Shown here: positions 1 through 64,000 of the stretch, piece after piece | Layout: the number at the start of each line of letters is the position of its first letter | Numbering within the stretch: the stretch's first letter is position 1 | Source: Siphonodentalium dalli | Lineage: Eukaryota > Mollusca > Scaphopoda > Gadilida > Siphonodentaliidae | Direction of reading: 5' to 3' | NCBI GenBank assembly: GCA_032622095.1 | Contig: CP136067.1 | Coordinates: 123,413,030-123,477,029 of the forward strand | DNA: 64,000 nucleotides | The notes under the pieces: generated by a model | What the model was told of the DNA's origin: nothing | The model's input: only the letters and a program-made list of their open reading frames with translations | The model's database searches: none | Made by a program: the position numbers and the translations under genes

Positions 1-340
1 TGCATTGGCCTAACAATTTTTTTTCATTTTTTAAAAATAAATGTTTCTTACAATTTTTAGGATATAAAATAAAAAAACATCCATTACCCTGCAGGGAGCC
101 CCACACATATATAGAAGAGTGTGACCTGCTCATGTTTGTCTGGGGCTCTGTATGGATGAAATTATAAAATTGTTAAAGAATACAAGAAAAAATTATTAAA
201 ATTGTAAAAAAAATTTAGGCCAATGCATTCTCTTATATATGCGAGGCGACCTATGGTCGACTCGCATATATAAGAGAATGCATTGGCACAGGGTAACAAA
301 TTCCCGATTTATGACTGGATTTGATATGGCGGGTCACATA
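1..340. mobile_element. Family A MITE copy A1, left end outside window
   Basis: The window opens inside this element. A near-perfect hairpin lies at about 219-288 (arms of the type CCAATGCATTCTCTTATATA around a GGCGACCTATGGTCGACT loop region). It is followed by CACAGGGTAA and an outer end reading ATTTGATATGGCGGGTCAC, which is the same right end as the complete copy at 17815-18271. The left hairpin is represented only by its last few bases at position 1. No coding capacity is present. Confidence 0.85.
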
Positions 341-515
341 TTATGTGATAATTTAACATAAATGTTAGATTATAATAAACCATTACGACTGTAAGATATC
401 ATTCTTTCCAATTAATGTAGCATTTTCAATTGATTTGTATGATTGTCAATAAAAATTGAGGAAAATTCACTGGATCTAGCTGTAAAGTTTGCTATATACA
501 TGTACATGTAAGAGT

Positions 516-1072
516 CAAGTCTGCAAATAGGGTGGCTGTCATTTGCAGAATGAGGTCCCCAGAGGGTGAATTTATTGATGCTATCATGCACTGTGGGCTA
601 GCATCACCAAATGCACCCTCTGGGGACCTCATTCTGCTTAGGCGTCATGTTCTGGTTAGTATCTATAGTCTCAAGTTAAGATTGTTTTTAGTTACTTTTT
701 CCCTGATGGGATGTTTCTATATCCCCTAATTTGCAGAAGATAAAATGCATAATCGAGATCACAAGTCCCCAGAAAGAAAATTGACCCCACCCCAACAGTA
801 CTTAATTCTATAGGAATAAGTACTATTGGAGGTGGGGGCAATTTTTGTTCTGGGGACCTGTGATCGAGGTACTAATTGGTGAACATCACCAACTTCAATT
901 GGGGAAATTAAATCTGATCCTAGGTCTCCCAAAGCAGTTGAGGCCTAAGCAGAATGAGGTCCCCAGAGGGAGAAGTTGGTGATGCTAGCCCATCGTATGG
1001 GATAAGGTCACTAAATTCACCCTCTGTGGACCTCATTCTGAAATTACAGACACACTATTTGCAGGCTTGGTA
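516..1072. mobile_element. Family B MITE copy B1, complete, paired hairpins
   Basis: Outer inverted ends are related to AAGCCTGCAAATAGTGTGTC. Just inside each end sits a hairpin built from GCAGAATGAGGTCCCCAGAG and its complement, at about 541-640 and 952-1040. The ~300-bp middle has no open frame of note. The same layout and internal sequence recur at 23043-23491, 34929-35353 and 38867-39512. The small open frame at 532-729 is part of this repeat and is not a gene. Confidence 0.85.
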
Positions 1073-1134
1073 ACAGTAAGGTAATCATACTTTGACATAA
1101 ACCAGAATTACCCCTACCATTTCATTAGCTGGTT

Positions 1135-1369
1135 TACAGTAATGACCTAAATAATCGACTCCTTAACCACAGCAGAATTATGGGTAATATTTCAGGATTT
1201 AGTCGGAAATATGGCTTGTTGTCATTCATCGGAAAGCTGTCAGTGAGAGCTTTCCATTAGCTCTCAGTGAGAGCTTTCCGATGAATGGCAACAAGCCATA
1301 TTTCCATCTAAATCCTGAAAAATTACCCATAATTCTGCTGCAGTTGCGATTATTTAGGGCATTGCTGTA
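1135..1369. mobile_element. Family C palindromic MITE copy C1 (TA target)
   Basis: A palindrome of about 230 bp with ends TACAGTAATG / CATTGCTGTA. Each arm contains the CAGAATTATGGGTAA and GGAAATATGGCTTGTTG blocks, meeting at a GAGAGCTTTCC centre. Ends starting CAGT after a TA dinucleotide fit a Tc1/mariner/pogo-mobilised MITE. Confidence 0.85.
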
Positions 1370-1795
1370 CCTCGAAGGAATTTAGACTGGCAACTGATGA
1401 GTGAGAAATGTGAAGAATGGATGCAAATGTACAGTGAACGAGCTGAAGAAGATGTCCAATGAAAATAGCTGGAACACATTGTGACAGTGAACTATGCATG
1501 AAATTAAAACATAAAACAGCTGCATAAAATTCAAAATAGGTCGATAAAATTACAAGAAACACAACAAGTGACAGAATTTATCATCCATAAAGTTTAAAGA
1601 AGCACATCTGCAAGGTGTCCTTTTCTACAGAAAGTGACAGTAATGAGAGTGTCAATGACACTGTAGCACAACTTGTAGAGGTGATAATGTCATACATTAC
1701 AGTTAATGGAGAGATAAGCAATGCGGAAAGTCTAAATGTTTAAGTGATACCAGACTTCAATCCAAAGAAATTAGTTTGGAATCAATTGGATAAAA

Positions 1796-2345
1796 AAATG
1801 TTGGCTGTAGTACAATTAAAGATGGCAGCCGGCAGTCATGTTCTTATCGAATATCATTCAAATTTGATAGTTTCCATTTAGAGGCAATTCCAAACATGTC
1901 TATAAATTTTCACAACATTTCACCAACAATTGTCAGCGGCAGGGTGTTCTGATAGATTCAAATGTAAAATCCAAGATGGCCACTGTCAGCCATGGCTTTA
2001 AACAAAATAATGATAAGCTAGAGGTCACACCGAATATCCATATGTAGTTTGCTGATGATCGGATCAGGGATGTGGCCTGTAGTGTGCGCTAAAGGATTAA
2101 GTCATGCAAAGTGTAAAATCCAAGATGGCCACCAGGGGCCATGTTTTAAATTTGTTTTTCAACAAAATTAGGAAAACATTTGATAGCTCCCATCTGGTGG
2201 TCATCCACAAGATACATATGATCCACATCCCTCATCTGATAGTCACCAAACTTCATATGGTGTGCCCATGGATTCAAATGTGAAATCCAAGATGGCCAAC
2301 AAAATGGGTTATAACTCGGATGAAAATTAATGGACAGAACCCAAG
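1796..2345. repeat. Family H interspersed repeat (AAATCCAAGATGGC type)
   Basis: Repeated short modules containing AAATCCAAGATGGC, TCCCATCTGGTGGTCA and TGATGATCGGATCAGGGATG. The same modules recur in 61536-63330, and a fragment lies at 9296-9345. No intact open frame; probably the remains of a longer retroelement or a tandemly expanded repeat. Confidence 0.6.
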
Positions 2346-2351
2346 TTTGAA

Positions 2352-2846
2352 CTTAAAGGTACTCATTCCGAACAGAGGGTCCCCATCTCAACAGATTCCG
2401 TCAACAACAATCCGATCAGAGGGTCTTATATTACTATTTCTTTGGCTTTGGGGGTAAAAAATATTTGATTCGAGTCGAGGAACCCATCAAACAAAGCTCA
2501 GAGTTATTAGATATTGATTTTTGAAATTTGTTAGTTTCTCGAGATGAGTACTAATAATTGCCATCAGTTTCGTAACCTGCGCGAGATGTGTACACCAAAA
2601 CACAATTCAAACAGACAAGGATGGATAACTCTAAAATCAAGAGGTAATAATAACGCAATTTTGACTGAGTATTAAAAGGCCAGAAAGTATTCCCGATAAT
2701 GAAAAATAATAGATTTCTAAAATCGATATCTAACAAATCTGAGCTTTGATGGGTGACTTCCTCGACTCGAATCAAATATTTTTGACCCCCAAAGCCATTG
2801 AAATAGTAATTGAGAGGAGTTTTATCGGATTGAGTACCTTTAATCT
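2352..2846. mobile_element. Family I MITE copy I1 (TTAA target)
   Basis: Ends are TTAAAGGTACTC and GAGTACCTTTAA, an inverted pair with TTAA on both sides. The middle carries blocks shared with 13750-14195, 28896-29362, 42246-42660 and 56645-57034, such as GAGTTATCCATC and GGGGGTAAAAAATATTTGAT. It interrupts another repeat, whose uninterrupted form is seen near 59735. The minus-strand open frame at 2551-2775 is internal to the element. Confidence 0.75.
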
Positions 2847-4254
2847 GTATTTTGTGCTAGTAAACTCAACATACCAAAATTTCATTCTATTCAGTCAGTG
2901 ATTCAATCGAGACTACCTAAAGTTATCATCCGGTGACCAAAAGTGAAAGGACGGATGGACAGACCGAGCAATAACATAATACGTCCGGTTTTTGTCTCCT
3001 CGTGCAGAAAATTTAAATCAGCGATTCAACTTTGGTGACTCTTAAAAGTCTATACTGTACAAAGACTGTATATAATGTATTTATTAGCATACTAGTATAT
3101 TGATGCCTTAGAAAAAAGCAAGAAATGCTATATATTAAACACGAGACCTGAAGTATATGTGACACTTGAACAAGTTCTCTCTACCAGTATGTTAATTAAA
3201 ATGGTTTTATAAATGGGCTATTATATTACATTATACTTATTGGATCATAGAAGGGTGGTGAAGGGTGTAAAGCTCTCACAACTTCTCCCTGATAACAGTC
3301 CACTTCTCCTTAATATTCAAATAGGGCTGCCTACAATAGGGAGAAGTGACTTATCTGAATTTGAAACTTCTAGGCTGGTCCCTGAATGGTGTAATAAAGT
3401 AATTGTCATACTTCGCTCGAGCCTTCGGCACTAATGATTCATGAAATATATTCTTACACCTTACCCAAGTACCCAACTCATTCAGTAAAAGGTTCTCTCA
3501 ATCAAGCCGTGTGTTTAATTCTGTCTATATCTCCCTCCCAGGGTGTAGCTTCCTTTCAACGCTTACATAAAGTTTAACTATTATAAATTTGACTTGCAAA
3601 CCACCACCACCACAAGTCGTTAAATTAGTAATACTGCCAAATAATCTTCTAAGAACAGGTATCTGAAGCAGATATGGCACAAACTTATACAAACATTTTC
3701 ACTGGTAGAAACTTGAATAGAAACTTAGATCTGTACTTCTGGGATACAGGTCATCATTTTATGGCACAAGTGTTGTTGGAAAAAGATACAGTAGCATTAG
3801 AGAATGAAAGTGTGCCATGAATTGTTAAGTCAGTTACAAATTTTAATGTGTGGTTCTACTCTTCATACTAACAGACATTTCCCATCTGATATTATCTATA
3901 AGTTTGTCCTGGTTATGTTCTCATCTTATTACCATATCTTTGAAGATCCATTTGAATTTTTTCTGATGCAACATTGATATCATATCTCTTCTGGGCTACA
4001 ATTCCAACAATACAATTGTTTTAAAACCTGATTTGAAAACTACAAACAGCTACTGATAATTACTTAAAAGGCAACAATGGTACCATTAAGTAATTTATAA
4101 ACAAGTCAAAGTTGATGTTTCTCTACTGTCAAAGAACTGTTAGACAAAAGTGGTCCACACTTTACAAAGAGGTACATGATACATATTTTTCGGAAGCACT
4201 GTCTTTCTGTGAGACATGATAGAGACATTGCAAAATAGTTCAAATACAGGCAGC
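2847..4254. other. Spacer 3' of presenilin
   Basis: 2847-2997 is the second part of an interspersed repeat ending in AAAGGACGGATGGACAGACC. From 2998 to 4254 I see no gene. An isolated 73-codon plus-strand frame at 3213-3434 has no recognisable domain. The presenilin 3' UTR should lie here, but no clear AATAAA was found on the minus strand close to the stop. Confidence 0.4.
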
Positions 4255-5649
4255 TTATATATAGACTTGTTCACTGGCTAAATTGTCCATGAATGGTTTC
4301 ACAATTTCACTAGTGGCAAAGTTGAAGATGAGTCCAAAAGTTATTGATATTGGCAGAGCTGGTAGGGCTTTTCTAAAGATGGCAAGGAGTAATAAAGTGA
4401 AGCACAAGCCTATTAGAATGGCAACAAAGCATGCCAATGTTGTGTTCCAGTCACCATTCGATGAAGCTTTTCCGACTAATACACCATAGAATATAAAGTC
4501 ACCTAGCCCCAATTTTACTCCTCTCTCTTCATTTGTCTGAGATCTATTTGTATCAGATTCTTGATCAGGATTTGTTGATGGAGTGTCATTATTGCCCAGT
4601 GTGTCAGCTGCTGTCCTGGCATTCTGCGATGCTTCTCCATCTGACGTAGTTCGGTCTCTATTACCGGTAGTTGGACGAGAAGCATTTGATTCATTATACT
4701 CCTGAAACCCTCCATCTTCAGATTCGGCATCCTCGGTCTCACCATCCTGTCCACTTCTGGAACTATTCCTTTTACCAGTTGTGTCACCTTCTGAGTCAGC
4801 CATAGTGACAACATTCCACATCATTGTTGAGGAATATATTAGTGCAGGAAATATAGGCTCATTCCTTTCCTGGGCAGTTTCGACAAGCATGCGCAAAGGT
4901 CCCACAGGACAGAGAACAGCGACGAGGTCCCACACCACCATAATACCCAACACAACCCATGTTGTCCAGTCTGGCAAATATTTGATGAATATGAGAGCCA
5001 TCAGAGCACTTATCATGATCAAGTATGCTTGTTGCAAGAATAGTGGTCCCTTCCAGTGAATACATACCATTCCGACAACACCAAAGTTCCACATCAATAG
5101 AGCAACAGTGATATAGTCCATTGGAACATTGTATGCTCTGAGCACTTCCCCGAGATATATGTATGAGAATAAAAATAATAGCATAAGCGAAGACATTATC
5201 AGCCATCCATGAATGAACTTGTAGCAACGGTATTTGTACAAGAGCAATAAAAAAATAGTCATAACGACAATGACTCCCAGTAAAATGAATGCATTGGCCA
5301 ATGACTGCCATACTTTTGTCCCTGTGTCTTCTGTTTCTTCATGGAATGGCGTGTAAATGAGATAACCATCTCCTTTCTTCGTATAGAATGTGATAGAGCT
5401 TATAGTGGCCACTACGACAGCCATGCACAATGTAACTGGGACAAAGAGCATGATAACATGCTTTGCGCCATACAAAAGTGTTTCCTCATCTTCGGATTGG
5501 GCACTTGTTTGACTGGCAGGCCTTCGTCGACGTCGCTGACTGTTATTCCGAGTTGACGTTTGTTCCACTTCGGAATCTGGTATATCACTACCAGCTTCAG
5601 CATCGACAGGGTTTGTCACTGCTTGCTCTGAACTTCCCCTCCGTGGCAT
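4255..5649 (-). CDS. PSEN: Presenilin, gamma-secretase catalytic subunit (intronless)
   Basis: This is the aspartyl protease core of the gamma-secretase complex, which cleaves Notch, APP-like and other type I membrane proteins within the bilayer. The 464-residue product has a polar N-terminus with an RRRRR run and nine expected hydrophobic segments. The TM6 catalytic Asp is at about 241 in WDLVAVLCP, followed by the conserved [20 protein letters not shown] stretch. A hydrophilic loop of about 95 residues follows. The TM7 catalytic Asp is at about 384 in GLGDFIFYG, and PALP is at about 430-433. Human PSEN1 has 467 residues. The frame is open further upstream, but with no ATG before 5649 (ACACAATGC, A at -3), so this is the start. 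The whole coding region is one exon, unlike vertebrate presenilins. The WD in place of human YD also occurs in other invertebrates. Confidence 0.97.
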
Positions 5650-6460
5650 TGTGTTACAAATTTGATTGTGGAATTGACCAGAATGTGGTTTACTTTTATT
5701 CCAGATGGAGTCTCTTGCAGTTCTATTGTCTTGAAATTTGAATCCCTTCGAAACTATTGGAGCAAAATCAGCCAATTAAACTGTCAACTCCAACTGTAAG
5801 GAGGATGTTACGTGATAATTCTCAATAAACGCCTGTAATGTTGTTAAAAGTCATCTTAAACTGTGCGTTAATTGGTAAATTTCTTTCAACGCCGTACAAA
5901 ACCCGGAAGTGATTTCATAGTGTGAATTCGAGTCCCATTTACTTCTTCCTTATTCGTGTTCGGATTAAAAGTAAATGTAATTTCGGGCAGACTCGGCGAA
6001 ACGAAACAAATATAACTACTCCAGACCCAAACTCCAGGCAGCGTTATCTCCCATCGCTCCGCTGAGATACCACTGCCATGATGACAATAATTGGTAAGGA
6101 ATTCTTACGTGTTTTTAGTTCTTATGTTTTAGGATTAAAATTGTCTATGTCTGGCTCAGTTCATATTGTTCTTATCAATACCGAAAGAATTACCATTATT
6201 GCGCAAACTTAAAACAAAATTTGGTGGTCAAAACAAGATAATATGTGACTAAATAGTAGTAAATACAGTTCCGCGACGATATGTAAACATAGATTTAGGC
6301 CTATCGTCTGCAAAGTACACTCATTGTGGCAGTAATATATTGCAGCGATAGCGTAGAGGGCGCTGTCTGGAGTTTGCTCCAGACCATTATGGACTCCTCG
6401 CCCTGTGACCTCTTTGGTCTAAACGGTGCGGAATCTGACGAGGTTTGCGATTGTATTCCA
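5650..6460. promoter_or_regulatory. Presenilin 5' UTR and probable promoter region
   Basis: This lies between the presenilin start and the repeats that begin near 6465. It is less AT-rich than its surroundings and has several CpGs around 5960-6070. No TATA box is convincing. Short plus-strand ATG frames at 6078 and 6389 could suggest divergent transcription, but neither has supporting structure. Confidence 0.35.
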
Positions 6461-6464
6461 GACA

Positions 6465-8297
6465 CAACTAGAGATGGGCTGTCCCAATGGGACTAAAGAT
6501 ACACCCCCATGGCAATCAAGAAAAACTGCTAACACGGTTGCCCAATCGGCCTCTACGGTGTCAGACCGGTTTTCCGAAGACCTATTACTACGAAGGCCCA
6601 CAACTCCGAAGACCCGATTCTCCGACGGCCCACAACTCCGAAGACCAGATTCTCCGACGGCCCATAACTCCGAAGACCCGATTCTCCGACGGCCCATAAC
6701 TCCGAATATCCGATTCTCCGAAAGCCCATAACTCCGAAGGGCCGATTCTCCGAAGACCTATAACTCCGAAGACCTATAACCCCGAAGGGCCGATTCTCCG
6801 AAGACCTATAACTCCGAAGGCCCGATTCTCCGACGGCCCATAACTCCAAAGGTCCGATTCTCCGAAGATTTTGTTTTATCGGGGTATTATCGTTTACTAA
6901 ATAGTGTACAGTCCAGTGGCGAAGCCAAGGGGTCCCAAAATTCCCACTGCCCCCATTAAACCTCTACTTGCTATTTCAGACAATATGGGCCCCTACCAAA
7001 ACATGTCCAATGTCATGTAAACGCCCGGAAATCGTTCATAGGGCATCAAAATATTCAAACTGCCCCCACCTAAATGGGAATCCTGGCCCGCCACTGACTA
7101 TAACGTTACGTTGGCCCATGAGACGCCAGAGTAAAATGTACAGGGGTGAACGGGGAAGAACTTGTCGCCCTGTGCATGTTATATAGGCTACTCTGACATT
7201 CTTGCAGCGTTTCGTTATAATATACCCGGTGCACACCAGTGGCGGAGCCAGGGTTCCCATTTAGGGGTGCACATTAATTAGCATATGTGGGGGATATGTG
7301 GGGGATATATCATGCATATGATATGCCGAAAGCATATCACGAAGGCCTGATTTGGGGAGCGCATACATGGGAGGGGTCGCCCCCAATCGTTGGTCCGGGG
7401 GCTCCCCTGGGCAGGAACACTGTGAATATTTGAATGCCTAGGAGGGATTTCCTGACGTTTACATGACATTGACATGTTTTTTTGGGGGCGGTCTTCCCTA
7501 GGGCCACATTGACCCCGCCACTGGACTGTACACTATTTAATAAGCGATAAAACATGATCTTCGGAGAATCGGCCCTTCGGAGTTATAGACCTTCGGAGTT
7601 ATGGGCGTTCGGAGTTATAGGCCTTCGGAGTTATGGGCTTTCGGAGTTATGGGTCTTCGGAGTTATGGGATTTCGGAGAATCGGGACTTCGGAGTTATGG
7701 GCTTTCGGAGAAACGGGGCGTCGGAGAATCTGACCTTCGGAGAATCTGACCTTCGGAGTTATGGGTCTTCGGAAAAACGCTACGTAACCGCCTCTACGGT
7801 CTCTGCCAAGTTAAAAAAAATTACCGGAAAATGTAGGAATACAAGCTCCGACAAAGTTCTGCAAGTTCTCTCGGTAATAATGTAGGAATACAAGCTCCGA
7901 CAAAGTTCTGCAAGTTCTCTAAGTCATACGTCCAATAACCACAAGTGCACAGGTTCCCTTTGTACTAAATATATGTACCAAATTAAAGAGGAATTGATAG
8001 AAAAATGTAGCAATTATAATTCGGACAAAATTACGCATTTTGAGAAAATTTGCTAAATCGAAAAGGGGAGATAACTCCACCACCCCCCCCCCCCCCCCAT
8101 TATCGCAGGTGCACAGGTTTCCACTCATGGTTACATGGTAATAAATATCTGTGCAAAGTTAAACAATATTGACCGACAAATGTAGCGATATAGCTCGGAT
8201 AAAAATTGTGTCCACGGGCGGACGATGTGCGGATGGACGGGCGGACAATCTGATTCCAACACACCCCCAACAACTCGTTGCGGGGGTATTTATAACT
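6465..8297. repeat. Family F repeat, interrupted by Foldback-like element
   Basis: It begins with TGTCCCAATGGGACTAA and ends with AACTCGTTGCGGGGGTAT, matching the second copy at 54257-54803. Internal modules such as GGTGCACAGGTTCCC and GGGGATAACTCCAC recur in both copies. The copy is split by the Foldback-like insertion at 6560-7789. A C homopolymer lies at about 8082-8098. Small open frames here are not genes. Confidence 0.6.
6560..7789. mobile_element. Foldback-like element with repeat-array inverted ends
   Basis: The left arm (about 6570-6870) is an array of ~10-20-bp units such as GATTCTCCGAAGACC and CATAACTCCGAAGGCCC. The right arm (about 7556-7775) is the same array in reverse complement. 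Inside the arrays a second inverted segment, TAGTGTACAGTCCAGTGGCG, pairs 6901-6920 with about 7516-7535. The 11-bp direct repeat GCCTCTACGGT flanks it at 6549-6559 and 7790-7800, consistent with a target duplication. Long tandem-array arms are characteristic of Foldback (P superfamily) elements. There is no transposase; the many ORFs are repeat translations. Confidence 0.75.
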
Positions 8298-8370
8298 ACT
8301 ACCATTTACCTTGAAACCTGCTCACACTGCGAGGAGAACGTGACAGAAGATGCCAAATGAGCACAGCACG

Positions 8371-8799
8371 ATTTTTTTACCCTGTGCCAATGCATTCTCT
8401 TATATATGCGAGTCGACCATAGGTCGCCTCGCATATATAAGAGAATGCATTGGCTTAACAATTTTTTATCATGTTTTTTAAATAAATGTTTCTTGCAATT
8501 TTTAGGACATAAAATAAAAAAAACATCCATTACCCTGCAGGGAGCCCCACACATATATAGAAGCACATAGAAGAGTGTCGTCTGCTCATGTTTGTCTGGG
8601 GCTCTGTATGGGTGAAATTATAAAATTGTTAAAGAATACAAGAACAAATTATTAAAATTGTAAAAAATTGTTAGGCCAATGCATTCTCTTATATATGCGA
8701 GGCGACCTATGGTCGACTCGCATATATAAGAGAATGCATTGGCACAGGGTATCATCAGAATTATGAGCATTGGCACAGGGTATCATCAGAATTATGAGC
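8371..8799. mobile_element. Family A hairpin-pair copy A2
   Basis: Two ~70-bp hairpins (about 8385-8455 and 8675-8745) of the GCCAATGCATTCTCTTATAT type flank a ~220-bp AT-rich middle, bounded by TTTACCCTGTGCC and GGCACAGGGTATC. The outer TIR seen in copy A3 is missing. A short tandem copy of the right junction (GCATTGGCACAGGGTATCAT) occupies about 8763-8799. Confidence 0.8.
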
Positions 8800-10035
8800 T
8801 ACAATTTCTACCAAAATGACCCCCCAGGTATATATACGGTGTTTATATAGCTTGTCATGTAGTAGAGGCTCCTATATCCATTGTTTTGGCTCCAGTGTGC
8901 ATTTGTGAAGAAATACAGCGACTATACTAATATTACTTGATAAATCAGGCATCAGAAAATAAATGTATAAGACACCTGGAGTCGCCACTTCATCAAGATA
9001 GCCAAAATTTTAAAATAGGCACCGACAACAGGGGGGGGGGGGTCGGAAAAAAATTTCAGGCACGTATGGCATTTTTTTCCTTTCGATCATTTTTTGTACC
9101 CACCCACCCCCACCGCCAAATTTTTTTCCGTTTTCGGCAGTTTTTTCCGACCATTTTTTGACACCCACCCCCCTTTTAACACTAAAACAGAGATTTGCGG
9201 GGGAAATTCACTGTAAACAGCTGTATATGAATTTCTGTGCATACTATTTATCATGGATGTTAACATGGACACGAAATAGGAATGAGTCATTTTGAGGTCA
9301 TTCGGCCAAAAAAAACATGGCTGCCAGCGGCCATCTTGGATTTCAAAATTTGCAACAAAATACAACACGATAACTGCCTGCAGTCAGTTTACCAGTTAGA
9401 ATTACATTATTTCTCTCATTCAAAGTGGTTTTGAAGCCCAACTCATTGCCAAAACAATAAAAAACAAGCAGGATTTTTTTTTTTAGTTGCGGAATTTTGT
9501 TTTCACCCCCCCCCCCCCCCTGCCGACAATAGTGAATTTCATATCGAACACTGAATATGTATCTGCATGCGGCTGTGATACTATTACATAAGGGAGAGGA
9601 GCAATATTCTAAGTTGAATAACTTGTGCTCCCCCATCCCTTTTGATTAACTCATATCTTATTTCAGTTTCTAATTTTTTAAATGTATTATGTAATGAGGG
9701 TCAAATAAAATATGTTCAAACAAAAATACTATTACAGAAAAATTGGCAACATTAAACCAAGATGGCCGCCAAAACGCTCTTTATGTGGGTTTCCATGACA
9801 ACTGGTAAACACCTTTATTCCACGTTGGCAAAAGATCCAGTAATTCTGATACAATATGAATATTTTGCGAACAATCGCTGTTTATTCCCGATATGTTTTC
9901 TTGCCAGTTTCTCAATTTGATGTTTCATTGTGTCAGTAATGGTTTTGGTGACATATTTTGAGTTTTTGGATTTAGCTTTGTCATTGGATGTCGTCAGTTG
10001 TCGTACATCTACTATATATTTCCCTATAAATATGT
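8800..10035. other. Repeat-rich spacer with homopolymer runs
   Basis: No gene is visible. Contents are a G run at about 9031-9042, C runs at about 9155 and 9507-9520, a family H fragment at 9296-9345, and a second GATGGCCGCC block at about 9760. Open frames here cross the homopolymers and are not credible. Confidence 0.5.
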
Positions 10036-10279
10036 ATGTCCTTTATAGACTCGAAAACGGCTCGACCGATTGAGCCCAAACTTGCTATCTATAAGGGTAA
10101 AAAACCACGGGAAGTGTCATCGCACTATTCGCGATCCCGTGCGACCACTCATTCACCCTTCAACTGCAACCGTAATGGGGATTGATGGGTTACTCGCGTG
10201 ATAATTAATGAGCGTTTGTATATGAGGCGTCGCTATTAAAGAGCGCTTATCTACTTTAGTGAAAATATACGGCATTTGA

Positions 10280-10600
10280 CCGTCTCGGAAACTGGGGATA
10301 TCGAGACGAAATTTCGTACTTAGGTGTTCCAAGGGACGGGGGAGATTTTCGTCGGGTCAGTTTTTCCGACCGAGGTGACCTTGACCTTGAAACTGGTACC
10401 CACAAAATTGGACAAATGACCTTGGGCGATATCCTGGTAGTCAGCGGTGACATCGATGTGAAATTTGTTATGTATGCATGGTCAACTCGGGACGGGCAAT
10501 ATTTTTGTCGGGTTATTTTGTCCACCCAACATGACCTTGACGCGGGTACCCGCAATTGACCCTGGGCGATATTTCGGGCATCAGCGGTGGCAGCGACGTA
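10280..10600. repeat. Degenerate ~150-bp tandem repeat, two units
   Basis: Two diverged units each contain GGGCGATAT, CAGCGGTG, AAATTTCGTA or AAATTTGTTA, GGGACGGG, TTTTCGTCGGGT or TTTTTGTCGGGT, and GACCTTGAC. The apparent minus-strand open frame 10256-10618 is a translation of this repeat. Just upstream, 10040-10095 holds an interspersed-repeat block (CTCGAAAACGGCTCGACCGA) whose relative occurs near 17270. Confidence 0.55.
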
Positions 10601-10696
10601 TACGGGGTTACCTTGCAAAATAAAAATTAATGGATCTGTTTCTGTAGGTATCTCAGCGCAGGAGCCTTGCGACTGTAGGTGCGCCCTTGGGAGGAC

Positions 10697-12826
10697 TTAA
10701 GTTGTTTTGTCTGTTGTTTCTCCACATACGCTCACATCCAGGCTATTCCACTCGAGAATTGTACGAACAAAGAACGAATTTTCGTACTGTGGTGTTACAG
10801 CTCTGATTTGCTCGAATGAATTTGAGTTAATACACTCTTGTTTTTCGATGATGTTTGTCGTTTCAAAGCCTGGGAATTTTTTCGCCTTAATTTTTCTACC
10901 CTCTTTTGTTTGGTTTTAGTATGTCATTTGAGTGTATAGCTGGCACCAGCCCCTGTGCTACCCTGCTAAAGAGTTTCATCCTGAGCTCGCGTCTTCTTGT
11001 TTGGAGTAGTACCATGTTTTCATTGTCCAACATCTCTGTCACTGCACCCTTTTTTCTGTCTGTATACTTTCCGGTGATAAACCTTGCAGCCCTTCTTTGA
11101 ACCCTCTCTAGTGTCTTGATATCTTCCTTCTTGTACGGGTCCCATACCTCCGCTCCATAATATAATGCTGATCTAACCATGGACTCATAGGCCATCTTCT
11201 TGTGTTTCTTGTCCGCTCTTCTCAGATTCCTTCTCAAGAAACCAAGGGTGCTGTTCGCTCTTTTTGCTATTTTGTTTATATGAGATGACCATGTAAGGTT
11301 GTTGGAAAAATTGAGCCCGAGATATGGATTTTCTTCAACCTCTTGGAGAATGTGATCACTGAGCTGGTACATATGCGAAGTTTTGCTGGTGTTGGAGCAG
11401 GACATAATGTAACATTTCTTCACATTGAATCGCATTCCCCATGTTTCTGCCCATTTTTCTAATGATGTTAAATCTTTCTGTAGTTTGATCTGATCTTGGT
11501 GTTTCTTTATTTGACGATAGAGCAGGCAATCGTCTGCAAATAATTTCACCTCTGATGTTACTGCTAGTGGTAGATCGTTGATGTGACCATGTACCTTTAT
11601 TTTACGTACTTGATGTGACATAAAAATAGTAGTGGTCCTAGTACCGTACCTTGGGGTACTCCTGATTTGACTGGTACGTTTTCGCTGAATTCCCCTTCTA
11701 CTGCTACTCTCATGTGTCGTTGCGTCAGAAACTGATCCAGCCATCTGTGGATTGAGCCTGATATTCCGTAGCTCTGCAGTTTATGAAGTAGTCCTCTGTG
11801 TGGAACCGTATCAAAAGCCTTCGAGACGTCTAAGATGGCGATATCTGTTTGGATGTTTTTGTCGAAAACTTCTAGAAGGTCTTGTGTGACATTAATGAGT
11901 TGGGTGGTACATGAATGTCCGGATCGGAAACCATGGTTTTTGTCAGTCAGTATGTTGTTCTCGTCAAGGTGGTCTCGTATATGTCGGCAGATTATGTGTT
12001 CGAGAAGTTTACAGGGTACTGATGTTAGTGATACCGGCCGGTAAGTTTCTGGTTGGTGTACGTCGCCTTTTTTGTAGATTGGTGAAATATTTGCGCTTCG
12101 CCAGTCGGTCGGTAGTTGTCCCGTATCCAACGACAGTTGGAAAATGGTGGTCAGTGCTGGAGCGATATTATGGGCGCATATTTTGAGAATGGTGTTTGGG
12201 ATGCCGTCTGGACCTGGTGCTTTTGATGTTTTGATGTCCTTCAGCAGTTTACACACTCCATCAGTATCGATTTTGAGTTCAGCGATGTTGTTTTTGGCGA
12301 TGTAAGGCATATCCGGGAGTGTATTTCCAAGGTCATTTGTGAAGACGGATTTGAATTGTTGGTTAAGTAGCTCCGCCTTCTCTTTGCTGTTGTTAGTTAG
12401 TGATGTTCCTTTCTTTATTGGTGGTATGCCTATGTTATCCTGCTTCTTAGCTTTCACGAACCTCCAAAATGGTTTTGAGTTTTTGTTTTTCTCTCCCTCT
12501 TCAATTACTTTGTTGATGTGGTTTTGTTCGGCATTTCTCATCGCCGTGCTCCTGTATTGTCGTTGGTATTCCCTGTATTTCTCCCACTTCCCTGTCTTCT
12601 TCGCTCTACTATACAGTTTTCCCTTCTTCTTCAACATCCGACAGAGTTTCCTGTTCAGCCATGGTAACTTGGTTCTCTTTCTTCTTGGTGTTTTGGGAAC
12701 TCTTTTCTCAACTATTTGTTTCAGTCCATCCTTGAGGTGGGTCCAAAGTAATTCCACTTGTTTCTCTCCACCATCCACTAGCAAGGTAATTTCATTGCTC
12801 AGTTCATCGACCAAAGCCATGGGACC
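10697..12826 (-). pseudogene. Non-LTR retrotransposon ORF2 remnant (Jockey/CR1-like reverse transcriptase)
   Basis: Encodes the linker and reverse transcriptase of a LINE ORF2. Visible motifs in order are APGPDGIPN, SPIYKKGD, YRPVSLTS, HGFRSGHSC, ILDVSKAFDTVPH (motif A), SGVPQGTVLGPLLF (motif B), FADDCLLY (motif C), then a thumb-like region and an ITGKYTDRKKG stretch. The endonuclease half is absent and the 5' edge abuts a palindromic element at 12831, so this is a 5'-truncated copy. The frame is broken twice. The first break is after motif B near 11578-11619. The second is near 10900, beyond which another frame continues SFFVRTILEWNSL to a stop at 10697-10699. The copy is therefore inactive. 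Clade assignment needs a tree. Confidence 0.93.
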
Positions 12827-12830
12827 AATC

Positions 12831-13236
12831 CCGCCAGTGGCGCTGAATAGGTCACTCTCAACGGTTTTCTGTGATAAAGTTACCCAGGTTCCTAAATTTG
12901 TGATAAAGTTACCCAGGTTGGAGAGAATTGTGATAAAGTTACCCAGGTTAAGTAAATCTCACAATATCAACTCGATTTAAAAGTGACAGAGGGAAATATT
13001 GTTCAGTTTTGGCAAGTAATAGCCCTTATTAAGCATAAATTAAGACATATTAGTACTGAAGTTCGTCATTTTGATCGCAAAAATTAATAATTTGTTGCTA
13101 CACATGAAATGTTTTTAACCTGGGTAACTTTATAACAATCCTCTCCAACCTGGGTAACATTATCACAATTTCGGGAACCTGGGTAACTTTATCACAGAAA
13201 ACCGGTGAGAGTGGCCTATTCAGCGCCAGTGGCGGG
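12831..13236. mobile_element. Palindromic element with triple GTGATAAAGTTACCCAGG arms
   Basis: Ends are CCCGCCAGTGGCGCTGAATA and its inverted counterpart at about 13217-13236. Each ~125-bp arm carries three copies of GTGATAAAGTTACCCAGGTT or its complement, separated by short spacers. The ~130-bp middle is AT-rich. No coding capacity. The left end touches the truncated end of the LINE remnant. The terminal CCAGTGGCG also occurs inside the Foldback-like element at 6560-7789. Confidence 0.75.
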
Positions 13237-13749
13237 CTAATCTGCTATAGTTGTGATATAAAATGCGTTTTGCCCCCATCACTTTGGGTCAAAGAGTGGA
13301 CATTCGGCAGAGATGAAGGATATTGTATCATCATTCACAGCGCATGACTTCCGGGCCCATTGAAAGTTAGTTGTTTTTGCATGAACATCTTTGGATATGC
13401 ATATTTTTCAATTGGTCTGAGATTGCTTCATTTGATTCAGTATAAGTGCCATCAGGAATAATTGTCGATTTGACAGTGTTATCTCAACCAATTTTCAGTG
13501 TATATTTTACAAGCTTCCAAAGGTCATTTTTGTTAGATTGGGTGATATGTTCACACAGAGTATTTTCTTGATCAATTGTATTGCTAAAATAGTAAGGATA
13601 ATGCGTTCGTGTATACCGTGCTCTGTTATTGGGATCAGATTTTAGTTGCCACGTTTAAGTTTTCAGCATTCTCTCAGTTTTGCTCCAAGTTATAGGCATT
13701 CCGCTGTGGTTTAGAGTGCACAGTAATAGTCTTTTTCACCAAAGCAGTG

Positions 13750-14195
13750 TTAATCACTAATTGTAAATTTAGATGAATAATCCGATTAAGCGCCCCTCAA
13801 TCACTATGTATTAGGTTTCGGGGGTAAATAATATTGTATTCGAGTCAAGGAACCCACCTTTCAAAGCTCAGAGTTATTAGAAATCGAGACTTATCAGTGG
13901 CCCAGTAAAAAGTCGACGAGCTGACGGTCTCATGCCAAATTACGGATGAAGATGGATAACTCTAAAATCAAGAGGCTTGTGTTGATAACAAGGCTAAATT
14001 TCGTCGAACATGTTGATAAATAACACGTTTCCGGCTATTTTATACTATTGTTGACAGTGGTTAGCATTATTTGTAGGCAATTAATCGATTCTGGTAACTG
14101 AATCGGCATTTCTAAAAATATTTTTGCTGTTGGAATCGGATTATATGGGGGGGGGGGGGGGGGGGGGGGCCAACGAATCGGATTGAGTACCTTTA
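13750..14195. mobile_element. Family I MITE copy I2, with a G homopolymer
   Basis: The right end GGATTGAGTACCTTTAA matches the other family I copies and the left end is diverged. Internal blocks AACCCACCTTTCAAAGCTCAG and GATAACTCTAAAATCAAGAG are shared. A run of about 22 G residues lies at 14149-14170 inside the element. Confidence 0.7.
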
Positions 14196-14312
14196 ACATC
14201 TTCGATGTTGTTTAATTCCGTTAAGCGATTAGTTATGTGTTAATGCCATTGTTACCAGTTAACATGTTTATAAAAGTCCCACACATCTTTATTATTGGAA
14301 GTTCGACGGTGA

Positions 14313-14612
14313 TCATAAATCACCTGGTGATGGAATTTGAATGTTTATGCCTATCTCATAATGATCCGAATTTACCAATGCTGAGTTATCTATGAACCAC
14401 CAGTCTGTGTTCACATTTCCCAAACCTCTGGATAAACATAAACCTATATATACAATTTGGGAGTCGCCCTGTTTTCTTGTGATCTCCCCATTATCATGTA
14501 TGTGAAGGCTTAAATTACCATCAATGGTGCCACTTATTTTACCACCTAGTTTAGCTGCATCAGAGCTGTAACAATGTTCATTTGTCTCTTTCCATAAGAA
14601 CGGAATTCCCAA
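14313..14612 (-). other. Unassigned open frame, possible orphan exon
   Basis: About 100 codons open to a stop at 14313-14315. The composition looks protein-like (for example HIHDNGEITRKQGDSQ, TDWWFIDNS, HYEIGINIQIP) and not repeat-derived. There is no ATG anywhere in the frame and an in-frame stop lies just upstream of 14612, so it could only be a terminal exon using an internal acceptor. No partner exon was found and I do not recognise the family. It may be the decayed end of an unrelated gene. Confidence 0.2.
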
Positions 14613-14615
14613 CGT

Positions 14616-15788
14616 CCATTGACAGAATTATAGTCTGCATGCAATTATAACTAAATTTTCCCCAGAGACACGACCAATTACTGTTTCAAGCCAGTATTAT
14701 AGATAATAAATTTTCTTAGGAGGAATGTTATCTAGGCATTAGTTACATCAGGACAAGTTTACTTATATATGCAAACTTACGTCATTGTACAGGATACACA
14801 CAATTCCATAATTTCTAACCATTTCCCAATTAGTCTGTCAACAAGCCCATTATCTAACATTATGGCTTAACACTTTTGTTAGTCTGCTGGAGCAACCTCT
14901 GTTATAATAAATAACAAACAGTCACTATGCCAGACTTGGATATTTTAGGTGTTGTGACAGTAACAGATCATATATATGAGTTGATAGACATGCAAATATT
15001 TCACTGATTGGCTTGATGCACTCATGAACAGTGTGATGACAGTTATATTTTAGCCATTGATAGTCACATTAATGTTTGAGACAGTTGCTCGCTGTTTTTC
15101 CATGCACACAATGATCTAGGCTTTAGTTACATCAAGACAAGTTTATTTATTTCAGTTTTACATTTCTTGAAGCTTCTTTCCGAAGGGTGTCGGCAAGGAA
15201 TTTTTTCACCCCACCGCCCCATATGCAACATGCCATAGCTTAATGTCATCTCCACTAAGGCCCACATGAGGACCCAGTAACATAAATATGGTGTTTTTGC
15301 AGTTATAAATTGTTATAATATGTTTTAAACTGTTACAAATGTCAAATAAGGGCACAAAAGGTCTTTAGTAAAAAAAAATTGCATGAGGTTGTAAAAAACG
15401 TGTTTTTTGCCCCTCGGGTGAATCACCCACCCCGACACATCTACCTGCAATTTTTTGTACTACCCCCCCCCCCCCCCCCGGTAGGACTATAATGTATTTT
15501 TAGTGAGATTTAGTCACATGCATGTAGTTGTCAAGTTTATCACTTGAAGTTTTGGACTATTTACATTGATTTGCATATATATATTTTTCGTTTTCCGAAT
15601 CGGGAATTGCAAACCTATCTGATCAGAACGAGCATCCGCGTTTTTATGTTGCCGGTATAGAGTTATCGGCCCTAAATATTGTTTACTTGGAAACGACGCG
15701 TAACAACTGATTTCGGTGGAGGATTTTAGTCACTAAATATTGACAATATCTGTTTATTGAATTCCACTTCTGAAGTAATGACAACAGC
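14616..15788. other. Intergenic spacer before the seven-exon gene
   Basis: AT-rich sequence with no gene seen. It contains a C run at about 15463-15479. The 5' UTR and promoter of the gene starting at 15789 should be in the last few hundred bases; 15640-15740 is slightly richer in CpG (GGAAACGACGCGTAAC). Confidence 0.35.
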
Positions 15789-18700
15789 ATGAGTTTCAAA
15801 CAAGTTAACAGCGAACACCGCCAGGACTGGCAGCAAACGAGCACAGGAGTTGGCCATCAATATCGCCCGGGATATTATTTTCCCAGTTCAGATTTCAAGG
15901 TAGTCAAGACTCAAACTCAAAAGTTGATAGACTCAGTCATAGTCATACTCATACTCTATAACTAAGTTATACAGAAAACTGGTGTTCACTGTTAATTATT
16001 GTTATAGTTTTATTATTATTGTTATATTTTCTTCTTCTCTTCTACTATTTATAAATTTGATGTTCCGGCATGGAGCTTTTGTTATCAAATAAAATCTTGA
16101 ATCTTACACAAAACAAACAATCTCTACTTTGGTGAGTCTAGCCTAGGTTCTAACCTATCGGCTATTGTGACATTGTGGATTAACTTGATTCCAATAGTTT
16201 AACTTTACAATTGTCGATATGCACAGTGTGCTCAAAAATTTATATCAAGATTTGCTTGATTCAGTAGGGTCATGTATATGCGACCCACTAATATAAATTA
16301 TGATTATTTTATTTTTCAGTTACAATGTGAATGCTATTCCAATCAATACATGGTGATGATGGTCATTTCGCTAAGAAATTAGAATTTGTCCATGCTCACT
16401 GAACTTCAGTCTGAAGCAAGCACATTGATTCAATGATTGATTGAAGAAATGAACACTCATAGTCATACCGAGACTTAGTCGAAAATCTATGGGATACTAC
16501 AGATATATTCAATTCTTTATTGGATATAAGCCAAGAAGCGTGATCCATAACATAAACATAACATATTGAATATGACAATGTATAATCGATATAATGTTAA
16601 CTGTAACACCTATAATAATTTATGTGTCATCAAAGTGCAAATTGTCAAACGGCTTGTTTTAATACATTATAAATTAATGTAATTAATTCATTTGTCAGAA
16701 TTGTTTTCAGGATGAGAATAGAGGATTTTATAGATATGTATACCAGTATATCCTAAAACAATACTATTTCAAGTAACTGGGGATAGTTATTGTACGTGTG
16801 GCTTGTCGTTTTTTCAACGCTTCTTTTATGAAGCTACATGTAGTCAATTTGGACTAACTGAGACTGTACGGTACCTCCATAAATCTGATATGTAATAAGG
16901 GTTGAAATAAATATTGTTTAACCCTTTCTATACCAGTATACTGGAGTCTGGAATATCCCAGTCACTTATACAAGTATACACATGTACATTGGAATGGTCA
17001 ATTAATATTATAGATCTCTAAGTGATAACTACTCATCAATGAGTATTTAGTATAGAAATGGATAAACTAAACAAACATGTCACACTTTTACTTATTAATC
17101 CAGAATGCTGGTTATTCTCATATATAAACAGACTAGCTGATGTGCCCAACTTTGTCTGGGTTATTTAGGGATTTCTTTGTCATCACCTCAGTATTTGGAG
17201 AAAGAAAAAAACTTGCCCATATTGTTCCCGTGATCAAAGTAGGCCTACAATGGCTACTTACCAAATTTGAGTCTGATCGGTCAAGCAGTTTTCGAGTCTA
17301 TAATACATACATACATGTACATATATACACACAGAGACAGAAGATCCAAAATATTTAATAGGTAAGACTTGGCAGTGAGCATCTTCTGCTACTGGAAATT
17401 ACCATGATGGTTTGACAATATATGGTGAAATTGAATTAAGTAGGCCTACCATATTATATTATCACTACATGTACATGCCTGATATAATATTTTTGTATTA
17501 CAGACTTTCATTGGTGAACCAGTCCCTTCAAACTTAGCGGCAGAAGATGAGATAACAAATGACCAAAAATATGGAACAACCACTGGTGGTGCTCATGACA
17601 AAAAATACACAGATGGCGTGTACGCCTATCCAGTCCACCAAAAGGCTCCAGGTCATTGGAAAGTCAATTATGTTAAGGATCTAGCAGAGAAGGTATGGCA
17701 TTTAGAAATGTGACAAAGATTGATGTGTGAAACTGTCAGTTTGATATTTCTATATAATTTATTGGTTGCTATACACCAGTATTAATGAGTGGGCTAGATC
17801 ATACATATTATATTTGACCCGCCATATCAAATCCAGTCGTAAGTCTGGATTTTTTTTACCCTGTGCCAATGCATTCTCTTATATAAGCGAGTCGACCATA
17901 GGTCGCCTCGCATATATAAGAGAATGCATTGGCCTAACAATTTTTTATAATTTTTTTTAAATAAATGTTTCTTACAATTTTTAGGGCATAAAATAAAAAA
18001 ACATCTATTACCCTGCAGGGAGCCCCACACATATATAGAAGCATATAGAAGAGTTTTGTCTGCTCATGTTTGTCTGGGGCTCTGTATGGGTGCAATTATA
18101 AAATTGTTAAAGAATACAAGAACAAATTATTAAAATTGTAAAAAATTGTTAGGCCAATGCATTCTCTTATATATGCGAGTCGACCTATGGTCGACTCGCA
18201 TATATAAGAGAATGCATTGGCACAGGGTAAAAAAATCCAGACTTACGACTGGATTTGATATGGCGGGTCACATATAAGTTAATTTGATTCTTATATTATT
18301 GATTACCGGTACTTATATTATGTAATTTAATTAATCATATGTACTAGTTAGTAGTTGGGCATAAACTAGTTAGGTAATCCCACAGTTGAAGTCAAGTGGG
18401 ATACATTAACCCTTCCATGACTGGAACTTCATTGAAATTTTGTGAAAACCCTGTGCCAATGCATTCTCTTATATGCAAGTCTCCCATAGGGAGCCTTGCA
18501 TATATATTAACAGAACACATTGTCCTTACAATATTTACCTTGATCTTGTAAGCCAGTGCATTATCTTATATCTTATCTTACATGTACCGGTGTATAATAG
18601 AATGCACCATTGCACTGGCACAGGATATTTAATGCTGCACCAATGCAGCTCCTATCATGAAAGGGTTAACCTCTTCGCTGATAAAAGATATTATGACGTC

Positions 18701-19081
18701 GTGTGCTGGGCTGTTGACATTACTGCCATTTTACAGCGGAAAAATATAACAGGAATATCAGAAGAACCATTATTATTCCGATGCACAAACCTCTGAGTTC
18801 CAGTTATGAATAATGTCCTAAGTACTGCTAGTGTGCTGAAGTACGTCCATAGTATTACAGACCTTATAGCACACAACATGTACTTTTACATCCGTAATAG
18901 TTACGCGGTCCTTACGGACGTCGTAGCAGTGAAGAGGTTAAGTATTGTCAGATTGGAGCTAGTTCCATAGTTCACTGATAATATACAAAAGATCTATTTT
19001 TTATGATTTTGCAGCTTGATTAGTTGGGCTGATCTTGTTATTTTTTTTGGTACTGTAAACTCAATACCAGGTAGCCCATTT

Positions 19082-19117
<36 letters not shown>

Positions 19118-22100
19118 CATATGAAAATGAGCTGTTCACACAGAATGAACTTGAAAGTTAGATAATCAATCTAGATAATGATTTTGAAAATATGTATTAC
19201 ATGTATATTAAAAATACAACCTTTCAAAATACAGGTACTTATGAAATAAATGATGGCTATATAATTTGTTGAAAATAGTAACATTTATTAACCAATTTAA
19301 TCTTTCACAGCTTGGGAAAGGGGGATGGCGGCGGCCCCTAACCATGGGAAACCAACGAAGTGAGACCCGTGATGAATTTGATGACAAAGCAGGAGTTCGA
19401 GAGAAATATGCATTCGACGAAATTGCACAGCCACGCCCATTTTTACTGTCAGATCATCATCAGGAAGGTCCATCAAAGGTAATATTATTTATGGTATTCT
19501 TTATATTTAACATATTATAGTTTAGATTGTAGTATAAACTAGAAATTATTGAGGGAAAATTCAGAGATCAAAGTATATGTGATGTCATCATATCAGCTGC
19601 AGAGTTGGGCTTTAACTAAATATTTATACTAAATACTCATTCATGAGTAGTTATCCATCAGGAAATGTTCAGATAATAATTTCAACAAACATATGTCATT
19701 TTGTTGAACTTATTATCTGAACATTTCCCACCAATTAATAGGAATAACTCACACTAGTATTACTCTTTCATCTGTCGTCTGTTTTTATTACCGGAACATC
19801 CAAATGAATAATAGACCATTCCAATGTGTTTACTTTTTTAACTGAATGGGATAATCCATTTAGTATAGAAAGGGTTAAATTGAGGTGAAACACTCTGCTG
19901 TGGTGTTGTTCAAACACGCACGGCAACTAATGTTACTGAACACCTATAGGTTATTTTCATAATAGTGTAAAAAAAATATTTTTATTTTGCAACAAAAATT
20001 AAGAATACTGGTATCATGTCCTTATAGAACTAGCATACTCTCAGGTGCCTAATAATAGTGTCAGCAGGATTATTAATTTTGGAGATTCATATTCCCAGCG
20101 ATCACTATTATTTGGTATTGAGACATATAGAGTAAAATTGCCATCACTATTATTAATTTCAGTCTAAATCCCCACCATCACTATTATTAGGCCATCACAA
20201 TTATTAGGCACCTGAGAGTAGGGACGGGACGTATGTTTTAACATACACAAAAATTTAAATTGTCACTATTTTCCAATGATTTCAGCCATCATGGCAGTGG
20301 TGCATTGCAATGAACAACATAATCAGAGGCTTATAACACCGACAATAGTTAACCCTTTCATAACGGGAGTTGCGCTGGTGCAGCATTAAAGATTCTGTGC
20401 CAGGGCATTCTCTTACATATGCGAGTCTCACATAGGGAGCTTCACATATATAAGAGAATGCACTGGCTTACAAGGTCAAGGTAAATATTGTTGGGGCCAA
20501 TGTATTCTATTATATATGCGAGGCTCCTTACGGGAGACTCACATATATAAGAGAACGCATTGGCACAGGAAAGAAATTTCACGAAGCTCCAGTCGTGGAA
20601 GGGTTAAGAACACTGGTATCATATCCGTATAGCGCTAGCATAGGGACGTATATTTTAACATACACAACAATCAAAATTTTAACTTTTTCTAAAGCTTTCG
20701 GCCATCATGGCAGTGGTACATTGCAATGAACAACATAATCGGAGGGTTACAACACAGACAATAATTAACCTGTCTTTGAACATTTTAATTTCAGTATGGT
20801 CAAGCAACAACACAGAATCCTAAACTTCAGGGAGAGCCATGGTATGTCCGAGACAAAGGGGTGCTGCGGCATTTAGATCCTTATTTATCCACGACTCACA
20901 GAGACCACAGGTCATTTAAACCAGACGAACATAAGCGGTACCCAAAGAAAGATATAGCAACTTACTGGGACTGTGAGGGTGCACCGAAAAACTGGGGCTA
21001 TGGTCCAAAACACAAGTGAGTAAACCCTTTCTTTACTGAATGGGTTCTCCCATTCTGTTATGATATTATACATTGGAATAGCCTATTTTTCATCTGGAGG
21101 GGTGATCCGGAAATGTAAGCAGACGACAGACAGAGGAAATGATAATTCAACTGAAGAAGGAATTCTATTAATTTATGGCAAATATTCAGATAATAAGTAC
21201 AAGGAAGGGAAGGGGAGTGGCGGTTCAAATCTTATTTATGTAATTTATTATTTGGGGGGGTAAATCTGAGGGGGTTAAAATCTTATTGATATAATTTATT
21301 TATTTTATATATTCTTGGATTACGCTAGATATTTGATGGTTATATTCAATAATAATTTGAAATATTAATACCAAATAAATCTTGCAGTCCAGTTCCCAAA
21401 GATGCAGTAAAACGAGAACAACTTCCCATGGTTGATCCAACTTGGTTCAAATCAAGAACGAAAATTCCTAGACGACCTAAGACAATGGTGCCAGTTCCTC
21501 ACTCGTAAGTAACTTTAAAACATTTTATATGGATTTGATATTTCTCAGTTTCATTCAAAATGTTCTCCCATGTAAATTCCATACAATTGTATCAACATGT
21601 GAAATCTCATTATTCAAGAAATTTGATAAATTAAAGGGATACTGTACCCAAATGTTGTTGTTGGTTTCTTTTGTCTCCGAGTTGTAGAATAAGGTAACCG
21701 GATTTCAATTATTTGAAAGTCTGTTGAGTATGAAGTAATGTTACGGATGGCAGATTAGCCAGAATGCGAAAATACCAATTGCCGTTGTAGAGTAATTTTG
21801 GACAGTTTTCAAGCAACTGTATCAAATAAATGTTATATTATATGCATACTAGTCCAATATACCCATGTAGTCATTGTATAGTCACTAGTCAGTGAGTGGC
21901 TTGAGTTTACGCCCCATATATCAACATAATTTTTTACACGATCATGTGTGCCATGCTTTGCCCAATCCACTATCCGTGAATTATTTTGATTACAAATTAT
22001 ACACGGAAATTCGAAATTCAATTAAGGACTCCAGCCATAAATAAAATTTATATCAAATTATTAACTTTGATTTTAAGATAACCTATTAACCTGAACTTTT

Positions 22101-24668
22101 ACAGTATACATCTTCGAATCAAATTACTTAGTTTTCTATATATTATCGATATTAGATCGTTGTTATCACCGGGAATTTATTGAAAATGGCATACAGTACC
22201 CCTTTAAATAAACATAAGAACAAAGTGAAATCTATTTTTCAATGTTTCACAGATGTTATTAAGGATCTCTAATTTTACGGTCAATAAATATCAAGGCCAA
22301 CATGTCACATGATGTGTAAGACCAATAGTGAGGTGTCAACTTAAAGTACGTTATTAGTTGAAGTAAAAACAAATGTTTCATTTCCAATCATCTACTTTAC
22401 CTGATTATTATATGATCATACGTTTCTTTCCTCAATTCCTATGTCAAAACGTAACGAAAAAATCGAGATATCTAAAGACGTTCACCTCATTAAAAACAAC
22501 AGGTTAATAACAGATCTGAATGACGTCAGATACTTCAGGGGTTAACATAACTTATTATTAGACCTGAAAATAGATAAGGTTTTCCGAGCAACGTTCAACG
22601 TCACAACGTCTTGTCCAATCAAAGTGTTTCATGAAATTATAATAAAACAGTTATCACATTGTTTCTTGGTTGGCACGAGGAATTGTCAGCCCTTGGAAGT
22701 CAATATTCACCTCGGCCTACGGCCTTGGTGAATATTGACTTCCTCGGGTTGACAATTCCTCATGTCAACCTCGAAACAATGCAATAATTGTATAATGTTA
22801 ACCACATATTTATCAAAGCCAAAGCATTGAAAGTGGTATCATTCTGATTCTGATGTTGATATTTAAAATGTTTATTTTTCAGTGGGCTGAAATCACTATA
22901 TGGTGACTCGTATGTCAGGCCCTCAGATGTCAAGGCTAAAGAAGCTAACTATATTGATGTGGATTGTCCGTACACATTACCAGGTAATTATATAAATCAG
23001 AAGCAACAACAAAGTCTGCTAATATTATTCCACTGTGAACAAACCTGAGTTTAGTGTGTCTGTCATTTGTAGAATGAGGTCCCCAGAGGATGAATTTAGT
23101 GACGCTATCCCACATAGCGGGCTAGCATCACTAAATTCATCCTCTGGGGACCTCATTCTACATGGCCTTATCTGCTATGGGAAACACTCAGATTCAAGTT
23201 CCCAAATGGTGAATATTGTGATGTACAACCATTGGGAACATTGATTAAGCAATGTGTCGTCTGCCAATTTGGGGATATAGAGAAACTAAACTAAAAAAGA
23301 AATAGAATCTATGTGAAGAAGTTTGAAGAAATTTGATAATAACGAAACTTTCCAGAGAAGATGAGGCCTAAGCAAAATGAGGTCACCAGAGGGTGAATTT
23401 AGTGATGCTAGCCCGCTATGCAGGATCACGTCACTAAATTCACCCTCTGGGGACCTCATTTTGCAAATGGCAGGCACACTAAATTCAGGCTCTGTGTTTA
23501 GACTGAAGTTATAGGTTTACATGCCGCACTCAAGATAAATTCTTCAACTAGGTTAACCCTTTCTACACTAAATGGATTCTCCCAGTCAGTTAAAAAGTAA
23601 TCATCGGATTGGTCTACTATTAATTTGCAGGGATGTGCATACAGGTAATATAAGCAGACGACAGATATCTAAAAGTATAGTTCTAAGTACAGAAGGAGTC
23701 CTATTATATGAGGGAAATGTTTAGATGTTGAACTTATTATCTGAACATTTTCTATGGGATAAGTTCCCCGATAACTACTCTTCAATGAGTATTTAGTGCA
23801 GAAAGTGTTAATACAGATCGCTCCAGTCAAAAAATAATCACACAAACATATGTAGTGAATTCCCAATGTCGCTGGCAGTGATTATGGCTTGGATAAAGGG
23901 TTTCAAGATTGCTTATGGATTATGCTTTTATGCGACAACATGGGGATCTCTTGCAAGGGGCCCCATTGGCAACAATGCAATATATTTTCAAATGAACTAT
24001 GTTAGTGTTATCAGCTATTGCTTTATATATTAGGAAATATTCAACAAAGTAACGAAAACAAAACTAACCAGATATTAAACAAAACTTAACAATTAATATA
24101 TAAAAGAAAAATGAAAGTTACCTCTGTTAACTTCATAGAAATCGTAAGTAGCCAGCATAAATTATTTTCATGGTATAATTTATATCTGGATCTAGTTCAG
24201 TAGATATACAGTAATGCCCTAAATAATCTACTACTTAACCACAGCAGAATTATGGGTAACTTTTCAGGATTAGTCGGAAATATGGCTTGTTGTCATTTAT
24301 CTGATGAATGACAACAAGCCATATTTCCGACTAAATCCTGAAAAGTTACCAATAATTCTGCTGTGGTTAAGTAGTAGATTATTTAGGGCATTACTGTATT
24401 TTAGTCTCTTACGTGAGATACTGTATATACATTGTATATGCTACAATTTTTAACTGTATTCAGGCTGTTTATCATCACTGGATTTTCCTAAGTTGAATAT
24501 CACGCACTATCACACTTTTTCTTTTTGCATATTTTTCTGAGATTTTTGTTCTTGAAATCTGATTTCTGTATTCTTTCAGTCTCTGGTCCTCAATCTATAA
24601 TGACGGTACCTAAAATGTATGAAACAGAATATCAGCATATCGGAAGTGAGAAGCCTATTGTTGTGTGA
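15789..24668 (+). CDS. Seven-exon gene, 331-aa soluble protein, possibly axonemal/sperm microtubule-associated
   Basis: Coding exons are 15789-15899, 17504-17692, 19311-19478, 20795-21015, 21388-21504, 22883-22983 and 24580-24668. All six introns are GT-AG and the phases (0,0,0,2,2,1) join into one open frame of 996 nt. The start is ACAACAGCATGAG, with A at -3. An AATAAA lies 41 bases after the stop. The product has no signal peptide or membrane segment and is rich in Trp, Tyr, His, Pro and Lys. Landmarks are DWQQTSTGVGHQYRPGYYFP near the N-terminus, GEPWYVRDKG and YPKKDIATYWDCEG in the middle, and MTVPKMYETEYQHIG at the end. Small basic, Tyr/Trp/Pro-rich proteins of this type are common among ciliary and sperm microtubule inner proteins, but I cannot name the family. 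That function is inference. Confidence 0.8.
16917..17063. mobile_element. Family D MITE copy D1, shortened
   Basis: Begins TTTAACCCTTTCTATAC and ends ACTACTCATCAATGAGTATTT plus TAGTATAGAAATGG. The central hairpin is missing, so this is an internally deleted copy. It sits in intron 1 of the seven-exon gene. Confidence 0.6.
17815..18271. mobile_element. Family A MITE copy A3, complete with outer TIR
   Basis: The best full copy. Outer inverted repeats run TGACCCGCCATATCAAATCC... on the left and the exact complement on the right. Next inside are TTTTTTTACCCTGTGCC / GGCACAGGGTAAAAAAA, then two ~70-bp hairpins (about 17865-17935 and 18150-18222) around a 215-bp AT-rich centre. It lies in intron 2 of the seven-exon gene. 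Confidence 0.9.
18416..18670. mobile_element. Family A-type hairpins with TTAA-CCCTT ends (A5)
   Basis: Ends are TTAACCCTTCCATGACTGG and the TCATGAAAGGGTTAA complement, fitting piggyBac-type TTAA target duplication and CCC-starting TIRs. Inside are two diverged hairpins of the family A type (TGCCAATGCATTCTCTTATA). The right TTAA is shared with the next element. Confidence 0.75.
18667..18941. mobile_element. Family G MITE (TTAACCTCTTCGCTG ends)
   Basis: Ends are TTAACCTCTTCGCTG and CAGTGAAGAGGTTAA. Subterminal blocks such as ACGTCGT and GTCCGTAAG/CTTACGGAC are inverted. A right-end fragment of the same family lies at about 62588-62656. The first TTAA is the last TTAA of A5. Lies in intron 2 of the seven-exon gene. 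Confidence 0.75.
19085..19113. repeat. (AT)n microsatellite
   Basis: About 13 uninterrupted AT dinucleotides in intron 2 of the seven-exon gene. Confidence 0.9.
19612..19878. mobile_element. Family D MITE copy D2 (TTAA target)
   Basis: Right end TAGTATAGAAAGGGTTAA; left end begins TTAACTAAATATTTATACT. The central palindrome AATGTTCAGATAATAA / TTATTATCTGAACATT surrounds an ATATGTCATTTTG loop. It lies in intron 3 of the seven-exon gene. Confidence 0.75.
20349..20607. mobile_element. Family A-type hairpins with TTAA ends (A6)
   Basis: TTAACCCTTTCATAACGGGA on the left and GTCGTGGAAGGGTTAA on the right, with two hairpins of the GCATTCTCTTACATATGCGAG type inside. Intron 3 of the seven-exon gene. 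Confidence 0.75.
21021..21215. mobile_element. Family D MITE copy D3, partial, next to exon 4 donor
   Basis: TAAACCCTTTCTTTACTGAA starts 5 bases after the exon 4 boundary (donor GTGAGT at 21016). It continues with the family D left half (TCTGGAGGGGTGATC, AGCAGACGACAGACAG). The central hairpin and right half are absent. The 67-codon ORF at 21060-21263 is derived from it. Confidence 0.7.
21631..22207. mobile_element. MITE with TTAAAGGG ends in intron 5
   Basis: Ends are TTAAAGGGATACTGTACCC and its complement at the right (CATACAGTACCCCTTTAA), with TTAA at both sides. Length 577 bp, no coding capacity. The minus-strand ORF at 21833-22021 is incidental. Confidence 0.75.
22655..22792. repeat. Long hairpin in intron 5
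   Basis: Inverted arms AGGAATTGTCA...GAAGTCAATATTCACC and the complement meet at CTCGGCCTACGGCC. Arms are about 60 bp with few mismatches. It could be a foldback element or the core of a larger MITE. Confidence 0.7.
23043..23491. mobile_element. Family B MITE copy B2
   Basis: Outer ends are CCTGAGTTTAGTGTGTCTGTC and the GACAGGCACAC-type complement. Hairpins lie at about 23070-23165 and 23375-23465 with the family B middle in reverse orientation to B1. Intron 6 of the seven-exon gene. Confidence 0.8.
23553..23812. mobile_element. Family D MITE copy D4 (TTAA target)
   Basis: TTAACCCTTTCTACACTAAA on the left and TTTAGTGCAGAAAGTGTTAA on the right. It contains the AAGCAGACGACAGAT block and a reduced central hairpin around TTGAACTTATTATCTGAACA. 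Intron 6 of the seven-exon gene. Confidence 0.75.
24208..24399. mobile_element. Family C palindromic MITE copy C2
   Basis: TACAGTAATGCCC ... GGGCATTACTGTA palindrome of about 190 bp, flanked by TA. Intron 6 of the seven-exon gene. Confidence 0.85.
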
Positions 24669-24708
24669 CATCAGCTCGACCAATATTAATGAATTGAAGA
24701 AGTATACA

Positions 24709-24714
24709 AATAAA
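24709..24714 (+). promoter_or_regulatory. Poly(A) signal AATAAA of the seven-exon gene
   Basis: Canonical hexamer 41 bases after the TGA stop at 24666-24668. It supports the 3' end of this gene model. Confidence 0.7.
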
Positions 24715-25195
24715 ACAAGAAATCTAGAAGTGAACGATGAATAGAATGAAGATATTGGTACACCAGGGGTCGTACTTCACCAAAGGTTTTCTTTTTTGTC
24801 ATTGATAAGAAATTTTGTGTAGAATTGGGAGAAGGGAAACTTTAGCTTGCTTCCAAAGATTGGGAGTAGGGTGTTGATCATTTCTCCTCTAATGGACACT
24901 ATTTTTTAAAGAATAATCTTTATTTCATGATGTGGTTGCGCAGTATAATCACATTATGACGAATTATGAACATATAAATCACGAAGGAATTTATATAAGT
25001 TTTTATTACATTCCTAGATGTGTGATTTACCTTGATTTCTCATGTGATTATAAACAATAATTTCACTAGTGAATTATGTCACTTTAACTAGAGTTTAACG
25101 TATTCATACGCGCTATCAAAATTATGCATCATGGGTATAACATTTGGCGGTATTATTCGTATTTCTGGTAAATCAGATGTATATAGTGGAATATA

Positions 25196-25355
25196 ATAAA
25201 CAGAATAATCACTTGATTGAACTGGTGACGTGAAATAATTCAATCGAGGCAGGGACTATTTTGTAAAACACTCGCGCACATTTGTGTTTGTACAACGTCC
25301 CTGTCTCATGAATTATTTCACGTCACCAGTTCACACAAGTGATTATTCTCTATGT
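25196..25355. repeat. Inverted repeat, AACTGGTGACGTGAAATAATT arms
   Basis: The left arm at about 25201-25257 pairs with about 25300-25350 (AGAATAATCACTTG, CTGGTGACGTGAAATAATTC, CAGGGAC). The loop is about 45 bp. Probably a small foldback element. The rest of 24715-26800 is AT-rich with no gene seen. Confidence 0.65.
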
Positions 25356-26825
25356 AATCGGCACTAATATGTTTATACTGTGTAACCATAACAGAAAATG
25401 ATGATTACTCCTTATAGGAATTAGATCTTAGTGAAAAATATCAAACTGATAAATTGATAATGCATTTCAAGTTCGAAATATTGGGAACTTTATAGTGATG
25501 AAGTGACATCACATGTTTTCATGACAAAATTAATACACTAACTGATAACTTACTCCTAATGTAATTCTCCTATTTAAACACAATATCGTTTGGAAACTAA
25601 TGATAAAATACACTATAGAAAATGAAATTGATGCAATTATGAGGCATAACACTATTTTATATGGTTTTAAAGATAATCTCAACAGTTTGGCCACAAGAAG
25701 CAACATTTTCATGAAATGCATACGTATGTCAGTGAATTTTATTCTCACACACATGAGCATTCGAAACACATTTTTTTTTATTCAGTCCTTTGTTGGATAA
25801 TACTTGTTACTGAGGTATCCAAAAGCTCATAAGGCTTTCAGTAAAACGGAAAAGAAATCTCTTTTCTGGATTGGGTGTTTATTATACAAAAATATTGTTT
25901 GCCATTTTCAAAGAACATGCATATATGCTCAAGGAAGAACAAATTTAGTTTAATAGTCTCACATATACCCGAATATAATTATTACTCTATGTGATTAATG
26001 TGATAATAGTCAGTATTTGTAAGGCACAATCACTTATGGTACAACTCACACCATGCTTTAAACACAGTATTCATTTTATAAAACCTATAATTTTCATCTT
26101 ACGAGACAATCCATAAGTTTGTATATACAGGTTCATTTTGCTAAATTATGTTTATTCATTTTATATACATCATTTTTATCATATACTGAACCTAATTTAG
26201 AAGAATTCCTTTTAATATTCGCTGCTGAATTAACTGCACTTGTATCTTTTACTTTTATCTATATTTTACTGCTAATGGATAAGTCAATATAGTGAAAACT
26301 TGTACCTCAGGCTATTATATGTTTTGCCATCGCTGGATTACTTTCAGGGATTTGGTAGGGGTGGGGTGGTTTAATGGGAGGTGGTTGTTCCTAATCCTGG
26401 AAAAAATTTTAACTGTTGAAAATTTCATTTCTAATATCAGCACCTGAACATTTCACACTGGAAAATACGTTGGAATTGATGGATATTTAAATATTCCAAC
26501 CAATATTTAGTATAATGTATGTCATATTTAGACCAAGAATTTCATATTTTATTACTTTTAGTCAAATTTGAGTGAAAAATTGGAAAATTCCGACATAAAG
26601 TTGGCGAGTTTAAAGGGAAATTACTATGCACAAAAACGTTAACCACCCTTTGTAAAATTAATTGAACAATGATCCAATGTGGTATAAACAATATGCCCAA
26701 TGTTTTGTGAATAACAAATTTATATGCCTTATGTGATTGCCTTTTGAGGCAACTCATCTTTTGAGTTATCAGCTATCACACTTGTGGTGTATGTAACTTT
26801 GATATTCCTGAATTGAGTATTCTAA

Positions 26826-26940
26826 AATGAGATGCATGAAACTCTGCAAATGAGATGCATGAAACTCTGCAAATGAGATGCATGAAACTCTGCAAATGAG
26901 ATGCATGAAACTCTGAAAATGAGATGCATGATATTCTGAA
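26826..26940. repeat. 23-bp tandem repeat, about 5 units
   Basis: Head-to-tail copies of AATGAGATGCATGAAACTCTG, the last one diverged. A further single copy follows at about 26955-26972. Confidence 0.85.
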
Positions 26941-26980
26941 TTGAGTATTCTAAAATGAGATGCATGAAACTCGTGTATTA

Positions 26981-27198
26981 TACAGTAATGCCCTAAGTAA
27001 TCGACTCCTTATCCACAGCAGAATTATGGGTATCTTTTCAGGATTTAGTTGGAAATATGGCTTGTTGCCATTCATCGGAAAGCTCTCAGTGAGAGCTTTC
27101 CGATGAATGGCAACAAGCCATATTTCCAACTAAATCATGAAAAGTTACCCATAATTCCGCTGTGGTTAAGGAGTCGATTATTTAGATCATTACTGTAT
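26981..27198. mobile_element. Family C palindromic MITE copy C3
   Basis: TACAGTAATGCCCTAAGTAA to ATCATTACTGTA. Near-perfect arms meet at AAGCTCTCAGTGAGAGCTTT. The ORFs at 27049-27336 and 27135-27323 are readings of the palindrome and flank. Confidence 0.85.
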
Positions 27199-28062
27199 AT
27201 CATTGTTTTGATAAGAATCATTTCCTTACATTTCTCTGTGTGTATCCAAGAAATATATTCACCAATATGCACAATCCTGTTGTGTTTCACAAAAATGACA
27301 CAGCATTGCCGGTGTATCCTCAAGTCATGTTGTTAGGCAATTGGTTGTCCGTATCAGTTCATAACACAATTATCATGTTACAGGCCAGCATGCTATAACC
27401 GTGAGATTAGCACAAATATGTTTTTCATTGTCTGTATGGTTTATATAGCTACCAGAGATCTAAAAGCCAAAAGAGAAAAAGATTCTTAGACCATGGCAAT
27501 GTGAGATTTCTTCACGTTCTTAAGAGCGTCTATTTCAGTCATTATCTATCCTTTTTGAAATGTGACCTAACAGCAACATTAACTCGACAACACAAACCAC
27601 TAATCTCTTTGTCATATACTAACAGCCGAGGTTAGAAAATGATGATCCTGTCAAACAGACCACAGCCACCAGTGGATACACACAATGGAAAAATACACAA
27701 ACAGTACTTTGCTTGAGTATACGTTGTGGATAGACGCGGGTGTATAATACACAGTTCATGCATTTCTCTGTAAATGTATATTTATCAGTGGTGCGTTTTA
27801 TCACTGCTGCGTAAATCTCACATGCATCTGTGATATATTTTGTCACTGCTCGATAGCTTCTCTTTTATCCATAAGAAATTGTGGATAAAGTATTATCCCA
27901 CCCATGGTATATATGTTAGGTATCCATGGCATGTTTTGTTATTTATTAATCAAACTAATGTGATATGACTATGGTTTGTGTTTTGAATAAAAGAATGAGA
28001 AAACACGGTTGTCTTTTTATCACTGATCTGATATCATTTGACCTGACTGGGTTTTTAATCTG

Positions 28063-28325
28063 TTTAATCCTTTATATACTAAATGGATTCTCCCATTCAG
28101 TTATAAAAGTATACATTGGAATGATCTATTATTCAATTGGAGGGATGTTAAGGTGATAAAAGTAGACGACAGATAAATAAATGTGTAGAAGAAGCCCTAT
28201 TTATTGAGGGAAATGTTTAGATAATAAGTTCAACAAACGACCTATGGTTGTTTGTTGAACTTATTATCTGAACATTTCATATGGGGTAACTACTCATCCA
28301 TGATACTTTAGTATGGAAAGACATA
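28063..28325. mobile_element. Family D MITE copy D5
   Basis: TTAATCCTTTATATACTAAA to TTTAGTATGGAAAG. The central palindrome AAATGTTCAGATAATAAGTT / AACTTATTATCTGAACATTT flanks GACCTATGGT. 27200-28060 and 28330-28890 hold no recognisable gene. Confidence 0.75.
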
Positions 28326-28895
28326 TTATTGACTTGTTCAGGTGTGTGAAACTGATAAGTTAGTACTCAGGCGCTATGCCAACTGTGGGAATGTGGCATT
28401 TTACTATCATCACCGAAAATGTCAAAGATATCGACCATACCACTCCATAGATATCATCGTCTGAACTAGGTTTAATTGTAAATATTTACATCTCGATTCG
28501 GGACGCAACAATCGGCGATAATCTAACGCATATGATTTCGCCATCGAGAGTCATTGCATTTCATTAATATGAAAGAATGACGGTGTATGTGCTGTAAATT
28601 TTGTTTAATATTCGTAAAAATAACTACTTTGAGCAAGATCATACTCCATTTCTATTTGATCACCCAACCGGAGTGTTTCACATCACTTTAAACTATTAAT
28701 GCTATATTCCAGTGGTCGTGGCACCTTCTGCCATAAATATAGCTGGTATTCGTATGTTTATGCCATTATGTCATCACAAATGAATTAGATAATGCAGTAT
28801 GCTGCAAGCAATGCCCCAGAGCGGTGTACTATTCTCAAATTGCCCAGATTATACATTAGTGATAATTCTAGAATGAAATTACATATCTTTAACAC

Positions 28896-29362
28896 TTAAA
28901 GAGAATCAATCCGATCAGACGGTCCCCATATCATCAAGTTACAACAACAACAATAACAACAACATTTCTTCAAACTACGCTTTTGTTATCAGAATCGATT
29001 AATTACAACAAAATAATGCTAACAGCTGTCAACTATGGTATAAAATTTTCCAAAACGTGTTATTTCTCAACATTTTGTTTAACGAAATATGAATGTTTTA
29101 TGACTTCGGACCACAAAATTTGGCCATTACCACTTGATTTTAGAGTTATCCATCTTCATCCACAATTTTATATGAGACAATCGGTTTGATGACTCGTTTC
29201 TGGGCCACAAATAATTACACATTTCGAGAAATAACAAATTTCAAAAATTGATATCTGATCGCTTTGATGGGTGGGTTCCTCGATTTGAATCAAATATTTT
29301 TGACTCCCGAAGCCAAAGAAATAGTCATTTGGCAGCATTAATTTGGATTGTGCATCTTTAAT
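28896..29362. mobile_element. Family I MITE copy I3
   Basis: The left end TTAAAGAGAATCAATCCGAT and right end GGATTGTGCATCTTTAA are diverged family I termini. Shared blocks include ATCATCAAGTTACAACAACA, TTTTAGAGTTATCCATCTTC and GATGGGTGGGTTCCTCGA. The ORF 28983-29189 is internal to it. Confidence 0.7.
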
Positions 29363-31152
29363 ACCTAATGTCGCTGAACAACTGGTGACGTGATTTGAGG
29401 GACAGTATAGTCTGATGGTCCTTGCTGGACGAGGTTAGATTACAATCTGCACCTCTCTGATGAAGGTTTAGGAGTAACAGATACCCTAACATGAGATTAG
29501 GGTCCTGCAAATATTTGAGATTCGATTTGATTGAGCTGATTCTGTGTTGACATCAAATCGGATGCCCCGATTCAAATATTATTGAATATCTCATTTGTCC
29601 CCATCATTGATGCATTGTTGTTAATTTTGCACAGGGTAGTGATGAAATACATGTATGAGTGATGCATTTGTGGTATATTGTGTTCAATTAATATAGGTTG
29701 GTTGATTTAGCCTATGAATAACGTCAAAACGGGCACATAACAGACACAGTGTCCAAAAGGACCTAGCATTTTATTATTAATCGGTACTTGGTATACTATG
29801 TTATCTGGATGGGTATGTGCCGACCATGGTTGTACATGTAAATAGATTGCTATACTTAGTGTCATGGTCACATGAAACTGTCTGCAGGTTATGCCGTAAT
29901 GGTATCAACTCACATCAAGACTAAGAATAAATGCAAAATAAATGATAATCTTGTGCACAAACATATTCTGATACAGTTTATAAGTTTATTTACTAAACCT
30001 TAATGACAATGTGTATAAATTATATATTGCACATGCAATAAAATCTCTTAATGCCTAATAGGAACAAACCCGCAAAAGAATTTGAGGACCTACATTATGC
30101 GCCGTTGGTTAGACAATTTTGATTCAATTCTATATCAACATCGGCCTACAGATTCGATATCGGATTTTGAATCTGCGGAAAAGTGTCAATGTGATGAAAT
30201 TCTGAACAGAACATACCAATTAATTCTCGGTATGCAGGAGGAGTTCCTTGTCAGATGAAGTTAGAAGCATTCAATCTAAACCTCTTTAATCAGGTCAGGC
30301 ACATCCTGAATATCACTTGGTATATGACCATTGCCGTCTTGTGAATTTATAAAAGAGGGATAATCCAAAATCATATTTCACACAAATTATTCAAAATTAG
30401 TCTTTCACTAATTTGGTATCATACAGATATTTTGTCCAGGAGAATGAATAATTGATAAGCAACTCAATTAGCATTCAATTAGTTTAAATTTTGTTATGAA
30501 GGAGCAGTTGAGTCATCCTGTTATTGTCATCTATAAAGACATATGTTAGTAATATTATTGAATAACAAAGCTGGTGCAAAAGATTGCACAACAAATTTTG
30601 TCGGAAGGCTGTTCATTCGCTGCGATATTGTTAAGAATAAAATTTGGCTGTGCACTGCTATGTGCCGTCTTCTATTCCCAACGCAAATAAAGGAAACATG
30701 AATACTTTATGGTCATATACCACTATAATAGTGGAAATCAGACGTGCCTGACCTGTTAATGAAGGCCTATTAGTAACAGATACACTACCATGTGATGCAA
30801 CTCTGAAGAGAACGTACCAATTTATTCTAGTTATGCCAGAGGCTATGATATATGAGGTTTAAATCGGTATAACTAAGCCTTAGGGTGGGTTCTCTAACAT
30901 GCTCCTATATCTGTGCCGTAATAACCATTTCTCTAAGAATGACGACATCTTCTCTGATGCAGGCTCAACGCTGTTCTGGTTCAATTCTATCTCGTGCTTG
31001 AGACTGGAAAGGACAGATAATTGATCTTTGTAATTCACTCATTTAACACCTGACAAGTAAATCAAATTTCACTGGTGCTGATTGGTCAGTCCCCCAGGTG
31101 AGAACAGGTGTGGAGAGTAAACATCTGAATTGTTATGTAATTCCCCCCTGAG
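29363..31152. other. Spacer with diverged repeats, no confident gene
   Basis: Two related blocks occur at about 30190-30245 and 30805-30850 (GAACATACCAATTAATTCT versus GAACGTACCAATTTATTCT). An inverted pair lies at about 30290-30335 and 30705-30765 (GGTCAGGCAC / GTGCCTGACC), so a decayed element of roughly 0.6 kb is likely. A TAGGGTCCTGC-type end at about 29501 resembles 61133. Last exon(s) of the YTH-nucleotidyltransferase gene may be in this stretch but were not found. Confidence 0.35.
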
Positions 31153-31154
31153 TA

Positions 31155-32817
31155 CAGTAAAACCTCTACAAACCAAACACCTTCGGACAGCCTTCTGTTC
31201 AGTTTATAGAAGGTGTTTGGTTAATAGAAAATCACACTACGATTAGAATGTATTGACGTCATTATTAAGAGTTGTCAAAGCAGAACCAACTCATTATTGA
31301 TTAATTTAACTTTGTTTAATAAAGTACCAAATCAAATATAAGGCCAAAAAAAAAAAGGGTTTTGGTTCTCGGGCATTTTTTTTTCCAAATCAATGAGGGA
31401 GGGAGGGTTTTATTTTTATTTTTTATGCGCATAGTAAGCATGGACAAAGATACCTTCCTCTGTCTAGTAATAACCAGAAAGGTAGAGGGAACTGTTATGC
31501 ATATAAACTCATTTAGTCTTATATAAAAATGACATTGTACTTACTACCAGTGTATGACTGGGATTACCTAACAATATATAATGCCCCTGACATTAACTAC
31601 TGTTATTGTTGTCTAAAAACTGATACCTCCCCATTCTAATATGTGATCCTGAATTTAGTCCTGTACCTTTCAATTGTATAAAGTTACAATTAGTGTAAGT
31701 TGTTCACAATGACTAATTGTAAGAAGAGCATGAGGATCAGCTAATCATTTTCTTAATTGTAGTCATCTACTTCATGTTGTAAGCCTGCAAGTCACTTTTT
31801 AACACATTACATGTTAGAGCTCAATGCACACTAATATTCAACACATATCTGTTATGGACATGTTGATAAAATCCAAACAAACAAAAACCAAAAAAAATAA
31901 AAAATTTGTCATAACATCAGGCATTGCAATAAAAAGGCCTAATGTGGCCCTTTTTAATCAATGCGGCGGGGCCTGAGAACCAAAACCTTTTTTTGTTTGG
32001 CCTATATAACAATAGATAAAACATGGTATAATAAGACATAATACATGGTATAATAAGACATAATACATGTATAGATAAGAAAGGAATCATGGAAACAAAA
32101 TTTTTTACGGTGACAAGCAGTTTTTGAAAATGTCCCTGACAAAATTAATGTAGCACAGGTATTGTAGTTTTGTACTCTTGTATATGTGTACCAATTTAAT
32201 TAGCGGTCTTTAGTTCGGTGAACGCTTTGAGCTGGATTATAACAGCATGTGTCTGATTAGATAACTGTGTGCTTACTTCAAACATTGGAGTGAGCAATAA
32301 TGGTGACATCACAGAGATTAGAGCACTGACACTTTGTTTTTACATCAATCATTGTGCGGAGGTGGACTCTTATTTTTGTGACCACTGTCCAAACTAAACA
32401 CTAATGAAGCTCACTAAAAGTAGACGATGGTAGTGTATTTTCACCAATTTTTAAATCAACCTTTTACTAAGAATGAGCCGTCACGAAAACGACCGTTCAG
32501 AGTTGAATTTAGACCGAGATTTAAACTTTTTAAGAATCCCCAGTCTATACCAACAAGAGCTCAGCATCAAGTATGTCAAATCTACTGCACATGCATTTGG
32601 TGTGGTGTGGATATCCGTGTTCGGATTTCGGAGGTAAAAATTAATGTATTCGTTCACTTATGGACTAGAAAAGCCGACCGTTGTTCGGAATAGAGAGTTT
32701 CCGGTTTACAGAGGTGATTTTTAGTGAAAATGCACTAGTGAATTCGGGACCAGACAATTTGTTCGGTATGGAGATTGATTCAGTTTATAGAGGATCTGGT
32801 TTGGAGAGGTTTTACTG
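31155..32817. mobile_element. pogo/Tigger-like non-autonomous element with a nested insertion
   Basis: Ends are CAGTAAAACCTCTACAAACC and GGTTTGGAGAGGTTTTACTG, each next to TA (31153-31154 and 32818-32819). CAGTAAAACCTC-type ends are typical of pogo/Tigger elements. Subterminal repeats such as CAGTTTATAGA and GGTTTACAGAGG recur near both ends. No transposase is recognisable. The element is split by another insertion at 31341-32003. The ORFs at 32427-32693 and 32681-32908 are not gene-like. Confidence 0.7.
31341..32003. mobile_element. Element with AGGCCAAAAAAA / TTTTTTTGTTTGGCCT inverted ends
   Basis: Left end AGGCCAAAAAAAAAAAGGGT plus TTTTGGTTCTCGGGC, and right end GCCTGAGAACCAAAACC plus TTTTTTTGTTTGGCCT. 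ATATA lies on both sides (31336-31340 and 32004-32008), a possible 5-bp target duplication in low-complexity sequence. No ORF of note. It is nested in the pogo-like element. Confidence 0.65.
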
Positions 32818-33137
32818 TACTATCTATCTTACTACATGTTATGCATATCCAATATCAAATTGGCTTGATATGGAATTAGAGTTGATGGATATCGCAGAAT
32901 ACTTTTGATGGTTTTATACTGCTACAACTGTTTTTTTAATCCAATATACCAGCTGTAGGGTGTATGTTTATTAAAAGCCAGCATATTGCACTTAGAAATT
33001 TTAACATATTATTTTGTTTTTAACAAAACCTGATGTTCAACCGTGAGGTCCGATTATCATCGATTATCGAAACATCATTACATAAATCACCAGACCATAA
33101 TATGAATTATATATATTATTATATATTATATGATTAC

Positions 33138-36100
33138 CTGTCAATGGTAGCAGAGACATCTGAGTAGGTAGCATCACCGTTCCGTATTCTCATGAGAAAA
33201 CTAAATTCATTCGAGTCACAATCCCTGTAAACTCTCAGATCTTGACCCCGAATGATGTCACTAGAATGAAATAATGACAAGTTAAAGGGGCAGCCCTGAT
33301 CTTATTATCTGAAATGGGTTAAAATTAGTAAAAACAAAAACATTAGAAAGGTTTAAGGGAATCGACTCACAGGGTCAAGTCAATAGGTTGGTAGGCAACT
33401 GGTTGAATACACTAAGGTCAAGTCTATAGGTTGGTAGGTGGCTGGTTGAATACACTGAACTGATGCTACTGTTTATAAATAATTTGTATTGCAAATTCTG
33501 TATTGTGAAGGAAATGCTATATTCAGAAAATACTGCTATAAAATATTCAAGATATCATTCATACACTAAAGTGTCTGATCATGCATAGACCCCCCCAAGT
33601 TATATTACAAAGAGAAGGAAAACAATGGCTTAATTCACAGAGGGCAGATGGGGGCACTCGCACTTCCTGCCTCCACTAATTAAGGAGGGAAGAGAGGGGT
33701 GCAAAGCGCTGTTTCAATCATCCCTCGTTTGATTCCGGCCCCTATGAATTCTTCAGATCAAACAGTTCAACTTGACTTTTATTTTCACCAACAAACAAGT
33801 TATGAAGGCCTCTGAAAGATTGAAATGCAAGCTACCACCCCAAAAACCAATGTTTTGATTTGAATCTATATACTAACGTGGCATTCTGTAAGAGCCGTAC
33901 TATGACATAAACCAGTTTAGATATATTGTGTGGCAACTCCTCGACATCTGGATTGGATAGCCTCCATTTCTTGAGTTGCTTTAAGCCGTGGCTACCCAGC
34001 GCATCTCTCATGTATTTATCCAAACATGCCCTGTAGAAGGTTAAAGTAACTCAATGTTCATACATTAAATTAAACTTATTAATCGTCACATTCTGGGGAC
34101 CAAAATAAGTTGAGTAACCCTTTCTATACTAAATCATCATTGATGAGTAGTTATCCATAGGAAATGTTCAGATAATAAGTTTAACCCATTCTATACTAAA
34201 TCATCATTGATGAGTAGTTATCCCATAGGACATGTTCAGATAATAAGTTGTTTGTTGAACTTATTATCTGAACATTTCCATGATCTAAATAGGACTCCTG
34301 TACTTTTATTATCTGTCATCTGCTTTCTGTTTTTCTGAAAACCCCTCCAGATGAATAATAGACCATTCCGATGTACACTGTTTTAACTGTGTGTGAGAAT
34401 CCATTTAGTATAGAAAGGGTTAACAAACGCCAACCCCATGTCCCCTGCCTATAAAGTTGGCTTTTTTGGGGGTGTTGGCTTTTTAAAAAAAGAAAAGAAA
34501 TGAAATGCTGGCAAAAATCATTATTGTATAATATAAATGAAATTGGGAAAGAAAACATGGCTATAATTTGAATTGATTCTGTCAATAGTTTGCTGGAAAC
34601 ATACTTTGTGAACACAATTGCAGCACACCTTTGAGAAGGTTCTTGATTATCGCAAAGTCTATAATTATTATGAGTCCTAACATTAGCTTAACCCTTGCTA
34701 TACTATATACTATATATATGAGTAGTTAACAATTACGAAATATTCATATAATAAGTTCAACAAATATAGTCATTTGTTTAACTTATTACCTGAACATATC
34801 CCTCCAATGAATAGGATTCCTTCTGCACTTTCTGTTATCTGTTGTCTGCTTTTATGTACTGAACATCCCTACAGATGAATAATAGACCCTTCCAATGTAT
34901 ACATTTGTAACTGACTGGGAGAATCCATTTCATTTGCAGAATGAGGTCCCCAGAGGGTGATTTTAGTGACGCTATCCCACATAGCATCACTAAATTCACC
35001 CTCTGGGGATCTCATTCTGCTAAGGCCTCATCTGCTCTGAAAGTTTCTTTATTATAAAATTTCTATAGAAACTTCTTCACATAGATTCTATTTCTTTTTT
35101 AGGTTAGTTTTTCTATATCCCCAAATTGGTATATGACACATTGCATAATTGAGGTTCCCAATGGGTGTACATCACAATATCCACCATTTAGGTACTTCAA
35201 TCTGAGTCTATGTCTCCCATAGCAGATGAGGCCATGCAGAATGAGGTCGCCAGAGGGTGAATTTGGTGATGCTAGCACGCTATGCGGCATAGCGTCACTA
35301 AATTCACCCTCTGTGGGACCTCATTCAAATGACAGGCACACTAAACTCAGGCTTGTACTTCGAATGCAATGGTACCTGGTTAGAAACAGTCTCCTGTTCT
35401 CTACGAGATCCGCCCAGCTAGAGGAGCTGTGAACTATGGTGGATTGATGTAAGAACAGACCTTCCACACACCGGGGGTCGCCTGAGCGAAGAAGCTCACA
35501 GAATCGAGACAGTTCATGTATTGTGTAATCACACAACTCACTTTCTCGGTTCTGAAATGGAGAAATCATCTTTCTCACTGTATGCCATGTCTGCAAAGCA
35601 TTCAACAAACTAGCCCAAGTTTCCTTGGATGCAAAGCAGCTACTGATATCGGTAGAGCGAGATATCTCAATCTACAAATATCACTAGCTGGTTTACATCC
35701 AAGGGAACTTGGCCTATCAAAAAACATGTAGTGGGGTAGACCTTAGTACAGTAATGCCCCTTAACCACAGCAGAATTATGGGTAACTTTTCAGGATTTAG
35801 TCGGAAATATGGCTTGCTGCCATTCATCGGAAAGCTCTCAGTGAGAGCTTTCCGAAGAATGCTTTTCAAAATATTTTCAAAGCTCACATGCTTTTCAAAA
35901 TATTTTGGCCTGAGAAATGGGAAATTGACTTTGCGTGGCCTAATGGACTAAGGGGAAATAAGTAGTTAACCATAAAATTTGGGTTACATCCCATACAAGC
36001 CTTGAAATAGGATGTCTGTCATTTGCAGAATGAGGTCACCAGAGGGTGAATTTAGTGATGCTACCCCGCATAGCGGGCTAGCATCATCAAATTCATCCTC

Positions 36101-38797
36101 TGGGGACCTCATTCTGCTTACACCTCAGCAGAATGAGGTTCCCAGAGGGTGAATTTGGTAATATTAGCCCGCTATGCAGGGTAGCATCACTAAATTCACC
36201 CTCTGGGGACCTCATTCTGCAAATGACAGACACCCTATTTCAAGGCTTGATCCCAGAAAAGACTCTCTTTCCGTGATATTGTCGTATATCTTGAAGCTGA
36301 TGTCATTGTTGGAGATAGTATGTGCATGTGTTAAACACAATCGCGGTGGATTTACATCGTGTTGACAAACTAGTAACTACATAATTATACATCTTAATTT
36401 TGTGGCGACCAGGAATTTTAGTATTTCTTAGACAAGCATTTCAACAATGTCTATGTTGCCATGTTTTGTTGCTTGGTATTGTGAGCAATGGTTTTGATAG
36501 CGGTTGGCCGAATGTAAATATATACATACATGTTTTGGCGTAATTGTCTATTCAACCGCTCATAATATATGTAAATTCAGCAACATAGCCCTCTTGTATT
36601 TCATATATGGACTGTGGTTTAGATTAAACTTGGGAGTCGTACTATTTTTCGCTCCGTTTAAATTTGCGCACCATTGGATGCGCGAAAAATAGTACTGCGC
36701 GAAATTAAATACGAGTAAGGTAATTCGCAGTAATGCGAGTTTGGAATCAAAAGAGTTAATTAAATGGAAGAATTCATTGTTAAATGGAAGGGTTAACCAA
36801 CCTTGATGGTTTGTTTTGGTGGATTGAATCCCAGAACATCTTCAGCTTTAGCCTCATACACAAGAAACATGTCTGTATCACTCGCTGGAGTGCTGAGATT
36901 ATATCTATAAAACAATAATATTTATAGAATTTGTAGCTAGTGCCAAGCCTTAAAATAATTTGTATTTGACTGTCTGACATGTGGTCAGACACCAAACAGA
37001 CATGGTCTGACATTTCAAAATGAGGCCTGACATGTCTTTTTTATCACGCGAAATAATGCCAAGTGAAACTAATAATGATGTATTTATAATATCCCTCAAT
37101 TATGTTCCTCTTCTCAATTGTCACATTTTTACTATAAATAATACAAATCTGCCCACCCTGGCCACCACATCAAACATGCTTGCCAATTTCACGCTCAATT
37201 CTAAGGCCTATCAGTACAAACATATGACTGCATGGAACGCAGGACAGTAGTAGGTTATAACTCGACTGGGCGGAAAAACTCGTTCCATAAATTTTCCAAT
37301 TCCAATATTTTGTAGACATCCAAATTCTAATAATCATACATCTAAAAATCCCAGATTTTGGCAAAACAAATATTTAAAAGCTATTCTCCAATAGAATAAA
37401 TTTCATTTAACAGCACATTACCAGTGATATTTTCCTTAAAAATATGTCAATATTTCAACCTGACATTATGTCAGACAGTTTCAAAGCAGAGCCTGACAAC
37501 CTATAAAAATTTGAATTTGGCGTCTGACAATTGTCCATGTCAGACATCTTATTTGGAGCCTTGGCCATCACATAAACTCTTTATGTATGTGAGAGTGATT
37601 TTAGCATCTATTGGGTGAGGGTTAGCTGAGCTTTGCCAAAATTTCCTTGTTCTGATAATTAGTTTAAATGTGAAAAACAGGCATGTTTTATCGTTATAAA
37701 ACATATATAGTTTATAGATGTGTCATAACGAAAACATTATTTCCCGTTTTTCACATTTTGTATCATTTAGCACGGAATTAGGGACGATAAAACATTCTTA
37801 TTCATAATGACATCATTCAGGCCGGTTGGCACTGTACCCAATTACCTGAGCAATTTGCATTTATTAGATGCGCACTCCCACCCCATGAAAAAGTTGGATG
37901 TAAATCTAGCAATTTATATTGGCCTTATGAGCGTTTTAATGGTCAGATAATGACTTCAAAATTGTGCATCCGATCATGTGGCGCACGGGTAGTAATTTCA
38001 AAAACTGCTATTCCTGCCTCATATTTGCTTTTATCAGCGACATAATGCGAGCAATGGATGATAATTTCTATAACATAATAAACCCACAAAGGCCAAGCTG
38101 GGTACCAAAAACACAAAAAAGTGATGACAATGACCCCTCAGCATTAATAATGAACTAACCTTTGACTTCCAAATGGACAAGCAAGGACAACATTCCCGAG
38201 ATCCCTCTCGACCTTGTCAACAATATTCTTCCACAATGAACTAAAGTCTGCTGGGTTATCATCAGCAAAGAACGGATCTGGTTGATTCTCTAAACATTTA
38301 GCTTCCTTTCTGAGTAAATCATCCGTGAGTTCAGTGCAATAATCATCTATCAGTCCACACAGTAAAAGACCCGGCTCGGCAGATATCTCCTGCCAATTTC
38401 TCGACTTATTTAGACATACGTTGTCCTCAAGAATTATGTTTTCAGTTCTTGAAAACGGAAGACATTTCTCCCCAAATTTATCCAGAAAACACCGCTTCCA
38501 TTCCACGTCAAAATAATACCACACAGAACTTGAATCATAACTAGCAGAAGTTTGTTCAATGTTTGTCTCTGTAGCACTCACGACAGGTTTCCCAGTCATC
38601 TGACAGTAACCATGGTAACCGTGACAATTGTTTACACTGAATATGAGCACAACCAGACCATTGTCGAATGCATCAGATAGAATATCTTTAGGGTGTGGTG
38701 GTGTTTCCCTGTCCCTGCATGCCCACACATTTGTTCGCCGACATTTATGCAAGGAATCCATGTTGACACATTTTGCGATAAAGTATCGAGTTGCCAT
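33138..38797 (-). CDS. YTH domain fused to RlaP-type minimal nucleotidyltransferase (at least 5 coding exons, 3' end not found)
   Basis: Coding exons in transcript order are 38797-38160, 36904-36802, 35623-35376, 34030-33878 and 33260-33138; phases agree at every join. The exon 3 acceptor at 35623 is chosen by frame and is the weakest junction. Residues 3-150 read as a YTH domain, an N6-methyladenosine reader: YFIAKC, TNVWACRD with cage Trp25, LIFSVNNCHGYHGYCQM, VWYYFDVEW with Trp93, CLPFSRTENI, LNKSRNWQEI. From about 185 follows a pol-beta-type nucleotidyltransferase core: ACPFGSQRYNLSTPASDTDM, with GS 210-211 and Asp222/Asp224. Next come DYTIHELSRFCELLRSGDPR (Asp279, Glu284) and a helical tail with PHNISKLVYVIVRLLQNA. 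The layout matches PF10127/RlaP enzymes. The GS motif is in the same exon as YTH, so the fusion is not an assembly or exon-chaining artefact. Start AGAATGG at 38797 has an in-frame stop upstream and an acceptor at 38811, implying a 5' UTR exon. At least 422 residues. Substrate is unknown. Confidence 0.85.
34113..34423. mobile_element. Family D MITE copy D6 with internal duplication
   Basis: The right end is TAGTATAGAAAGGGTTAA. The left ~67 bp (AACCCTTTCTATACTAAATC and following) is repeated in tandem at about 34115-34181 and 34182-34248. Central hairpin AATAAGTTG/TTTGTTGAACTTATT. Intron 3 of the YTH-nucleotidyltransferase gene. Confidence 0.75.
34688..34930. mobile_element. Family D MITE copy D7, right end lost
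   Basis: TTAACCCTTGCTATAC on the left, then the family D hairpin (AAGTTCAACAAATATAGTCA). The right end stops at GAGAATCCATTT, where the last ~17 bp of the family are replaced by the start of a family B element. Intron 3 of the YTH-nucleotidyltransferase gene. Confidence 0.7.
34929..35355. mobile_element. Family B MITE copy B3, left TIR lost
   Basis: Hairpins at about 34935-35030 and 35238-35330 flank the family B middle. The right outer end (GACAGGCACACTAAACTCAG) is present. The left outer TIR is missing and begins directly at CATTTGCAGAATGAGG after D7. The right end stops about 20 bp from the exon 3 splice donor of the YTH-nucleotidyltransferase gene. Confidence 0.75.
35748..35857. mobile_element. 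Family C MITE half copy C4
   Basis: The left end TACAGTAATGCCCC, arm and central GAAAGCTCTCAGTGAGAGCT are present. The right arm stops soon after the centre, so this copy no longer forms the full palindrome. Intron 2 of the YTH-nucleotidyltransferase gene. Confidence 0.75.
35997..36248. mobile_element. Family B MITE copy B4, hairpins only
   Basis: Outer TIRs CAAGCCTTGAAATAGGATGT and its complement enclose two hairpins (about 36025-36115 and 36127-36225) directly joined by TTACACCTCAG. The ~200-300-bp middle of other copies is missing. Intron 2 of the YTH-nucleotidyltransferase gene. Confidence 0.8.
36943..37565. mobile_element. MITE with GCCAAGCCTTAAAATAA-type ends and subterminal hairpin
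   Basis: The left end GCCAAGCCTTAAAATAATTT and right end AATAAGATG-like ...TTTGGAGCCTTGGC are inverted, with GTCTGACATG / CATGTCAGAC blocks repeated near both. The middle is AT-rich with no credible gene. Intron 1 of the YTH-nucleotidyltransferase gene, 39 bp upstream of the exon 2 acceptor. Confidence 0.6.
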
Positions 38798-38866
38798 TCT
38801 TTACCTGAAATAGACAACCATGGTTTATTACAAAAAACAAAAATTATCTCATGAGTGACTATCAAG

Positions 38867-39512
38867 CCTGCAAATTGTGTTTCCGTCATTTGCAGAATGA
38901 GGTCTCTGGACCGTTGCACAGCGGGCTAGCTTACCAAATTCACGATCTGGGGACCTCATTCTGCTTAGGACTAATCTTCTGGGAAGTACAGTAATGCCCT
39001 AAATAATCGACTCCATAACCACATCAGAATTATAGGTAATTTTTCAGGATTTCGTCTGATTTCGTCGTAAATATGGCTTGTTGTCATTCATTGGAAAGCT
39101 CCAAGAGCTTTCCGATGAATGGCAACAAGCCATATTTCCAACTAAATCCTGAAAAATTACCCATAATTATGCTGTGGTTAAGGAGTCGATTATTTAGGGC
39201 ATTACTGTATCTCTATTCTCAAATTAACAATGTTTTAGTTACTTTTTCCCTTTCTAGGAAGATTCTATATCCCCTAATTTGCAGAAGATATAATGCATAA
39301 TGAAGTGACTAATGGGTGAACATCACCAACTTCAACTGGGGAACTGATCCTAGGTCTCTCATAGCAGATGAGGCCTAAGCAGAATGAAGTCCCCAAGGGT
39401 GAAATTAGTGATGGTAGCCCACTGTTCTGGGTAGCTATGCGGGATAGCATCACTGAATTCATCTACTGGGAACCTCATTATGCAAATGACAGACACACTA
39501 TTTACAGGCTTG
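38867..39512. mobile_element. Family B MITE copy B5, interrupted by family C
   Basis: Left end CAAGCCTGCAAATTGTGTTT with a shortened hairpin (38893-38975). Right hairpin at about 39383-39478 and right end ACACACTATTTACAGGCTTG. The internal sequence is split by C5 at 38999-39207. It lies just upstream of the coding part of the YTH-nucleotidyltransferase gene. Confidence 0.85.
38997..39209. mobile_element. Family C palindromic MITE copy C5 nested in B5
   Basis: TACAGTAATGCCCTAAATAA to GGGCATTACTGTA. The TA at both ends is single in the uninterrupted family B copy B1 (near 658-662), showing that the TA was duplicated on insertion. Confidence 0.9.
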
Positions 39513-39648
39513 ACAGAATACAAAAATTATCTCATGAGTGGCTGTAACAAAATTCACTGATGGCCGGGCTTCTAAAATGTTATATGTGCTGTTTTGGTGC
39601 AAAAAGTTTGTTTCGATATTTGGAAACTACATATCTTATTACATGAAA

Positions 39649-39906
39649 TTAACCCTTTCTATACTAAATACTCAGTGATGAGTAGTTATACCTCAGGAAA
39701 TGTTCAGATAATAAGTTCAACAAACATATGGTCGTTTGTTGAACTTATTATCTGAACATTTCTCTCAATAAATACGACTCATTCTGTACTTGTACTATCT
39801 GTTGTCTGCTTATATCACCAGACATCCCTCCATGTGAATAATAGGCCATTCCAATGTGAACTTTTATAACTGAATGGAAGAATCCATTTAGTATAGAAAG
39901 GGTTAA
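39649..39906. mobile_element. Family D MITE copy D8 (TTAA target, complete)
   Basis: TTAACCCTTTCTATACTAAA to TTTAGTATAGAAAGGGTTAA. The centre is AATAAGTTCAACAAACATAT / ATGGTCGTTTGTTGAACTTATT. One of the best preserved copies and a good family reference. Confidence 0.85.
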
Positions 39907-39960
39907 AAGCACATGAAATGAATGCTCCTGTTTTTTCCTTGAGAATCATGCTCTGTCCTA

Positions 39961-40209
39961 TACAGTAATGCTCTAAATAATCGACTCCTTAACCACAGCA
40001 GAATTATGGATAATTTTTCAGGATTTAGTCGGAAATATGGCTTGTTGCCATTCATCGGAAAGCTCTCTGAAATATGGCTTGTTACCATACATCGGAAAGC
40101 TCTCTCTCTTTCCGATGAATGGCAACAAGCCATATTTCCGACTAAATCCTGAAAAATTACCCATAATTCTGCTGTGGTTAAGGAGTCGATTATTTAGAGC
40201 ATTACTGTA
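39961..40209. mobile_element. Family C palindromic MITE copy C6
   Basis: TACAGTAATGCTCTAAATAA to GAGCATTACTGTA. The centre carries an extra ~35-bp partial copy of the ATATGGCTTGTTACCATACA arm, which explains the three overlapping ORFs read from it. Confidence 0.85.
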
Positions 40210-40835
40210 TATCATGAATGCCCCTGACACTATGATCATCAATTGTAAAATTTATGTCAATTCTTCGAAATGGTTCATGGTCAAATACACCTGATTAGAC
40301 AGCTTTAAAGGGGCATAAACGCAGGATGTTTCTCGTCATTCTGATGGCAACAACAAATTATATAGCAGAAAACCTCAAAACTCATTTTGTACATTTTTAT
40401 CTAAAATGTTGTAGAATAAATTAGCAGAAATATCAATATGTTATGTTATTATTTTATGAAAATTATGACAAATGATCACTATATGGCAATGTGTCGGTTG
40501 ATTACAAGGAAATTTCAAGAGATTATTATTAATATTTAGGTGAAAACAACATTTTGAAGCCCAGTGAAAACATACCAAACTTAAACCAGTGGCTTGCAAC
40601 CGCATGTGCACTTTGTGGTAGCCATATTAATGTATTGATACAAAACATATCTACAGTAAACAAATATTGTAAATTGGTACGAAGATACTGTTTCAGCATA
40701 AACATGTGTTTGACTGGCTCACGTCAAGTACTCCAATGCTAATCACTATCCCAGTGCTCACAATCACAAACAAAAAATAAGCTAAAGTTGCCGATTTTGG
40801 GTATGGTGAACATTCTACCTGTAACTAATGGTCTG

Positions 40836-41097
40836 TTAACACTTTGATGACTGGAGCTTCCTGAAATTTTGTGAAAACCCTGTGCCAATGCATTCTCTTA
40901 TATATTCCAGTCTTCCATTGGGAGCCTCACATATATAAGAGAATGCATTGGCCTAACAATATTTACCTTGACCTTGTAAGCCAGTGCATTCTTTAATATA
41001 TGTGAGGCTCCCTATAGGAGACTTGCATATATAAGAGAATGCACTGGCACAGGATCTTTAATGCTGAACCAGTGCAGCTCCCGTCATGAAAGGGTTA
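40836..41097. mobile_element. Family A-type hairpins with TTAA/TTAC ends (A7)
   Basis: Left TTAACACTTTGATGACTGGA, right CCCGTCATGAAAGGGTTAC (last TTAA base mutated). Two hairpins of the CCAGTGCATTC / GAATGCACTGG and CCAATGCATTCTCTTATATA types. Intergenic. Confidence 0.7.
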
Positions 41098-41499
41098 CGG
41101 TTAATTTGCACATTTATACCAGATTATGTGATTTCCATACCCAAAATTGCCATATTATAGACGCTCACCCTGAAACAGTCGCTCGCAAATCAGAAAGGGC
41201 AATAATTCAAAAAATATGTATCAAAACAATCTCCACTCACAAGAGCATAGCCATGTTAACTAACAAAAGGTATAAATGAAAAAAATGGACTGTCAACAAA
41301 GGGTCAAAATCTGTTTCCCAAATAAAATAAAAAGAGTTATAAGGTGTCAACAACACATTCAAAATCACAGGTGCATAACAAAGAAATGTATAAAGCTTGT
41401 GTTGTTCACATTTGACTATACATGAGCTATACCCTAGTAAAACACATTCCTTTTTTGTACTATGACTTGCCATGTGCATACTGTAGTCAAATTTGTTAA

Positions 41500-41734
41500 T
41501 TAACTCTTTCTTGATGGGAGCTGCGCTGGTGCAGCATTAAAGACCCTGTGCCAGTGCATTCTCTTATGAATGAGAGCCTCGCATATATAAGAGAATGCAC
41601 TGGCTTACAAGGTCAAGGTAAATATTGTTAGGCTAATGTATTGTCTTATATATTGGAGACTCGCATATATAAGAGAATGTATTGGCACTGGGTTTTCGCA
41701 AAATTTCAGGAAGCTCCAGTCATGGAAGAGTTAA
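41500..41734. mobile_element. Family A-type hairpins with TTAA ends (A8)
   Basis: TTAACTCTTTCTTGATGGGA on the left and GTCATGGAAGAGTTAA on the right. The two hairpins are shortened (AGAGAATGCACTGG; AGAGAATGTATTGGCAC). Confidence 0.7.
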
Positions 41735-42245
41735 ACATCAAAGTCTTCATTGATCGTAGAGGTTTGTCTTTTTTTCGAGGTGTAAAAGATCAAAATGAAA
41801 ACAGAAGGCATGATATACAGACAAGATTACACACAGTGTAATCTGTAACGTACGAATGTCTGTAAATGCCAGTGTAAAAATGTGTTCTTTCAAGCCATTA
41901 GTCAAACATCGACCAAACAAGACAAACTGGGTATCCAATTGCCAACATAACAGTTGTGGTTAGAACATGATAATGCAATCACAGGATACCCACACCATTT
42001 GAGATTACACGCAACAATAACACACCTGTTTATCATATGTGTATCTTGTGGATAAACACATGTGTAAATTTAAACACACGCGTTATTCGGCTCGACATTA
42101 AATACAATGTACTCCAAAGTGGCGGCTCTTTTGAAATTGTACAAGCTTTCACAATCAGAGTATGCATTAAAACTTCACAAATATAATTCATATGCCCGTA
42201 CTAACAATGCGGGTGGCTGATATCACGAAAGAATTTATTTCCACT

Positions 42246-42660
42246 TTAAAGGTACTCAATCCGATCAGATGGTCCACATATCATCAAAATACAACAACAA
42301 CATCATTTCTTCAAAATACGCTAACCACTGTCAACTACATTATCAAATTTCACAAAACGTGTTATTTATCAACATTTTGTTCAACGAAATATGGCCGTAT
42401 AATCACTTGAGTATCACAAAATGTGGCTGTATTACCACTTGATTTTAGAGTTATCCATCTTCATCCCCAATTTTGTCCGAGACCATCCATTTGACATTTT
42501 ATGGGCCACAAATAATTGCACATCACAAGAAATAACGAACTTCAAAAATCAATATCTGATCCCTCTGAGCTTTGATGGGTGGGTTCCTCGAATCGAATCA
42601 AATATTTTTTACCTCTGAAGCCAAAGAAATAGTAATTAAGAGCGTTAATTCGGAAAATGC
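42246..42660. mobile_element. Family I MITE copy I4
   Basis: Left end TTTAAAGGTACTCAATCCGA is well kept; the right end is diverged around 42640-42665. Shared blocks are ATATCATCAAAATACAACAA, TTTTAGAGTTATCCATCTTC and GATGGGTGGGTTCCTCGAAT. The ORF 42421-42618 is internal. Confidence 0.7.
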
Positions 42661-42711
42661 TTCTTTAAGTTCATAGTGACACCTGCAGGCCTAAAAATTT
42701 GTTGCTGAACA

Positions 42712-42800
42712 TTTGCAGAATGAGGTCCCCAGAGGGTGAATTTAGTGATGTTACCCTGCACAGCAGGCTAGCACCACCAAATTCATCCTCTGAGAACCTG
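42712..42800. mobile_element. Family B hairpin fragment B6
   Basis: A single hairpin starting CATTTGCAGAATGAGGTCCC and ending AATTCATCCTCTGAGAACCT. The rest of the element is gone. Confidence 0.7.
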
Positions 42801-42910
42801 AAATTATATCAAATTATAGGAAACACAATCATGACGGAAATAAACCAGTAAGTGGTCCTTGAGATGCTCACCAGAATCAAGAGGTTGAGAGTTACAAGTT
42901 ATTTAAACCC

Positions 42911-43050
42911 TTTAACCCTTTATGTACTTGATATTCAGTGACAAGTAGTTTTCCCTTAGGAAATGTTCAGATAATAAGTTCAACAATCGTTGTTGAACTT
43001 ATTATCTGAACATTTCCTATATTTTCCTGATATTCCCTCCAAATGCCGCT
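42911..43050. mobile_element. Family D MITE fragment D9
   Basis: Starts AACCCTTTATGTACTTGATA and has the central hairpin AATAAGTTCAACAATCG / TTGTTGAACTTATTATCTG. The right third is missing. 43170-43475 that follows is an interspersed repeat with TTTGTGCTAGTTAACCCACA, related to 2850-2997 and 59740-59880. Confidence 0.65.
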
Positions 43051-43575
43051 TGAAGGGATGTTAAGGGATTCACATGAACCATCATAAACTTGACAACGGT
43101 CACAAGTTTGGCCAAGAGCTCGTAACATTAAAGAAAACAAGTCTAACATCGCTAGGTCATGGTAAATTACGCCTGTGATAATTCAAACAGAGGGCCATAA
43201 CTTTGGCAAAAATTGGCAGGTGGAACCAAAGTTTGAACTTGACCTGTTCAGACTTATTAAGGTTATCACCCGGAAACGAAAATTGAGTGCAAATTCCAAC
43301 AAAAAGTGCTATAAGCCCATAACTCTGGTGAAAATTGGTGGCGGAACCCAAATTTGAACTTGACAATGTTTTTTGTGCTAGTTAACCCACATACAAAATT
43401 TCTTGCCATTAACTATGTAAAGTTATCATCCAGAAACCATGAACAGACACACCAGTAATATAATACGTCCAGTTTTTTTAAAGACAGATGTATAAAACGG
43501 TGTATCACTTCAATTCCTATCATCCAAGATAAGAAGCAAGTTATAGTCGTGAGCTGTGCTTTATACAACATGTTT

Positions 43576-46500
43576 TTAAAATGGATAGATTCGACGAGCA
43601 TTTTCTGATGTGATAGAACAAACAGCTCTGGTAGGTATGTTCAAAATCCTCCCAACAGCTGCAGCAACTTCTCCAGCCAGCTTCGGTGTCGATACACACA
43701 GTCGTCCTCCAAGGTGAGCCCCATCAGTTTCAATCAAAAGCCTCTCTTTTGGTACAATATTAAGGGCTTTCTGTTGTTCTGAGTCAAAGCTTTTAACAAG
43801 TGCTGAAAATCCGAAATAGCAGTTTGGAAACTTTGTCCATTCAAGTAGAGTTCTGGCCCTTTGAGAACAGCAATGCAGATGAACTGGCTGCCTTTTACGC
43901 CCCATGTCCTCCAAAATTTCTCGTGCAAGGTCACTCACACTGTCACCATATATGTCATCACCTTGAATATGAAGAATGATAGGAGTTTTTGGGTTACTCA
44001 AGCTTATTAGCCTGCGAAACAATTCCTCCTGTCGGGCTGGAGTTGATTGTAAACAGCTATGGTCAATACCGATATCGCCCAATGCCACAACCGAGGGATT
44101 TAGTAAGAACCCTTCAATCTGCTGGAAAATGTCCTCATTTACCACATGAAGGTATTTCGGGTGAAGTCCTATGGCAACTTTCCACCTGCAGCCAAGATCC
44201 AATATCTTTGGGTATGAATTTGGATCAGAAAAAACGGCGATCCCTCCACTAACCTTACAAGGAACTTCACCTTCTGGGCAGCTCTCAAATACTTCGTCCC
44301 AAATAGCTTCGTCCTTGTGGCCACAGAGTCGCTCAAGTGTTTGGTCTATACGAAAATGACAATCAATCACTTCGTAATTCACATTCAACTCACTGCATCC
44401 ATATGAATTTTCACAACATGATGGGTGAGATTGCACGTCTTCATTGCCTTCAGGTATTAAATGCTTCTCCTTGTACCACCGAATCCAGTTCACTTGCCGA
44501 GGTACAGAATTATTGTCCCGACATTTTTCCATCAAAGATATTCTAGCATCCTCGCTAATTGCTGACAAAATTGGCATAAGAGCTCTCCAATGAATCAAAC
44601 AGGCATACGAATTGACTGGCTTTAGGCTAAATTTTGCACCACGAACCGGCCTAGTGAAACCAAATCGAGAAATAACACAAAGCCGATTCATGCAACTGAT
44701 GTAGTTATCGCCGGTGACCTCTGACCCTGTACGTAGTTGATTGTTATCATTGATGTAGTTTAAAGCTTGTTGGAAATGATCCCTACCAACTGTATCCAGT
44801 GGGATGTTCAGGAAAACAGATATAACATTTTGAAGACCAAGGAAATAGTTATTGCACAGTTTGTTTGAAACATTGTGACGAGTTGGCTCCCACAAAAATT
44901 CGGGAATATGGTTCATCAAAACATGACGCTTCATTCTTTTAACGCTTTTCGAACAAATGGAACAGAGATGGGTCCCAGACTTCCGCTTTATTCTCTTGCG
45001 CATTCGACTTGATACTTTAACACATTCCAATGAAGTTTTATTGTTTGTTTGCTCGGATGCCTTTGGTTTTTTATTCTGAAGAACGGGAATCTCAGCGTCG
45101 GAAGCAGAGTCAACCATACTTTCAGAATCAGACATTCTCACCTCGTTGTCATTGGGAAATGTTTGTTCCAAATGCAACGGATTCAAAATTGAATCAGAAA
45201 TGCCAGAAGGATCGCTTGGTGAGATTCCTGCAGTATCAGCATTTTTATCTGCGAAGACAGAAAGATGACGAGATGAATCGTGTGTTTCAAGGGATCTGCC
45301 AGGCGTAGACATTATGACTGTAAAGTTCTCATAAGCTTTGTTTAGTGATTCATTAGGAGATGGTGATTGCCTGTTGACCTTGAAATTCTGTTCACCTTTC
45401 CATAAAACATCGTTTACAGATGGCATTCTCAAACTGACTTTGACATTTCCATTATTTTTGTCTTGTGATTCTTTAGGAGCGGACGATTGCCTATTTCCCT
45501 TGAAATTCTCTTTACATAGTGCATCATTAGCTGACAGAAATCTTGAATTGGCTTTCACTTTAGACACTGTGACTGTAAAATTCTCAAAACCTTCATTTGC
45601 TGATTCATTAGGAGATTGTGATTGCCTGTTGGCCTCAACATTCTGTTCAACTTTGCCTAGCAATTCATTAGGAGATGGTGATTTCCTAGGTCTGATGGTC
45701 TTCACATTCTGCTCCCCTTTGCCTAGCACATCATTAGGAGATGGTGATGGCCTCTTTGCCTGAACAATCTCTTCAACTCTGCCCAGCATTTCATTAGGAG
45801 ATGGTGATTTCCTAGGACTGACTGTCTTCACATTCTGTTCAACTCTGCCTAGCAATTCATTAGGAGATGGTGATTTCCTAGGTCTGACGGTCTTCACAAT
45901 CTCTTCAACTTTGCCTAGCATTTCATTAGGAGATGGTGACTTCCTAGGTCTGACAGTCTTCACAATCTCTTCAACTTTGCCTTGCAATTCATTAGATGGT
46001 GATTTCCTAGGTCTGACGGTCTTCACAATCTCTTCAACTTTGCCTAGCATTTCATTAGGAGATGGTGATTTCCTAGGTCTGACGGTCTTCACAATCTCTT
46101 CAACTTTGCCTAGCAATTCATTAGGAGATGGTGATTTCCTAGGTCCAACGGTCTTCACAATCTCTTCAACTTTGCCTAGCAATTCATTAGGAGATGGTGA
46201 TTTCCTAGGTCTGACGGTCTTCACAATCTCTTCAACTTTGCCTAGCAATTCATTAGGAGATGGTGATTTCCTAGGTCTGACGGTCTTCACAATCTCTTCA
46301 ACTTTGCCTAGCAATTCATTAGGAGATGGTGATTTCCTAGGACTGACGGTCTTCACATTCTGCTCCCCTTTTCCTAGCACATCATTAGGAGATAGTGATT
46401 GCCTCTTTGCCTGAACAATCTTTTCAACTTTGCCTAGCAATTCATTAGGAGATGGTGATTTCCTAGACCTGTTGGTCTTCACATTCTGTTCGACTCTGCC

Positions 46501-49500
46501 CAGCAATTCATTAGATGGTGATTGTCTAGGCCTGTTGGTCTTCACATTCTGTTCAACTTTTCCTAGCAATTCATTAGGAGATGGTGATTGCCTAGGCCTG
46601 TTGATCTTCACATTCTGTTCAACTTTGCCTAGCACTTCATTATGGGATGGTGATTGCCTGTTGGTCTTCACATTCTGTTTGACTCTGCCCAGCAATTCAT
46701 TAGATGGTGATTTCCTAGACCTGTTGGTCTTCACATTTCCATTATATTTGTCTTGTGAATCATTAGATGATGATTTCTTGTTAACTTTAGCATTTAGCTC
46801 TTCATTATGTAGTAATCCCTTTGGAGGAGACGATGACTGCCTGTTGATTTTAACATTCTGATCTTCATTATGTAGCGTTTCCTTTATAAGTGATTGTCTG
46901 TTGACCTTAAAATCCTCTTCACATTTGCATGGTGCATCATTCGAAGAAATCAATCTCAAGTTGAAATTGACATTTCCACTATCTTTGTTTCCTACATCAG
47001 TAACCGACGACAGTTTCACGTCAACTTCGTTATTTCTATTTTCTTTGCCCAGTAATTTATCAGCAGACATAGGGTTATACCATTTAAACCAGTTATCATC
47101 TCGTGTACCAGAGTTGAGATCACGGCAAGTTTCCAGCAGTTTAGAGTGAGCTTCCTCGCCAATCTCTGACAATAGTGGTATGATCGCCCTCCAGTAAATC
47201 AAGACAGCAAGCGAGTTGATTGGGTGAAGACTAAACTTTGCTCCACCCTCTGGTTTGGTGAACCCAAAATCAGAATTTTCACACAAGTAATCCATGAAGG
47301 TTTTGTAATTTTCACCCACAATCTGTGATGCGGGCGGAATAAGCTTCCCATCATTGATGCGGTCAACTGATTTCTGGAAGTGATAGCTGGTCACTGTTTC
47401 GAAAGGAATGCATAGAAAGACAGCGACAAGGTGTTGGAGACCGGAAATGTATCTTTTACAAAGTTCATATGAATCCACATGTGACACAGGTTCCCATAAA
47501 AATTCAGGGAAATGACATTTCATCACATGCCATCTAATGTAAGAAACCTTCTGAAGACAGATAGCGCATGGTGAACATAGAATCTTCTTAGGCTTTTTAC
47601 GTTTGGTGTTTACTTCCGTAGTAGTATTCATGCTGTAAGTATTAAGTTCTGAATAAACAGGAATTCCCTCCAACTCCATCTTAACAGCAGGGTAGCTTTT
47701 TTGTCGAGTCACATCTCTTGACTTGGCATCTGACATATTGCTTGAAATCTGTTTCAATTCAGCTATTCCCCCTTCTGCACATAACTTTGAAACGTGGTGC
47801 TTGCTCTCAATTTTTGGGGCTGATTGACACAATGACTGTATCATTCTCTTATGACCTCTTACAAATATTTTACAGTCTTTTCCAGCCTGAGGTGCAGAAG
47901 GTAACATTTTGCATGTTTCTTCAGAATATCTTGCCTTCTTTGAAGAGATATTAACAGGTGACGAGGCTGAGTGTTTAGCACTCATTGAATCACCTGAAAA
48001 GAGAATTAAAACAGCAGAATTGAGAAATTAATTACTGTTGTGTAAGAGACATAGATAGAACGGCACAAGTGTGTGAAAATGATAACATTAGTGCACAAGT
48101 TTGTTCTGACATGATGGTAAAATGACTGCAATAACATTAAACAATTTAACATGTTCACAAAACTGTGTTGTTCTATATTTATTGCACACACTGAAGATTG
48201 TAGTTTGTACTATACTAAAATTTAGGTCTATATTTAATTACAAAAACGTGTGCTCAGTGTAGACTATATCTAATAATTTTGTGAAGAAATTGTCTGTTAA
48301 GGTTGACATCGCAAATGACGTTGTTAACATAATTGGTTTGTATTGTTCAAGAACAATACACAATTGTTTATTGAACATTTTGAAATCTTCTGTATTTTGC
48401 TGTATTTCGCACAAATAAGCAGGGTTCGCGCTGTCATTTGACAAATTTGACAATGGCAAAAATAATTCACATTTGGCAAAAAATAATTCACATTTGGCAA
48501 GTCACTTTTGATTCCTCAAGGAAGTTTATTAATATTTGTCAATCAATACCACTCATTTCAGGAAACACTTTCATTAATAATGGTATTAGTGGTGATTTAC
48601 ACATGTATAAGATTATGAAAAGTTAACACCTCTATCAAGATTCAATTAATCTGATATCTTTAGTATCAACAGGTGGATGGATTGCAAGTGTGTCTGGTTG
48701 TGGTGTGTACATAGCTAATCCTCTTTGTTTCGATGTGCCTTTCTGATGAAGAAACCCTTCTACAATTGCATTGTTATGTTGTTGGTTTATTGTTCTATGA
48801 TAAACCCAAGTATAGAGGCAAGAATTATTAATAACTAACTGCTTTCCTAACGATATCAAAGGTTGCTCAAGCAGAGATTGTTGATAAAGTCAAAATAAAA
48901 GAAACAATGTTGTAGAAACTGATAGCATTTGGCAATTCATAACAGCATTTGGCAAAAAATATTTTCATTTGGCAAAAGTTAATGCAAAGTTAATTCTGAT
49001 GTTTGTCCACTCAGTCTTACTTTACTGCCCACTACAGAGAAATATACACGTGTTAATAACTAACTGCTTTCCTAACGATATCAAAGGTTGCTCAAGCAGA
49101 GATTGTTGATAAAGTCAAAATAAAAGAAACAATGTTGTAGAAACTGATAGCATTTGGCAATTCATAACAGCATTTGGCAAAAAATATTTTCATTTGGCAA
49201 AAGTTAATGCAAAGTTAATTCTGATGTTTGTCCACTCAGTCTTACTTTACTGCCCACTACAGAGAAATATACACGTGTAGTTCCCATATTAATCCACTGA
49301 TTTACCCATAAGTATGTCTAATTTCACCAAAACACAATTATAACTAACAATGAAGTTAGGTTAACTCTACTGATTCCTGTCACACATTGGTATGTTTAAG
49401 GGCTAGTATGAAAATTTCTATATCCCCTTTTGGGGAACATTTATCTAACTGCAACTTTTTTTATAATCCACTGGTGAGTGTATAGTAAAATTGCGTCTTT

Positions 49501-52500
49501 ATGATGAATGTATTACTCAATGAATATGCCATATCACTCCATCATATTGTCCTTAAGTTTGAACTTGAAAAAGAATTCATGGAAATTTAAAAGGTCACAC
49601 ATCGATAGTTTGAAATTAAAAATTTCTATATCATTATCATCACAGTGATAATTTGGTTATTATCTGTTAGCAATTTTTTCTACAATATCAATAAGCATAT
49701 ATCTTTTATACCCCATGGCTGTTTACGTAGTATAGGTTTTTACCTAAGCCGCAAGTGAAAATAAACATTTGTATCTTTCACTCATAACACAATTTTCGGT
49801 ATCTACTCAAAAACACTTAATATTCTTTTTATTATTCGCGTTTCCAAAGAAATATGCCATTTACAACTATAAATATTCTCACAACCAATGTATATCAAAG
49901 GCAACACCCAATCACTGCCTGTTCACTTAATCCATAGCTCCTTGTTGAAAATTGGCATACCAAACACAAATTTGAATTTTTTATAGAGCGGCCACAAACC
50001 TCCTCCATGCCCATCCACCCTATAGGTAAATTTCTCAAGTAATTGGGAGTAATTTGTAATTAGGCCATTTCTCAATTACAAGTAATTTAAAGTTATTAAA
50101 TATTGTCCCCCGACGTTCTGAAAGAAAAGGGGGACTATAGAAATGGGCTCTGTCCGTTAGTCCGTCCGTCCGTCACACTTTTGAGTACCTTCATGATGTA
50201 ATCATTTCCTCCTACATATTTCATCCCAGAGAATTGAAACTTCGGAATATTGTTGCCCATATATTGGAGATGTGCAACATGTATATAGATGACGGATTTT
50301 TTTAGACTTAGAAAATTTCAACATTTTTTATCATTTCTTTAACCAAGCGGCATCGAATTGCCACGTTGTCGAGGGACACTGTGGTCGGCTGACCATTTAT
50401 TTAGATTAAATAACTTGTAATTCAGTTCAATTGACTTATTTATGACCAAAGTTGATCGCTTGTGGTGTTATTGTGTCAAGTTGAGCTATAAACTTACCTG
50501 AAGAGCTCTGATTAATTTGATGCCTATTATCAGGGTTCCCAGACATCTTTCTATTCTTCTGACTAGCATCTGTAGAATATGTTTTAGATTCAGTCTTTAT
50601 ATATGCCACACTGGAACCTAGGCTTTGCAAAGCACTTCCATCAACCTTTATATTTTCGGCACTCCTGGCCTGGCGCTTTGAAGCTACAGGTAAACACCGA
50701 GTCTTCACGTATGGTTTACTTCCATCGTTGTTATGGGAACTGAAGCTCTTTTTGTGAGGGATTTCACTTGTCACATTTGCCTTGACCATTTTGGTGCTGC
50801 AGCCATGTCTTTTGTGATTCATAAACAGGTGGAGTTTGCTGAACTTCAACCCACATCGCCCACACATAAATGTGTCATCATCTGTAAATAAGACCAAATT
50901 ATTTTATTATTTTTTTGCCGACTCCCTACCCACCCAAGAAAATTCCGCAACTGGAAACATTTTTATCAGCTTGATTAACCCTTTGTTTACTGAATACTCA
51001 TTGACGTGTAGTCCCATTGGGAAATGTTCAGATAATAAAGGCCTTTTGTTAAACTGATTATCTGAACATTTCTCACCAATTAATAGGGATCATTCTGCAC
51101 TATTAAAGACACTTTGGCAAACATTAATGGGGAGGGAAAAGGGGACTATTTCGTTATGCAGAAGTGAAGCTTTTTTCACTGAAGGTAGTCTGTTGGCAAG
51201 CAGCTGATTTGTTTTCATCCACATTTAATTTAGCAAAACAAGTGCCTGAGAGAAAAAATGGTAAATGAAATAATTAAAACACTTATAATAACAAGACAGT
51301 CAATGACTGTGGAGACGCTCACCAGACTGTAAAGACTGGCACTCGGAAGACCATAAGATTAGTACTTGTAAAATTCACTTAAAAACAAGTAGTCCTAAAG
51401 AGGGACATAGCCTAGAGGGTCTCCGTTGAGCAGTGGGGTGTCCACCTTGAAATATGGTCCAGATCCCCCCACCCCACATAGTCCATAGTCTGCTCCCTCT
51501 CAACTGAAGCAAACACACTCCCAAGTTCGTAAAATTCCTTTGCACATGTTGGAATTTTATAACTGATACAGGTGACCTCATTTTAACACATCTGTATCCC
51601 TGTCACCCAAAAACCTTCCATACCAATTATAAGCTAAATAGCCCCGATGATTCTTGATAAATGTTTTAAGAATTACTATGGATGGAAAGAGTTAGGTCCC
51701 TAGATTCTTGAGAAGATCTGTTAAGAATTACTATGGATGGAAATAGTTAGGTCCCTAGCTATGCCACTTTTTTGACCATGTGACCCCCCATTTGTACTGA
51801 ACTGAATCCCAGCCACCTAGGGACCATCCACACAAAATATGTCTCAATTCTTCATCTCAGGTAAGCTAAGAAAAATGCCTCCTTCTTTCTCATCCAGTTT
51901 CCCATATGTAATCGCCTGAGAAAACAGGTATCTAGTTTTACTGGCCTAACTGTCAGAGTAATCATTCACACTTGGCCTTGGGAGTGGAGTTTGTTATCAT
52001 AAGCATGGTCATTTATATACAAACTCTCTAACAGGCAGAGAAATTTAGGCTATTAATCAAAGCTGTCATTCCAAACAGATTTTGTTAACACTGCCATTTC
52101 ATTTATTCCTTTATAACCAATGTGACTTCTATATGGTGTCAAGTAAACATTCTGTGATTGCGGGCACCTTCCTCATCTCATAGAGCTCTTGAGTTTCTGC
52201 TGTTTGCATGTTCTTGATTTTAGACTGATTTAAACCAAAATTGGTTGAGTCAACCCAGGTGGTGGATGTTATAATGGTGTTATTTTTTTTTAAATGAGCA
52301 ATAAATTAATCTCAATTAAAATAAAAAAATTAATTTGAAAAAAAAAAAAAAATCTTTTTTTTTTAAGAGTTGTGTCCCTGGCCCCCGCCCATATTTGACC
52401 CAGTGACCTCATTTGAACAAATCTGAATCCCAGTCACCCAAGGTTCCTTCATACCAAATATGAACCCATTTGGCCTGATGGTATTTGAGAAGATGATGTT

Positions 52501-55500
52501 TAAAATAATTACTATGGAGGGAAAGAGTTATGGCCCTGGCTTCGCTACTATTTGACCCAGTGACCTCATTTGAACAAATCTGAATGGGAGTCACCTAGGG
52601 AACATCCACACCAAATATGAACCCATTCGGTCCATTGGATCCAGAGAAGAAGATGTTTAAAGAATTGTTGATGGACGGATGGATGGACGGACGATGGGCG
52701 GACGGACGACGGACGAGGAGTGATGACTATAGCTCCACCGGAGACTTCGTCTCAGGTGAGCTAAAAAGAAAACCTACACTTTTGGACTGAACAGGAGTAT
52801 TCTCTCATTAGTGTGTACAAGCAAATACCGATTTACCAATTAACGGCTTTCTGCGAGTGGAAAATCGATATTTGCTTGTATCCACTCAAGATAACTCATA
52901 TTCAGTCATGGGTGGCACCAGGATTTCTCCCGACGCAGGGGCTACAATCCCCGACAGGGGGCTGTAGGATCCCAGAAGCTACTGGGCTAACCAGTACAGA
53001 TTTCTAAACAATCCCTTCAAGTCAATAACTGACCATCAAAACTCCCCATGAATGAGCTCACTGATTTTACCTCCTCATATTTAGTATAGTAGTACAAATA
53101 TAATTTTTAAGATAAAAAATCAGATGAGGTACCTTTAAAAGATCTTACAACAGAAAACAAAGTCTGATCACCATTCAGTATTGGTAGTTTAGTTTGTTTT
53201 AAATAATTATTATGTGCTTGTTTCACTACTTAAGACTTATAAGTTATTATTCTTCCACTTCAGCCCATTTGAAGATTGTTGTAACCAACTATAATTGCAG
53301 ATAACTTAATAAAAATCAGCTGCACCATTTTGTAGAAAACGACGGCTAAAGTGAGCAAAAATTCAAATATGTAGTCCTTCGTTTATCCTGAATTAACAAG
53401 AGGTTGCACCATGGGTTCTGGGATACCCCATGGTGAAAATTGAAATATGGGCAGGTCAGAAACCAAATTGAGAAAATAAATGTGATGAACGACTATTCTA
53501 ACGAATGACGGACAGAAATCCAACATTTTCAGATAAAGAAAGAGGGATAACTCTTGAATGTAATATGTGAACAACATCAACAACGGTAACAACCCTCTTT
53601 TGAAAGCTCTGTTGATGCCAAACCTTCATACCAAATTCATTGAGATAAATCCATGGTTGAGAGTTAAGAGCAGAAGGATGGAAATCCAACATTTTCAGAT
53701 AAACAAAGAGGATAACTCTTGAACGAAAAATGTGAACAACATCAAAGAACCCTCTTTTGAAAGCCCTCCTGATGCCAAACATGCATACCAAATTTCATCA
53801 AGATCCGATAAACCATGGCTGAGATATATGAGCGGACGGATGGATGGATGAAGGGACGGACAGGCAGACTGCATGTAATCCAGTATACCCCCCCCCCATC
53901 TTTTGGGATGGGGTATAATAACTGATAAACACTTGGAAATGATTGAGAGTCACTACATAATATTTATATAGAGAAATGACGATTATATTAGCGCTGCCAA
54001 TTTTGATAAAAACCATATGTGTTAAGACAACCCAACATAGTGTTTAACTTCTCTTTCTTACTAAATGGACTCTCCCATCTGTTAAAAAAGTATACATTGG
54101 AATGGTTACTCATTTGGAGGGGTGGGTGTTCACAAAATATAAGTAGACAGAAAAACAGATAATACAATGTACAAGTGAAGAAGGATTCCTATGGCCTTTT
54201 GTTGAACTTATTATCTGAACATTCTTAAAGGAACTATTCTTCTTAGGCCAAAGAAAACTAGAGGTGTGACTGTCCCAATGGGACTAAGGATACCCCCCGT
54301 TTTTAAAATACTATGACGTTTTACATGTCAGTAAACATTTAGTTAAAATAATAAAATAACAGTTCCCATTGCAGGTGCACAACCCTAACCCTAATCTTAA
54401 ACCTATTGTCCGAAAAATGTTACAAAAAAGGGGAATAACTCCACAAAAAAAAGTCGGACAGACATCATAATCGCAGGTGCACAGGTTCCCATGGTACTAA
54501 ATATCAGTGCAAAACCAAGATTAAAAAACATTGACCTAAAAATGTAGGAATAAAAGCTCAGACAAAATTAGGCATGTTGCAAAAAATTTCTAAGTCGAAA
54601 AAGGGGGGGATAACTCCACTAAAAAAAAGTCAGACAGACGTCATAATCGCAGGTGCACAGGTTCCTATGGTGGTTGATGTCTGTGCAAAGTTTCACGGAA
54701 ATTGATAAAAAAAACGACTGAGAAAAACTCCGGACAAATTTGTGTCCACGAACGGACAAGCTGACTCCAGTATACCCCCCCTAACTTCGTTGCGGGGGGT
54801 ATAATTAAATGTTTGGTTTGGGTTACAAGCTGAAAAAAATAGGGTCAGTAGGTAGGCCTGAAATTTAATTTTTTTGATTTTGACACATTCTTATTACCTG
54901 GTTTTCAAACTCGTCCGAGATATTGTTACAAGAGACTCATATATCAAATATGGTTTGAATCAGTTAATATTTTATTGAGTTATCACGCTAACGGCGAAAA
55001 AAAATGCTAAAAATTAACAAACTAAGGCACGTATAACTCCGGGATAAAGATTCGGACAAACCTGGTTAAGTAACTCGTCCAAGATATTGTTGCAAGAGAC
55101 TCATATATCAAATATGGTTGTAATCAGTTAATATTTTATTGAGTTATCACGCTAACAGGTGATAAAATTGCAAAAAAGTCATCAAATATGGATAACTCTG
55201 GTCAAAAAGTTCGGACATGACCCATTTTCTACAGGCAGTAAATAGTTATTGGGAGCAACTCACATACCAAATTTTTTTTGAATCTGTTCACAAATGTCAA
55301 AGTTATTCTTTAGGTCCGCCCGCAGCCCGCCTGCCCGCCCGCCCGCCAACCGTCCCTCGTCAAACCATAAGTCGAGTTTTTGAAAACTCGACTAAAAATC
55401 AGTATTAATTTATAGATTTATATTTATTATTGTATACCCTGGAAACTATATAAATCTTGTTACAGGAAGAGATAGACCATGTTAAGTAAGGATATTACGT

Positions 55501-56203
55501 ATTTGTAGTGCTGCTCTGCACCTTCTTTCAAGCCTGCAAATCGTGTGTCTAAAACTAAAAACAATGTTAATTTGAGACAATAGACACTTCCAAGAAGATG
55601 AGGCCTTAGCAGAACGAGGTCCACAGAGGGTGAGTTTGGTGGCGCAAGTCCACCGTGCAGGATAGCATCACTAAAATCACCCTCTGGGGACCTCATTCTG
55701 CAAATGAAAGACACACTATTCGCAGGCTTGTTCTTCAAGTTCACAGATAGATATATCATACCTTCAGTTTGATCCAATGTCTGTTCTTGATGATCATGAA
55801 TTCCGTCGTATACGACAGACTTGACTCGTGGCTCAGAACAGCGGCCTCTGGGAAATCTTTTATTTGTTGATTGATGTCTCTGATTCACAGAACTATCATG
55901 TTGGTCTTGATAAATGTGTGGGTCCCTACTTGAACTACGTCCTGGCAGAGACTCCCAAAAATTATTTCGACATCGTTTCAGTTCCCAAGATTGATTGCAG
56001 GTCGTGGGACCCTGATCATAATGTTTGGGCATATTATATTCGCTCGTTGAATAAGAAGCACTCTGGTGCGACGGATAACTAGGTCTGTCCCCATGCCGCA
56101 TATCATGGTTGTTGTCTCTATTTGTTGGGTAATCATGTTGATATCTCCCTCTTCCACGGGGATGACTGTGTCTATTTTGATAACTCCATTCATTTCCTGC
56201 CAT
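43576..56203 (-). CDS. TATDN2-like TatD-domain protein with zinc fingers and 22-residue repeats (3 coding exons, 1747 aa)
   Basis: Exons are 56203-55762, 50881-50498 and 47993-43576; both joins are phase 1 and all splice sites are GT-AG. Exon 1 encodes a basic His/Arg/Gly-rich N-terminus (HPRGRGRYQHDYP). Exon 2 has a C2H2/C2HC finger, CGRCGLKFSKLHLFMNHKRHGC with the next residues. Exon 3 (4418 nt) carries two copies of a ~170-residue module, each opening with CxxC...HxxxxH (CAICLQKVSYIRWHVMKCH; CSICSKSVKRMKRHVLMNH) and PEFLWEP, then helices. Between them is a KSPSPNELLGKVEEIVK repeat array. The last ~260 residues are a TatD metal-dependent hydrolase fold: DCHFRID, AIGLHPKYL, LGDIGIDHS, ILHIQGDD, HLHCCSQ, LLIETDGAHL, ENARRIY. 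TATDN2 is the nearest human relative (large N-terminal extension plus TatD). The start ATG (AGAAGCATGG) sits 4 nt after a splice acceptor, so a 5' UTR exon lies upstream. Confidence 0.87.
45640..46745 (-). repeat. Coding 66-bp tandem repeat array (about 17 units)
   Basis: In-frame units of 66 bp (22 residues, core RKSPSPNELLGKVEEIVKT) inside exon 3 of the TATDN2-like gene. The middle units at about 45840-46330 are nearly identical at DNA level; outer units differ (variants with QNVKTNRPRQ and EEIVQAKRPS). The long open frames on the opposite strand (45911-46414, 46430-46861) are shadows of the periodicity. The predicted protein segment is charged and likely disordered. Confidence 0.95.
47994..50497. 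other. Intron 2 of the TATDN2-like gene
   Basis: AT-rich intron. It contains repeated CATTTGGCAAAA motifs (48470-48500 and in the duplicated block), the 225-bp duplication at 48828-49277, and an interspersed repeat at about 50105-50375 with GGGGGACTATAGAAATGGGC and GTCCGTCCGTCC. No other gene is visible. Confidence 0.6.
48828..49277. repeat. Perfect 225-bp tandem duplication
   Basis: Two adjacent copies, each starting TTAATAACTAACTGC and ending AATATACACGTG. I found no mismatch over the 225 bp when reading both. It is either a very recent duplication or an assembly artefact. Confidence 0.9.
54257..54803. repeat. Family F repeat, second copy, uninterrupted
   Basis: TGTCCCAATGGGACTAAGGA on the left, AACTTCGTTGCGGGGGGTAT on the right. 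It has two or three internal modules with AATCGCAGGTGCACAGGTTCC and GGGGATAACTCCAC. It is the uninterrupted comparison for 6465-8297. It lies in intron 1 of the TATDN2-like gene. Confidence 0.65.
55530..55731. mobile_element. Family B MITE copy B7, one hairpin
   Basis: Outer ends CAAGCCTGCAAATCGTGTGT and CACACTATTCGCAGGCTTG. One hairpin at about 55615-55700. The first hairpin is deleted and replaced by internal sequence (AACAATGTTAATTTGAGACA). It ends 30 bp from the exon 1 donor (55762) of the TATDN2-like gene, so readthrough translations of it are not part of the protein. Confidence 0.8.
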
Positions 56204-56239
56204 GCTTCTGGAATATAAAAATAGAAAAATAGCTTACTT

Positions 56240-56510
56240 ATAACACTTTCATGAGGTTTGTGATGGGAGCTGCGCTGGTGCAGCATTAAATATTCTGTGC
56301 CAGTGAATTCTCTTACATATGTGAGTTTCCCATAGTGATCCTTGCATATATAAGAGAATGCACTGGCTTACAAGGTCAAAGTAATACTGTTAGGCCAATG
56401 TATTCTAGTATATATGCGAGGGTCCCTGTGGGAGACTTGCGTATATAAGAGAATGCAATGGCACAGGGTTTTCGCAAAATTTCAGGAAACTCCATTCATG
56501 GAAGGGTTAA
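56240..56510. mobile_element. Family A-type hairpins with TTAA right end (A9)
   Basis: The right end is CATTCATGGAAGGGTTAA. The left end is diverged near TTATAACACTTTCATGAGG. Two hairpins of the GAATTCTCTTACATATGTGAG and ATTCTAGTATATATGCGAGG types. Directly upstream of exon 1 of the TATDN2-like gene. Confidence 0.7.
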
Positions 56511-56644
56511 CGCCCATCTGGATTTATTCTCTTTGAGGAAATAATCCAGCCAAAATTGTGAAAATGTGTTTAATATTGATATCGTTAGCATTTCATTATG
56601 TATAGCATTACCTAATGCTTTGTGAAAACAACCCTCTTAACGCT

Positions 56645-57034
56645 CGCTCATTATTATATCTTGGGGTTCGGGGATAAACAAAATTTGATTCAAATCTCAG
56701 TGATCAGATATAAATTTTTTAAATCTGTCATTTTTCACCACCGGTGCTTTTTAGTGGCCTGGTAAAAAGTCGATGAGAAGACGGTCTCGGATGAAATTGC
56801 GGATGAAGATTGATAACTCTAAAATCAAGTGGCTCTTGGGTGTCAGATATTTGACAAACCGGCAAAATATTGTTAAACAAAATGTTGATAAATAACAGGT
56901 TTTGGGCAATTTTATACTATACATGTAGTTGACTGTGGTTAGCATTATATTTTAGCAATTAATCGATTCTGATAACTGAAGCATCATTTCAAAAAATGCT
57001 GATGACCATCAAATTGGATTGAGTACCTTTAATG
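56645..57034. mobile_element. Family I MITE copy I5
   Basis: The right end ATTGGATTGAGTACCTTTAA is well conserved. Internal GATTGATAACTCTAAAATCA and AAATAACAGGTTTTGGGCAA match the other copies. The left end is decayed around 56640-56690. Confidence 0.7.
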
Positions 57035-57244
57035 AATGCGAAATAATGGTAAACTTTGATAGTGCACTCTGGAAATTACAACAAAAATTGGTGTATAAAT
57101 AAATTGTTACTATCTAATATACGAGCGGTGATGTAAGCTTTTTGAGATATATAACATAAAATTTCTAGATGCTTCGGAGGAAAATGAAGGGTTGATCTCA
57201 CACAGATATTGAAATAATTACTTTTCAGTGACTAAATCATATGC

Positions 57245-57448
57245 TACAGTATGGCTATAAATAATTGACTCTTTAACCATAGCAGAATTATGGGTAACTT
57301 TTCAGGATTTAGTCGGAAATATGACTTGTTGCCATTCATCGGAAAGCTCTCACTGAGTGGCAACAAGCCATATTTCCGACTAAATCCTGAAAAGTTACCC
57401 ATAATTCTGCTGTGGTTAAAGAGTCGATTACTTAGGGCATTACTGTAT
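57245..57448. mobile_element. Family C palindromic MITE copy C7
   Basis: TACAGTATGGCTATAAATAA to GGGCATTACTGTA, a palindrome of about 200 bp with a slightly diverged left tip. Confidence 0.85.
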
Positions 57449-57525
57449 AGTGTAATTAGTGTTCTATGATTGTTCACAACAAATTTGTTTGGATAAACTC
57501 ATAGTAACATCGCCTCACTGGCAAC

Positions 57526-57699
57526 TTAACCCTTTCAGTGCCAAGTCCGATTTTTTTTATCAACCCATATTTCCTTGATCATTTTTCAAATTTATTGATT
57601 ATAATAATGTGATATATTGATGGAAAGAGCTCTAATTTGAAAAATGATCAAGGAAATATGGGTTGATAAAAAAATCGGACTTGGCACTGAAAGGGTTAA
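57526..57699. mobile_element. Short TTAA-CCCTTT hairpin element
   Basis: TTAACCCTTTCAGTGCCAAG and its complement bound a 174-bp element. Arms of about 70 bp (CGATTTTTTTTATCAACCCA, then ATTTCCTTGATCATTTTTCA) are almost perfectly complementary. TTAA lies at both ends, as expected for a piggyBac-type MITE. Confidence 0.8.
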
Positions 57700-57948
57700 T
57701 TCAACACAAATAAGTGAACAGAGAGAATGCAGTCAAGTAAAGTAACAGGAATTTCATAAACTACTAGTATTTACAGTTACTAATTTTCTAATCTAATCTA
57801 ACCATACACAGTCCTATTAATTAGCAAGAATTTGTCTCGATTAAAATATTTCCCAGGCAAGAAAGTTTACCTCAGCTAAAAAGTCTAAGATCTGCATAAT
57901 ATTATGTAAATGTAAACTTGAGTTTACAATAACTTGGCCCATCAACAT

Positions 57949-59290
57949 TAGAGCTGAAACGGTTGACCCATTCTTCTAACCGGTTAACCATCGGGGTTAA
58001 CCGGATTTCAACCGGTTAACCGCTAAATTTCTAGCGGACTTCTCTCACACTAATTATGTTGACATTATGCCATGCTCCAGGGACAAACCTAGGTGAGAAG
58101 TAGTAGCTGAAATAAAGACCTTATTCACAGCATTTAACGATATTCAAAAACACGCATTCACTGTTCTTTTGCTGGCTCTCGTGACGGGGAATGAGTAAGT
58201 GATATTTGTGAATGGCAGGAGAGATCGCTTATTTGCCGTGATCAGCATATGTTTGGGCATTTGTAAAATGAGTAAAATAGTATGGGTATTGGTAAAACGA
58301 GTAACAAAACTATATATTAAAGATCTGTAATATATCATTATCATCATTGGTATATCCTCCAATGCATTATATATAAAGACAAGAAAGTAATAACTAGAGA
58401 ACAAAAAGGAAGGTCAGTTAGGTAAGACTCGCAGTCCTATTCAGTATTCAAGCTATTCGTCGGTATCATGATAGTGGACACTAGTGTTGGGAGGTTATAT
58501 AATTTACGTTTCGGTTTCGGTTTTAGTATGCAATCACTTAACATATAGCAATTACTGCCAAATTGAGTGTTAATTAGTCCCACAGGCACAACCAGTTACA
58601 GAGTAGCATGGAGCATCAATTTCCTTGATAAAAGGTAAGATTATTGAAGAAGTTTTGGGTTGCTTCAACTACGATGTCTGTTTGGTCACTCAATTGAATT
58701 GATCATATTAAATCACAACATGGAGGAAGAACGGGAAGAGTGAAGACATTGTGCAGCTGATCTCAATCTTCAAACTTTTGTCGACTTACATAGTTTTTAT
58801 AAACCCCACTGTAAAACAGTTTTATATATAGTATGTCGTGGTGTGGTTCCAATTTGAATCCATGTTGCTTCGTGCAGTATTAACTATTAAGTTACGAAAG
58901 CACGCATTGCCACACAACGCCACTTTTACGTTGTCACTTCCTTGTGTGCATTCAGACTTGATACACAGTGACTGCACACGTGCTTTTGTCGGAAGAAAAC
59001 TTCAAAGGGTCGGAATTGATTGAAGGTCACCGACACTTCCAGACAGTTCGAGAATTGCTACTAAGTATCTGATACTACCGCATGTACCAATTAATGCTTG
59101 CATTGCACTCTACTGTCGGTGACACAGGATTTAGTATTAGTTTTGCATCATTTAACCTAATATTTTTAGGATTATTCACGTTCACATTCAACTGACAACG
59201 GGATGCGGTTACGTCCGGTTAATTTTTTTCTAACCGGTTACGTCGCTAACCGGATGCTAACCGGTTAACCGTATAACCGTTTCAGCTCTA
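57949..59290. mobile_element. Non-autonomous hAT-type element, 8-bp target duplication
   Basis: TIRs TAGAGCTGAAACGGTT and AACCGTTTCAGCTCTA. The 8-bp direct repeat ATCAACAT sits at 57941-57948 and 59291-59298. Subterminal ACCGGTTA / TAACCGGT motifs are clustered near both ends, likely transposase-binding sites. The 1342-bp interior has no transposase; the ORFs at 58144-58404 and 58838-59023 are not recognisable. Confidence 0.88.
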
Positions 59291-59734
59291 ATCAACATTA
59301 GACCTTATTTGGGTTTAGTTTGAAATTGTTGATTTTCATTTACATATTTTGTTGTATAGCCCTTGTTATCACAACTTGAGATTCCACAATCCATTTAATA
59401 TGTTGTTTGTAGACTTTCGACAATGATGCTAATTAACAGGGCTGCGTACAAATATTTCTTTACATACCTACTGGTTAATCCAAATTAAATCACATTGAAG
59501 CATTTCCACTTTGCATCATTTTATCTGAAAACTATCCTGCCAGCGTCTGAAAATGACTTGTCATCCTATATATGAAATAAAACATCCCCCTAGCCAATAT
59601 AATAAAGATGCGGTCTCCCTCCCTTGGTGTTTTTGTTTTGGTAAATTGATAGGTTTAAAATAATAACATTGAGTTGGAAACACATAATCAAATAAATAAT
59701 ACCTTTTAATTTGTTTTTCTCAATCAAACTTGAC

Positions 59735-59885
59735 CTGTATTTTGTGGTAGTGAACCTATATACCAAATTTCATTACATATGGTTCAGTAGAAATGAAGTT
59801 AATATCTAGAAATGAAATATGAATGGATGGATAGACAGACGAATAGATGGACAGACCAAAAACATAATAGGTCCCAGTTTTAAAA
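59735..59885. repeat. Interspersed repeat tail with GGACAGACC motif
   Basis: It contains AACTTGACCTGTATTTTGTG, AATATACCAAATTTCATTAC-like sequence and a GGATGGATAGACAGACG tail, and ends AATAGGTCCCAGTTTT. Related to 2850-2997 and 43340-43480. Confidence 0.55.
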
Positions 59886-59916
59886 TGAGCAGAAACAATG
59901 ATCGAGTGTGATCAGT

Positions 59917-60374
59917 TTAACCCTTTACCCAACAAAGCGGCCAAAACCGCCCAAATAAAGCTTCAACAGCCTAAAATATCTTCGGTCTGTCTCAATAACA
60001 CCATACAAATATGGATATCATTGGTTCATTGACCACATTGTGATGGTTACAGTTATGCCCTGTGCCAATGCATTCTCTTATATATGCGAGTCGACCATAG
60101 GTCGCCTCGCATATATAAGAGAATGCATTGGCCTAAAAAAATTCTTTTTTAACACTTTTTACCATTTTTTCTTACATTCTTTAACAATGTTAGAATTTTT
60201 TCTTACATTTTTTAACATTTTTTATAATATTTTTCTACATTCTTTGACAATTTTATCATTTTTAATATGTGTTAAGCCAATGCATTCTCTTATATATGCG
60301 AGGCGACCTATGGTCGACTCGCATATATAAGAGAATGCATTGGCACAGGGCCGTTCTGTTGGGTAAAGGGTTAA
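59917..60374. mobile_element. Family A hairpin pair inside TTAA-CCCTTTACCC ends (A4)
   Basis: Outer ends TTAACCCTTTACCCAACA and TGTTGGGTAAAGGGTTAA with TTAA on both sides. Inside, CCCTGTGCC / GGCACAGGG bound two near-perfect ~70-bp hairpins (about 60062-60133 and 60274-60346). The outer sequence between TIR and cassette (GCGGCCAAAACCGCCC) is unlike A3. Confidence 0.85.
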
Positions 60375-60552
60375 CCAAAAACATTGCATGCCCATAATGC
60401 TCAGTAACTGGATTGAGGCAGTACAGCGATAGACAGATAGTCACTGAAAATACACACACCAATTTTAGTCCTCGAAAATAATATTTATGTCATTGGTTCC
60501 AGCCAGAAACAACATGTACATAATGAGTTTCCTCTCATGTTCTATACATCCA

Positions 60553-60716
60553 TACAGTAATGCCCTAATTAATCAACTCCATAACCACAGCAGAATTATG
60601 GGTAATTTTACAGGATTTCCGATGAATGGCAACAAGTCTTATTTCCGACTAAATCCTGAAAAATTACCCATAATTCTGCTGTGGTTATGGAGTCGATTAA
60701 TTAGGGCATTACTGTA
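60553..60716. mobile_element. Family C palindromic MITE copy C8, short
   Basis: TACAGTAATGCCCTAATTAA to GGGCATTACTGTA, with the GGAAATATGGC part of the left arm deleted so the palindrome is about 160 bp. Confidence 0.85.
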
Positions 60717-61535
60717 GCTTCCTAAAATAGGACAAGGATGCAAACCAAAACTTAGTTGATATTCCAGACTTATGATAAATAAAAAGGTTGGAGCTAAATG
60801 CATCATAAAGGTCCTTAAATGTATTTGTAAACACAATTATTCCAATTCTCGCCTTTGGTGTAAATATGTTTATTCCTGTAGCTCTGTATCTTAATTGTCA
60901 ATATATATGTGTGTTGTGTAATTGTGCAAAAATGGATGAATACAAAAACTCCACAACGTAACAGGCATGATAAAGGGCAACACTTATAATCCACAGGAAA
61001 GGTCTGAATCCAAGCGTCGCTAACCTCTAATGGGCAATGGCAACCCGAGAAGTTTGCGAGAACTGTTCTGGTAGAGATTGGTCTGAATCATGAATATGTC
61101 AACGTTCAAGTTACTGACTGTTACCAGCCACTAGGGTCCTGCGATTATTTTGTTTGCATTTGAATCAAATATCGAATCAAAATACATTAATATTCGCAAA
61201 TTCGATTTGAATAACATATCGATTATAATCAATGATAGATCATGCAAGCAAACTCATAACTAAATGTTCATACAAGCAGATAAACTTGATTTTATCACAC
61301 AGGCGACAGTCAAATAATCGCATTCATCAACCAGAAATAGTGAGTGCTTGGAAACGGTGATTTAAATGAAAGTGTCAATGAGTACAATGACACTGTCGCT
61401 CACCTTGGGAAGGAATTAATTTTTTGCTGAGCAACGATTAAGAATCAAGGAAAGTCAAAAAGTTACAGTAAAGGGCTTGTTTTGTGTAGATGAATTTATT
61501 TTCATTTCAAACATTTCACCAATAAATGTTGGCTG

Positions 61536-63330
61536 CAAGGAGTGTCGATGGATTCAAATTTGAAATCCAAGATGGCTGCTGGCAGCCGTGGTTTATAAAA
61601 TATTTCGAAAATAATCTATGGCTCCCATCTAAAGGTCACCCCATCCATATGGAGTTTGGATGAGAGAATTGCCGCTGGCAGCCTTATTTTTCAACGGATT
61701 TCATAAATAATCGATGGCTCCCATCTGGAGGTCACCCCAAAGATCCATATAACGTTTGGTGATGATCGGACTAGGGATGTTGTCTGTAGGGTGTGCCAAA
61801 GGATTTAGTCATGCAAAGAGTAAAATCCAAGATGGATGCCGGTGGCCTGTTTTTCATTGATAATTGTTCAAATTAAAGATGATCCTAATCATGCCTGAAA
61901 TTTACAAAACATTTCTTCGATATATGAAGAGTGCCAATGGATTCAAATTTTAATTCCAAGATGGCCATGTTTTTTAACGAATTTCAGAAATAATCTATAT
62001 GTTCCATCTAGAGGTCACATAGAAGATCCATATGAAGTTTGGCAATGATCGGATGAGGGATGTGGTCTGTATGGTGTGCCAAACGATTTAGTCATGCAAA
62101 GAGTAAAATCCAAGATTATGGGTGCCACGATTAATCCTATAATCGATGAACCGTTGATAAAGCCAATAATTGATTACCATTTCCATCGTCGATTAATCTG
62201 CATTATTTATTTGGAATGTCAGAAAATGCCAAGTATGATTGAATACTGTGTTTGTTTTACACAGTTTAATCTACAACCGAGCGGTTAACATCCTTTGATC
62301 ACATATCAAAGAGATTCCAATAACATGAGTACTACTAATATATGTTGCAAACAGTCGGCAGTTCATTTTTTTATGCGACATGGTTTCTTGTCGGGTCGTT
62401 GTATATTCTACAAATTGGCGGCACTGCAGATTTGAACACCACGTCGTTGTATATTTATACTTGAAAGGTGGCACTATGTCTTTGAAATGTGCCGACTGTC
62501 ACCGTGTTCAATGAACTGAATGCACTCGCCCTTGAAATCTGATTGGACCAATGGGGAGTTGATTGACATTCTCTCTAAAACCAGGGAACTTACGGACCAT
62601 ATAGCACACGGATTGCACTTTTACATAGTTAGACGTCATAGCAGCGAAGAGGTTAAACACGCTCTGGAAGTTTGATGAAACTTATAGTTTCCGTAACATT
62701 CGATTCCTTTTTTAGGAACCGCCAGCAGTCCATCGTACATTAATCCTACTTTTATATTGTTTGTATATTTGGCTATTCATAACACTGAAATTAATCGTTA
62801 CGTTCGTTCTGATGAACTCACAAATATTATAACCATAACATTGCCGAGAACTGTGCTGGTATTGAATACATTGTGCTCATTAGTCATTAACAGTGGTTTA
62901 TGATGCACTTTATTAACATAAAAATTACATAAGCCGATGCCTCAAACAACCAGTGACAGTGCAGTTAACCAGCACCAAGCCAATAGGCCATATTACGGAA
63001 TACTTCCACTGATGTTATTAATATTAGGTATTATCGATTATCAAAATCAATAATCGTGGCACCTCTATCCAAGATGGCTGCCGGCGGTAAATTTTTTAAT
63101 CGACAATCGTTGAAATTTTATAGCTCCCATCAAAACATTTCTCTGATAAATGCAGGCTGCATACTGTGCCGATGAATTCAAATTAGATATCCAAAATGGC
63201 TGCCGGCGGCCATGTTTTTTAACAAATTACTGGAAAAATTGATGTCTCCCATCTATAGGGCGATCACCCCGAAGATCCATAAGAAGTTTGATGATCGGAT
63301 GACAGATGCGGCCTGTAGGGTGAGCCAAAG
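61536..63330. repeat. Family H repeat region, interrupted by an hAT-type element
   Basis: Multiple modules with AAATCCAAGATGGCTGCTGG, CTCCCATCTAAAGGTCACCC and GATGATCGGACTAGGGATG. It is homologous to 1796-2345. The hAT-type element 62116-63066 is inserted within one module. No open frame of interest. From 63331 to the window end I see no gene. Confidence 0.6.
62116..63066. mobile_element. Second non-autonomous hAT-type element, 8-bp target duplication
   Basis: Ends TTATGGGTGCCACGATTAAT and TAATCGTGGCACCTCT. The direct repeat ATCCAAGA lies at 62108-62115 and 63067-63074. The interior is 951 bp without transposase and includes a family G right-end fragment at about 62588-62656. The ORFs at 62076-62288 and 62271-62474 are not credible genes. 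Confidence 0.8.
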
Positions 63331-64000
63331 GTAATTGGAATTGGACATGGCTCACATGACGACTGTCATTTTACGAGTATATCCGTGTAAATGTACTATT
63401 TTGGGTGCGACACGCTGACATTCCATTTCAAACTTCTCAATACTTAAGACCACAACAATCAATGCGGAACACATTGTTGCGCAATCATGCCCAACCAACA
63501 TAATGCGATAAGTACCGTAATGCTATTATTAAAGTTCCCTGAAGTCTAACATTGAATGTCCATGGGGTGAGGGTCGACACCTGGATTTTGACGAATATAT
63601 GATGACTGTTCACGTCAGACAAGTCATGTACTTTATTATTAAGATGTCAGGTGGCATTCAAGCAAATTATTTCACAATTGACATATACCGGTAATACTAA
63701 TAGACTAGTGTCCAATCAGTTTCCGTTTGATATTGGTATCTTGAAACATAAAAATATTGACAAAAAACCATAGAATGAACCATTACAAATGCCCAGTGGT
63801 AATTACGTCGGGAAAAATCAAACATCGAATATTTGCAGGATCTATCCATCCACTGGGAAAAATACTTGTGCATAACTTAATTATCAGAGAGAGAGACAAA
63901 CAGTACCGGTACCGGAAACCTCAGCTTAGTTAGTCACTGTATATCATGTACGGGTGACATTGGACACAAACAAACAAGTTAGCAACATTACAACTGCTTA

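Follow-up and report, generated by a model that had tools for sequence, protein, structure and literature searches.

A 64,000-nucleotide stretch of DNA from the scaphopod Siphonodentalium dalli, here called the window, carries on its minus strand a single-copy gene for a protein of 438 residues in which an N-terminal YTH domain is fused to a C-terminal, full-length RlaP-type pol-beta nucleotidyltransferase. We hold this gene and its architecture with high confidence. YTH and RlaP are known families, and there is no second case of their combination in the collections searched.

The features of the gene are collected in Table 1. An AG acceptor stands before each of exons 2–5, a GT donor follows all five of exons 1–5, the phases agree, and GC content is 0.41–0.49 in the exons and 0.34–0.40 in the introns. 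The motifs quoted in the original prediction were all found where it had placed them, and its five exons hold up in their borders and phases. The splicing of exons 1–5 and of the tentative exon 6 is predicted from these signals. An in-frame TAA just upstream of the ATG indicates that exon 1 encodes the N-terminus, unless an acceptor lying further 3′ is used. Exon 1 by itself contains the entire YTH domain and, as originally described, runs from it straight into the GS motif of the nucleotidyltransferase. The fusion is therefore independent of exon joining, because the open frame of exon 1 continues from the YTH domain into the beginning of RlaP.

Table 1. Position and content of the features assigned to the YTH–RlaP gene.
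Feature	Position	Strand	Content
Exon 1	38160..38797	minus	ATG at 38797; YTH domain 38348-38791, linker, first RlaP strand, GS motif
Exon 2	36802..36904	minus	YNLSTPASDTD, predicted catalytic Asp pair D222 and D224
Exon 3	35376..35551	minus	Predicted third catalytic Asp D255 (CDYTIHEL), DPRCVE, LVENRRLFL
Exon 4	33878..34030	minus	Helical RlaP segment, invariant K344 and R351 (SKLVYVIVRLL)
Exon 5	33138..33260	minus	LMRIRNGDATYSDV segment, C-terminal half of RlaP
Exon 6 (tentative)	30880..31003	minus	Last helices, TAA stop; pyrimidine-rich acceptor, right phase
AATAAA, possible polyadenylation signal	30821..30826	minus	About 50 bases beyond the exon 6 stop

To score the exons we used an RlaP profile of our own. 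Open frames of 100 residues or more from fetched loci numbered 3,872, and 133 of them matched the enzyme half at E <1e-4; of these, 130 had a length of 190 residues or more, and removal of near-duplicates left 85. The score of this profile is favoured, since the relatives were picked by similarity to the window protein, whereas Pfam and PHROG carry no such bias. The full protein scored 122.8 bits, falling to 115.4 without exon 6, to 87.0 without exons 5–6 and to 80.0 without exons 4–6, which corresponds to gains of 7 bits for exon 4, 28 for exon 5 and 7.4 for exon 6 (42.8 jointly). The score without exon 1 was 110.6 bits, and the RlaP piece in exon 1 alone is too short to score (-1.3 bits). 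The maximum over 500 shuffles of residues 151–438 was 6.2 bits. Of all GT-AG exons of 30–260 bases that stay open and preserve the frame (91), exon 2 as proposed ranked first, the runner-up reaching 105.6 bits.

The last exon is less certain. The original prediction, whose five exons are borne out, had the gene end at 33138; this end is improbable, and exon 6 is likely the last exon that was missed. One base of exon 6 completes the codon split across the exon 5/6 junction. When the candidate last exons within 20 kb were scored (371 in all), exon 6 came third, two others reaching 123.2 bits and further ones lying within 1–2 bits, so that its score gain is not specific, because unrelated candidates gain equally. 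The LPxxPD motif of the relatives is not kept in it. We retained exon 6 as tentative on account of its acceptor site, matching phase and stop codon, and of the AATAAA close by, which is the sole AATAAA or ATTAAA within about 180 bases 3′ of the stop. A KIF9 domain considered for exons 5–6 scored 18.7–20 bits, below the cut-off of 31.9, and in the genome search exon 6 reached 20.1 bits (E 0.8) against 48.8–64.6 for three KIF9 stretches elsewhere. This assignment was dropped as helical similarity, because exon 5 gives 28 bits to RlaP.

The six exons run without stop or frameshift and keep the residues that are invariant among the relatives, and the YTH domain shares one open exon with the start of RlaP. 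These observations make it very unlikely that the gene is decayed, or that two adjacent genes have been read as one, even though the gene is single-copy and predicted from sequence, its exon 6 is uncertain, and a codon log-odds test trained on two window genes was uninformative, leaving the coding frame unseparated from the other frames.

Several other features lie around the gene, where ten larger open frames were scanned. Palindromic MITE-like elements occur in several copies in the introns and 5′ flank (34930-36250 and 38959-40213), the longest arms measuring 123 nt with 93% complementarity and 8 nt between them; all repeats listed (25 of the 34 inverted pairs, and 18 direct families) lie clear of the exons. 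Just upstream, at 43579-48027 on the minus strand, a TatD-type nuclease gene contributes an open exon of 1,483 residues, in which a 66-base repeat encoding a 22-residue unit such as RPRKSPSPNELLGKVEEIVKTV occurs 17 times (45638-46735). An intron-free presenilin in one open frame lies at 4258-5775 on the minus strand (571 bits), matches to reverse transcriptase at 10899-12958 on the same strand fall into two frames and probably represent one decayed element, and a 32-base unit is repeated in tandem about 8–9 times at 6573-6868. The frames identified here and the spliced RLIG1 and YTH reader genes elsewhere in the assembly mark the genome as that of an animal.

Profile searches of the joined exons gave significant matches to both families that had been predicted. 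The Pfam RlaP family (PF10127) matched the five-exon protein with E 2.2e-12 and 47.7 bits (cut-off 23), and residues 202–348 of the six-exon protein with E 1.9e-12 and 47.8 bits, over profile positions 19–154 of 249. Such short coverage is common in the family: 7 of the 10 clear relatives scanned also stop before profile position 160. PHROG 388, ‘nucleotidyltransferase’, matched the enzyme half with 102.5 bits. The enzyme had been called minimal; it is instead a full-length RlaP domain. NTP_transf_2 stayed below its cut-off (17.8–19.6 bits against 21), as did PF22600, the MTPAP-like poly(A)/terminal nucleotidyltransferase family (15.7–16.9 bits against 27). The enzyme half had no match in NCBIfam and nothing better than E 0.26 in a sequence search of the PDB. 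With tblastn it matched 429 phage records at E ≤0.01 (best 1e-9), 14 of which cover at least 80% of the query, and 7 plasmid records. We considered, and rejected, that the domain had been acquired recently from a phage or bacterium: in a FastTree tree of the window domain and the 85 relatives (300 columns) it had no supported sister (0.55, 0.47). Its branch in that tree is long, at 1.79 against a median of 0.39.

The residues expected of the active site are conserved. In the 85 relatives, G210, D222 and D224 are present in 100%, S221 in 98%, and S211 and D255 in 96%, while K344 and R351 are invariant in the 84 relatives that cover that place. The window protein retains all eight, and Q324 is also kept. 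Its catalytic core is thus, to judge by these residues, intact, in keeping with the earlier claim that the GS, SDxD and third Asp motifs are all present. Several other family positions have changed. Position 215 is Asn (Gly in 96% of relatives, Asn in 4%), the Gly that follows the Asp pair in 92% of relatives is Leu (position 227), residues 272–274 read DPR where relatives usually have NPN, and residues 319–321 read SHG where they usually have GYA (the GYAxxQ signature). Position 348 is Val, against His in 85% of relatives (the KHAxHLVR signature), and the LPxxPD stretch near the C-terminus (411–417) is lost. These changes, which lie outside the predicted active site, would count against an explanation by RNA nucleotidyl transfer. 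On balance, we consider it moderately probable that the chemistry of the enzyme half is nucleotidyl transfer to RNA 3′ ends.

The neighbourhoods of RlaP genes bear on this chemistry. RlaP, the RNA-ligase-associating nucleotidyltransferase, is described as predicted to restore lost nucleotides ahead of ligation (PMC7824862). In Gordonia phage Daredevil, RlaP adjoins an annotated RNA ligase. We scanned 68 of 224 frames neighbouring phage, viral and bacterial RlaPs and counted among the 25 commonest of 88 families: RlaP itself was found in 12/68, RtcR in 3/68 and the poly(A)/CCA polymerase head in 3/68. RecA-type matches, which are not RNA repair, were as frequent (6/68). The neighbourhoods partly support RNA repair. 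One RlaP frame, at 4874-6895 of a viral contig (L143), has a LAGLIDADG match, perhaps from an intein or homing endonuclease.

The fold comparison was made on an AlphaFold model, not of the window protein itself, but of a viral-contig relative (L148) that shares 55 of 230 aligned residues with it. The model, from 27 sequences, had a pLDDT of 85 and a pTM of 0.81. Its best solved match was HalB of the Hailong defence system (Z 9.7, 173 aligned residues, rmsd 4.2), with low TM-scores of 0.39–0.40 by query. The next solved folds were DrrA, a nucleotidyltransferase-like protein, GlnE, ANT and AadA, at Z 8.3–6.9, a range that according to the comparison tool possibly reflects a mere common arrangement; MNT antitoxins and Tam41 were also among the matches. 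Compared with predicted viral proteins, the same model matched phage enzymes, proteins of Klosneuvirus, Terrestrivirus and Yasminevirus, and baculovirus HE65, and some of the giant-virus matches are long proteins named nucleases. The substrates of HalB and of the aminoglycoside nucleotidyltransferases differ from RNA, which, as far as the model goes, may count against RNA chemistry. Hailong is reported to work through an oligodeoxyadenylate signal (PMC12265719), and together with the rank of HalB among the solved folds this raises another explanation, in which the product of the enzyme half is a nucleotide signal, or its target a protein or small molecule, and the YTH half is a sensor through which marked or foreign RNA triggers the messenger. 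We consider this explanation improbable, since the model is that of a relative with limited identity, its TM-scores against HalB are low, function cannot be read from a shared fold, and RNA repair is part of the RlaP neighbourhood.

The YTH fold seen earlier in exon 1 passes the Pfam cut-off of 22.1 for PF04146. Residues 3–150 matched with E 4.4e-16 and 59.3 bits in the five-exon protein and with E 5.2e-16 and 59 bits in the six-exon protein, over profile positions 1–134 of 135. Among solved YTH domains the best match was YTHDF1, at a modest E 8.7e-5, and identity to the YTHDF-type domain of the same genome is 28–30%. A single-sequence structure model of exon 1 was unusable (pLDDT 34.6). The m6A cage is described as W411, W465 and W470 in YTHDF1 and W377/W428/L439 in YTHDC1; of these three positions, the first two are reported to be absolutely conserved as Trp among the human YTH domains, and the third to be Trp, Tyr or Leu (PMC6112328). 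By alignment, W25 of the window protein corresponds to W411, and W93 stands at the W470 place to within one residue. A count backwards from FDVEW assigns Y87 to W465, which replaces the second cage Trp by Tyr. S15 aligns with N367 of YTHDC1, which puts Ser at an m6A-contact position; N367 corresponds to D401 of YTHDF1. Binding of m6A is uncertain because of the Tyr at one cage Trp and the Ser at one contact residue; the YTH half is compatible with m6A binding, but this binding would be weaker than in known readers.

The same two substitutions, next to the retained W25 and W93, are what would be expected if the YTH half had lost selectivity for m6A and become a general RNA-binding module in an RNA end-processing enzyme unrelated to m6A. 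A parallel is fission yeast Mmi1, which has Ala at the N367 place and is described as being without m6A pocket contacts (PMC6112328). Y87, however, still puts an aromatic ring near the W465 place, and the domain scores well above the YTH cut-off. Such a loss of selectivity is therefore unlikely, in our estimate. An m6A-guided version of RNA 3′-end nucleotidyl transfer is possible, and we put it forward tentatively.

The protein resembles several known systems in part. With the RlaP of phages and bacteria it shares the domain over its length, the catalytic motifs and the invariant Lys and Arg, but the window gene is spliced, belongs to an animal, is fused to YTH and has no ligase gene among the window frames scanned (ten larger open frames). 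With the YTH m6A readers (YTHDF, YTHDC1, YTHDC2 and Mmi1) it shares a whole-length YTH domain and, by alignment, the cage residues W25 and W93, and it differs from them in its catalytic partner domain and in the Tyr and Ser at two m6A-contact places. In the CPSF30-YTH of plants and apicomplexa, a YTH domain is likewise joined to a protein of RNA 3′-end formation, and m6A reading is reported to be coupled to polyadenylation (PMC8313237). The CPSF30 YTH domain (5zuu) was the sixth solved match of our YTH half. Here, in contrast, the partner is itself a nucleotidyltransferase, and the CCCH zinc finger of CPSF30-YTH is absent among the six Pfam matches of the 438-residue protein at E ≤10. The CoCoNuT type IV restriction proteins, which are conflict proteins predicted to target RNA, also have a YTH-like module, but combine it with a GTPase, coiled coils and nucleases, and the portions of that account available to us describe no RlaP fusion (PMC11090510).

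The fusion was searched for in this assembly, which is the only animal genome covered, and in phages, plasmids and viral contigs. Exon 1 had no match in phages or plasmids, nor in viral contigs in a search sensitive to close relatives only, and the YTHDF-type domain of the same genome had no match in viral contigs either. A readable GS motif was present in 129 of the 133 RlaP frames from the fetched loci, and only 3 frames had at least 130 residues before it; Pfam found no YTH domain in these 3 or in 7 more frames, which together are the ten longest or most N-terminally extended. Among the papers listed by a literature search none describes a YTH–RlaP fusion, and the RNA-repair survey in which RlaP was named may treat eukaryotic RlaPs.

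Genome searches covered the 2.23 Gb assembly of nine contigs, with the window on contig C7. Of the ten matches to the five-exon protein, five are its own exons, one is a weak hit of YTHDF type (E 0.002) and the remainder have E ≥0.7; by this search the window gene is the sole YTH–RlaP fusion in the assembly. The corresponding search with PF10127 is uninformative on other RlaP genes, because it found none and missed this gene too. Five YTH matches were found, the window gene included; two of them (L001 and L002) resemble YTHDF1, and another (L004) looks YTHDC1-like to us. The YTHDF-type stretch of L002 (G000:C6:226361311-226361568) is 97% identical over 105 residues to L001 on another contig and is perhaps a recent partial copy of it. 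MT-A70, the family of m6A writers, matched six stretches. RLIG1 also matched six stretches, on the same contig as the window (C7:172.80-172.82 Mb), and the RNA ligase family PF09414 had no match in an exon-wise search, which can miss genes. Thus m6A writers, other YTH readers and a possible sealing partner exist in this genome.

Together, these results suggest a mechanism in which the YTH half would bind RNA, perhaps m6A-bearing, and would bring the nucleotidyltransferase to the 3′ end of the bound RNA or of a cleaved fragment. The RlaP half may then extend the nearby 3′ end, template-free, by a single nucleotide or a few, and a separate ligase, for which RLIG1 is the candidate in this genome, may close the break once the end has been rebuilt. 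Cleaved rRNA is a good first candidate substrate, since RLIG1 is reported to keep 28S rRNA intact during oxidative stress (PMC13244148). The outcome could be repair, tailing or defence, and the link to foreign RNA raised in the original prediction is hypothetical. YTH-guided RNA nucleotidyl transfer in general, whether repair or tailing, is the likeliest of the explanations considered, at about even odds. It is possible, though less likely than not, that animals of this lineage have an m6A-guided RNA end-restoring enzyme by which marked cleaved rRNA, snRNA, mRNA or viral RNA would be rebuilt or tailed, and possibly sealed by RLIG1.

In the accounts consulted (among them PMC7824862), the RlaP of phages and bacteria is a nucleotidyltransferase with a predicted role in RNA repair, for which no tested substrate is given, and human 5′-3′ RNA ligation repair is reported to be only beginning to be described, through RLIG1/C12orf29 (PMC9931718). 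The linkage of a YTH domain to an RlaP-type enzyme offers a direct guess at the substrate of the enzyme. The fusion could direct RNA repair or tailing to marked RNAs; if so, the reading of RNA methylation and RNA repair would be united in one polypeptide, and YTH proteins would gain a catalytic effector.
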